From Candidatus Woesearchaeota archaeon (GTDB lineage Archaea; Nanobdellota; Nanobdellia; Woesearchaeales; UBA10216), in the NCBI GenBank assembly GCA_016188145.1, contig JACPIJ010000053.1, positions 1 to 37,243 on the forward strand: 37,243 nucleotides of DNA, in the 5' to 3' direction. Position 1 is the stretch's first letter; each line of letters begins with the position of its first letter. Under the pieces are notes generated by a model. It had not been told where the DNA came from, did no database searches, and worked only from the letters and a program-made list of their open reading frames with translations. The position numbers and the translations under genes are program-made. This document shows positions 1 through 37,243 of this stretch, piece by piece.

Positions 1-4
1 AATG

Positions 5-77
5 TCAGAATTTTCCACTAGTCTTTGACTAGTGGCAGAACTTGTTGTTCTGCCAATTCTATTGAGGAAAATTCTGA
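5..77. repeat. Twin-hairpin element A with outer stem
   Basis: A perfect 12 bp outer stem joins 5-16 to 66-77. Inside it are two adjacent hairpins: 15-23 pairs with 27-35 (9 bp, 3-base loop) and 34-41 pairs with 47-54 (8 bp, 5-base loop). The order (small-loop hairpin, then 5-base-loop hairpin) is that of the elements at 12100, 12583, 35206 and 36297. No coding region overlaps on either strand. It could be the 3' part of a structured RNA whose start lies outside the window, or a dispersed palindromic element. Confidence 0.7.
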
Positions 78-82
78 GCACT

Positions 83-127
83 AAGAACCACCCATCAGAG
101 ATGGGTGGGATTATATGGGTGGTTCTT
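83..127. repeat. Nested inverted repeats with two alternative pairings
   Basis: Bases 83-94 pair perfectly with 116-127 (12 bp). Part of the same left arm (88-94) can instead pair with 102-108 (7 bp, 7-base loop). The two folds are mutually exclusive because they share an arm. It lies between twin-hairpin element A and the extended hairpin at 163-229. Confidence 0.6.
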
Positions 128-162
128 TAGAACCCAGCACTTCAGTGCGACTTTTCAATTCC

Positions 163-229
163 AAAACTCGCCTGTATGTGAGGAGCGTAAAACCAAGGGT
201 TTTGTTGTAGCTCCGAGCAGGCGAGTTTT
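163..229. repeat. Extended interrupted hairpin downstream of the first minus-strand gene
   Basis: Three stacked helices share one axis: 163-174 with 218-229 (12 bp), 182-186 with 210-214 (5 bp), and 189-194 with 198-203 (6 bp, 3-base loop). The right arm ends two bases before the stop codon of the minus-strand membrane-protein gene. On that strand it would be the first thing transcribed after the stop. It may be a 3' UTR processing or termination structure, or part of a small RNA filling 1-230. No gene is visible in 1-230. Confidence 0.6.
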
Positions 230-230
230 G

Positions 231-566
231 TTATGCCAAGAAGTCAATGCTTTGGTGGGCTTTGTAGCTTACCACGGCTGCAGCAGCAAATATCAGCGTT
301 ATAACAAGCCAGTTGCCTGTCCTGTGGCCGAACAGGTATCCAACCAGGAATGCAAGGCTTATGGCATTGAACGGCAATGCATCATTTTCCCTTTTCACGT
401 AGCTCAGCCTGCCAGCTATCAGGCCGGCTGCTGCAATAAGGAGGTACGAAAAAGTCACGTCAATGATAAGCTTCCCTGCAGCAAACCCTAGGAACAGCAA
501 GCCCAAAAATGATAGCTCTACCCAGTTTGTGAGAAATTCAAAGCCCCCATTCCCCCACATTTTCAT
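231..566 (-). CDS. Small multi-spanning membrane protein, function unknown
   Basis: I do not recognise a family. From the ATG at 566 the product is about 111 residues, almost all hydrophobic: roughly four membrane segments separated by short basic loops (an RLSYVKREND loop in the middle). A longer reading frame continues upstream to a TTG at 605. A TATA-like box on the minus strand near 622-632 predicts transcription starting near 600, which would exclude that TTG, so I prefer the ATG at 566. The gene ends against the hairpin at 163-229. Confidence 0.6.
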   Translation of the reverse strand: MKMWGNGGFEFLTNWVELSFLGLLFLGFAAGKLIIDVTFSYLLIAAAGLIAGRLSYVKRENDALPFNAISLAFLVGYLFGHRTGNWLVITLIFAAAAVVSYKAHQSIDFLA

Positions 567-654
567 GTTCGAGACTTTGCCGGGCTTTTCCGGCTTTGGC
601 TGCAATAAGTGTCTTTAATGTTTTTAAATATTGTGCAAAACGTGCAGAATCTGC

Positions 655-1416
655 CTAATTCCAGCTTCCAAGCTTTGGCTCAAGGAGGTTGAAGTAGGTT
701 ATTGCCGTGAGCAGCCCTATTATCAAAGACGCTATTATTGCAATCCATACGCTTAGCCCCGGAATCAGCAGCAAAACGCCGCAGCTTATTATTGCTCCGA
801 ACACGAAGGGATAGGCTGTTTTGCTGGCATACATTATGTTTGCCCCGTCCAATGGGGGGATTGGCAGGGCGTTTGTTATTGCAAACAGCACGTTTACAAG
901 CACTATCTTTTCAGTTACAGCAGGAGGCAAAAAGCCCATTCCCTTAACGGCAACTGCCAGGAACAGGTTTGAAAGCGGGCCTGCCAGAGATACCTTCCCA
1001 AGGTCGTAGTAGCCAAGCTGGTACCTGAAATACCCAAGCCTGTGCTTTTCCATTATGTTCAGGAACACGCCGCTGTAAGCAAGGAATATCACCTTGCCGT
1101 AAGTCATGAAAGCCAGGATAATGCCTGCGAGCAGCCCGTAAAGGAAGGGCTTGAACTCTGTCTTGTAGCCCATGTTCAGGCCGAATATCCTGTGGGCTGA
1201 TTCGTGGACAAAAACCGCAATTGCAACGGCAACCACGCTCAGCGCGAAATTGCTGATAAAAACGCTCAGAACAAAACCCTCGCCTTCGAAGCTGAAGCCG
1301 ACCATGAATGCCATTGCCAATACTGATGCCAGCAGCCACAGCTGCTCGTTCCTGCCGAACTTATAGTATCTCCTAATCCTGTCAATCCAATCGTAAAATG
1401 GGTATAGCGATGGCAT
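655..1416 (-). CDS. Site-2-protease-like membrane metalloprotease (peptidase M50)
   Basis: A 253-residue membrane protein with the two M50 hallmarks. Zinc motif HESAH (HExxH) lies near residue 70 in VFVHESAH, and a second-ligand motif near residue 190 reads NALPIPPLDGANIM. M50 enzymes cleave substrates inside the membrane, often releasing regulators. Several hydrophobic segments surround both motifs. It starts at an ATG; a TATA-like TTTAAA lies near 1470-1480. The neighbouring membrane protein (231-566) is on the same strand 88 bases downstream and may be co-transcribed. The natural substrate cannot be told from the sequence. Confidence 0.88.
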   Translation of the reverse strand: MPSLYPFYDWIDRIRRYYKFGRNEQLWLLASVLAMAFMVGFSFEGEGFVLSVFISNFALSVVAVAIAVFVHESAHRIFGLNMGYKTEFKPFLYGLLAGIILAFMTYGKVIFLAYSGVFLNIMEKHRLGYFRYQLGYYDLGKVSLAGPLSNLFLAVAVKGMGFLPPAVTEKIVLVNVLFAITNALPIPPLDGANIMYASKTAYPFVFGAIISCGVLLLIPGLSVWIAIIASLIIGLLTAITYFNLLEPKLGSWN

Positions 1417-1549
1417 CTTCTTTCTGTGGCTCTCCTCTTTTTCTTTCGTCTATAATTCACTTACTGTGTTTTTAAATGCTTCGCTAATCAGTTGGCGGCA
1501 GCTTGGAAAAATATTTAAACTGCCAGCTCTCCCACGCTTTTTGATTTAA

Positions 1550-2344
1550 ATGGGAATAACCCAACAGGAACTTGATCTCTTAACACAATGGGCAAGGCAG
1601 CCAAGAGCCGGCCCTAATTTAACAATGCCCTCCCGTTATTCTCATGACGGAGCTGTGTCCGAAGATGAAATGCAAGCGGCTGAATTAAGGAAACCTGCTG
1701 CGAGAGAAGACCGTTACGATCTGGATGGAATGGGCGGGATTGAGTCAACTGTTAGACGATACAGGCCAAATGGAGCTTCAGCAAATGGTTCAAAGAGAGA
1801 AGCACAGGAACACTTTGTAAAAGGAACTGTTGGTGACGTGTTATTCTCTGCCATTTTTAGCGGCAGCAAGTCATCTTCAGTAAGACGAGTCCACGCTTAC
1901 TTAACCGAACTTGCTCGGCATCAACCGGATGTTCGCTATTCTCGTTCTTTTTCTGATTCGGTCCTTTCAGCACTTTTCCAGGCAAAGGGCTCAATTTCAA
2001 GAGAGCCGTCATTCGCTATTCAGCTAAGATTGTCTGACAGGTTGGAAGTGATTGCTTCCGTTGCTTTTGGGCAGTTGAATGAACGCCCAGCCTTCGCTTT
2101 ATTTAGTAATTGGAGGAGTTCTGATGCTTATTTTGAAGAGCCACCTTCAGATAACGGTGTAAGTCATAGAACGAAGCAATCGTACGTGAATCAACATCCT
2201 GGTCGTTATGCGATGATGCAACCTGTTGGCAGTAACGGGCATAAGCAGCAGCCCGCTTATGCCGGAGCCCTCCCGCAACCTCATGACGGGATGCGCCAGC
2301 TGCTGCATTCTGTTAAGGCTTCCCCATTACCTGGAATAATGTGA
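1550..2344 (+). CDS. Unrecognised protein (orphan)
   Basis: A 264-residue protein with no family I can name. It is rich in Ser, Arg, Gln and Pro at the N terminus, has a more structured-looking middle (about residues 85-200) and a low-complexity C terminus. A TATA box (ATATTTAAA near 1511) sits about 30 bases before the ATG, so transcription from here is credible. The ORF carries a split direct repeat near both ends (1627-1650 and 2267-2289) and a 9 bp inverted repeat at 2238-2263. It converges on the TraB gene with one base between stops. Confidence 0.55.
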   Translation: MGITQQELDLLTQWARQPRAGPNLTMPSRYSHDGAVSEDEMQAAELRKPAAREDRYDLDGMGGIESTVRRYRPNGASANGSKREAQEHFVKGTVGDVLFSAIFSGSKSSSVRRVHAYLTELARHQPDVRYSRSFSDSVLSALFQAKGSISREPSFAIQLRLSDRLEVIASVAFGQLNERPAFALFSNWRSSDAYFEEPPSDNGVSHRTKQSYVNQHPGRYAMMQPVGSNGHKQQPAYAGALPQPHDGMRQLLHSVKASPLPGIM

Positions 2345-2345
2345 C

Positions 2346-3026
2346 TCACTTTTCTAAGTAATTCCTGACAAGCCTCACAATCTCCCTCTCGTGCCCCGCT
2401 CCAACCACGGCAACAATCCTGCTTTGCGGCTCCATTTCCATTATCCTAGCAAGCATATTTGCCATGTAATTGTCCCTGTCAGTTACCAGCGCCTTGTATA
2501 GCTGCGGATACCTTTCTTTCACTTTTTTCATTGCCATCCTGACAAAGCTTTCAGGAGGGACTTTTGTAAGGTCCAATTCCCCCCGCATTTTTATATTATC
2601 AATCCCGGCCATACCGAAAAGCAGGTCCCTGGCGAGCTTAAGCTTTTCCATCAGGCTTATTCCCGAGATTCTGCCCATCGTTATGTTGAAGGGCTGGTCT
2701 ATCAGGGCCACTCTTGTGCCATTCTGCCTTGCAAGCTCAACCGCAGCCTTCATCTCTTCGCCAGGGCTTGTGCCAATCATTTTGCCAAGCCGCCTTTGCA
2801 GGAAGTTGCCTATGAGGAAGAACAGTGTTCCCGTCAGCCCAATCACTTTTATCATTGAAATGCTGAATCTAGGCTTCTGTCCGGAAAGCATGACGTGAAG
2901 CCTCGCATGGTCAAGCTCAACAGAAACTATGTCCGGCTTCTCTGCCAGTATTGCCTCCTTTACCCTGCTCACGCTGTCCTTTGCAATGTGCGAGGTTCCG
3001 ATTACGGTTAAGTTGCCGTGTTTCAT
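2346..3026 (-). CDS. TraB/PrgY/GumN family protein
   Basis: The N terminus matches the TraB family: TVIGTSHIAKDS, followed by PDIVSVELDHARL, and near the C terminus VVGAGHEREIV, the family's last conserved block with its histidine. At 226 residues it contains the catalytic-like TraB domain only. Many archaeal homologues are nearer 390 residues, with a C-terminal membrane region that is absent here. One hydrophobic stretch (IGLTGTLFFLIGNF, about residues 62-75) is present. Bacterial relatives degrade or sequester peptides and are proposed metalloproteases; the archaeal role is unknown. Confidence 0.85.
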   Translation of the reverse strand: MKHGNLTVIGTSHIAKDSVSRVKEAILAEKPDIVSVELDHARLHVMLSGQKPRFSISMIKVIGLTGTLFFLIGNFLQRRLGKMIGTSPGEEMKAAVELARQNGTRVALIDQPFNITMGRISGISLMEKLKLARDLLFGMAGIDNIKMRGELDLTKVPPESFVRMAMKKVKERYPQLYKALVTDRDNYMANMLARIMEMEPQSRIVAVVGAGHEREIVRLVRNYLEK

Positions 3027-3080
3027 TTTTTTCCAATTTGTTCGTTGCAGTGACGAATATCGAAAACGCCTGTTCCAAAA

Positions 3081-3153
3081 AGTTTATATATTGCTGCGGG
3101 AATAGGAACAGGGTTTCAATTTAAACTGTTTGTTATTTTTGAGGTGAATGGGA
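3081..3153 (+). promoter_or_regulatory. Promoter and Shine-Dalgarno for the PRC-barrel gene
   Basis: A TATA box (TTTATATA near 3083-3090) is followed by a roughly 40-base leader. The leader contains GAGGTGA at 3141-3147, complementary to the archaeal 16S rRNA 3' end. That site is correctly spaced for the ATG at 3153 and overlaps the alternative GTG at 3144, which therefore is not the likely start. Confidence 0.7.
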
Positions 3154-3428
3154 TGCTCAGGATGAAAAGGGTAACAGAAGTTTACGAGATGAGAGTATTT
3201 ACCGATACCGGTGATTACTTTGGCGATGTTGAAGAGGCGCTTCTTACGCAGACAAAGGTTATCGGCTGGAGGGTCAAGGCAACCAGAAACTCAGTCCTGA
3301 GCAAGCTTCTCGGCACTGCAAAGGGCGTTGTAGTCCCGCATCAGCTGGTTAAGTCTGTTGGTGACGTAATGATAATCTCAAAGGCGGCTATGCCAAGCTA
3401 TACGGCGGAAGAGCCTGTTGGTGTTTAG
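3153..3428 (+). CDS. PRC-barrel domain protein
   Basis: A 91-residue protein that is essentially one PRC-barrel. It opens with a strand pattern ending in DTGDYFGDVEEALL, continues with the IGWRVKAT strand, and has the conserved PHQLVKSVGDVMIIS segment near the end. PRC-barrels occur in photosynthetic reaction centre H subunits and in RimM. Free-standing archaeal copies are common and may bind RNA or proteins, possibly in RNA metabolism or cell division. The ATG at 3153 is chosen because of the strong GAGGTGA six bases upstream. Confidence 0.8.
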   Translation: MLRMKRVTEVYEMRVFTDTGDYFGDVEEALLTQTKVIGWRVKATRNSVLSKLLGTAKGVVVPHQLVKSVGDVMIISKAAMPSYTAEEPVGV

Positions 3429-3462
3429 TTTTGGTTGAGTATTCTTGGCTTTGATTGTACAC

Positions 3463-4770
3463 TCAGTTCAATGCCTGCCGCGCTTGCCGTTTAGGTCTTC
3501 GGCTTTCAAAAACTTGTTCGTATGTCCTTCTCTCTAATGGCGTGAGGAGATGTCCGTCTGGCCTTGCTATTATTGAAACAACCTCCTGCTGAGTTCTCCC
3601 GTCAAAGCCTCTAAAGTACCCTCTAGTACTTACCATTGGATCGCCTGTTAGCTCTGCCATTTCAGAAACAGGAGGTGTTCTTCCTTCACTCATCCAGGTA
3701 AATATTGGTATGTTTAGCATTATTAAAGGCAGCTCGGCTCCGTTTTCTGGTCTGCTGAAAGGTGCCTTAATCCGTAACCTGCTGTCGTAAAGTATGTGAA
3801 CGCTTCTGCCATCGTTCTTTGTTAGGATAATGCTCGCAGTTTGGAATGGCGTCCCTCTAAAATCTGTGGCGAAACCACTAAACGCGTAGACCTCTCTTTC
3901 CCGTGCACGCTTTATGCCGTTAATTATCTCCTGCGCCCTTTTATCAATGTTTTTCATGTGCTTCACTACTTCCAGTGTGAGATTTCCCTCGCTTATCTGC
4001 ACGATTGTTTCCTGAGTTAGTGCGCCGCTTCTTATCAGATAATCATCTATGGTTGCTTCCTTTATTCCCCCGAAAGCATCCATAAACAACGCCTCAAGCA
4101 CAGAAACATTTGTGAACGCAAATGGCACTCTATACTGGCCGGTTGTTCTGCTGATGTGGATTAATGAAGCGGCAACATGGTAGCACGCAACCATCACATT
4201 GAATGTTGGGAATCCGGAAACATCCAGCATCGGCACAGCAACTCCGGAAAGAGCGGCTCCATTTTGTTGTTGTTCGCTTATCGTGTCATAGTTCCCTTTG
4301 GCAGTATTGTATCTGAATGTTTGGCACTGGCACATATACTGCATAATATTCCCAGAGCTGTCAAGTTTAATTGTCACAGCTCTCTCCCTTTCCTTTTTTT
4401 CATTACCCCTCCTTCTTATCGTGTAGTGCCAAACCCCTCCACCTGACAGCTCTGCCTGTTTTATTGGCTGCTTTGTTATAAGTGCCGAGCTGTTTTCGTG
4501 GTGGGCTCTAACCCTCTCTAAAACGTCTTCGAGACATACGCTTCTCCCCAATCTCTTTTCAATCAGGCATATGGCTGCTCGTATCGAAGGTGCCTCAAAG
4601 GCAGGATTGATGGTAGCCTCTTTCAGGACCTCTTCAAGCCCTTTCCTTACTTCTGACTTGCTCATGAGCCCTATTTCCGCCTCAGCAAATGACGATGGCG
4701 TAAGAAGGTACTTGTCAGTGCCATCTGTGATTGTGGGCCCTTCAAACAGCTCGTTTATCCCTCTATCCAT
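3463..4770 (-). CDS. Unrecognised protein with a SWIM-like zinc-binding motif
   Basis: A 435-residue protein of unknown family. Near residues 150-205 it has MCQCQTF followed about 55 residues later by ACYHVAASL. This is the CxC...CxH arrangement of SWIM zinc fingers with an unusually long linker. The N-terminal 100 residues are helical and charged, and a basic segment (RRRGNEKKERER) precedes the motif, consistent with nucleic-acid binding. The ATG at 4770 lies about 27 bases from a TATA box in a divergent promoter shared with the MIP18-like gene. Function is not known; the SWIM reading is by pattern only. Confidence 0.6.
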   Translation of the reverse strand: MDRGINELFEGPTITDGTDKYLLTPSSFAEAEIGLMSKSEVRKGLEEVLKEATINPAFEAPSIRAAICLIEKRLGRSVCLEDVLERVRAHHENSSALITKQPIKQAELSGGGVWHYTIRRRGNEKKERERAVTIKLDSSGNIMQYMCQCQTFRYNTAKGNYDTISEQQQNGAALSGVAVPMLDVSGFPTFNVMVACYHVAASLIHISRTTGQYRVPFAFTNVSVLEALFMDAFGGIKEATIDDYLIRSGALTQETIVQISEGNLTLEVVKHMKNIDKRAQEIINGIKRAREREVYAFSGFATDFRGTPFQTASIILTKNDGRSVHILYDSRLRIKAPFSRPENGAELPLIMLNIPIFTWMSEGRTPPVSEMAELTGDPMVSTRGYFRGFDGRTQQEVVSIIARPDGHLLTPLERRTYEQVFESRRPKRQARQALN

Positions 4771-4792
4771 AGACGGCGGAGATGCTTCTGCC

Positions 4793-4812
4793 GATATAAA
4801 CCTTTTTAAAAC
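4793..4812. promoter_or_regulatory. Compact divergent promoter
   Basis: Two TATA-like boxes overlap back to back: GATATAAACC for the minus-strand gene starting at 4770 and CTTTTTAAAAC for the plus-strand gene starting at 4833. Each is about 25-27 bases from its ATG, so both messages would be nearly leaderless. Confidence 0.65.
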
Positions 4813-4832
4813 TTGGGTGCTTTTCCAGACTT

Positions 4833-5168
4833 ATGGCAGCCACAGCAGCAGAAGCAGCCAAGCTTTCAACAGGGCTTTCAAAGGAAGCTGTTTTTGAGCA
4901 GCTCAGGCAGGTAGAGGACCCGGAGCTCCATTACAACATAGTTGACCTCGGCCTTATTTACGGGGTCAGGATAGACCAGGGCATGGTTGTTATTGACATG
5001 ACCTTTACCTCGCCCATGTGCCCTGTCGGGCCTTTCATTGTTTCGAAGGTTGAGGAAGTTGTAAAGAAGCTTTCAGGCGTTACTGGCGTTACCATAAACA
5101 TCGTCTGGGAGCCGTTGTGGAGCCCTGACCGCATGTCTGACGAGGCCAAGGTTGCGCTCGGCATCTGA
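4833..5168 (+). CDS. MIP18/DUF59 family Fe-S assembly protein (SufT-like)
   Basis: A 111-residue protein matching the MIP18 (DUF59) family over nearly its whole length: VEDPELHYNIVDLGLIY, then TFTSPMCPVGPF with the conserved cysteine, then VNIVWEPLWSPDRMS. Relatives (SufT, the PaaD domain, eukaryotic CIA2) act in maturation of iron-sulfur proteins. The full SUF operon elsewhere in this window (22118-28539) makes this role fit. The ATG at 4833 lies about 27 bases from a TATA box, so translation is probably leaderless. Confidence 0.88.
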   Translation: MAATAAEAAKLSTGLSKEAVFEQLRQVEDPELHYNIVDLGLIYGVRIDQGMVVIDMTFTSPMCPVGPFIVSKVEEVVKKLSGVTGVTINIVWEPLWSPDRMSDEAKVALGI

Positions 5169-5174
5169 ACAGCA

Positions 5175-5186
5175 ACTTTTAAAACA
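5175..5186 (+). promoter_or_regulatory. TATA box for tRNA-Gly
   Basis: CTTTTAAAAC lies about 28 bases upstream of the first tRNA base, the normal archaeal spacing. Confidence 0.6.
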
Positions 5187-5209
5187 GGTTATCCTTTCTC
5201 GTTATTTGC

Positions 5210-5297
5210 ACGGCAGTGGTCCAGTGGTAGGACAAAAGCTTCCCATGTTATAAAGCGGAGAGAGCTTTTAATGCGGGTTCGATTCCCGCCTGCCGTA
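5210..5297 (+). tRNA. tRNA-Gly (anticodon CCC) with a 17-base intron
   Basis: Acceptor stem 5210-5216 with 5290-5296 (7 bp), D arm 5219-5233, anticodon stem 5235-5239 with 5264-5268, T arm 5273-5289 with loop TTCGATT, discriminator A at 5297; CCA is not encoded. The intron at 5246-5262 follows position 37. It forms a perfect bulge-helix-bulge: 5240-5243 pairs with 5257-5260, with 3-base bulges at 5244-5246 and 5261-5263. Splicing gives the anticodon loop TTCCCAA, i.e. CCC. The first pair is A-U, unlike the usual G-C of glycine tRNAs. Confidence 0.9.
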
Positions 5298-5336
5298 CTC
5301 ATTAAATTTATATGCCGACTGGCGTTAGCTGTGTTT

Positions 5337-6008
5337 ATGGAGTTGTCCAAAGAAAGTTTTGAAGAGCTTCTGGGCAGCAACAAGCTTCGTATTTCCGTCA
5401 TTGGCATGTCCAACGTTGGCAAAACCAGAAGGGCAAAGAGCCTCGTCGCTGACAATTCCCTTAACTTCTCGTGGGCTTGCGTTGACGACCTTATTGAGGC
5501 AAAGCTCAAGCCGTGGCTTGAAGGCAAGGGCTTTAGGGGTGTCAACGGCGTTGCTGCCTGGATGGGCCAGCCTTACGCCCCTCAATATCCTGAAACGCAG
5601 CGGCTTTTTCTTCAGTTTGAGGAATCAGCAATGGCGGAGATTGACTTTTCCATTGACAAGAACATTGTCGTTGACACTACAGGGAGCGTTATTTACCTTC
5701 CTCAGCATGTGCTTCAGCGGCTGAAAGAGAACACCCTTATAATTTACCTTGAAGCTGCAGAGGATGTTAAAAAGCTTCTTTTCGAGCGCTACATCTCCAA
5801 TCCAAAGCCGGTTATCTGGGGTGGCAGCTTCAGCCGCAATAACGGTGAGACAGGTATGGAAGCGCTTAAGCGCTGCTATCCGCAGCTGCTGGAATACAGG
5901 GCTGCACGATACAAACAGCTGGCTGATATTACCATTCCTCACAGAGTTCTTCGTGATACTTCCGGCAGGCAGTTCCTCGACGAAGTGAGAAAACGGCTTC
6001 CGCAGTAG
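5337..6008 (+). CDS. Shikimate-kinase-like P-loop NTPase
   Basis: A 223-residue protein with a Walker A loop GMSNVGKT near residue 23 and then CVDDLIEAKL, like the DTDxxIE block of shikimate kinases. It continues with a VVDTTGSVIY strand and a lid-like segment with NPKPVIWGG. The fold is therefore that of shikimate kinase or gluconate kinase relatives. The N-terminal substrate region is longer than in AroK, so the substrate is uncertain. I chose the ATG at 5337 because the longer frame runs back into the tRNA. TATA-like ATTAAATTTATATG lies just upstream. Confidence 0.7.
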   Translation: MELSKESFEELLGSNKLRISVIGMSNVGKTRRAKSLVADNSLNFSWACVDDLIEAKLKPWLEGKGFRGVNGVAAWMGQPYAPQYPETQRLFLQFEESAMAEIDFSIDKNIVVDTTGSVIYLPQHVLQRLKENTLIIYLEAAEDVKKLLFERYISNPKPVIWGGSFSRNNGETGMEALKRCYPQLLEYRAARYKQLADITIPHRVLRDTSGRQFLDEVRKRLPQ

Positions 6009-6018
6009 TTTTCCTATT

Positions 6019-6075
6019 CCCAAGTCGACAGCAGTCGGCCAAAGCCGACTTGTGGACCGCTTTCCCAAAGTGGTC
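6019..6075 (-). repeat. Twin-hairpin element C
   Basis: The intergenic space after the kinase-like gene holds two hairpins: 6033-6039 with 6044-6050 (7 bp, 4-base loop) and 6055-6063 with 6067-6075 (9 bp with one G-T, 3-base loop). Read on the minus strand, the order is small-loop hairpin then AGTCGGC hairpin, matching the units at 12100 and 12583. It also carries CCCAAGTCG at 6019-6027, a 9-mer found in the elements at 35206 and 36294. Confidence 0.75.
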
Positions 6076-6117
6076 ACCCCAGTAAACTTTTTAATCCAGC
6101 CATTTTTCCACAGTCAC

Positions 6118-6858
6118 ATGCTAAACATTAAAGAAGTTATAACAAAAATAGCTGGCATCCAAACGTATTCGGAAAACCTCAGGGTTTTCAGGCTAAAGCT
6201 TCCTGAAGGCAGCGGCTTTTCGTTTGTTCCAGGCCAGTTCGTGATGGTTTCGCTTCCAGGCCTTGCTGACGCCAACGGCAGGAAAATAGCAAAAGCTTAC
6301 TCTATAGCATCCTCCCCTTCCCAAACTGGAATTATGGAGCTTTGCATAGTCGGCTATCCAACAGGCGCCCTGTCCCCGAAACTGTTTCAGAAAAACATAG
6401 GTGACGAGGTTGCTGTGACCGGGCCTTACGGCGTATTTCAGCTTAAGCAGCCTGTCCACCCAGGCACTGTTTTTATGGCTGGAGGCACGGGCCTCGCCCC
6501 TCTGATGGGCATGCTCAGGTCGCTCTATGGCACCGGTTATAACGAAAAGCTCTGGCTTTTTTACAGCGTTGGTGAGCCAAGGCTGTTTCTGTTCAAGGAA
6601 GAGCTTCTTGGTTACGAAAAAAACAGCAATTTGCGGTTTGTTGTGTCAACAAGCAACCACAACACTGACTGGCTTTGGGAAAAAGGCAGAGTGACGGACA
6701 CGTTCCCAAGACTTCTGCAGCAGCTGCAGCAGGACGGCGTTCCAAATGAGGAAAGGCAGTTTTACATCTGCGGTCCTCCTCTAATGGTTACGGATACGGT
6801 AAAGATGCTTGAGCAGCTCGGCTTCAGAAAGGAAAACATCCACAAGGAGCAGTGGTGA
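6118..6858 (+). CDS. Ferredoxin-NADP reductase-like FAD/NAD-binding oxidoreductase
   Basis: A 246-residue flavoprotein of the FNR superfamily. An FAD-binding barrel ends in KAYSIASSP (the RxYS-type flavin motif with Lys for Arg). A nucleotide domain follows with MAGGTGLAPLMGML (GTGxAP) and the terminal YICGPPLMV strand. It lacks the C-terminal 2Fe-2S module of dihydroorotate-dehydrogenase electron-transfer subunits and of SudB or hydrogenase gamma subunits, so it probably passes electrons to a separate ferredoxin. The ATG at 6118 is the start that excludes the hairpin element upstream. Confidence 0.85.
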   Translation: MLNIKEVITKIAGIQTYSENLRVFRLKLPEGSGFSFVPGQFVMVSLPGLADANGRKIAKAYSIASSPSQTGIMELCIVGYPTGALSPKLFQKNIGDEVAVTGPYGVFQLKQPVHPGTVFMAGGTGLAPLMGMLRSLYGTGYNEKLWLFYSVGEPRLFLFKEELLGYEKNSNLRFVVSTSNHNTDWLWEKGRVTDTFPRLLQQLQQDGVPNEERQFYICGPPLMVTDTVKMLEQLGFRKENIHKEQW

Positions 6859-6865
6859 ACGCTTC

Positions 6866-7744
6866 ATGGCTACGGCTAAGTCAGGATATTTCTATCTCGT
6901 TTTAACTATCCTTTTTTGGTCGACAACGCCAGCGCTTGCAAAATTGGCATTGAAGGAACTAACAAACTCACAGCTTCTTTTGTATACGATTCTCACAGGA
7001 GTTCTCATTTTGTTTTTGGTGAATCTGTTCATGGGAAAGCTGCGCATACTTTCAAATTATTCAAAAGTAGATTATCTGAAAATGTTTGGAATGGGTTTTC
7101 TGGGAATTTATTTATACAATTCTTTATTATACGGCAGTTTTGCGTTAGCCCCTGCCGGCCAGGCTAATGTGATAAATTACCTCTGGCCCATTTTTATCAT
7201 CGTGTTTTCAATAGTGATTCTTAAGGAGCGGTTCAATTACAAGACGGTTATCGCAATTCTGCTTGGCTTTTTGGGTGCCTTGATCGTATTTAGCGGGGGG
7301 AATTTATCGGCTTTTAATGGCGAATCTGTAACAGGTTACCTGCTGGCTGCAATTGGTGCCGTTTGTTTCGCACTTTTCTCTGTTCTTGGCAAGAAATTGA
7401 AATATGAAAAATTCACCAGTATGCTGGCTTATTATGTCGCAGCGGCCGTATTAATTGTTCCCACAGTACTAATCACATCTGGCGTTGTGGTGCCAATATC
7501 GTTCTCAACTGTTATTGCAATATTGATGCTCGGTGGCGTAAACAACTCGCTTGCGTTCATATTTTGGTTCCAGGCGCTTAAGTTAGGAAACACGCATAAA
7601 ACAGCAAATGCAGTTTATGCTGTCCCGTTCCTGGCGCTGTTCTGGACGTATATTCTGAATGGAGAGCATTTTTCACTTACTTCAATAATAGGGCTGGTCT
7701 GCATCGTTGCAGGCATTTTCCTACAGGTTCGCAACAAAGCTTGA
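6866..7744 (+). CDS. EamA/DMT-family transporter
   Basis: A 292-residue protein with about ten membrane helices in two EamA repeats. The N-terminal helix reads FWSTTPALAKLAL. The first repeat closes with PIFIIVFSIVILKERF, the classic EamA helix with its LKER end, and the second repeat with PFLALFWTYILNGEHF. Drug/metabolite transporters export amino acids, nucleotides or sugars; the substrate cannot be deduced. It starts 8 bases after the oxidoreductase stop. Its codons look more A/T-rich at third positions than those of the neighbours, a possible sign of transfer. Confidence 0.88.
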   Translation: MATAKSGYFYLVLTILFWSTTPALAKLALKELTNSQLLLYTILTGVLILFLVNLFMGKLRILSNYSKVDYLKMFGMGFLGIYLYNSLLYGSFALAPAGQANVINYLWPIFIIVFSIVILKERFNYKTVIAILLGFLGALIVFSGGNLSAFNGESVTGYLLAAIGAVCFALFSVLGKKLKYEKFTSMLAYYVAAAVLIVPTVLITSGVVVPISFSTVIAILMLGGVNNSLAFIFWFQALKLGNTHKTANAVYAVPFLALFWTYILNGEHFSLTSIIGLVCIVAGIFLQVRNKA

Positions 7745-7757
7745 TTGTTACAATTTA

Positions 7758-8405
7758 TCATAATTGCTCGTTGACTCTGTTCTTTGGGCAAATCTTATCT
7801 AGCACGCACTTGCTGCAGTATGGCACTGGTGCCATGCACACTGCCCGGCCGTGGTCTTTCATCAGCCAGGTGAACTTGTTCCAGTCTTCCTTAGGCAATG
7901 TTGCCATCAGGTCATTCTCAATCTTTTCAGGGATGGTGTTTTTCGTGAGCCCCAGCCTGTAGGAAACACGAATTACGTGCGTGTCTACAACTATCCCGAC
8001 TGTCTTGCCAAAAGCGTTTATCAGAATCGCATTTGCAGTCTTTCGCCCAACGCCAGGCAGCGTCACAAGTTCATCCATTGTTTGTGGCACTTTTCCGCCA
8101 AACTTTTCGGTGACAATCCTGCATGCTTCCCTGATGTTTTTTGCCTTGTTGTTGAAGAACGTGATTGACTTTATGTCGTCCTCCTTCAGCTTTGCGAAGT
8201 CGGCAGCTGTTTTGTATTTCTGAAACAGTTTTGCTGTTACGGCATTGACAACATCATCCCTGCACTGTGCTGATAGTACTGCGGCCACCATCAGCTGCAG
8301 CGGGTTGGAGAAGCTCAGGTAGTATTTTGAGTTTGGATACTCCTTTTTCAAGATTCTTATCACATCTTCAGCCTTTGCCGCAGCCGCCATGGGCATTTTC
8401 GACAT
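7758..8405 (-). CDS. nth: Endonuclease III (DNA glycosylase/AP lyase)
   Basis: Base-excision repair enzyme for oxidised pyrimidines. All key parts are present: the helix-hairpin-helix LPGVGRKTANAIL with catalytic Lys, VDTHVIRVSYRLGL with catalytic Asp, and the C-terminal 4Fe-4S loop CMAPVPYCSKCVLDKIC (C-x6-C-x2-C-x5-C). The longer frame to 8468 overlaps the divergent ferredoxin promoter, so I take the ATG at 8405, giving 215 residues, close to the E. coli protein. ATGs at 8396 and 8390 are alternatives. Confidence 0.95.
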   Translation of the reverse strand: MSKMPMAAAAKAEDVIRILKKEYPNSKYYLSFSNPLQLMVAAVLSAQCRDDVVNAVTAKLFQKYKTAADFAKLKEDDIKSITFFNNKAKNIREACRIVTEKFGGKVPQTMDELVTLPGVGRKTANAILINAFGKTVGIVVDTHVIRVSYRLGLTKNTIPEKIENDLMATLPKEDWNKFTWLMKDHGRAVCMAPVPYCSKCVLDKICPKNRVNEQL

Positions 8406-8476
8406 TTCCGTCCTTATTAACTTTGCGGGAAAGCAGGAGGAAAACTTTAAGAAAGGGCAAAAATTCACGTCTCGTT

Positions 8477-9058
8477 ATGTCGGAATACGAAGTAAGGGTT
8501 GACAGGAGGAAATGCATCGGAGCAGGATTTTGCGCTAAGCTTACTCCGGAAGTTTACGCCTTGGATGAGAAAAACAAGGTCCTGCTTAAGGACGGTATCA
8601 GGGTAGACGAAAATACCATGACATTAAAGATTGGTGAGGATGCGCTCAAAGCCAACATTATGGCTGCCAAGGTCTGCCCTTCTTATGCCATTTCAGTAGC
8701 CAATAAGGCAACGGGCGAAAACATGCTTGACATTGACCCTGAAAAGCACATTCCGGTAAAGATGATTAAGGCCGGTTATGACAGCATGAAGGAATGGTCG
8801 ATGGACCCGAAAGGATTCTTCACGATAAAGCCGTTTCCTGACGAAGGCGTAATCAGAGTGAGATACTACAATGCAAAGCACCAGCTTGCTGCATTGATTG
8901 AAGGCAAGAATGCTGAGGAGCTTTACATTACAATCTGCCGTGAGGGGCTTGTCTCAATACCGTCCCATGCCGCTTATCTTGGCAGCGAGCTTCAGAAAGC
9001 GGAAATAGCGATGAAGAAGCGCCTGAATTATGTTCAGGACGATCCTCTAAATGTTTGA
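8477..9058 (+). CDS. Single-cluster ferredoxin fused to a C-terminal DUF4346-like domain
   Basis: A 193-residue protein. The first 80 residues are a ferredoxin with CIGAGFC and a distant KVCPSYAIS. The middle cysteine of the usual CxxCxxC is replaced by Gly, so three cysteines remain, pointing to a 3Fe-4S cluster or a 4Fe-4S cluster with a non-Cys ligand. The remaining 110 residues (DPKGFFTIKPF, then HAAYLGSELQKAEIAMK) resemble, from memory, the DUF4346 domain; its role is unknown. The fusion suggests electron delivery to, or sensing by, that domain. It is divergent from nth. Confidence 0.75.
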   Translation: MSEYEVRVDRRKCIGAGFCAKLTPEVYALDEKNKVLLKDGIRVDENTMTLKIGEDALKANIMAAKVCPSYAISVANKATGENMLDIDPEKHIPVKMIKAGYDSMKEWSMDPKGFFTIKPFPDEGVIRVRYYNAKHQLAALIEGKNAEELYITICREGLVSIPSHAAYLGSELQKAEIAMKKRLNYVQDDPLNV

Positions 9059-9094
9059 TAAAATTTAAATAGTGGCCATAATTAATTCTTTTCA

Positions 9095-9298
9095 ATGCCA
9101 AGGCAAACAAGGAATAACTTTGCAGGCGTTGTTTTTGCCACAATTGTAGCCGTTGCTTTCTTCCTCTCCCTTTGGGTTGGCTATTTTGTAATAAGCAAAA
9201 TTTCTCCCTTCACAGGAACAGCCAACTTTGTTATTACGCTTATTTTAGGCCTTAGCATTTATGACACTTTTAAGCCGCTTTTTAAAGAAAAAGTTTAA
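9095..9298 (+). CDS. Small two-helix membrane protein
   Basis: A 67-residue protein with two strongly hydrophobic segments, about residues 9-33 and 43-56, a basic N terminus and a Lys-rich C terminus (KPLFKEKV). There is no recognisable family. A TATA box (AAATTTAAATAG, 9061-9072) is about 27 bases before the ATG, so this is likely an expressed, nearly leaderless gene. It converges on the dehydrogenase gene and overlaps its end by four bases. Confidence 0.6.
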   Translation: MPRQTRNNFAGVVFATIVAVAFFLSLWVGYFVISKISPFTGTANFVITLILGLSIYDTFKPLFKEKV

Positions 9299-10296
9299 TC
9301 AACAACGTTCACTGGTTTCTTCTTCGCAAAAGCATTTATGTTTTCAATCGTCGTGTTCAGAATCCTAACCAGCGCCTCTTTGCTGTTGAAGGCGTTGTGT
9401 GGTGTTATTATGACGTTCTTGTTGTTTAGCAACATGTGGTTTTCCAGCATAGTTCTCAAATCACATTCCTTCTCAAAGTCCTTCGACAGAAGCTGCTTTT
9501 CCTCCTTTATGTTGCATTCCTCCTCCAGAACATCAAGCCCTGCTGCAGATATTGTGCCGTTGTTCAGCGCCTTAAGCAATGCTACCGTCTCAATCAGCCC
9601 CCCTCTTGCCGTGTTTATCAGCATAGCTCCTTTTTTTACCTTTCCGACGTTGCCGCTGTTTATCATGTGGCGCGTTGCTTTGTTGTAGGGGCAGTGCAAT
9701 GTTATTATGTCAGAGCTTTTAAGTAGCGTGTCAAAGTCAACATATCTGAAGCCAAGCCTTTTTGCTGCCGTAGCATCTTTTTTGACGTCAAACGCAATAA
9801 CGTTCATCTCAAAGCCTCTTGCTATCCTTATGACGTGTATTCCTATGTGGCCTGTTCCGACAACACCGATTGTTTTGCCTTTCAGGTCAAAACCTCTCAG
9901 GCCGTCAAGGGTGAAGTCACCATGCCTTGTCCTTTCGGCAGAGTCAGCTATTCTCCTTGACAGTGCCAGAATAAGCGCAAATGTGTGCTCTGCAACAGTG
10001 TTTTCGCCGTAAGTTGGGACATTGCTCACTGCAATCTTCCTTTTCTTTGCAGCCGTAATATCTATGTGGTCATATCCTGTTGACATCGTTGCGATAAACC
10101 TGAGCTTTGGCAGCCTGTTGATTGCGTCCTTGTCAATTTTGGAGTAGATGAATACGGCAGCAGCGTCGCACTCTTTTGCCTTTGCAACCGTCTCTTTTGT
10201 CAGCTTGTCGTCAACAAAAACCAGGGTATGCCCTTTCAGGTTCTTCCTTATGTAGTCCTTTTCCCACTCCTCAAGCTCGAAGAACGCTATTTTCAT
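9295..10296 (-). CDS. D-isomer-specific 2-hydroxyacid dehydrogenase (D-lactate dehydrogenase-like)
   Basis: A 333-residue NAD-dependent dehydrogenase reducing a 2-oxoacid to a D-2-hydroxyacid. Visible features are the Rossmann motif GVVGTGHIGIHV (about residue 150), the catalytic Arg in NTARGGLIET, a DVLEEE block with the acidic relay residue, and the catalytic His in TPHNAFNS. The early HIDITAAKKRKIAVSNVP block is also typical. The start is the ATG at 10296, which overlaps the dUTPase stop as ATGA, so the two genes are translationally coupled. D-lactate or another 2-hydroxyacid is the likely substrate. Confidence 0.9.
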   Translation of the reverse strand: MKIAFFELEEWEKDYIRKNLKGHTLVFVDDKLTKETVAKAKECDAAAVFIYSKIDKDAINRLPKLRFIATMSTGYDHIDITAAKKRKIAVSNVPTYGENTVAEHTFALILALSRRIADSAERTRHGDFTLDGLRGFDLKGKTIGVVGTGHIGIHVIRIARGFEMNVIAFDVKKDATAAKRLGFRYVDFDTLLKSSDIITLHCPYNKATRHMINSGNVGKVKKGAMLINTARGGLIETVALLKALNNGTISAAGLDVLEEECNIKEEKQLLSKDFEKECDLRTMLENHMLLNNKNVIITPHNAFNSKEALVRILNTTIENINAFAKKKPVNVVD

Positions 10297-10724
10297 CTGG
10301 TTCCTGTGCTCCCAAAACCGCCCCGCGCCTTGCCCATTTGGCCTTTCTCGTCCCACTCAAACTTGTCTACTTTGACAAAGATTCCCTGTGCCACCCTCTC
10401 GCCTTTGTCAACCTTTACAACGTTGTCTGTGTTGTTATAAACCTGAACTTTTACCTCGTCTCCCTCGCCGCAGTAGTCGTTGTCTATAACCCCGATGCCG
10501 TGAGGCTTTATCAGCCCTTTCTTTCTGGGCGTGGAGCTCCGCAGTGCCACCAGCAGCATGTATCCTGGTGGCGTTTCAACTATGATGTTGCCGGGAATTA
10601 GCGCTATCTCGCGCGGCTTTATCTCCATGTCTTCTCTGGAGTAGATGTCAAACCCCACAGAGCCGGCTGTCTGGTAAGTCGGCAGAGGCAGTGACTTGTC
10701 TACGCGCTTTATTTTGACTTTCAT
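10293..10724 (-). CDS. dut: dUTP diphosphatase (trimeric dUTPase)
   Basis: A 143-residue enzyme hydrolysing dUTP to dUMP, which keeps uracil out of DNA and supplies the dTMP precursor. All five trimeric dUTPase motifs can be read in order: AGSVGFDIYS, RSSTPRKKGL, GVIDNDYCGE, GERVAQGIF and RGGFGSTG. Motif 3 uses Cys where Arg is common in DYRGE. Archaeal dCTP deaminase/dUTPase fusions are longer, so this is a plain dUTPase. The stop overlaps the next gene's ATG, and the urea transporter ends 6 bases upstream of its start. Confidence 0.93.
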   Translation of the reverse strand: MKVKIKRVDKSLPLPTYQTAGSVGFDIYSREDMEIKPREIALIPGNIIVETPPGYMLLVALRSSTPRKKGLIKPHGIGVIDNDYCGEGDEVKVQVYNNTDNVVKVDKGERVAQGIFVKVDKFEWDEKGQMGKARGGFGSTGTR

Positions 10725-10730
10725 AGCATT

Positions 10731-11582
10731 TCAGCTTTTGGCTCGGTTTTTAAAGTTTGCCGATAAGGCTGTTGAGAGAAGCAATGTGATCCATGTGGCC
10801 GCTACGAAAGGGAACGTCAGCACCGGCACAGGCAGCCCTATCATTGCAATTGTGATTGGCACGGACAAAGCTGCGGCAATCAAGGCAAAAACCGTTCCTT
10901 TCTTTTCAAAAGCTAGGGCGCATAAAACTGCATTGAAACCGAACAACCCGGCATTGATGCCAGCGCTGTCCTGCAGGAGAGCCATCGCGATTAAAGCCGC
11001 CCCGAAGCTTCCGACAGTGGCAAATGCCGCCGCCCTTACAGAGTTCGCTGTTATCCCTATCAAAAACAGCGCACCAGTTACTATGCTGGCTTGGAACATC
11101 ACCTGACCAAATCCCATGAGTGCTGCATTGGCAAGAATTGGTGATGCATTTGCCACGAGCAAAGAGTTTTTCGGCACTAAGTTTCCTGATGAAATGAGAA
11201 AGTAAAGCATCCACGTAACAAGCACAAACGGAAAAGTGTAAGGCAGCAGCTTTCTTTTCAGCAAATTCATGGCCGTGGCAGAGGCTGCAGCTCCGATTAT
11301 AATTAATGCTGCCAAAATAGGCGTGAATTTGAAAAAATATGCTAAAGCTACCCCCACAAGGACGCCGTTGAACCCGTAAAGGCCTTCGCTTATGTCCTTT
11401 TTAGGGTATTTCAAAAGCCATGCCGCTGCCGTTGATGCTGCGCACCCAAGCAGTCCGGCTGCTGCCATGACTGGCGAGTTGTACAGTATTCCTGAAAGGA
11501 AAAGAATTCCTGTCAAGGCGCTGTTTTGCAGCATAACTTGTGAAAATCCCCTCAGGGTTATTTTCAGAATTTCTGAGATCAT
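10731..11582 (-). CDS. Urea transporter family protein
   Basis: A 283-residue membrane protein with the internal duplication of urea transporters. The two halves align by eye: GFSQVMLQNSALTGILF with GFGQVMFQASIVTGALF, and GLYGFNGVLVGVAL with GLFGFNAVLCALAF. These segments form the selectivity filter in the UT fold, a passive channel. About ten helices are predicted. A TATA box (CATTTAAAAACC, near 11603-11615) is about 27 bases before the ATG. No urease genes are in the window, so the substrate could be urea or a similar small amide. Confidence 0.88.
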   Translation of the reverse strand: MISEILKITLRGFSQVMLQNSALTGILFLSGILYNSPVMAAAGLLGCAASTAAAWLLKYPKKDISEGLYGFNGVLVGVALAYFFKFTPILAALIIIGAAASATAMNLLKRKLLPYTFPFVLVTWMLYFLISSGNLVPKNSLLVANASPILANAALMGFGQVMFQASIVTGALFLIGITANSVRAAAFATVGSFGAALIAMALLQDSAGINAGLFGFNAVLCALAFEKKGTVFALIAAALSVPITIAMIGLPVPVLTFPFVAATWITLLLSTALSANFKNRAKS

Positions 11583-11624
11583 TGGCTAAACTTGCGCTAG
11601 GTCGGTTTTTAAATGTTGTTGCGC

Positions 11625-12071
11625 TCACTTCTTCATCATCTTCTTCAGCTCCTTCTCGAAGCTTTGCAGGTCTGCAAACTCCCGGTAGACGGACGCAAAC
11701 CTTATGTAAGCAACCTTGTCAAGCTTCTTGAGCTTTCGCATCACCAGTTCACCAACGTGGCTGCTGCTGACTTCCTTCTTCTCCTCGTTCCTGAGTTCGG
11801 CCTCTATCTCATCAACTGCGTGGTCTATCTTTTCCTGCGGTATGGGCCTTTTCTCGCAGGCCTTGGTCATCCCTGAGCGTAGCTTCTCGCGGTTGAAAGG
11901 CTCCCTTCTCCCGTCCTTTTTCACGACAACAAGGTCAAAGGGCTCAATCCTTTCGTAAGTCGTAAACCTTTTTTTGCAGCGAAGGCATTCTCTCCTGCGC
12001 CGTGTTGCTTCGTTTGCCTCGCGCTTGTCAACTACCCTGTGATCTTCGTTGCCGCAGTAGGGACAGTTCAT
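11625..12071 (-). CDS. nrdR: NrdR, transcriptional repressor of ribonucleotide reductase
   Basis: A 148-residue protein with the NrdR layout: a zinc ribbon CPYCG...CLRCKKRF (residues 3-35) followed by an ATP-cone domain (VVKKDGRREPFNREKL onwards). NrdR senses ATP/dATP and represses ribonucleotide reductase genes. It sits downstream of a B12-dependent reductase and an adenosyltransferase on the same strand. NrdR is common in bacteria and rare in archaea. Its first four codons are repeated 99 bases upstream (12159-12170), on the far side of a twin-hairpin element. Confidence 0.95.
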   Translation of the reverse strand: MNCPYCGNEDHRVVDKREANEATRRRRECLRCKKRFTTYERIEPFDLVVVKKDGRREPFNREKLRSGMTKACEKRPIPQEKIDHAVDEIEAELRNEEKKEVSSSHVGELVMRKLKKLDKVAYIRFASVYREFADLQSFEKELKKMMKK

Positions 12072-12170
12072 TTTAAGCCTCGTTTTTGGATTGAACCTTT
12101 CTTCGTCTTAGAGACGAAGACTGTTGGCTCTCCGCCAACATTTTCGCAAAAGGGTCATGGGACAGTTCAT
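12060..12170. mobile_element. Inserted twin-hairpin element D with a 12-base direct repeat
   Basis: The 12-mer GGGACAGTTCAT occurs at 12060-12071, covering the first four nrdR codons, and again at 12159-12170. Between them are hairpins 12100-12108 with 12112-12120 (9 bp, 3-base loop), 12122-12128 with 12134-12140 (7 bp, 5-base loop) and TTTT-cgc-AAAA at 12141-12151. The layout fits an insertion with a target-site duplication. The distal copy leaves an ATG at 12170 that opens a 20-codon frame ending at 12108. No transposase is encoded, so movement would need factors in trans. Confidence 0.6.
12108..12170 (-). other. Possible upstream ORF before nrdR (20 codons)
   Basis: The duplicated nrdR start (ATG at 12170) begins a frame reading MNCPMTLL and stopping with TAA at 12108, inside the first hairpin of element D. 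A TATA box (TTATAAATA on the minus strand, about 12205-12214) would start transcription near 12180, so this ATG is the first one met. It could be a relic of the original nrdR start, or reduce translation of nrdR. Confidence 0.35.
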
Positions 12171-12188
12171 GTTTATTTGATCGAAGAA

Positions 12189-12821
12189 TCAGGTGCGGTT
12201 ATAGTATTTATAACTTGGCTTTTCTTCTTTCACATCGGCTTTCTTGTTCTCAACCCTTGCCATTACGTGGAAAAGCGATGACAGCCGGTTGGCATACTTC
12301 AGCAGCAATGGGTTGATTTTTGCCGTCTTTGCTAATCTTACCAGCTGCCTTTCGGCCCTTCTGGCTACTGTTCTGGCAAAGTGCAGCAGTGCAGCTTCCC
12401 TGTCCCCTCCGGGGAAAATGAAGGACCTTTGCGGCTCCAGGAACTTTTCGGCATCATCTATGGCCTTTTCAATTCTCTCAACATGTTTTTCGGTTATCCT
12501 CGGCATGCCATCCAGCTCTGCCGCGAGTTCAGCGCAGATGGTGTGCACGTCATCCTGGATGGACTTCAGCAGGCCTACAGTACTTTCCCTGAGAGGGAAA
12601 GCTTGTCGGCCGGTGCCGACATCGTCTTCTGATTCTTTCCCTGAGAGGGAAAGCTTGTCGGCTGGTGCCGACATTGTAGAGAAAGCGGCAACAACGCCAA
12701 CAACGGCGTTGAGCTCATCAAAGCAGCCCAGTGCCTCTATCCTTTCATCATCCTTGTCTATGTCATACTTCCCGAGTATGCAGGTCGTCCCGTCATCCCC
12801 GGTGCACGTGTAGCATGCCAT
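12189..12821 (-). CDS. Cobalamin adenosyltransferase (PduO type) with an inserted palindromic segment
   Basis: A 210-residue ATP:cob(I)alamin adenosyltransferase. It has the N-terminal TCTGDDGTT phosphate loop, DDERIEALGCFDELNAV, and the C-terminal block FIFPGGDREAALLHFART and RRAERQLV, ending in NRLSSLFHVMAR. It makes adenosylcobalamin, the cofactor of the class II reductase encoded just upstream. Relatives have about 10-15 residues between the DELNAV helix and the LLKSIQ helix. Here residues about 48-81 are extra and are encoded by two copies of a 40-base twin-hairpin unit. The reading frame is intact and the catalytic blocks are unaffected. Confidence 0.9.
   Translation of the reverse strand: MACYTCTGDDGTTCILGKYDIDKDDERIEALGCFDELNAVVGVVAAFSTMSAPADKLSLSGKESEDDVGTGRQAFPLRESTVGLLKSIQDDVHTICAELAAELDGMPRITEKHVERIEKAIDDAEKFLEPQRSFIFPGGDREAALLHFARTVARRAERQLVRLAKTAKINPLLLKYANRLSSLFHVMARVENKKADVKEEKPSYKYYNRT
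12583..12674. repeat. Two twin-hairpin units inside the adenosyltransferase gene (element E)
   Basis: Two 40-base copies, 12583-12622 and 12635-12674, are 39/40 identical; the single difference is in a hairpin loop. Each copy is CTTTCCCTgagAGGGAAAG (8 bp, 3-base loop), CT, then TGTCGGC-nnnn-GCCGACA (7 bp, 4-base loop). The 52-base period is not a multiple of three, so the copies are read in different frames (APADKLSLSGK and VGTGRQAFPLRE). Short outer arms CTACA (about 12574) and TGTAG (about 12676) may close the whole structure. Confidence 0.9.
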
Positions 12822-12828
12822 TTTTTAT

Positions 12829-12877
12829 CGTTTTTTGGTTGAGCTTTTTGTGAGTAGCAACGAACAAAAAGGTCATG
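12829..12877. repeat. T-rich hairpin cassette after the mini zinc-ribbon gene
   Basis: 12844-12851 pairs with 12864-12871 (8 bp, 12-base loop). The flanks TTTTTTGGTTGAG and AAAAAGGTCATG resemble sequences at 12083-12160 and 16205-16238, and CGTTTTTTGGTT recurs near 35176. On the minus strand it begins at the stop codon of the 38-residue ORF and gives a T5 tract, so termination or attenuation between the reductase and adenosyltransferase is possible. Confidence 0.4.
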
Positions 12878-12989
12878 TGCAAATGCCCCATCCGCATTCC
12901 TCGTTCTTGCAGCTAAAGCATGTGCCTTCATCCGTGTCTTCCTTTTCAACCGGGCCGCCGCAGTTGGGGCATTTCGTTATTTCGTTCAT
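12873..12989 (-). CDS. 38-residue zinc-ribbon protein directly following the reductase
   Basis: This small frame begins with an ATG immediately after the TGA of the ribonucleotide reductase, in the same frame. It encodes two CxxC-type pairs: CPNCGG and CFSCKNEECGWGIC. The pattern closely matches the zinc ribbon ending the reductase itself (CPSCGN...CHSCLNETCGFSKC), so it looks like a duplicate of that tail. Either it is a free mini-protein translated by coupling, or stop-codon readthrough extends the reductase with a second ribbon. All six-plus cysteines of the ribbon pattern are intact, which supports coding. Confidence 0.7.
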   Translation of the reverse strand: MNEITKCPNCGGPVEKEDTDEGTCFSCKNEECGWGICT

Positions 12990-15900
12990 TCATACCTCGC
13001 ACTTGCTGAAGCCGCACGTTTCGTTAAGGCAGCTGTGGCAGCCGTTCTCAATCTTTAGCGTTTTGTTGCCGCATGAGGGGCACAGGCTCAGCTTCATGTC
13101 AGAGGCTGTTATTTCTGTGCCGTTTTTGCCGTGTTCCTGCCTTGCTGCTGCGGCTGCCGCAATCTCCAGGCCTGCAGCTGCCTTTGTGAACACATATCTT
13201 CCCCCATCTTTTTTGAGCTGGCCGCTCCTTGCTGCGTGGTATACTGTTGTCAGCCTTCCGTTTGGCAGCGAAATCACATCATCCCCTCTCATCAGCTTCT
13301 GCTCTCCATCAGCCTCAACGTCGTAAGATTCTTCCGCGGCTTTTTGGAACTCTGATTTCTGCGTGCCCGTGCTCAGTATTGGATAGCGAGAGCCTTCCCT
13401 GTAGATGGTTATGCCCTTGAGGCCGTTCTTCCACGCGTCCAGGTAGACGTTTGATATTGTCTCAGGGTCAATGTCCTCAGGCAGGTTTACTGTTGATGAT
13501 ATGCTGTGGTCAACGTATTTCTGCCACAGGCCCTGAGTCATTACCCTCTTGCCCGGGTCGATGAAATGCGCTGTCCTGAAGAAATGCGCTGGCAGTATGC
13601 GCTTCAGCTCTTCGGCATCCTTGCATTTTTGCGCTTCTTCTGTCAGGTTGTGCTGCTGGATGTAGGCATCTACAGTCGAATGGAATATCTTGAAGAACAT
13701 GTTGCTGCCTCCGGAACTCAGCCCCTCAGACCTCCTGGTGTAGTAAAGCGCGAATACCGGCTCTATGCCTCCGCTGACTCCTATGAAGTTCCTGTCGCCA
13801 AGCTTGTAGCCGAGCACTATGTTTGATATAGTCCCTGTTGGCGCTATTGAAAGGATTGCGATGTTCCTGAGCCCCTTCTTCCTTGTCAGCTCCTTTGTTT
13901 CGTCTGTAAGCACTTCCTGGAAGAAGCTTCCTTTGCTGTAGGCCTGGTACTCGAATATCGGCGATGGCGTTTTCTCCTCTGCCAGGTTTGCCGATGCCTG
14001 ATATGCCGTGTTGGAAAACAACTTGGCAGATTCTTCAAGTATCTTTACGCCTTCCTCGCTGTCATAGCCAATGCCAAGCTGGTTAAGCATGTCTGCTATG
14101 CCCATAACCCCAAGCCCGACCCTTCTGGTCTCGTAAGCCGCCTTCCGCTGCTTTTCCATGGGATTCAGGAGCTCGTTCCATGTAACAACATTATCAAGGA
14201 ACCTCACGGCAAGGGCTATTGTTTCCTTTATGCTGTCCCAGTCTATCTCTGCTTTTCCTGTGTATCCGTTTTTGACAAACCTTGACAGGTTTACCGATGC
14301 CAGGTTGCATGCCCCGCCGTCTTCAAGTGGGACCTCAGCGCAAGGATTCGTGCTCGCTATCGGCCTTCCGACATAGTTGGATGGCGAGTACTTGCTCATT
14401 GTGGACCAGAATATCAGCCCTGGCTCGGCTGTCCTGTAGTTGCCTTCTATAAAGGCGTTCCATATGGTTCTTGCCTTTACCAGCCGCTTTATCTCATTGG
14501 TTTCCCTTGAATTGTAATAAAGCATGAAGTCTCCTGCGTGCTTGATTGCAAGGTCAAACTCGGAGCTCCTGTCAGGAAAGACAATGTCGCCAAACATGTC
14601 CCTCTTCCCAACATCAGCCAGGTCCCTCTCGCTTAACGGCCCTGCGCCGTGCTCTGACAGGAACTTGTTCAGCTCTTGCAGCGTGTCAAAGGCTTTCAGC
14701 AACCGGTATTTTTCTATCGGCTTTGATGGTATACCGTATGAGTAGTGCACTGCCCCTCCTTGCATGATTCCAAGCCCGGATACCGCCTTGTCTTTCAGGT
14801 AAACAAGGAGCTTTTCAGTCCCGTACTTGTTCTGTTCCTCGACTGCCTGCATGAACTCGTCTGTTACTTTGAGGCTGATATTTGCAAACCTCACCTGCGT
14901 GTTTTCCCTCACCTGCCTTTCTATCTCCCTAAGCTGCTTCTCGTTGAACTGGCTGGACCACTTGCACTGCTCAACTATCTGGTTTGTCACCCAGTTCGGT
15001 ATCTTCTTCACGTTTATGAAGTGCGGGCTGTCAGGGTGCTTTATGTCGATGGTAAGCATAAGGGCTCCCCTTCTTCCTGACTGCCCAATCAGCCCTGTGG
15101 TTAGTGAAAACAGCTCCATGAAGGAAACGCTTCCTGTTGATGTATCAGCCGCGTTGTGAACTACGGAGCCTTTCGGCCTGAGCACAGAGATATCAACCCC
15201 AATCCCCCCGCCATAAGAATAAGTCCTGGCGCATTCGTAAGCTGACTGGTAGATTGCTTCTATGTTGTCCTCTGCTATGAGCGAGACAAAGCAATTGGCC
15301 AGTGTCTTTAGCCTGTATAAATCCCCTCCTCCGGCAATAACCCTTCCCCCAGGCACAAAATAGCCCTCGTACAGCGCCCTGTAGAACCGTGCTGCCCACT
15401 CCTGCTGCTTTTCAGGCGTTGACTCAACAGCCGCCATAAAGGCAGCCAGCCTCGAAAAAGAATCCTCAGGCCTTTTCTCAATCAGCTTGTTGCCAAGGTC
15501 TTTCAGGAAGTATTTCTTCTGGTAGATGCTTGTTGCCAGCTCATTCGCATTAAGGTAATCGCTGGGATGAACTGGCAGTTCCCCTTTCTTTTGCATGTCT
15601 TTCAGGTAGAACAGGAGGTTCTTGTAAGCCTCAATCCTGTCGTATCCTATGATTGATGCGAGCTTGCTCTTATGGGCAAACATGTCAAGCAGCGCTGTCT
15701 TTTCCCCATCGCTGCCCTTTGCAGCTTCAGCAGCAGCCTGCCTTAGCTCTGCCCTCTTTGCCCTGTAAAGTATATACGCTTTCGCTGTTTTTGCGTGGCC
15801 TTCCTCTATCAGAACTTTTTCAACAGCATCCTGGGCTTCTTCCACTGTTGGTATCTTCTCGTTTTTTGCCATAAAATCAACAACAAGGCTTGTCAGGCGC

Positions 15901-16064
15901 TCAGCCTCTTTCCTGTCGCTTCCGCCAACAGACCTTGCAGCCTTCATGATGGCAGAGGTTATTTTTTCAGGGTCAAAGTTAACGACCCTTCCGTCCCTCT
16001 TGACTACCTTGGAAATCCTGCTGACAGACATGGCTTTCCCTGCATCGAAGGCTTTTGGTGTCAT
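12990..16064 (-). CDS. nrdJ: Adenosylcobalamin-dependent (class II) ribonucleotide reductase
   Basis: A 1024-residue enzyme converting ribonucleoside phosphates to deoxyribonucleotides. It has an N-terminal ATP-cone (VVKRDGRVVNFDPEKI, about residue 20), the first redox cysteine in LANCFVSL (about residue 257), the radical-site motif NPCAE (about residue 577) followed by GGACNLASVNLSRF, and a C-terminal zinc ribbon CPSCGN...CGFSKC. Class II is supported by size, the tail and the adjacent adenosyltransferase. GAGGT eight bases before the ATG at 16064 supports this start; MSVSRISK at 16031 is an alternative. No small radical subunit gene (nrdB) is nearby. Confidence 0.93.
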   Translation of the reverse strand: MTPKAFDAGKAMSVSRISKVVKRDGRVVNFDPEKITSAIMKAARSVGGSDRKEAERLTSLVVDFMAKNEKIPTVEEAQDAVEKVLIEEGHAKTAKAYILYRAKRAELRQAAAEAAKGSDGEKTALLDMFAHKSKLASIIGYDRIEAYKNLLFYLKDMQKKGELPVHPSDYLNANELATSIYQKKYFLKDLGNKLIEKRPEDSFSRLAAFMAAVESTPEKQQEWAARFYRALYEGYFVPGGRVIAGGGDLYRLKTLANCFVSLIAEDNIEAIYQSAYECARTYSYGGGIGVDISVLRPKGSVVHNAADTSTGSVSFMELFSLTTGLIGQSGRRGALMLTIDIKHPDSPHFINVKKIPNWVTNQIVEQCKWSSQFNEKQLREIERQVRENTQVRFANISLKVTDEFMQAVEEQNKYGTEKLLVYLKDKAVSGLGIMQGGAVHYSYGIPSKPIEKYRLLKAFDTLQELNKFLSEHGAGPLSERDLADVGKRDMFGDIVFPDRSSEFDLAIKHAGDFMLYYNSRETNEIKRLVKARTIWNAFIEGNYRTAEPGLIFWSTMSKYSPSNYVGRPIASTNPCAEVPLEDGGACNLASVNLSRFVKNGYTGKAEIDWDSIKETIALAVRFLDNVVTWNELLNPMEKQRKAAYETRRVGLGVMGIADMLNQLGIGYDSEEGVKILEESAKLFSNTAYQASANLAEEKTPSPIFEYQAYSKGSFFQEVLTDETKELTRKKGLRNIAILSIAPTGTISNIVLGYKLGDRNFIGVSGGIEPVFALYYTRRSEGLSSGGSNMFFKIFHSTVDAYIQQHNLTEEAQKCKDAEELKRILPAHFFRTAHFIDPGKRVMTQGLWQKYVDHSISSTVNLPEDIDPETISNVYLDAWKNGLKGITIYREGSRYPILSTGTQKSEFQKAAEESYDVEADGEQKLMRGDDVISLPNGRLTTVYHAARSGQLKKDGGRYVFTKAAAGLEIAAAAAARQEHGKNGTEITASDMKLSLCPSCGNKTLKIENGCHSCLNETCGFSKCEV

Positions 16065-16359
16065 GTTTCATTACCTCGCAATAAATACAACCTGTTGTGT
16101 TTCTCTCCCGTCTAGAACCCCAATATGTTGTGGTTTCTGGGTTTACCTCTATTTAAAGGTTTTTGTGCCCAAAACTATATTAGCCATAACTCATGACAGA
16201 ATTTCTAGTTTTTGATTGGCCTTTTCCAAAAAGGTCATGCCGTTGCAATAGATTGGAACACATCAATCGCAGTTGGTATAAGTTTTATATAAAACGCTAT
16301 CTGATGCCGCCCTTTCTGGATAATAAAATATATATACGGCGACTAACATGGTGCCGTAT
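16065..16359. promoter_or_regulatory. Divergent intergenic region between the reductase and the unknown gene at 16360
   Basis: No gene seen. A minus-strand TATA box (CTTTAAATAG, about 16150-16160) gives the reductase a leader of roughly 60 bases ending in GAGGT. A T-rich hairpin lies at 16218-16236 (8 bp with one G-T, 3-base loop) within a TTTTTGATTGGCC...AAAAGGTCATG context like that at 12083-12160. A plus-strand TATA box sits at 16325-16335. Confidence 0.55.
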
Positions 16360-16361
16360 AT
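16332..16361 (+). promoter_or_regulatory. TATA box and 9 bp inverted repeat around the start codon (candidate operator)
   Basis: ATATACGGC at 16332-16340 is the exact inverse of GCCGTATAT at 16353-16361, separated by 12 bases. The left arm overlaps the end of the TATA box and the right arm covers the ATG at 16360, so a bound protein would block both TBP and the start site. Confidence 0.55.
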
Positions 16362-16896
16362 GAACCAAGTCAGCGTTGTCAAACAATCCTTTGCTGAATT
16401 TCCTGGTTTAGAACGGCATGTGGTCGAGTTTGGTAGCGCCAAGATATTCATCGATACTTATCCCGATCTGTATTCTGCTTACTGGTGGTGTAAATTAAAT
16501 CCCCTGACGATTACAGCCGAGGTTAGGCGTCTTTACACAGAGATGATGCCGCAAAGCCTGAGAGGGAAAACCTTTCCAACATGGTTATATACTCAGAGCG
16601 GTGGCGTTAAAGGTGAACAACTTGGTCCTATGGAACTGAGCGAAGCTTTAAGCCGTTTACCAACTCCAGCTCCTGATTTCTTCAGGTCCTACACGCCAAC
16701 TTTTGATGTTGTGGTTAACCGGAACTCGCAAAGTGTGCCAGAGGGCCCGGCAATTCTTTCAAAAATTGCAGTTCCTGGTTTAATTCTTCAGTTCTATGAA
16801 GCCACTTCAGGCAATGTACTGGGAGAAATTAAAGGTCAATTAGAGCAAAAGCTTACAGAGCTTCTAAGAACGTATCAAGCATTACCGCAAAAGTAA
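16360..16896 (+). CDS. Unrecognised soluble protein
   Basis: A 178-residue protein that I cannot assign. It has no signal peptide or membrane segment. It is Pro/Tyr/Phe-rich in the middle (PTPAPDFFRSYTPTFDVVV) and ends in a helical, Glu/Gln/Leu-rich tail (about residues 145-175). The ATG at 16360 is preferred over 16348 because it lies about 27 bases from the TATA box, giving a leaderless message. A 9 bp inverted repeat spans the promoter and start. The gene is followed 39 bases later by a membrane-protein gene with its own TATA box. Confidence 0.6.
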   Translation: MNQVSVVKQSFAEFPGLERHVVEFGSAKIFIDTYPDLYSAYWWCKLNPLTITAEVRRLYTEMMPQSLRGKTFPTWLYTQSGGVKGEQLGPMELSEALSRLPTPAPDFFRSYTPTFDVVVNRNSQSVPEGPAILSKIAVPGLILQFYEATSGNVLGEIKGQLEQKLTELLRTYQALPQK

Positions 16897-16935
16897 TCTA
16901 AAGCTTTAAAAATCTGCCATCTAATCTGTAGTAGT

Positions 16936-17337
16936 ATGCCAGGAGCGATACCTCACATCATAGCTGGCCTCTTGTCAGCCGCAATTGTGCACAAAAAGCA
17001 CATGCGGCTTGAGTTCAGCCTTGCAATCTTCATTGGCAACCTTCTTCCTGACGCGATAAGGCAGGGCATCTCCGCAATAACCCAAGGCACACTGGACGTT
17101 TTGCACGTTAAGCAGGACAGGCTGTTCAACTTTCTCTCAGCAACTACCAACAGCCCTGCAAACTGGTTCGCTCTTGGCTTCTTCCTGCTGCTGCTCATAA
17201 CTTTCTTTTACCATTACCACGTTATCAAGAAAAAGCGGCTGTGGGAGTACGAGGAGATCTATATCTTCCTCCTGATAGGCATAATCACGCATCTCGTCAT
17301 GGATGCGCTGATTGTAGAGAAAGGGCCGTGGTTTTAA
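16936..17337 (+). CDS. Membrane protein resembling YdjM-type metal-dependent hydrolases
   Basis: A 133-residue protein with about three membrane segments and conserved-looking polar residues at their ends: PHIIAGLLSA at the start, FIGNLLPDAIRQG (LPD), and IITHLVMDAL near the C terminus. The set His, LPD and HxxxD recalls the YdjM/DUF457 family of membrane-bound metal-dependent hydrolases, but it is shorter and the match is by pattern only. A TATA-like box (CTTTAAAAATC, about 16902-16912) is about 27 bases before the ATG. Confidence 0.6.
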   Translation: MPGAIPHIIAGLLSAAIVHKKHMRLEFSLAIFIGNLLPDAIRQGISAITQGTLDVLHVKQDRLFNFLSATTNSPANWFALGFFLLLLITFFYHYHVIKKKRLWEYEEIYIFLLIGIITHLVMDALIVEKGPWF

Positions 17338-17356
17338 CTTCTTTCAGATTGGCCTT

Positions 17357-18103
17357 TCAGGCTTTTGAAATCTTCCATATAAGCTCAAAATATTCCTTCA
17401 TCCCATTGGCAATGTGCTGGTTCTCTATAAGTATTCCCAACGGCTCTTCCTCCAGCCATGTGATTATCACTGTTTTGTTATCATACACGTTGATTGTTGC
17501 AGAGGGACTGTAGGGGGCAGGCATAAATCTCACTTTAGTATACGGCATTCTGGAAAGCTTTTTTCCCCTGCCCCTTTCGCAGCTGTTGAACAAAAACCTT
17601 TCTTTAATCTTCTTTGCAACCCTCCTTTCATGGAACTTTGTAAGGTAGTGCTTGAGTATTTTCGGCGCTTTGCTTTCGGCGCCCAGGATAAGGTTTTCCC
17701 TGCCTGTTTCAAGTATGTTCTCAAAGATTGTCTTAAGCCCTTCCCTCCCGCGGAAAACGCTCGCTTCATGCTTGAAAGAAGAGAACCTGTAATTTGATAT
17801 CAGCTCCGGAAGCATCGCTTTTATGTCACTGTAGCTGTCCTTAATCCTTTCCTCTTTTTCAGTCAGAACCTGAAGCAGCCTGTTCGGGTGGGCAGCTTCA
17901 AAGAGTCTCTTTTTGCCCTGCCTGTAGTAGCTTACCAAGCCTTTTTCAATCAGGCGCTCTATGCAGTCATACACGTTCCTCCTGTGTATGCCTGCTTTTG
18001 AGGTTATTTTCCCTGCGTTTGAGGGCCCCAGGTAAAGCAGCGTTAGGTAGACTTTTGCTTCCTGGGCAGTAAGCCCGACCTTTATGAGCGAGTAAGTGTT
18101 CAC
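17357..18103 (-). CDS. TrmB-family transcriptional regulator
   Basis: A 248-residue regulator. The N-terminal winged helix reads LTAQEAKVYLTLLYLGPSNAGKI, then the recognition helix GIHRRNVYDCIERLIEKGLVS and wing (RQGKKRLFEAAHP), a short coiled linker (LTEKEERIKDSY), and a C-terminal domain ending in VIITWLEEEPLGILIEN. TrmB proteins usually sense sugars and bind palindromes near TATA boxes. The start is a GTG at 18103 preceded by GAGGGG; a TATA box lies at about 18134-18143. A perfect 9 bp palindrome lies just beyond it, shared with the divergent carbamate-kinase operon. Confidence 0.88.
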   Translation of the reverse strand: MNTYSLIKVGLTAQEAKVYLTLLYLGPSNAGKITSKAGIHRRNVYDCIERLIEKGLVSYYRQGKKRLFEAAHPNRLLQVLTEKEERIKDSYSDIKAMLPELISNYRFSSFKHEASVFRGREGLKTIFENILETGRENLILGAESKAPKILKHYLTKFHERRVAKKIKERFLFNSCERGRGKKLSRMPYTKVRFMPAPYSPSATINVYDNKTVIITWLEEEPLGILIENQHIANGMKEYFELIWKISKA

Positions 18104-18133
18104 ATCCCCTCGCGCTCGTCAGGCAGGTCGGAC

Positions 18134-18180
18134 TTTTATAAATTTTGTGGTGATACTAATTCACCACAAGACTTAATATT
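18134..18180. promoter_or_regulatory. Divergent promoter with a perfect palindrome between two TATA boxes
   Basis: TTGTGGTGA (18145-18153) is the exact inverse of TCACCACAA (18161-18169), separated by 7 bases. On the left is the minus-strand TATA box of the TrmB gene (18134-18143); on the right is a TATA-like CTTAATATT (18172-18180) for the plus-strand operon. A dimer bound here would cover the BRE/TATA area of both promoters. TrmB itself is the obvious candidate, and this is inference. Confidence 0.7.
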
Positions 18181-18202
18181 AATGTTAATGCGTCTTTCAG
18201 GC

Positions 18203-18358
18203 ATGAAATTATCCGAACTGCTTACTAGAATCTGTGCACGTTTCTGGATAGTGGGATCTTCGCTAAAAATAAACTGTTATGTTGATCCTGGAAAGACCAG
18301 TGAACTGGCTGCAAGTTTAAAGAGTGGCGCATGCATAGTTTGCGCAGTGGGAACATGA
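18203..18358 (+). CDS. Tiny ORF 1 of the carbamate-kinase operon (51 residues)
   Basis: A possible small protein beginning MKLSELLTRICARFWIVG and ending SGACIVCAVGT. The ATG at 18203 is 27 bases from the centre of the TATA-like box at 18172-18180, consistent with leaderless translation; an in-frame ATG at 18182 is too close to it. Its stop overlaps the next ATG as ATGA (18355-18358). Three cysteines are present. No family is recognised. Alternatively this and the next ORF are one roughly 98-residue protein split by a frameshift or sequencing error. Confidence 0.45.
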   Translation: MKLSELLTRICARFWIVGSSLKINCYVDPGKTSELAASLKSGACIVCAVGT

Positions 18359-18498
18359 AACGCCCTGTAAACAATTACTACATGCAAGTTTACCTTTCAA
18401 GAAGCGTGCGTCAGCTGTCCCTCGGCGCAGGCCTTTTGCTGTATACAGAAGAAAATGAAAGGAGTCTGCTCCAAAAACAGGGTAACTTCGCATGTTGA
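18355..18498 (+). CDS. Tiny ORF 2 of the carbamate-kinase operon (47 residues)
   Basis: A possible small protein beginning MKRPVNNYYMQVYLSR and ending with a single Cys. It overlaps ORF 1 by four bases and the carbamate-kinase start by seven (18492-18498). This is the overlap pattern of translationally coupled genes, as seen three genes in a row downstream. No family is recognised. Read through, ORF 1 plus ORF 2 could form a single domain; which is correct cannot be decided from one sequence. Confidence 0.45.
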   Translation: MKRPVNNYYMQVYLSRSVRQLSLGAGLLLYTEENERSLLQKQGNFAC

Positions 18499-19469
18499 CC
18501 AACAGTAACGGGCGTAAAAGAACTGGTAAGCCGATTGCGGTTATAGCGTTGGGCGGAAACGCCATCTGCGCTTCTGAAGACGGCTCACAGGAAGTTGACG
18601 AGCTTGCATTGAAAAAAACAGCAGAAAGCCTTTTGGCTATGCTGCGGTTATTTGAATCATTGGTGGTCACTTATGGAAATGGTCCGCAGGTCGGGAATGA
18701 TTTCTTGCGCTCTGAATTATCAAGAAATGAGGTTTCTCCTTTGGAACTTTATCAATGCACGGCAAATACTCAGGGGAGAATCGGCTCTGCTCTTGAGCTT
18801 GCGATCAGGAATGCCTCTAGAGGGACTCACACAGAGGTATACTGCGTTTTAAGCCACGTTATCGTCTCTGAGGATTCTTATGTGCATTTGACAAAGCCAA
18901 TAGGCCCGTTTTACGATAAGTCGCAGGCTTTGGAAATAGACCAGTGCAGCCAACTGATCAAGGAAGTTGCTCCAGGAAAATTCAGGCGGATTGTTGGTTC
19001 CCCAATGCCCGTTAGCATAGTGGAGCAGGAAGAAATAGAGGGCTTACTTGGCCCCGGGAAAGTCATTCTTGCATGCGGCGGTGGTGGCGTGCCTGTTGCT
19101 TACCGTGGCAATGAGCTTGTGCCTGTTCAGGCTGTGATAGACAAGGACCTGACTTCCTCTCTCTTGGCGCAGAACTTGAATGCCGATATGTTCCTGATAG
19201 CGACCAAGACGGATGGCGTGGCACTTGGCTTTAATGCCTCTCCTCGGTACATTAGCAAATTGACTGTTGATGAAGCGCTTTATCACTTGCACAATGGCGA
19301 ATTCCCCTCTGGCAGCATGGGCCCGAAGGTGAGCGCATGCATCAGCTACGTCTGGAATACGGGAAAAGAAGCTGTAATAACATCCTTGGACAAGATGGTG
19401 GACGCTGCTCTCGGCAAAGCTGGGACAAGGTTTATTAATCATGAAGCGTTCGCTCTTTCGGCAAAATGA
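18492..19469 (+). CDS. Carbamate kinase homologue (amino-acid kinase fold)
   Basis: A 325-residue protein matching carbamate kinases throughout: VIALGGNAI, VVTYGNGPQVGNDFL, TKPIGPFYDKSQ, ILACGGGGVPVAYRG, VIDKDLTSSLLAQ and GSMGPKVSA. Carbamate kinase interconverts carbamoyl phosphate plus ADP with carbamate plus ATP. Differences from the norm include Tyr for His in TYGNGPQVG and Thr/Lys in ATKTDGVALG where ILTDVD is usual, so another acyl phosphate is possible. No arginine deiminase or ornithine carbamoyltransferase gene is next to it. It is the third gene of a five-gene overlapping operon. Confidence 0.85.
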   Translation: MLTNSNGRKRTGKPIAVIALGGNAICASEDGSQEVDELALKKTAESLLAMLRLFESLVVTYGNGPQVGNDFLRSELSRNEVSPLELYQCTANTQGRIGSALELAIRNASRGTHTEVYCVLSHVIVSEDSYVHLTKPIGPFYDKSQALEIDQCSQLIKEVAPGKFRRIVGSPMPVSIVEQEEIEGLLGPGKVILACGGGGVPVAYRGNELVPVQAVIDKDLTSSLLAQNLNADMFLIATKTDGVALGFNASPRYISKLTVDEALYHLHNGEFPSGSMGPKVSACISYVWNTGKEAVITSLDKMVDAALGKAGTRFINHEAFALSAK

Positions 19470-20827
19470 CTCTTGTTGTTCCACACGGGCTCGGGAAAGT
19501 ACAGAGGATGCCTTATGCACTCTGGGGTGAGTTAAGGGAAATTTCTAGCCAGGATGAACTTGTGGAGTTTATGCAGGCCAATGAGCCAATGCTTGGAGGC
19601 TTTGTTGCAAAAAGGCTTTCAGCCGGCAAGGCAGAAGCTCTTTTTAGCAGCGGCCGCATAGAAAAGCGCCAGGAAGCTTATTACCTTGCAGAAGTTCTGA
19701 AAAGTGTCATCTTAAGAGGGGGAGGCAGTTCATTAATCGGTTGGGCGTTGTGGAGCGCAAATGGTGTTCCCGAAACAAGATTTGAAAGGCTCCCTTGTGG
19801 AGAAGCGGCTTTGAATATCGCAGGCATTCACGTAAATGTGCCTGTTTCCTACTCCATCAAAGTAGATGAATGCATTATGTCCAGGCTTGAAGCAGCCACG
19901 CTTATGCTGCACACCATACTTTCGGCAGGCCAAGTCAAGCTCCTGACAAGGGCCGATTATGTGTTTGAGCGCGATTCTGTCGGCAACATTGTGCCCTGTT
20001 TGGTTGATGTTGGCGAATCAAACCTGAGTTTTGCCCTGAGTGATGCGCTATTTGACGTTTTCCAGAAATTTGCCCCGGCAAAAATGCCTGCCTTGCTTAG
20101 CCATTATCTTGAGGGTGCTCTAAAAGCCTACGGAAGACCTCCCAAATCCGCCGCCGTGATTGCAGAAGATGCAAAGATGATAAAGGACATGCCTTACGAG
20201 TTTGCTGCCCTGTCTGCAGGGCTTGAGCGAAGGGTGATGCGCAAAGGTCCTGCACCATCAGTCGTCGTTACCAATGTTGGCGAGCTCGCCAAGGCAGATT
20301 CTTTAAAATATGATTTTGTGCTCAGATGTTTTCGTTCAGCAGCGGCAGCAGATGCATTTAAGGTTCTATTGCCCGAAGAAAATGCAAGTGCTGAAGTGCC
20401 TTTTGTTGTTGATGGTCTCGAGTTCGTCTCGGCTTACGGGAAAAGCCGTGTCCGGGAAGCTGTTGAGCAGAACAGGCCTCAGCTTGCAGGATTGGTCAAG
20501 GTTCCCTTTTCCGAGGTTTTTGAACTGAAAGAAGGCAGTCTTGAAGCCACTATAGAGCAAATCTTTTGCTCGTTCTTAGGCAAAGGCACTGGGGATATTG
20601 TGATAAAGCCTGCGGCAAAGCCTGTTGGAGCGTCATCTATCGCGTTTTTTTACAATGTTTGCAATCCTTACCACCTTGAGCAGGCAGGCTACAACATGGC
20701 GAAGCTTTATAGGAGGGGAATCAGGAACATAATCGTTGAGGAATCCGTTGGAAACGGAGTTGCGGGTGGTAGAAAAGCAGAAATAAGGGTTTTTGCATTA
20801 GGCTACAACCGAGATGAGAGTGCATGA
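19466..20827 (+). CDS. Unrecognised protein with an ATP-grasp-like C-terminal part
   Basis: A 453-residue protein overlapping the kinase by ATGA. The first 240 residues match nothing I know. From about residue 265 it reads like an ATP-grasp ligase: an open strand VVVTNVGELAKADSL, then GDIVIKPAAKPVGASSI (Lys strand plus glycine-rich loop), then NIIVEESVG followed by AEIRVFALGY. The protein stops shortly after this, so the last ATP-grasp segment with the metal-binding Asp/Glu/Asn residues is missing or moved. ATP-grasp enzymes join a carboxylate to an amine via an acyl phosphate. The assignment is tentative. Confidence 0.55.
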   Translation: MTLVVPHGLGKVQRMPYALWGELREISSQDELVEFMQANEPMLGGFVAKRLSAGKAEALFSSGRIEKRQEAYYLAEVLKSVILRGGGSSLIGWALWSANGVPETRFERLPCGEAALNIAGIHVNVPVSYSIKVDECIMSRLEAATLMLHTILSAGQVKLLTRADYVFERDSVGNIVPCLVDVGESNLSFALSDALFDVFQKFAPAKMPALLSHYLEGALKAYGRPPKSAAVIAEDAKMIKDMPYEFAALSAGLERRVMRKGPAPSVVVTNVGELAKADSLKYDFVLRCFRSAAAADAFKVLLPEENASAEVPFVVDGLEFVSAYGKSRVREAVEQNRPQLAGLVKVPFSEVFELKEGSLEATIEQIFCSFLGKGTGDIVIKPAAKPVGASSIAFFYNVCNPYHLEQAGYNMAKLYRRGIRNIIVEESVGNGVAGGRKAEIRVFALGYNRDESA

Positions 20828-21258
20828 AGGCAATAATCTTTGATTATAACAGGACGTTGTTTGACCCTGAAGCAGGAGGCCTGTTTCCCGGAGTAGATGA
20901 AATTCTTGGAAATCTTAAGCCAAGATTCAAGCTTGCCTTGGTTGCAAAGGGCGATGCTGAAAGGGTGAAGCAGATTGATCAGCTTGGCCTCCGCAAGTAT
21001 TTTGAGGTTATTATCATAGGGAAAGAAAAAGGTGAGGATGATTACAGAAAGTGCATTGAACAGCTGCAAGTGAGGCCTGCCAAAGCTTACTTAATAGGGG
21101 ATAGAATTGTGAAAGAAATAAAGTTTGGCAACGCTATTGGCGCAGTTACTGTCTGGTTCAGGAATGGCAAGTTTAAGGATGAGCTTCCAAAAGGTGTAAA
21201 TGAGCTTCCAGCATACACGATTGAAGATTTAAAAGACCTGCTTGAAATATTGAAATAA
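20824..21258 (+). CDS. HAD-superfamily protein with DxN in motif I
   Basis: A 144-residue HAD-fold protein overlapping the previous gene by ATGA. Motif I is FDYNRTLFD, so the nucleophile Asp is present but the second Asp (acid/base) is Asn. Lys of motif III lies in IIIGKEKGEDD, and motif IV reads LIGDRIVKEIKF, with one acidic residue shifted. The cap is minimal. It may be a phosphatase, a phosphotransferase or a binding protein. As the last gene of the five-gene operon it would act on a product of the kinase and ligase-like proteins; that is inference. Confidence 0.75.
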   Translation: MKAIIFDYNRTLFDPEAGGLFPGVDEILGNLKPRFKLALVAKGDAERVKQIDQLGLRKYFEVIIIGKEKGEDDYRKCIEQLQVRPAKAYLIGDRIVKEIKFGNAIGAVTVWFRNGKFKDELPKGVNELPAYTIEDLKDLLEILK

Positions 21259-21259
21259 T

Positions 21260-22084
21260 CTATCTGTCATAAATCTTCTTAAGCATCATCGCATCCCCCT
21301 CGATGTTCGGGCTCTCGCTTATGACCACTCCGGCAATTTTGAACTCTTTCCAGCTGGCAACAATCCCTGCATAGTTTAAATCAGATTCCTTCAGCGTCAG
21401 ATGGTTCAATTCGCCTTTGTCGCTGTATCTGACTCCTGCTATTTGGATGTGCATATCCCTCAGCACCTCTTTTCCCAGTTCTTTCTCAACAGCAGCCAGT
21501 ATTTCATTGAATTCGCCATAGCTGTTGCACTTTTGCTCCCTCGCATGAAGATGCGCGTAGTCAATGCATGGCAGCACCTGCTCAATCTCGTTGCAGAGGC
21601 GAAGGATTTCATTCAAATCCCCAAACTGGCTTCTTTTGCCGGTTGTCTCTGGCCTCACCCATATTCCGCAGCCAGAATTTTTCAGTTCGGCAACAACCAT
21701 TTTCAGCTGTTGCTTCACTTTTTCATACGCCTTCTCTTTGCTGATGCCTAAATAATAGCATGGGTGGAAAGCAACGCTTTTCGCTCCGCACAGCCAGGCA
21801 ACCTCCGCAGCTTTTATCAGCCGTTTTTTGCTCGCTTCAAGCTTTGCAGCATCGGCGGCATTCAGATTGATGTAGTAGGGAGCATGGCACGTCAGCACAA
21901 CATTCTCTTTTTCGGCCGCGGCTTTTATTTTCGGGGCATTCTCTTTACTAATATTGACTGATTGCACGAATTCAAGCTCCATTGCATCCAGGACAAGCTG
22001 GCGGACAGCTCTTATGCCGGAAGCCGTGTCAGTTCCTTTGGCCGCCATTGGGATGCCTGCTGTGCCGAAGAGTAATCTTTCCAT
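21260..22084 (-). CDS. AP endonuclease family 2 / endonuclease IV-like TIM barrel
   Basis: A 274-residue TIM-barrel protein with the metal-ligand blocks of endonuclease IV: LTCHAPYYINL, VAFHPCYYLG, VRPETTGKRSQFGDL, CIDYAHLHAR, MHIQIAG and VVISESPNIEGDAMML. Endonuclease IV cuts DNA at abasic sites, which would complement the endonuclease III gene at 7758. It is 33 bases downstream of the SUF operon; TATA-like ATAAATTTTTATT near the carrier-gene stop suggests its own promoter. A sugar isomerase of the same fold is less likely given the motif order. Confidence 0.87.
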   Translation of the reverse strand: MERLLFGTAGIPMAAKGTDTASGIRAVRQLVLDAMELEFVQSVNISKENAPKIKAAAEKENVVLTCHAPYYINLNAADAAKLEASKKRLIKAAEVAWLCGAKSVAFHPCYYLGISKEKAYEKVKQQLKMVVAELKNSGCGIWVRPETTGKRSQFGDLNEILRLCNEIEQVLPCIDYAHLHAREQKCNSYGEFNEILAAVEKELGKEVLRDMHIQIAGVRYSDKGELNHLTLKESDLNYAGIVASWKEFKIAGVVISESPNIEGDAMMLKKIYDR

Positions 22085-22117
22085 TTAGAACAAACTCGCT
22101 GCAGGGACAATAAAAAT

Positions 22118-22669
22118 TTATCCAAACGAGCTTCCGCAGCTGCACACCGCATGTGCATTCGGATTATCTACTTTGAACCCGCTGCGGTTGAGGGTTTCAA
22201 CGTAGTCAATTATGGCTCCCTTCAGCGCCTCGGCGCTTGCCGCATCAGAAACAACCCTTAACCCGTCCTTTTCCAGAACAATGTCATCATTCTTCTTTTC
22301 ATCGTCGAGAGAAAAATCGTAGCTGTATCCTGCGCAACCTCCCGGTTTGACTTCAATCCTGAGGTTGAATCCTGAGATTCCCTGCTTCTTCATCATTTCC
22401 TTTACTTTCTCCACAGCCGCATCAGTGACTTCAAACTTGCCAGGTCTTTCCTTTGGCCTTTCAGAGTCTATCTTTGCTGCCGCCGTGTTTATCTCGCTTA
22501 GCATCTTCCCAAAATCTTTCTCATTCATCGCTGAAGCAGCTGCTGTTTTGAGCTGCTCCTGATACGGTGTTCCGCAGCCTGTCATCTTCATGCCGTATTT
22601 TGCCATGGTATCGGCAAGCTGCGGGTACTTCAGCATTATTTCCCCGATTGTTGTTTCTGCAGTTATCAT
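22118..22669 (-). CDS. DUF1858-like domain fused to an A-type Fe-S carrier (IscA/SufA/ErpA family)
   Basis: A 183-residue two-domain protein. The N-terminal 70 residues (TIGEIMLKYPQLADTMAKYGM, with CGTPY) look like the DUF1858 domain often found with hybrid-cluster and Fe-S proteins. The C-terminal 105 residues are an A-type carrier with KPGGCAGYSYDF and the terminal CSCGSSF, supplying the three cluster-binding cysteines. A-type carriers pass Fe-S clusters from SufBCD to targets. It overlaps the ferredoxin gene by four bases and is the last gene of the SUF operon. Confidence 0.88.
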   Translation of the reverse strand: MITAETTIGEIMLKYPQLADTMAKYGMKMTGCGTPYQEQLKTAAASAMNEKDFGKMLSEINTAAAKIDSERPKERPGKFEVTDAAVEKVKEMMKKQGISGFNLRIEVKPGGCAGYSYDFSLDDEKKNDDIVLEKDGLRVVSDAASAEALKGAIIDYVETLNRSGFKVDNPNAHAVCSCGSSFG

Positions 22670-22920
22670 ATGATTTTCTCCCCGGTTTCCTTATTCTTCA
22701 AATGTATGACATTGACAGGGCAGGATTGTGCTGCTTCCTTGTTGCTTTCAAAGTCCTCATCTCCTATTTCCAGCTCCTGCCAGCCGTCAGGCCTGTGCGG
22801 TGCTCCAATTATGTCTGATTTGCCATCTTCGTTCATTACCCAGTGTTTCGGGTTTACGGCTACACAGGCAGCGCATCCGATGCAGTCGGGCCTGTTGTGC
22901 TCAAGCAGAAACTTTGTCAT
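22666..22920 (-). CDS. Single-cluster 4Fe-4S ferredoxin
   Basis: An 84-residue ferredoxin: DCIGCAACVAV (CxxCxxC) and a distant SCPVNVIHL supply the four cluster ligands, with a long insertion between. It overlaps both neighbours by four bases (ATGA), so it is translated as part of the SUF operon. It probably provides electrons for persulfide reduction or cluster reductive steps, or is a client. It differs from the ferredoxin fusion at 8477, which has lost one cysteine. Confidence 0.9.
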   Translation of the reverse strand: MTKFLLEHNRPDCIGCAACVAVNPKHWVMNEDGKSDIIGAPHRPDGWQELEIGDEDFESNKEAAQSCPVNVIHLKNKETGEKII

Positions 22921-23666
22921 TGTGTAATCGCCTTTATTGATTCGTAGCCTTGGCTTTCTATCTGGTGCACGAGCTCTGCCCCCCCGCTTTTTACAATTTT
23001 CCCGTTCATCATGACGTACACTTTATTCGGCTTTATATAATTAAGTATCCTTTGGTAATGTGTTATCAGCAGTATGCCCATTCCCGGGTTCATCAGCTTG
23101 TTTATCCCTTCTGCAACAACCTTCAGCGAGTCAACATCCAGCCCCGAGTCTGTCTCGTCAAGTATTGCCATTCCAGGCTTCAGCATTGCCATCTGGAGTA
23201 TCTCGGCGCGTTTCTTCTCGCCTCCTGAAAAGCCCTCGTTGAGGTAGCGGTGCATGAATGACTCGTCCATTTTGAGCATCTTCATAATTTCCTTAAGCTG
23301 CTTTATGAATTCGGCAACAGGTATTGGGTTCTTTTTATCCCTGCGGCTGTTTATAGCTGTTCTCAAAAAATTGGCCATGCTTACCCCGGGAACCTCGCTT
23401 GGGTACTGGAATGACAGGAACAGCCCTTTTTTGGCCCGTTCATTTGTCGGCAGCTTCGTTACATCCTCCCCTTCAAGTATTATCTGCCCTGCCGTGACCT
23501 TGTAAGCAGGATGCCCGAGAAGCGCACAGCCAAGCGAGCTTTTTCCCGCGCCGTTTGGCCCCATCAGGGCAACTACCTCGCCCTTGCTGACATCAAGGCT
23601 TACTCCCTTGAGTATCTCCTTGCCTTCAACTTCCACGTGCAGGTCTTTTATTTGCAGTTCGTTCAT
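22917..23666 (-). CDS. sufC: SufC, ATPase of the SufBCD scaffold
   Basis: A 249-residue ABC-type ATPase that drives cluster assembly on SufB-SufD. Visible features are Walker A GPNGAGKSSLG (about residue 37), the Q-loop segment LSFQYPSEVPG, signature FSGGEKKRAEIL, Walker B GMAILDETDSGLDVDSL and the switch His in LLITHYQRIL. There are no membrane segments, as expected for SufC. It lies 22 bases after sufU and overlaps the ferredoxin gene. Confidence 0.96.
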   Translation of the reverse strand: MNELQIKDLHVEVEGKEILKGVSLDVSKGEVVALMGPNGAGKSSLGCALLGHPAYKVTAGQIILEGEDVTKLPTNERAKKGLFLSFQYPSEVPGVSMANFLRTAINSRRDKKNPIPVAEFIKQLKEIMKMLKMDESFMHRYLNEGFSGGEKKRAEILQMAMLKPGMAILDETDSGLDVDSLKVVAEGINKLMNPGMGILLITHYQRILNYIKPNKVYVMMNGKIVKSGGAELVHQIESQGYESIKAITQ

Positions 23667-23688
23667 TTTTCGCCTCTGCGGCTGCTGC

Positions 23689-24138
23689 TTAGTTTTTTGA
23701 TAAACCTTTTTCGGAAAAAGGTTTCGCTAAATTCGCCCTGTTTGCCTCGTATTGTACTATGCCCTTTTGCACGGCCCTCAGGGCCAGCAATACGCATTTT
23801 ATCCTTACAGGCCCCGGGTTTATTTTGATTGTTTCGAGCATGTCGTTTTGGGTCATTGTAACAACTGCTTTGACGCTTTTTCCATGTATCTGTTCAGTCA
23901 GCATTGAGGCTGCTGCCTGGCTTATTGCGCAGCCCTTTCCGGTAAACACGGCCTCCTTCACTGTGCCGTTTTCCATTTTCAGCTGCACAGTTACCTCATC
24001 GCCGCAAACAGGGTTGTAGTCGTGGTAGCTCACATCGGCACCATCCATGTGCCCGAAGTTTCTCGGGTTTTGGTAGTGGTCCATTATTTCTTCCCGGTAG
24101 AGCTCCTCTACGGCATCTGCCTGTTTTGTTGTTTTCAT
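23689..24138 (-). CDS. sufU: SufU/IscU-like Fe-S scaffold or sulfur acceptor
   Basis: A 149-residue protein of the IscU family. It has DHYQNPRNFG, the first cysteine in NPVCGDEV, the second in GKGCAISQAAASML, and the third in RIKCVLLALRA. In SUF operons with SufS, SufU accepts sulfur from the desulfurase in a zinc-dependent swap. The Arg/Lys-Cys spacing here agrees with SufU more than IscU, and the IscU LPPVK motif is absent. The last codons run through a 10 bp hairpin (23702-23724), so that structure is translated. Confidence 0.93.
   Translation of the reverse strand: MKTTKQADAVEELYREEIMDHYQNPRNFGHMDGADVSYHDYNPVCGDEVTVQLKMENGTVKEAVFTGKGCAISQAAASMLTEQIHGKSVKAVVTMTQNDMLETIKINPGPVRIKCVLLALRAVQKGIVQYEANRANLAKPFSEKGLSKN
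23702..23724. repeat. T-rich perfect hairpin in the last codons of sufU
   Basis: AAACCTTTTT at 23702-23711 pairs with AAAAAGGTTT at 23715-23724, with loop CGG. It is preceded by TTTTTTGAT, as are similar T-rich hairpins elsewhere in the window. It encodes part of the sufU C terminus and lies 36 bases beyond the start of sufC, so it could affect readthrough to or stability of the downstream message. Confidence 0.55.
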
Positions 24139-24147
24139 TTTCGTTTA

Positions 24148-25404
24148 TTACTTCGCTGCCTTGCCTTGTGTTGTTGTCATAGCAGGCTTATTCATTTTAG
24201 CTGTCACCATTTCCAGCGCATCTGCAAGTTTGTCTATTTCCTCGTTGGTGTTGTAGAGATAAAAGCTTGCCCTGGTTGTGCCTGGAATCCCAAGCAGCCT
24301 CGCGAGCGGCATTGTGCAGTGGTGCCCGCCTCTTACAGCTATCCCTTCTGCGTCAAGAATGGCTGAAACGTCGTGGGTGTGTACGCCATTGACGTTGAAC
24401 GCGACAAGCCCGCCCCTTTTGCCGGCTTCTGGCCCGTAAATCGTGAGGTCTTCTATCTGCTTCAGCCTTTCCATTGCCTTCCTTGTCAGGATTTTTTCGT
24501 GCTGGTGCACGTTTTCCATCCCAACCTTCTGCAAATAATCAACCGCCGCCGCCAGCCCAACAGCCCCTGCCATGTTTGGAGTGCCTGCCTCGAATTTCCA
24601 CGGTAGCTCGTTCCACTTGGCATCTTCGAAGCTTACCTCGCTTATCATGTCCCCTCCGTAAATGACCGGTTCAATTTTTTCAAGCAGCTCTTCTTTGCCG
24701 TAAAGCACCCCAACTCCTGTCGGGCCCAACATTTTGTGCGCTGAAAAAGCCATGAAGTCGCAGCCGAGCTCCTTTACGCTTACAGGCATGTGCGGCACTG
24801 ACTGTGCAGCATCCACAACAGTCAGAGCGCCAATTTCCTTTGCAGCCGCTATGATTTCCCTGGCTGGATTTATCGTGCCAAGAACATTTGAAACGTGCGT
24901 GAAGGCAACTATTTTCGTTTTCTTCCCTATTGTTTCCCGCAGCTGCTGCAGCTTTAATTCGCCATTTCCATCTATTTCCAAAAACCTGAGTTTTGCCCCT
25001 GCCCTTTTCGCTGCCTGCTGCCACGGGACAATATTGCTGTGGTGCTCCATCTGGGTCAGCACTATTTCGTCATTTTTTTGCAGCTGCCGTGAAAGTGAGC
25101 CTGCCAAAACATTAATGGACTCTGTTGTGTTCTTGGTAAATGCGACTTCTTCCATTCCTTTCGCTGCTATGAAACTCGCAACTTTCTCATGAGCCTCGTC
25201 ATACGCCTCAGTAGCTTCCTGGCTCAGCCTGTGCACCGCCCTGTGGACGTTTGAGTTGTATGTTTCATAGTAGTCGTTCATTGCCTGTATTACCTGCCTC
25301 GGCTTTTGCGTTGTGGCAGCGTTGTCCAGGTAAACAAGCGGCTTTCCGTAAACCTTCCTTTTCAGTATAGGGAAGTCTTCCCTTATTCTCTCGGCGTTAA
25401 GCAT
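24148..25404 (-). CDS. sufS: SufS, cysteine desulfurase (group II)
   Basis: A 418-residue PLP enzyme releasing sulfur from cysteine for Fe-S assembly. It has YLDNAATTQKP at the N terminus, the PLP-stacking His in TQMEHHSNIVPW, the DAAQSVPHMPV aspartate, the PLP lysine in FSAHKMLGPTGVGVLYG, and the active-site cysteine loop RGGHHCTMPLARLLG. The short RGGHHC loop marks it as SufS rather than IscS/NifS. It overlaps sufD by eight bases and is followed 9 bases later by sufU. Confidence 0.96.
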   Translation of the reverse strand: MLNAERIREDFPILKRKVYGKPLVYLDNAATTQKPRQVIQAMNDYYETYNSNVHRAVHRLSQEATEAYDEAHEKVASFIAAKGMEEVAFTKNTTESINVLAGSLSRQLQKNDEIVLTQMEHHSNIVPWQQAAKRAGAKLRFLEIDGNGELKLQQLRETIGKKTKIVAFTHVSNVLGTINPAREIIAAAKEIGALTVVDAAQSVPHMPVSVKELGCDFMAFSAHKMLGPTGVGVLYGKEELLEKIEPVIYGGDMISEVSFEDAKWNELPWKFEAGTPNMAGAVGLAAAVDYLQKVGMENVHQHEKILTRKAMERLKQIEDLTIYGPEAGKRGGLVAFNVNGVHTHDVSAILDAEGIAVRGGHHCTMPLARLLGIPGTTRASFYLYNTNEEIDKLADALEMVTAKMNKPAMTTTQGKAAK

Positions 25405-26692
25405 TTTTCAGCAGTTCCTCCCCGACATCTTCCATTTTTGCCTTTATCGCATGCCGCAGGTCATCTGTCAGCCCTTCAAAGGGTATTTGCTTCAGGAGGG
25501 GCTCAAAAAAGCCCTCCACAACGAGCTTTGCAGCATCCCTGCTGCCCAGGCCTCTGCTCATCATATAAAAAAGTTTTTCCTTGTCAAGCTGCCCAACTGA
25601 TGCCTCGTGTGATGCTTTCACGTCGTAGTTGTCAATTTCAAGCTTTGGTATCGGCGAGGCCCTTGCCGTGTCGCTAAGCAGCAGTATGTTCGCCTTTTGG
25701 TGCCCTTCTGAGTTTGCGGCGTTGGCCATTATCTTGGTGAAGCTCTGGACTATGGCCTTTGCCCTTCCTTTCAAAGCGCCTTTTATTTTCATGTTGCTTG
25801 CCGTGTTTCTTGCGTTGTGCACCGCCTTTGCCGTGATGTCCAGCTGCTGGTTCTCATCACCGAAGAATGCGCCAAGCATTGTTGAGGAAGCCCCTTCCCC
25901 GTTTAGCACGCTTACTATCTCCTGTCTCGTGCTGCCCCCTCCAATGTTTACGTCAATCCAGTCAACAGCAGCCCTGTTTTCAACTGCAGCGTTTCGCGAT
26001 ATCAAGCTTTGAACGTTGCTTCCAAGCCTTTGCAGTGTTGCATAGTTCACCTTTGCCCCCTGTCCTGCAAGGATGTCCACAACCTCAACCCTGTAATTCT
26101 TGCCGTTGCCTTTTCCGTTTTGCTCTCTTCCATCTCTATCTCCTAAGACAGGTTCAGAAACCAAGGACTCTGTTATGCTGATTCCGGAATTTTCCTCTGC
26201 CGCAACTACCACCCACACTATTTCAGTCTGCTTTTGCTTGAGCAGCAGCTGTGCCCTTGCCGAATTTTCATTTTTCCCGCTGTTTCCGAAGCTGTTTTTG
26301 GCGTATACAAACACCCCGTTGTTCCAGAATGCTGCGTGCATTGCCTCCAGCTTGTTCCGGAAGCCTTTTCCCTGCATCAGCGGCATTAGCACGTTCTCAT
26401 ATTTCACGGCTGCAGTTGACAAGTCCTCAATTGCAATGCCCTCGGCGTCAGCCGTGGCTTGTGCGGAGTGGTTTGTAACGTGCTCAAGTGGCTTAAGCTC
26501 GTTTAAGCTGATGTTGGGCGAGGCGTTTACGTGCAGCCCGTAGCTTAGCTGCGGCATTGGGAGATTCTCAAACTGCTTCAGGGCCTCAAGCCTCCTTTGC
26601 AGCAGCCAGTCGGGCTCGTTCTTTGCCTTTGACAGCTGTCTTACCGTTTCTTCACTCAGTTCTGTTTCCTTGATTGTATTTGTTGATTGCAT
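25397..26692 (-). CDS. sufD: SufD, partner of SufB in the scaffold complex
   Basis: A 431-residue protein with the SufB/SufD beta-helix fold. The C-terminal block SHEASVGQLDKEKLFYMMSRGL followed by AAKLVVEGFFEPLL is the paralogue of the SufB tail. It lacks the SufB VEGCSAP cysteine motif. The N terminus also mirrors SufB (AKNEPDWLLQRRLEAL). The ATG at 26692 is preferred to an upstream TTG at 26716. It lies between sufB and sufS. Confidence 0.93.
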   Translation of the reverse strand: MQSTNTIKETELSEETVRQLSKAKNEPDWLLQRRLEALKQFENLPMPQLSYGLHVNASPNISLNELKPLEHVTNHSAQATADAEGIAIEDLSTAAVKYENVLMPLMQGKGFRNKLEAMHAAFWNNGVFVYAKNSFGNSGKNENSARAQLLLKQKQTEIVWVVVAAEENSGISITESLVSEPVLGDRDGREQNGKGNGKNYRVEVVDILAGQGAKVNYATLQRLGSNVQSLISRNAAVENRAAVDWIDVNIGGGSTRQEIVSVLNGEGASSTMLGAFFGDENQQLDITAKAVHNARNTASNMKIKGALKGRAKAIVQSFTKIMANAANSEGHQKANILLLSDTARASPIPKLEIDNYDVKASHEASVGQLDKEKLFYMMSRGLGSRDAAKLVVEGFFEPLLKQIPFEGLTDDLRHAIKAKMEDVGEELLKNA

Positions 26693-26738
26693 CGTCTGTT
26701 CCCTAATCAAAATCAAAATTCAGGCAGTAGCAGAAATA

Positions 26739-28151
26739 CTACCCTATTGCCCCTGTCATGTCAAGCTGTATCAGCCTGTTGAGCTCAACAGCGTATTCCA
26801 TCGGCAGCTCCTTCATTATCGGCTCTATGAAGCCTGAAACTATCAGCCTGACCGCCTCCTCCTCTTTCAGTCCACGGCTCATCAGGTAGAATATTTTCTC
26901 GGTGCTGAGCCTTCCCACTGTTGCCTCGTGCGCGATTTCAACCTTTTCCTCATTGATGTCCATTACAGGCACGGTGTTTGACTTTGACTCCTCGTCCATT
27001 ATCAGGGCATCGCAGACAGCACTTACCCGCGAGTTTGTTGCCCCCTTGGCTACCTTAACTAATCCGCGGTAAGTTGTTATTCCTCCCCTGCTGCTGATGC
27101 TTTTCATCTTTATTGTTGAGGACGTGTTCTTTGCGAGATGGTAGACTTTGGCTCCGGTGTCCTGGTTCTGGCCCTTTCCTGCGTAAGCTATTCCCAGATG
27201 GTCTGCCCTTGCTCCTTCCCCTTTCAGTAGGCTGCACGGGTAGAGCATGGTCCCTTTTGAGCCAGCATTCCCTCCAATCCATTCTATAATGCCGTCTTTC
27301 TCGACAACTGCCCGTTTCGTGTTGAGGTTGTATGTGCTTTTGCTCCAGTTCTCAACGCTGCTATACCTCACCCTGGCCCCTTCCTTCACGTAAATCTCCA
27401 CCCCTCCCGCATGAAGGGAATTTACGTTGTATTGCGGGGCTGAGCAGCCTTCCACGTACGATACTTCGCTGAACGGCTCTGCCACTATGAGCGTGTGCTC
27501 AAACTGCCCTCCTCTTTTTGCGTTCATCCTGAAGTATGCCTGCAGCGGCATCGACACCTTTACGCCTTTCGGGACATAGATGAACGTCCCCCCGCTCCAG
27601 ACGGCAGCATGCAGCATGATGAGCTTGTGGTCGTTTATCGGTATGCAGTTTGTCATGAAATACTCCTTTACAAGCTCAGGGTATTTCTGGACTGCAACGT
27701 CCATGTCCTCGAATATGACGCCCTTCTCTTCCCATTCCTTTTTCAGGTTGTGGTAAACAACCGAGCTGTCGTACTGGGCCCCGGCTCCCGCCAGCGCCTT
27801 CCTCTCAGTCTCGGGTATGCCGAGAAGGTCGAATGTTTTCCTTATCTCTTCAGGCACCTCTTCCCACTTGTTGCTTTGGATTGCATCTGGCTTGGCATAG
27901 TAAATTATTTCGTCAAAGTTAATATCGCTCAAGTCAAGCCCCCAGGCTGGAACCGGCGTTTTCCTGAACCACCCGTAAGCCTCAAGCCTTTTCTTGAGCA
28001 TCCATTCGGGTTCGTTCTTGTCTTTAGAAATAAGCCTTATTACTTCCTCACTAAGCCCTTTTTCCTTTACAAGGTAGTTCTCAGGCTGCCTTAGAGTGTG
28101 AATCTTCTCAGCTGCCTCCTCTATCTGCGATAAAAGCTCCTGATTGGCCAT
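26739..28151 (-). CDS. sufB: SufB, Fe-S cluster scaffold
   Basis: A 470-residue scaffold subunit on which clusters form. It has the early KNEPEWMLKKRLEAY block, VEGCSAPQYNVNSLHAG with the conserved cysteine, and the terminal AHEATVGRLSTEKIFYLMSRGL and LIVSGFIEPIMKELP segments. I take the ATG at 28151, 7 bases after the regulator's stop, because the longer frame would overlap the regulator gene. This is the first structural gene of the SUF operon. Confidence 0.95.
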   Translation of the reverse strand: MANQELLSQIEEAAEKIHTLRQPENYLVKEKGLSEEVIRLISKDKNEPEWMLKKRLEAYGWFRKTPVPAWGLDLSDINFDEIIYYAKPDAIQSNKWEEVPEEIRKTFDLLGIPETERKALAGAGAQYDSSVVYHNLKKEWEEKGVIFEDMDVAVQKYPELVKEYFMTNCIPINDHKLIMLHAAVWSGGTFIYVPKGVKVSMPLQAYFRMNAKRGGQFEHTLIVAEPFSEVSYVEGCSAPQYNVNSLHAGGVEIYVKEGARVRYSSVENWSKSTYNLNTKRAVVEKDGIIEWIGGNAGSKGTMLYPCSLLKGEGARADHLGIAYAGKGQNQDTGAKVYHLAKNTSSTIKMKSISSRGGITTYRGLVKVAKGATNSRVSAVCDALIMDEESKSNTVPVMDINEEKVEIAHEATVGRLSTEKIFYLMSRGLKEEEAVRLIVSGFIEPIMKELPMEYAVELNRLIQLDMTGAIG

Positions 28152-28158
28152 GTTTTCA

Positions 28159-28539
28159 TCATCGCTTTTGAGCCAAGCCAAAAAAACAGGCATCGCATCC
28201 CTCGGGCAAATCAGCAACCGACTCGTGCACCTTGCAAATCAGCTTTTCGCTCCTTATCATTTCAAGGATGCTCTGCGTTTCCCTCACGAGGTCCACTTTC
28301 GTTTTTATCCTCTTTACGGCAGCTGAGATTTCCCTGTTGACGCTGTCATTGAACTTTACGTCGGCAGCCCTTTTTGAGCTGAGGTACTGGCTTATGGTTG
28401 ATTCCTGCACGCACAAAAGCCGGGCTATGTCTTTCTGGCTCATTCCCTGTTTCTTCATGGCAGCGGCCATCCCGCTCCTTATGGCTGGCAGTATGTAGAA
28501 GACTTCAACTTCCTGTGGCTGTATTATCTGGAGTTTCAT
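28159..28539 (-). CDS. HTH regulator heading the SUF operon, with C-terminal cysteines
   Basis: A 126-residue DNA-binding protein. The helix-turn-helix reads GMSQKDIARLLCVQESTISQYLSSKR (about residues 32-57), resembling archaeal regulators of the COG2522 type. The C-terminal tail holds KLICKV and EGCDACFFG, three cysteines able to ligate an Fe-S cluster or metal. Being first in the SUF operon, it is probably an autogenous cluster-sensing repressor; this is inference. GGAGGCG upstream of the ATG at 28539 decides the start over 28578. Confidence 0.8.
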   Translation of the reverse strand: MKLQIIQPQEVEVFYILPAIRSGMAAAMKKQGMSQKDIARLLCVQESTISQYLSSKRAADVKFNDSVNREISAAVKRIKTKVDLVRETQSILEMIRSEKLICKVHESVADLPEGCDACFFGLAQKR

Positions 28540-28573
28540 ATTCACGCCTCCCAAACGCTCGTAATACCTGTAA

Positions 28574-28600
28574 TTCACTATTGTGAACTTGTATTTAAAG
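28574..28600 (-). promoter_or_regulatory. SUF operon promoter with overlapping palindrome
   Basis: A minus-strand TATA box CTTTAAATAC (28591-28600) is followed at once by the perfect inverted repeat TTCAC-n4-GTGAA (28574-28587), which lies between the TATA box and the predicted start near 28570. A repressor bound there would block RNA polymerase recruitment. The HTH protein encoded first in the operon is the likely ligand. Confidence 0.65.
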
Positions 28601-28628
28601 GTTTGTGGCTTGTTGGTGTGGGAGGCAC

Positions 28629-28640
28629 CTTTATAAAAAA
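28629..28640 (+). promoter_or_regulatory. TATA box for the phosphoribosyltransferase-like gene
   Basis: CTTTATAAAAAAC lies about 30 bases upstream of the ATG at 28665, pointing to a nearly leaderless message divergent from the SUF operon. Confidence 0.6.
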
Positions 28641-28664
28641 CAGCAATTACCCATCGCCCTGACC

Positions 28665-29264
28665 ATGTCGATTTTGGCGGATGTCAGCTCACTGTTCCAT
28701 GAACCAGAACAATCGCTGATTGCAGGGCAGGGTGTTCATATTGTCTATATTCAGGAATCTTACAGAGGCGCTTATCAGAAGGCTAAAAGTGTAGGGCTTG
28801 AACTGCTGCTGGAGGCAGAGCACCCGCATGTATCAAGCGCAGAGGAAGGTGGAATTTCTATTAGCCACTACTGGCCGCCCCTTCAGCACAATCAGTTCAG
28901 GAGAGAGAGCCCCGAGCTGTTTCACTGTGAAGAAGGGCTTGGAGGGATTTCTGAGCAGGAGTTGGGCACAAGAGGCATCTGCGTTATCGTTGACAACAGC
29001 GTGGATACAGGAAGGACGCTCTGGATGGCGAAGGAATACCTGCAAAGGAAGGGCTATTGTGACCGGCAGATTTTCGTTGCCGCATCTGTCTGGCTGAATG
29101 GCGAGCCACAGGCATTGAGGCCGTTCGAACTCAGGCCTTTGGGAAGCTTTTCCCTGCTGCTTTCAGAAGCTCAACGAATGCTGGAAGCGGATGTTACGCC
29201 GTTCCTGCCGGCAAAGCCGGGCTCGCTGCCTGAAGCGATTTCTGCTTATTGCCGGATTTTGTAA
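28665..29264 (+). CDS. Type I phosphoribosyltransferase-fold protein
   Basis: A 199-residue protein with the PRPP-binding signature ICVIVDNSVDTGRTL (about residues 105-119), matching VIVDDxxxTGxT apart from Asn for the second Asp. The rest is divergent. The segment before it (HYWPPLQHNQFRRESPEL) and the C terminus resemble no named PRTase. The substrate is unknown; a regulatory or salvage role is possible. The second-acidic-residue change also occurs in non-enzymatic relatives, so activity is uncertain. The ATG at 28665 is set by the TATA-box spacing. Confidence 0.7.
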   Translation: MSILADVSSLFHEPEQSLIAGQGVHIVYIQESYRGAYQKAKSVGLELLLEAEHPHVSSAEEGGISISHYWPPLQHNQFRRESPELFHCEEGLGGISEQELGTRGICVIVDNSVDTGRTLWMAKEYLQRKGYCDRQIFVAASVWLNGEPQALRPFELRPLGSFSLLLSEAQRMLEADVTPFLPAKPGSLPEAISAYCRIL

Positions 29265-29362
29265 TACAAAAACATCAACGCATCCCATCAGCGTATTTAG
29301 TCATTACTATAAAGTCATTAAAAATAAATAATTTTATAAGCCTGTTAAACTTCCCTTACTAA

Positions 29363-30424
29363 ATGACAACCCAACTCACTCTTGAACAACTGGTACTTGC
29401 CCGACAGGTGTTTGCGGCAGCAGACCCCAGGCGTTTCCTGTTGGCGTTCAAAGTCCTTGATGCCACACCACGCTCAAATAGCCAGATTAAGGAAAAGCTC
29501 TGGGCGCTTTACCCTGCTGTCGCAAAAGTGCTGGAGCAGTGGTCAAGCTTTGGCGACGGAAGGCTGATGGGCAAGATGTGTGAAAGGTCCCTTGATTCGC
29601 TTGGTCTTGTTGAGAGGACAGAACTGTACCTTCAAGGTCAGAGGCACAAGAATCACGCTTACACGGCTTCCGGATGGTCCTCTTCCCCTCTTGTGAATAG
29701 GCTGTCGGGCTATGCCTATTTCATTCAAGAAACTGCGCACAGGCTTGGCATCAGCACTTTTTTGCTGTTCAGCCATTTGTCAGGCAACAAGGGCATAGAA
29801 GCTCCCCTTAATAAGGCAATGATAATCTCAGAACTGGCTGCAAAAGCAGATTACCGTACAGGGCAACCAGTAACTGTTGGCCAACTTGAGGGAAGTGTTG
29901 GTCTGCATTCCCACCTAATCTTCGGCCATTTGCAGCAGCTCGCATTGGCAGGTGTTGTTACACTGGATGGCCATGCACAGGTTGCAAATACCGGTATGAA
30001 CGGCAAGCAATTTCATTACTGTTGGGCCTCTAATGAGCCTCCTCCACCTCTTCCGCCAAAGCAGGCACTGGTTGCGGCCAGACTTTATTCCGCCACCTCC
30101 AAAGATCCGCATGCGCTCATTGCAGCTTCAGAATTCTATCCTGGCATATTTGGTAAGAGGCAGTATGCCCGCAATGCACTTAAAAGGCTCATTAAAGCCG
30201 GGCTCATTGAGCAGCACTCAAAATATTATTTCCAAAACGTCAGCCCTACGCAGTTAGGCATAGATGTTGCTGTGCAAATGGTTGACCCTGTAATAGCTGC
30301 GGTAAGAGGGGAATCTTATGCAGCTGAGCTGGTTCGTGCCGGCGCCTCATCTTTCAGGGCCAACGAGCGTGTCAGGCTTCTCTCCATGGCCCGGAGTTAC
30401 GTTGCCGCATCAAAAATTATATAA
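29363..30424 (+). CDS. Unrecognised protein with probable winged-helix repeats
   Basis: A 353-residue protein of no family I know. At least three stretches look like winged-helix DNA-binding units: TPRSNSQIKEKLWAL near residue 35, PVTVGQLEGSVGLHSHLIFGHLQQLALAGVV near 175, and YARNALKRLIKAGLIEQHSKYYF near 275. It is soluble and basic, with a Pro-rich linker (EPPPPLPPK). A TATA box (TTTTATAAG, about 29331-29339) is about 27 bases before the ATG. A transcription factor is a reasonable guess. AGTCATTA occurs twice within 25 bases just upstream of the TATA box. Confidence 0.6.
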   Translation: MTTQLTLEQLVLARQVFAAADPRRFLLAFKVLDATPRSNSQIKEKLWALYPAVAKVLEQWSSFGDGRLMGKMCERSLDSLGLVERTELYLQGQRHKNHAYTASGWSSSPLVNRLSGYAYFIQETAHRLGISTFLLFSHLSGNKGIEAPLNKAMIISELAAKADYRTGQPVTVGQLEGSVGLHSHLIFGHLQQLALAGVVTLDGHAQVANTGMNGKQFHYCWASNEPPPPLPPKQALVAARLYSATSKDPHALIAASEFYPGIFGKRQYARNALKRLIKAGLIEQHSKYYFQNVSPTQLGIDVAVQMVDPVIAAVRGESYAAELVRAGASSFRANERVRLLSMARSYVAASKII

Positions 30425-30437
30425 ACACGCCTCTTGA

Positions 30438-31466
<1,029 letters not shown>

Positions 31467-31511
31467 CAATCTGCAAAAACTATTTATACGCTCCTTATCT
31501 TTGCAGCTGCC

Positions 31512-32717
31512 ATGGTCAAGCTTCCATCCATCAAAGACAAGGACCTTGAGCTGGCTGGAAAGGTTGTTCTCGTGAGGACAGGAATGGATGTTCCTCTGGA
31601 TGAGTCCGGGCTTGTTACTGATGACAGCCGCATCCAAGAGGCAGTCCCAACTGTACAGTACCTTGTAAAGAATGGGGCCAAGGTTGTTCTTCTTACTCAT
31701 ATAAACCGCCCAGGCGGCAAGATTGTTGAGAACCAGCGCGTTGAGGCTGTTGCGGTAAAGCTTTCAATAATTTTGAAGCAAGATGTAAAGCCGTTGAGCG
31801 ATTGCATCGGAAGCGAAGTTGAAGCGGCAATCAGGGAAATGAAAAATGGTGAAGTTGTTTTCCTTGAAAACCTCCGCTTCCATGCTGAAGAGGAAGCCAA
31901 CAGCGATGTGTTTGCCCAGCAGCTGGCAAAGCTTGGAAATATTTACGTCAACGATGCCTTTTCCAACTCCCACCGCAGCCACGCATCAATGGTTGGGCTG
32001 CCAAAACATCTGCCGTCTTATGCCGGGCTGCTGCTTGAGAAGGAAATGAAAGTCCTGACTTCTGCCCTTGAAAAGCCAAAAAGGCCTTTTGTCGTTGTTC
32101 TTGGAGGGGCCAAGGTCTCTGACAAGATTGGGGTAATCCGCAACCTTGGCCTTAAAGCTGACAAAATACTTATCGGAGGTGCCATGATGTTCACCTTTTA
32201 CCGCTCTCGCGGATTTGATGTCGGCAGCAGCAGGTTTGAGGCTGACAAGGTCTCTCTGGCTGATGACCTCCTCAACGAGTTTCAGGGAAAAATCGTGCTG
32301 CCTGTCGACGTTGTTGCGGCTGACAAGTTTGCTAATGACGCAAGGTCACAGGTTGTTGCGGCTAGCGAAATTCCCCCTGGCTGGATGGGCCTTGACATAG
32401 GTCCGGAGTCTGTCAAGCGCTTCAGTAAGGAGCTGTCAGAGGCAAGGACAATAATCTGGAACGGCCCATTGGGCGTTTTTGAGTTTGAAATGTTCTCACA
32501 AGGCACACTGGCAGTTGCCAAAACAATTTCTGAAATGACCGGAAAGGCGACCACTATAATTGGCGGAGGCGACACGCTCTCGGCAGTCGAAAAAGCCGGC
32601 TTGAAGGGCAGGTTCTCCCATTCATCAACAGGTGGGGGAGCCATGCTTGAGCTCCTCGAAGGCAAAACCCTGCCTGGAGCTGCTGCGCTGGCAGAGGCAG
32701 CAGCCCGCCAGCCATAG
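31512..32717 (+). CDS. pgk: Phosphoglycerate kinase with altered substrate-site residues
   Basis: A 401-residue enzyme making ATP from 1,3-bisphosphoglycerate. It has FLENLRFH, NDAFSNSHRSHAS, VVLGGAKVSDKIGVI and GGGDTLSAVEKAG with the C-terminal STGGGAMLELLEG loop. The N-terminal substrate motif, normally RxDxNVP, reads RTGMDVPLD here, so Asp is Gly and Asn is Asp. The usual SHLGRP is THINRP. The catalytic Arg and the nucleotide site remain. A TATA box (CTATTTATACG, about 31480-31490) is about 27 bases before the ATG, giving a promoter separate from gap. Confidence 0.95.
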   Translation: MVKLPSIKDKDLELAGKVVLVRTGMDVPLDESGLVTDDSRIQEAVPTVQYLVKNGAKVVLLTHINRPGGKIVENQRVEAVAVKLSIILKQDVKPLSDCIGSEVEAAIREMKNGEVVFLENLRFHAEEEANSDVFAQQLAKLGNIYVNDAFSNSHRSHASMVGLPKHLPSYAGLLLEKEMKVLTSALEKPKRPFVVVLGGAKVSDKIGVIRNLGLKADKILIGGAMMFTFYRSRGFDVGSSRFEADKVSLADDLLNEFQGKIVLPVDVVAADKFANDARSQVVAASEIPPGWMGLDIGPESVKRFSKELSEARTIIWNGPLGVFEFEMFSQGTLAVAKTISEMTGKATTIIGGGDTLSAVEKAGLKGRFSHSSTGGGAMLELLEGKTLPGAAALAEAAARQP

Positions 32718-32740
32718 CCGTTTGTTTCTTATTTTGTTAC

Positions 32741-32829
32741 CAAAAAGTTTATATATAAACATATCACTGGATAATAATTAAAACGGCAAGAAATAGCGAG
32801 TATTTTGCGCGCTTTAGTGATTCGGTGGG
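32741..32829 (+). promoter_or_regulatory. Promoter of the large coiled-coil gene
   Basis: A strong TATA stretch (AAAGTTTATATATAAAC, about 32743-32759) is followed by a leader of about 45-60 bases that includes GGTGGGG just before the GTG start. Confidence 0.55.
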
Positions 32830-35097
32830 GTGTGGGAGAGGTTGGCCATTTCGGAAGAAGAGGTTAAGAAGTCTTTTGCCAGAGTTAAAGAGGATATTCT
32901 TCAGCTCAAGCGCTCTGTCAACAAGCAGGCCTTTGCAGATGAGGAAACGGGCAAGGCTTTGGGCAATCTTTTGCAGAAGGATGAGTTCTACGCGTTCATC
33001 AAGCGCCTCGGCTCCAAGCTAGAGGAACTTGAGAACCAGTTTCCATCAAAATCTGATACGGAAGACGTTCAGGAGCTTGCCTCGGAGTTAAGGGAAGAAA
33101 TTTCCAACATCAGGAAGGCAGTTGAGCGTAAGGACGAGCTTGCTGAAGAGATTCGCCAGGTAAGAAAGCTTCAGGGCAAGGTCCTTGAGCTGGAAGGCAT
33201 TTCTGTTCCAAAGCCCGAGTTTTCCAAGGAGGTTGCAAGGCTCAAGGCAGATCTTTCTTCCCTCAAGTCAGAAACTTCGGCAAAAAGCAGCGAGGTGTCC
33301 TCTTCTGCATCCTTCCTAACCGGCTCGCTGGCAAAGCTAACCAAGGACCTTACAGATTTTGGCGCAAGGCTTAACTCGCTCGCGACCAGGGCTGTTGTGA
33401 AGGACGACATTTCGTCATTTACGGAAAGGATTGAGTCGTCAAGCCAGGAGGCATCTCGGGGGTTTGCATCCCTGAAGCGCGATGTTGACAAGAAAGTGTC
33501 TTTTGTCGGCTCTTTCGAGGGAAGGCTGTCTTCGCTTGGCGAGAAGCTTGCATCGGCTGAAACCTCCATAGTTGCCATTAATGAGAGCTTGTCAAGGAAA
33601 TTCGTTGATAAGCACAACTTTGAGAAATCCGTAGCTGAGCTGAGGTCAAAACTGAACGAGACCAAGCAGCTTGTTGATTCCTCAATGAGCGAGGTCAACC
33701 TTGACGATTACGTTACAAGGCGCTCGCTTAAGCAGCAGCTCTCCTCAGTTTCTGACTCTGTCCCTGCAGCCGTTGATTCGGCCCTGTCGTCAAAGCTCTC
33801 TTCTGTTGAGGAGCAGCTGCGCTCGCTTAAGTCGCAGCTTGACTCGCTTCAAAGGGCTTCGGGGCAGCGCCACTCAAGGGACATCTCGAAGCTGAAGGAG
33901 GAGATTGAGCGTTTCTCATCAGAGTTTGTCCAGTTCAGCGATTTTGCATCCAAGCTTGACAGGCTGCAGAAGTCTTCTGAAGATTCATGGAGTGATGCCA
34001 AAAAGGAAATGAAGCGCCAGCGGGAGCTTCTCGAGGAAAGGCTTAGGTCGCTTGAGTCACACTACCACTCTTCCAGCGACTCGCTTAAGGCAGAGCTTGA
34101 TGAGCTGCGCAGCCAGATTAAGTCATTGTCCAAGGCTGATGCCGCTGCAAAAGTGGAAATGGCAAAGATCAGCACCTCTGCCGCAAAGGTTGCTGCCAAG
34201 ACTGCTACAGAACTCATTGAGGAAGCGGAGGAAGAAGCCAAGGAAGTCAGGAAGAAAGGAAAAGGGCTCTCTCCATTAGCTGTTTCAGTAATAATAGTTG
34301 CACTGCTCATCCTTGGCTCTGTTTCGTACGTCATGCTAAAAGGTCCAGGCCCCGCTGGCCCGGCTGAAAAAGCGGAAGAAGATGTATTGAAGAATGTCAG
34401 TGTGCCTCCACTTGTGCAGCCGCAGGAAGTTCAGCAGCCACAGCCAGTAACTCCGCCTCCCCAACCTGAAGTTGTGCCTGAAGTTACGCCTGAAGTTGTT
34501 GAAGTTGTTATTGTGAATGTCACATCAAATGCTACAGAAGAAGTTAATGTTCCTCAGCAGCCTGAAATACTTAACATTTCCAACGTGTCAGAAGCAATTG
34601 CGCCTAGAGAGCTGACAAAAGCAGAGAAGAACCAGAACTGCAAGAGGCAGCTGGAATGCACGAAGCGCTCTGATTCAGAATACTGGTTCGACTGCTACTT
34701 TGATGATGCCAGCCAGCAGTGCAGGTGCTTTGTTGGCGGCATTGACAAGTGCCCGCAGCTGCTGGTAGAGAACGAGAGCGTGGCAGCTGCGCCAGCAGAA
34801 GGCGAAAAAGAGGGAGAGAAAGGTAAGGCTCCTGGCCTGAGGTATTATGGCGCTGTGGTGTTTGTAGTGCTTGTTGTCCTCTTCTTCGCCTACAGGATGC
34901 TTTTTGTGAAAGAAGAAAAAACTGAAAAGGCGGCTGAGCAGCAGAGGGAGAAGGGTAAAGAACAAAAAGAATCCAAGGCAGAAAAAGCTGCTGCCAAGAA
35001 GCAGGAAAAGGAGAAAGAGAAGGGCGAGAAGCCATCGAAGGCGAAAAGCGAAGACGAAGACGTTATTGACCTGGAAGAATTCTTTGAGAAGAAGTAG
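32830..35097 (+). CDS. Large membrane-anchored coiled-coil protein
   Basis: A 755-residue protein with no named family. Residues about 5-475 are an almost unbroken charged, heptad-like coiled coil. A membrane helix near 480-505 (LSPLAVSVIIVALLILGSVSY) is followed by a Pro/Val/Glu linker (PQPVTPPPQPEVVPEVTPE) with several N-x-S/T sites, then a compact domain with six cysteines (CKRQLEC, WFDCYF, QCRCF, DKCPQ). A second membrane helix (VVFVVLVVLFFAY) leads to a Lys/Glu-rich tail ending DVIDLEEFFEKK. The likely topology is both ends inside with the Cys domain outside. It starts at GTG. Confidence 0.75.
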   Translation: MWERLAISEEEVKKSFARVKEDILQLKRSVNKQAFADEETGKALGNLLQKDEFYAFIKRLGSKLEELENQFPSKSDTEDVQELASELREEISNIRKAVERKDELAEEIRQVRKLQGKVLELEGISVPKPEFSKEVARLKADLSSLKSETSAKSSEVSSSASFLTGSLAKLTKDLTDFGARLNSLATRAVVKDDISSFTERIESSSQEASRGFASLKRDVDKKVSFVGSFEGRLSSLGEKLASAETSIVAINESLSRKFVDKHNFEKSVAELRSKLNETKQLVDSSMSEVNLDDYVTRRSLKQQLSSVSDSVPAAVDSALSSKLSSVEEQLRSLKSQLDSLQRASGQRHSRDISKLKEEIERFSSEFVQFSDFASKLDRLQKSSEDSWSDAKKEMKRQRELLEERLRSLESHYHSSSDSLKAELDELRSQIKSLSKADAAAKVEMAKISTSAAKVAAKTATELIEEAEEEAKEVRKKGKGLSPLAVSVIIVALLILGSVSYVMLKGPGPAGPAEKAEEDVLKNVSVPPLVQPQEVQQPQPVTPPPQPEVVPEVTPEVVEVVIVNVTSNATEEVNVPQQPEILNISNVSEAIAPRELTKAEKNQNCKRQLECTKRSDSEYWFDCYFDDASQQCRCFVGGIDKCPQLLVENESVAAAPAEGEKEGEKGKAPGLRYYGAVVFVVLVVLFFAYRMLFVKEEKTEKAAEQQREKGKEQKESKAEKAAAKKQEKEKEKGEKPSKAKSEDEDVIDLEEFFEKK

Positions 35098-35156
35098 AAT
35101 AAGAAGAAGTAGAGGTTAGTGTCTTTTTCCCTGCTGCGAGTGCCGTTTTTTGATTC

Positions 35157-35257
35157 GTTTCTTGATTGACCTTTTCGTTTTTTGGTTTGAGCTTTTTCGC
35201 AAAAACCCAAGTCGTGTCTTACACGACTGGGCCCATTCGCTACAGGCGAATTGGGGG
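35157..35257. repeat. Twin-hairpin element F between convergent genes
   Basis: Hairpin one: 35210-35217 with 35221-35228 (8 bp, 3-base loop), extended by CCC/GGG with one bulged A. Hairpin two: 35235-35240 with 35246-35251 (6 bp, 5-base loop), extended by CCC/GGG with one bulged T. CCCAAGTCG at 35206-35214 is shared with the elements at 6019 and 36294. The left flank (35157-35205) is T-rich with TTTTT-cgc-AAAAA and GATTGACC. On the minus strand the element starts right after the TFS stop codon. Confidence 0.75.
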
Positions 35258-35584
35258 TCACCCATACTCCCGCCACTTGTATTTGCAGCTTGTGCACTGG
35301 TGGAACTTTGTTTCGCCTTCATCTCCTGCCCGGGTTTGCCTTGTCCAGTAATACGCTTGAGGGTTATGGCACTTCGGGCACTCTGCGTCAGTCATGGGCG
35401 CGTTAATCTTTTCCTCTGCCGCAGCCTCAAACATTCTTTCCTCATGCTTTGGCTTTTGCTTTATTTTTTCGGTTATCTTTGCAGAATCAGTATCACTGCT
35501 CGAATAGCCGCAGCTGCACTTGAGCTGGGCTTTTCCCTCCACGTTTTTCGGCACCAGTATTGAGCCGCACCGCGCACAGAACAT
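35258..35584 (-). CDS. tfs: Transcription factor S (TFIIS-like RNA polymerase cleavage factor)
   Basis: A 108-residue protein with an N-terminal zinc ribbon (FCARCGSILVP and CSCGYSS) and a C-terminal TFIIS-type ribbon (CPKCHNPQAYYWTRQTR, then CTSCKYKWREYG). The catalytic Asp-Glu pair is in RAGDEGE, the hairpin that enters the polymerase active site to stimulate RNA cleavage of stalled complexes. This makes it an active TFS rather than an RpoM-like or inhibitory paralogue. It is three bases from the signal peptidase gene, same strand, so the two are probably co-transcribed. Confidence 0.94.
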   Translation of the reverse strand: MFCARCGSILVPKNVEGKAQLKCSCGYSSSDTDSAKITEKIKQKPKHEERMFEAAAEEKINAPMTDAECPKCHNPQAYYWTRQTRAGDEGETKFHQCTSCKYKWREYG

Positions 35585-35586
35585 TC

Positions 35587-36180
35587 TTATCCTCTTACGG
35601 CTTTTATGATGTCAGTGAATATTATCTTTACGTAGCCAACATAGGGCACCCTTAGCCATGCAGTTCCCACTATCCTGTCCTCTTTTATCTCTTTCTCCTC
35701 ATCCCTCTGTTCAGAGTTTCTGTCTCCTTTTGTTGAAAAATAGTTTGTTCCCCCGGATTCCCACTTGCCCACAACCCTGTGTATTATCGGTTCGGGCCTG
35801 TTGCCGTCAAAAACTATTACGTCGCCAACATCTATCTTCCCAGGCTTCTTTCCTTTCAGGATTATTATGTCGCCTTTGTTAAAGCCCCCGTTCATCCTGA
35901 AGCTTGTAAATTGCGCTTCTGTTATGTTGCGTTTCGTGTAAAATGGTCCCATGGTTTTCCACCACGTTCCAAACTCTGATTGGTGCTGCATGCTGTCGCT
36001 TATTACAGCAACAACAGGGTGGTTTGTTTGGAGTGCGAGCCCGAGCCCTGGGTAGACTAGAAATTTGATTATTACGAAGGCAAGCCCTGCATTAATGAGC
36101 CAGCTCCACACACTGTTGTCATTCCACAGAAACTTCCACACAGCTTTCAAAGTTTTTTTCAGTTTTTTGGCAGCAGCCAT
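35587..36180 (-). CDS. Signal peptidase I, archaeal/ER type (S26B)
   Basis: A 197-residue membrane protease that removes signal peptides. After a basic N terminus and one membrane helix (WLINAGLAFVIIKFLVYPGLGL) come the catalytic Ser in VAVISDSMQ, His in PIIHRVVGKW, and Asp in FSTKGDRNSEQ. Ser-His-Asp, rather than the bacterial Ser-Lys, marks the archaeal type. An extended insertion lies between Ser and His (residues about 75-125). GAGGAAACG precedes the ATG at 36180, which I prefer over the 36249 extension that runs into the hairpin region. Confidence 0.93.
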   Translation of the reverse strand: MAAAKKLKKTLKAVWKFLWNDNSVWSWLINAGLAFVIIKFLVYPGLGLALQTNHPVVAVISDSMQHQSEFGTWWKTMGPFYTKRNITEAQFTSFRMNGGFNKGDIIILKGKKPGKIDVGDVIVFDGNRPEPIIHRVVGKWESGGTNYFSTKGDRNSEQRDEEKEIKEDRIVGTAWLRVPYVGYVKIIFTDIIKAVRG

Positions 36181-36264
36181 TCTATTCGTTTCCTCTACAA
36201 GTAAGGTAACCTCGTCTGTGTTTTTGTGCCGACTTTGCCTAAGTTGCACTTAGGTTCACTTCTT

Positions 36265-36360
36265 CTCCCCACGGTCACCGTAGGGGAGAGAAGCCCAAGT
36301 CGAGTAAAGCTCGACTGGGCACAGTCGCCATAAAGGCGACTTGTGTGAAGTCCAAAGGAC
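36265..36360. repeat. Element G: three or four adjacent hairpins in a divergent promoter region
   Basis: Hairpin zero: 36265-36274 with 36278-36288 (10 bp, one bulge, loop TCA). Hairpin one: 36298-36304 with 36310-36316 (7 bp, plus an internal T-G, extended by CCC/GGG with a bulged A as in element F). Hairpin two: 36323-36329 with 36335-36341 (7 bp, 5-base loop). A short GTCC-aaa-GGAC follows at 36350-36360. CCCAAGTCG lies at 36294-36302. The intergenic region 36181-36437 otherwise holds only promoter sequence. Confidence 0.8.
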
Positions 36361-36437
36361 CAAAGTCAGCACCTCACAAAACTCCATCTAACCTCCCCTG
36401 CGTAACAAATAAAAAGGTATCGCTTTTACGGTTTGTT

Positions 36438-37091
36438 ATGGGGAAAAGTAAGCCGGTCCGGAAACAGCAGAAGCACGCGAAGTATTACGAGGCAATACTC
36501 CAGCTCAGGGAGCCTGACCCTGCTGTCATCATGGCTGTGGAGGATGCGGTAAAGTCGTCAGCCGAGGATAACAAGGAGATTTTCATCTCAAAGAGGAAAA
36601 AGGTCACGAACGGCTGGGATTTCTACCTGAGCCTGAAAGGCTTTGCAGTTGAGCTTGGCAGGGCTCTTTACAATAAGTTTGGCGGCGAGCTCAAGATTAC
36701 AAAGAAGCTGTTCTCCCAGCACAGGCAGACCAGCAAGCTCCTTTACCGCATTACGGTTCTTTTCAGGATGGCGCCTTTCAAGCCCGGGGATATGGTCCTT
36801 CTTGGCGAAAACGCTTTCAGGATTACTGCCCTCAAAAAGCGATTTGTAAGCAGCATGAACCTTGAAACATTTCGGAATGTGGAGCTCGATTACAAGGAAG
36901 TTGTAAGGAATGCAGAGAAGCTTGAAGCAGTCAGGGCGGTTGTTTCAAAGATTCAGCCGCATCTTGAGGTAATACACCCCGAAACCTTCCAGGGCGTGCC
37001 AGTCCTTCCCATAACCAAAAATACAAAGCTTGTTCCTGGCGTGAAAATCCTTGTTGTTGTATCCGGCGATAAGGTTTGGCTCGCCACTTAG
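36438..37091 (+). CDS. NMD3-like protein lacking the N-terminal zinc ribbons
   Basis: A 217-residue protein matching the central and C-terminal parts of archaeal NMD3: KPVRKQQKHAKYYEAILQLR, DNKEIFISKRKKVTNGWDFYLS, LYNKFGGELKITKKLFSQHRQTSKLLYRITVLFR, then an SH3/OB-like tail with KPGDMVLLG. Full archaeal NMD3 proteins begin with paired CxxC zinc ribbons that touch the large ribosomal subunit. None are encoded here or in the upstream frame. In eukaryotes NMD3 guides 60S export; the archaeal role is probably ribosome assembly. TATA-like AATAAAAAGG about 27 bases upstream supports the ATG at 36438. Confidence 0.85.
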   Translation: MGKSKPVRKQQKHAKYYEAILQLREPDPAVIMAVEDAVKSSAEDNKEIFISKRKKVTNGWDFYLSLKGFAVELGRALYNKFGGELKITKKLFSQHRQTSKLLYRITVLFRMAPFKPGDMVLLGENAFRITALKKRFVSSMNLETFRNVELDYKEVVRNAEKLEAVRAVVSKIQPHLEVIHPETFQGVPVLPITKNTKLVPGVKILVVVSGDKVWLAT

Positions 37092-37099
37092 AGTTCGCG

Positions 37100-37243
37100 C
37101 TATCGAAGCTTTTCAAGAAACTTGCGAGTCGTCACAATCTTTATTTCCTTAAACTTCTTTAAACGAAGCAGATCTTTATCACCAGAGACTATGCAGCTTG
37201 CTTTGCCGTCTATAGCTGCTTCAATTATTCTGTTATCGGGAGG
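37100..37243 (-). CDS. PIN-domain protein (putative toxin/RNase), 5' end outside the window
   Basis: The visible 47 C-terminal residues read PDNRIIEAAIDGKASCIVSGDKDLL followed by FKEIKIVTTRKFLEKL. This is the C-terminal half of a PIN domain of the VapC-like putative-toxin type, with the conserved Asn, the acidic residue in IIEAAI and the SGDKDLL aspartates. PIN domains are metal-dependent ribonucleases. The gene converges on the NMD3-like gene with 8 bases between stops. Any antitoxin partner would lie beyond the window edge. Confidence 0.85.
   Translation of the reverse strand, partial: PPDNRIIEAAIDGKASCIVSGDKDLLRLKKFKEIKIVTTRKFLEKLR

Follow-up and report, generated by a model that had tools for sequence, protein, structure and literature searches.

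The 37,243-nt stretch of DNA analyzed here (the window; contig JACPIJ010000053.1 of assembly GCA_016188145.1, Candidatus Woesearchaeota archaeon; the host genome, labelled G000, is 84.6% complete) carries an adenosyltransferase gene with two nearly identical palindromic units inside its open reading frame. The question raised by this locus is what these units are and how they came to lie within the gene while its frame stayed unbroken. The features involved are the following.

11625..12071, minus strand: neighboring gene for an NrdR-type repressor (Pfam Zn_ribbon_NrdR and ATP-cone)
12189..12821, minus strand: host gene, PduO-type ATP:cob(I)alamin adenosyltransferase, 210 aa, intact ORF (ORF, Pfam, NCBIfam, solved-structure relatives)
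12583..12624, minus strand: element copy 2, exact 42-nt twin-hairpin insertion, in a different reading frame (repeats, codon alignment, fold, boundaries)
12625..12634, minus strand: 10 nt of host coding bases between the two insertions (AATCAGAAGA), equivalent to the S-E-D codons of relatives (codon alignment with G002, G005, and G007)
12635..12676, minus strand: element copy 1, the upstream one in the gene, exact 42-nt twin-hairpin insertion (repeats, fold, empty site in 12 relatives, boundaries)
12990..16064, minus strand: ribonucleotide reductase large chain, next to the host gene (Pfam Ribonuc_red_lgC and ATP-cone)

The host protein matches Pfam Cob_adeno_trans (1.7e-45) and NCBIfam PduO_Nterm (3.1e-46, exceeding the cut-off), and a 13-sequence protein alignment shows that its invariant residues are retained and its reading frame is unbroken, in agreement with the statement of the initial annotation that the frame and the catalytic blocks are intact. 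The ribonucleotide reductase next door is likely one user of the cofactor that the product of the host gene makes.

Each unit is made of two perfect hairpins, TGTCGGC-N4-GCCGACA and CTTTCCC-N5-GGGAAAG, with AG as the joint and three bases ahead. Copy 1 reads CA-ATGTCGGC..GCCGACA-AG-CTTTCCC..GGGAAAG between the flanks TCTA^AATC and encodes TMSAPADKLSLSGK, while copy 2 lies between the flanks AAGA^TACT and encodes about DVGTGRQAFPLRES. The copies are direct repeats starting at 12583 and 12635, i.e., with a spacing of 52 bases, and are identical at 39/40 positions over the 40-nt core and at 40/42 over the exact 42-nt unit. As 43-nt units, they fold into two hairpins, a 7-bp stem with a 4-nt loop followed by a 7-8-bp stem, with folding energies of -21.3 and -21.2 kcal/mol (z of -5.4 and -4.7; 0/200 shuffles as stable). 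Repeat finding and folding against shuffles thus bear out the twin-hairpin units, 39/40 identical inside an intact ORF, that had been described earlier. The 52-base spacing, unlike the 42-nt length of each insertion, is not divisible by three, so the two units are read in different frames. They begin at different codon phases, and the earlier observation that the same DNA is read in two frames holds.

Adenosyltransferase orthologues were found in 20 other genomes, six of them of the same genus, by a protein search of 59 relatives. In the codon alignment, the same 84 nt are missing in all six same-genus orthologues, and the 13-sequence protein alignment has a gap of 28 columns in 12/12 of the others (six from the same genus and six more distant). 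The linker of the relatives is ~11 residues long, and the window protein is exactly 28 residues longer there, corresponding to 84 nt, or 2 x 42. The initial annotation had the insert replace a loop of 10-15 residues; the greater length stands, and the loop is refined to ~11 residues with exactly 28 extra. The empty sites in all 12 aligned orthologues, including the distant ones, support its view of an insertion rather than an old protein feature. A second adenosyltransferase fragment, at a contig end in G005 (G005:C28:2-247, L027), has 84% identity to the window protein, reflecting strain variation or contamination.

When the flanks are joined without the 42-nt units, the sequence becomes TTC TCT AAA TCA GAA GAT ACT GTA (FSKSEDTV), which resembles FSESEDTA in G002 and FSDSEDAM in G007. 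Because the 10 intervening bases are host coding sequence, these are two separate 42-nt insertions and not one 92-nt pair, and the earlier description as a single inserted pair has to be corrected, the S-E-D codons lying in between. Two 42-nt insertions would be the simplest account of the gene as read from its sequence.

It had also been proposed to align the protein with PduO enzymes and to map the insert on a structure. In the AlphaFold model of the adenosyltransferase, insert residues 52-64 and 66-76 have a pLDDT <50 and lie between the confident helices 26-49 and 78-100; the closest solved structures are those of PduO adenosyltransferases (TM by target ~0.8-0.9). The model thus places the insert in a loop of low confidence that separates two helices, in a PduO fold that is itself well modelled. 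This mapping concerns the adenosyltransferase insert only, the AlphaFold model of PheS with its 30-aa insert, built with six sequences, having a pLDDT of 54.7.

The second copy could have a different origin from the first. A tandem duplication of a 52-bp unit is ruled out, as the spacer and the flanks are unrepeated. The second copy could still have been made locally, 10 bases off, through a template switch at the hairpin or a comparable event, an explanation that concerns this copy only. The two copies differ at only two of 42 positions, and no further copy of the 42-mer was found in the host genome at ≤3 mismatches in 28, which keeps local copying in play. However, that genome is only 84.6% complete, the 10 host bases and the flanks are unduplicated, unlike in simple slippage, and the class is scattered over many unrelated loci. 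We regard local copying as conceivable but rather doubtful.

The scatter just mentioned was established in eight genomes of the genus, all metagenome assemblies of Candidatus Woesearchaeota from several projects and mostly from groundwater. A covariance model built from the two adenosyltransferase units finds the family in 7/8 of the same-genus genomes, with a single weak match (E 0.92) among the 51 other genomes. A model rebuilt from 14 variants gives 65 matches at E<=0.05 in 8/8 genus genomes and, with the same settings, none in 11 genomes from the family's other genera. A model-free census of perfect hairpins (stems >=7, gaps <=6), in which adjacent pairs were counted, yields 23 pairs over 328 kb of the host genome (7.0 per 100 kb) and 32 pairs over 390 kb of G007 (8.2 per 100 kb). 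Neither 400 kb from four control genera nor shuffled sequence contained any. A looser census gives 25 clusters in the G000 stretches, 63 in those of G007, and 11 in those of G006; the controls have 2. The search of Rfam with the element returned no family match, and BLAST of the unit against phages and plasmids gave chance-level matches only. A scan of viral contigs with one degenerate hairpin (TGTCGGCNNNNGCCGACA) was unspecific and was dropped. Two further twin hairpins, both recognized by the hairpin census and by sequence, lie in the window.

12100..12140, no strand assigned: twin hairpin belonging to the same class of repeats, in the intergenic space that separates nrdR from the adenosyltransferase gene, [TCTTCGTCT-tag-AGACGAAGA]c[TGTTGGC-tctcc-GCCAACA]
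36298..36341, no strand assigned: twin hairpin of the CCCA..GGGCAC..TGTG architecture, intergenic, just upstream of the ORF at 36345

Intergenic copies related to the former occur at G000_C56:19908 and in G001_C10 and G001_C114. At 12085-12160 of the window and at L208, L210, and L211, intergenic twin hairpins are found within an outer inverted repeat (about TTGACCTTT...AAAGGTCA), which suggests that hairpins are nested in larger palindromic repeats there. Nesting is also seen in genes, the Hel308 gene of G007 having the 42-mer inside a larger repeat that is present without it in Bud32.

Several architectures can be distinguished within the class. In the alignment of the covariance-model members, 98% of the cells in the stems are paired and both sides have changed in 10/14 pairs (0/500 shuffles); the alignment leans to structure, since its members were found by the model. 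The stems of the 48-nt family are 100% paired, with both-side changes at 9/14 pairs. The latter type has the form W-A-hairpin-W'-hairpin-T-W, with a central 4-mer that is reverse-complementary to the flanking word on either side (122/144 matches on each side; mean 91 and maximum 104 in shuffles). The flank/center/flank words include GCAC/GTGC/GCAC, GTGC/GCAC/GTGC, GCTC/GAGC/GCTC, and GTAC/GTAC/GTAT. At L270:5884-5935 and L223:14610-14661, the central 4-mer covaries with the flanks, one outermost base being free. The complementarity of the words may represent either stem extension or guide-like targeting. Further types are CCCA..GGGCCC..TGGG, seen as a 51-nt insertion in PAP2, and CCA..GGACC..TGG, and arrays of four and five hairpins also occur. 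Element length is canalized, the span being 42 in 28/36 members of the 48-nt family and 43 in 9/13 of the 51-nt family. The stems are drawn from a small palette and the loops are nearly all different: in a tally of perfect stems only, ATTCCGC has 19 copies with 17 loops in G000, G006, and G007, as if the loops of recurring stems were re-made or highly mutable. Two near-identical multi-hairpin arrays, L174 and L176 (G007:C19:1213 and G007:C8:62592), were noted, one of which lies antisense within a radical SAM ORF. Outside the genus, low-copy W-A-hp-W'-hp-T-W elements whose stems are unrelated are seen in G052, G120, and G016 (L383:407-459, L384:485-536, L385:1449-1501, L386:1597-1648, and L387:1471-1524); in terms of taxonomy, the 48-nt architecture recurs at low copy in G016 and in two genomes from a different family within the order.

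In addition to the adenosyltransferase, at least a dozen housekeeping genes of the genus are affected. Empty sites were judged by codon alignment against congeners and other genera, and most net lengths were measured via tblastn pieces.

24148..25404 of the window, minus strand: sufS, with an empty site for the 48-nt element present in the G007 orthologue (codon alignment, frame test)
SufS, G007: 48 nt; the sufS gene of the window has an empty site (codon alignment)
Hel308: 48 nt, with a different site occupied in G007 (codon alignment)
GatA: 48 nt, empty sites in relatives
TFIIE-alpha: 48 nt, empty sites in relatives
PAP2: 42 and 51 nt, empty sites in relatives
PheS: 90 nt (30 aa) between conserved blocks, empty sites in relatives
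DNA polymerase DP2: about 87 nt, empty sites in relatives
Bud32: about 87 nt, empty sites in relatives
IleRS: 69 nt in G000, and 36 + 51 nt at other sites in G007
Geranylgeranyl-reductase-family (GGR) protein: 75 nt, empty sites in relatives
TctA: about 84 nt, empty sites in relatives
DUF2304: 54 nt, empty sites in relatives

All net insertion lengths are multiples of three, for which the chance under random length is ~2e-7 with 14 host insertions. The lengths argue that the element DNA would be read by the ribosome; frame preservation is not a clean test of selection, because the element lengths are intrinsically 3n and out-of-frame events are lost. Apparent frame-shifting insertions were rejected as antisense ORFs over intergenic elements. 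Covariance-model matches in the genes of ribosomal protein S3, SecY, and radical SAM proteins were not counted, as a clean empty-site alignment was not achieved, the SecY element overlapping the assigned start region only; a case in signal peptidase II was unalignable and likewise left out. In Hel308 (L270:5126-6742 and L168:616-2343), different elements occupy different sites in two species of the genus, and likewise in IleRS; some genes have therefore been hit repeatedly. A 3-nt direct repeat, GCA, is found at the SufS and Hel308 insertion sites, and none is evident at the adenosyltransferase (ATR), PAP2, and PheS sites.

The elements contain 2.67 stop triplets per 100 over both strands, compared to 6.31 +/- 0.34 in palindromes with permuted stems. 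The number of open frames per element is 4.86 of 6 versus 3.48 in the permuted palindromes, and 35/99 elements are open in all six frames. The encoded peptides are unrelated and mostly polar (mean hydropathy -0.49), both orientations and several frames being used.

One could argue that the host keeps the hairpins for a function of their own, as regulatory RNA or DNA structures involved in mRNA stability, termination, or chromatin sites, their placement in genes being either a by-product or adaptive. The many intergenic copies, some of which lie by gene ends, and the perfect, covarying stems are compatible with this, but closely related species have the elements at different positions, the sites in their orthologues being empty, the use of both orientations and several reading frames is hard to reconcile with it, and the Rfam search also speaks against it. 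We consider a host-selected function improbable.

Another scenario is that the hairpins are spliced from the RNA as archaeal introns with a bulge-helix-bulge, or skipped by the ribosome in translational bypassing, such that the protein would lack the insert. The strong hairpins at the insertion points and the location of insertions between conserved blocks of essential enzymes, e.g., PheS, are points in its favor. However, neither removal nor bypass calls for a 3n length or for freedom from stops, and the confirmed host insertions are without exception 3n, with stops strongly depleted; the elements are, moreover, also common intergenically. This scenario is accordingly judged very unlikely. 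An artefact of repeat-driven chimerism has next to no probability: all the genomes are metagenome assemblies and palindromes are hard to assemble, but the same class appears in eight separate genomes from several projects and the insertions are codon-exact.

We therefore favor, with considerable confidence, the reading that the adenosyltransferase feature is very probably two insertions of a 42-nt member of a genus-specific, non-autonomous class of mobile palindromes, translated as tolerated loops. The two insertions would be independent, or one a copy of the other. The element would consist of two or more abutting perfect hairpins with a small set of stems and freely varying loops. As its lengths are 3n (42, 48, 51 nt, and composites) and it is poor in stops on both strands, an insertion into a gene would usually add 14-17 mostly polar residues and keep the frame. 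Insertions in tolerant loops would survive, and a surviving element would be transcribed and then translated as part of the protein. From the frame preservation, we infer that the inserts are retained in mRNA and protein, and the effect on the adenosyltransferase is presumably near-neutral.

The elements may move through recognition of their hairpin fold, possibly in single-stranded form; that the hairpins are perfect and covary while their loops vary hints at structural recognition of the kind seen in Y1 single-strand transposition. Searches for a mobilizing enzyme found Y1_Tnp (PF01797) in 2/8 genus genomes, the host genome being one, with a weak match, and no such gene in G007, the genome richest in elements. 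Reverse transcriptases are present in 3/8 genus genomes and do not track the elements, nor do tyrosine recombinases, which are present in every genus genome and every control. No parent transposon was found in the Y1 and reverse transcriptase searches of the genus genomes. A bolder proposal, which we put forward only tentatively, is that of a new class of mobile DNA, namely modular twin hairpins recognized by structure and not by sequence, with 3n length and few stops in six frames, for which genes are safe landing sites. The central word of the 48-nt type may choose the target and the mover may be an enzyme, with low-copy relatives in the order and a burst in the genus.

With these results, the range of in-frame "selfish" insertion into core enzymes, which took in two bacterial genera and a handful of cases in Methanocaldococcus, grows to include an entire archaeal genus, in which the density is high. 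The hosts include genes usually held to be insertion-intolerant (DP2, IleRS, PheS, SufS, Hel308, and Bud32), and the elements look pre-adapted to coding DNA, with 3n lengths and few stops on either strand. This apparent pre-adaptation, together with the many separate insertions with close empty-site controls, makes the mobile-DNA origin of protein segments directly testable. The covarying architecture without an obvious transposase points to an unrecognized mobilizing system. For annotation, inserts of 14-30 residues in proteins of these archaea may be repeat-derived.

Compared with known systems, the elements resemble REP/REPIN sequences, which have two inverted hairpin modules, small bulges, and a presumed single-strand DNA mobility (PMC3116915, PMC6006769), in their inverted hairpin pairs, CCCA[hp]GGGCCC[hp]TGGG and W-A-hp-W'-hp-T-W. 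REPs, however, lie outside genes, have GTAG/GTGG at the foot, and come with a RAYT (TnpA-REP) of their own (PMC3116915, PMC6006769), whereas here the feet are GCAC, GTGC, GCGC, CCCA, CCA, or CNA and never GTAG/GTGG, many elements lie inside conserved genes, and Y1 genes occur in only 2/8 genomes. The combination of hairpins with short words complementary to target-like words in the flanks, as in the central 4-mer of the 48-nt family, is shared with the ends of IS200/IS605, where the guide is found on the 5' side of the hairpin foot (PMC6006769), and with the MITEs derived from them; unlike in IS200/IS605, there is no association with TnpA, and the complementarity may be simple stem extension. 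The elements also show the traits of MITEs in the broad sense, being short and multi-copy, with inverted repeats and polymorphic insertion sites.

Closer parallels are the palindromes that are fused into proteins. The initial annotation regarded an archaeal equivalent as new, but the review PMC2229807 cites Suyama et al. 2005 for potentially coding palindromic repeats that are fused to protein genes in Methanocaldococcus jannaschii, so that the archaeal case is not wholly new. By description, the likeness lies in archaeal palindromes fused in protein genes. The M. jannaschii elements are reportedly ~100 bp long and in three groups, with only three in genes. The Wolbachia palindromic elements, bacterial protein-coding palindromic repeats cited in the same review (Ogata et al. 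2005, PMC2229807), are alike in being protein-coding palindromes, the sequence check being an exact-pattern genome scan only. In that scan, a 27-nt exact pattern of the unit had no match in 84,980 species genomes, the Rickettsia palindromic elements (RPE) being compared by description.

The RPE are dispersed and lie in frame in conserved genes (Ogata et al. 2000/2002; PMC2229807 and PMC10969869). They are stem-loops of 105-146 bp with terminal inverted repeats and no known transposase, and one host enzyme that was tested, Gmk, retained its activity (PMC2229807). The present elements differ from one long stem-loop of ~105-146 bp in being twin hairpins of 42, 48, and 51 nt, with modular stems, variable loops, 3n lengths, and the use of several frames, and in belonging to a different domain of life. 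They share with RPE a genus-restricted dispersal of palindromes, in frame, in many unrelated conserved protein genes. Of the Rickettsia/Wolbachia-like loop insertion that had been suggested for this locus, the in-frame insertion and the genus-wide dispersal are therefore upheld, the relation to Rickettsia being one of analogy only. The best reading is that the elements would work like RPE, by analogy.
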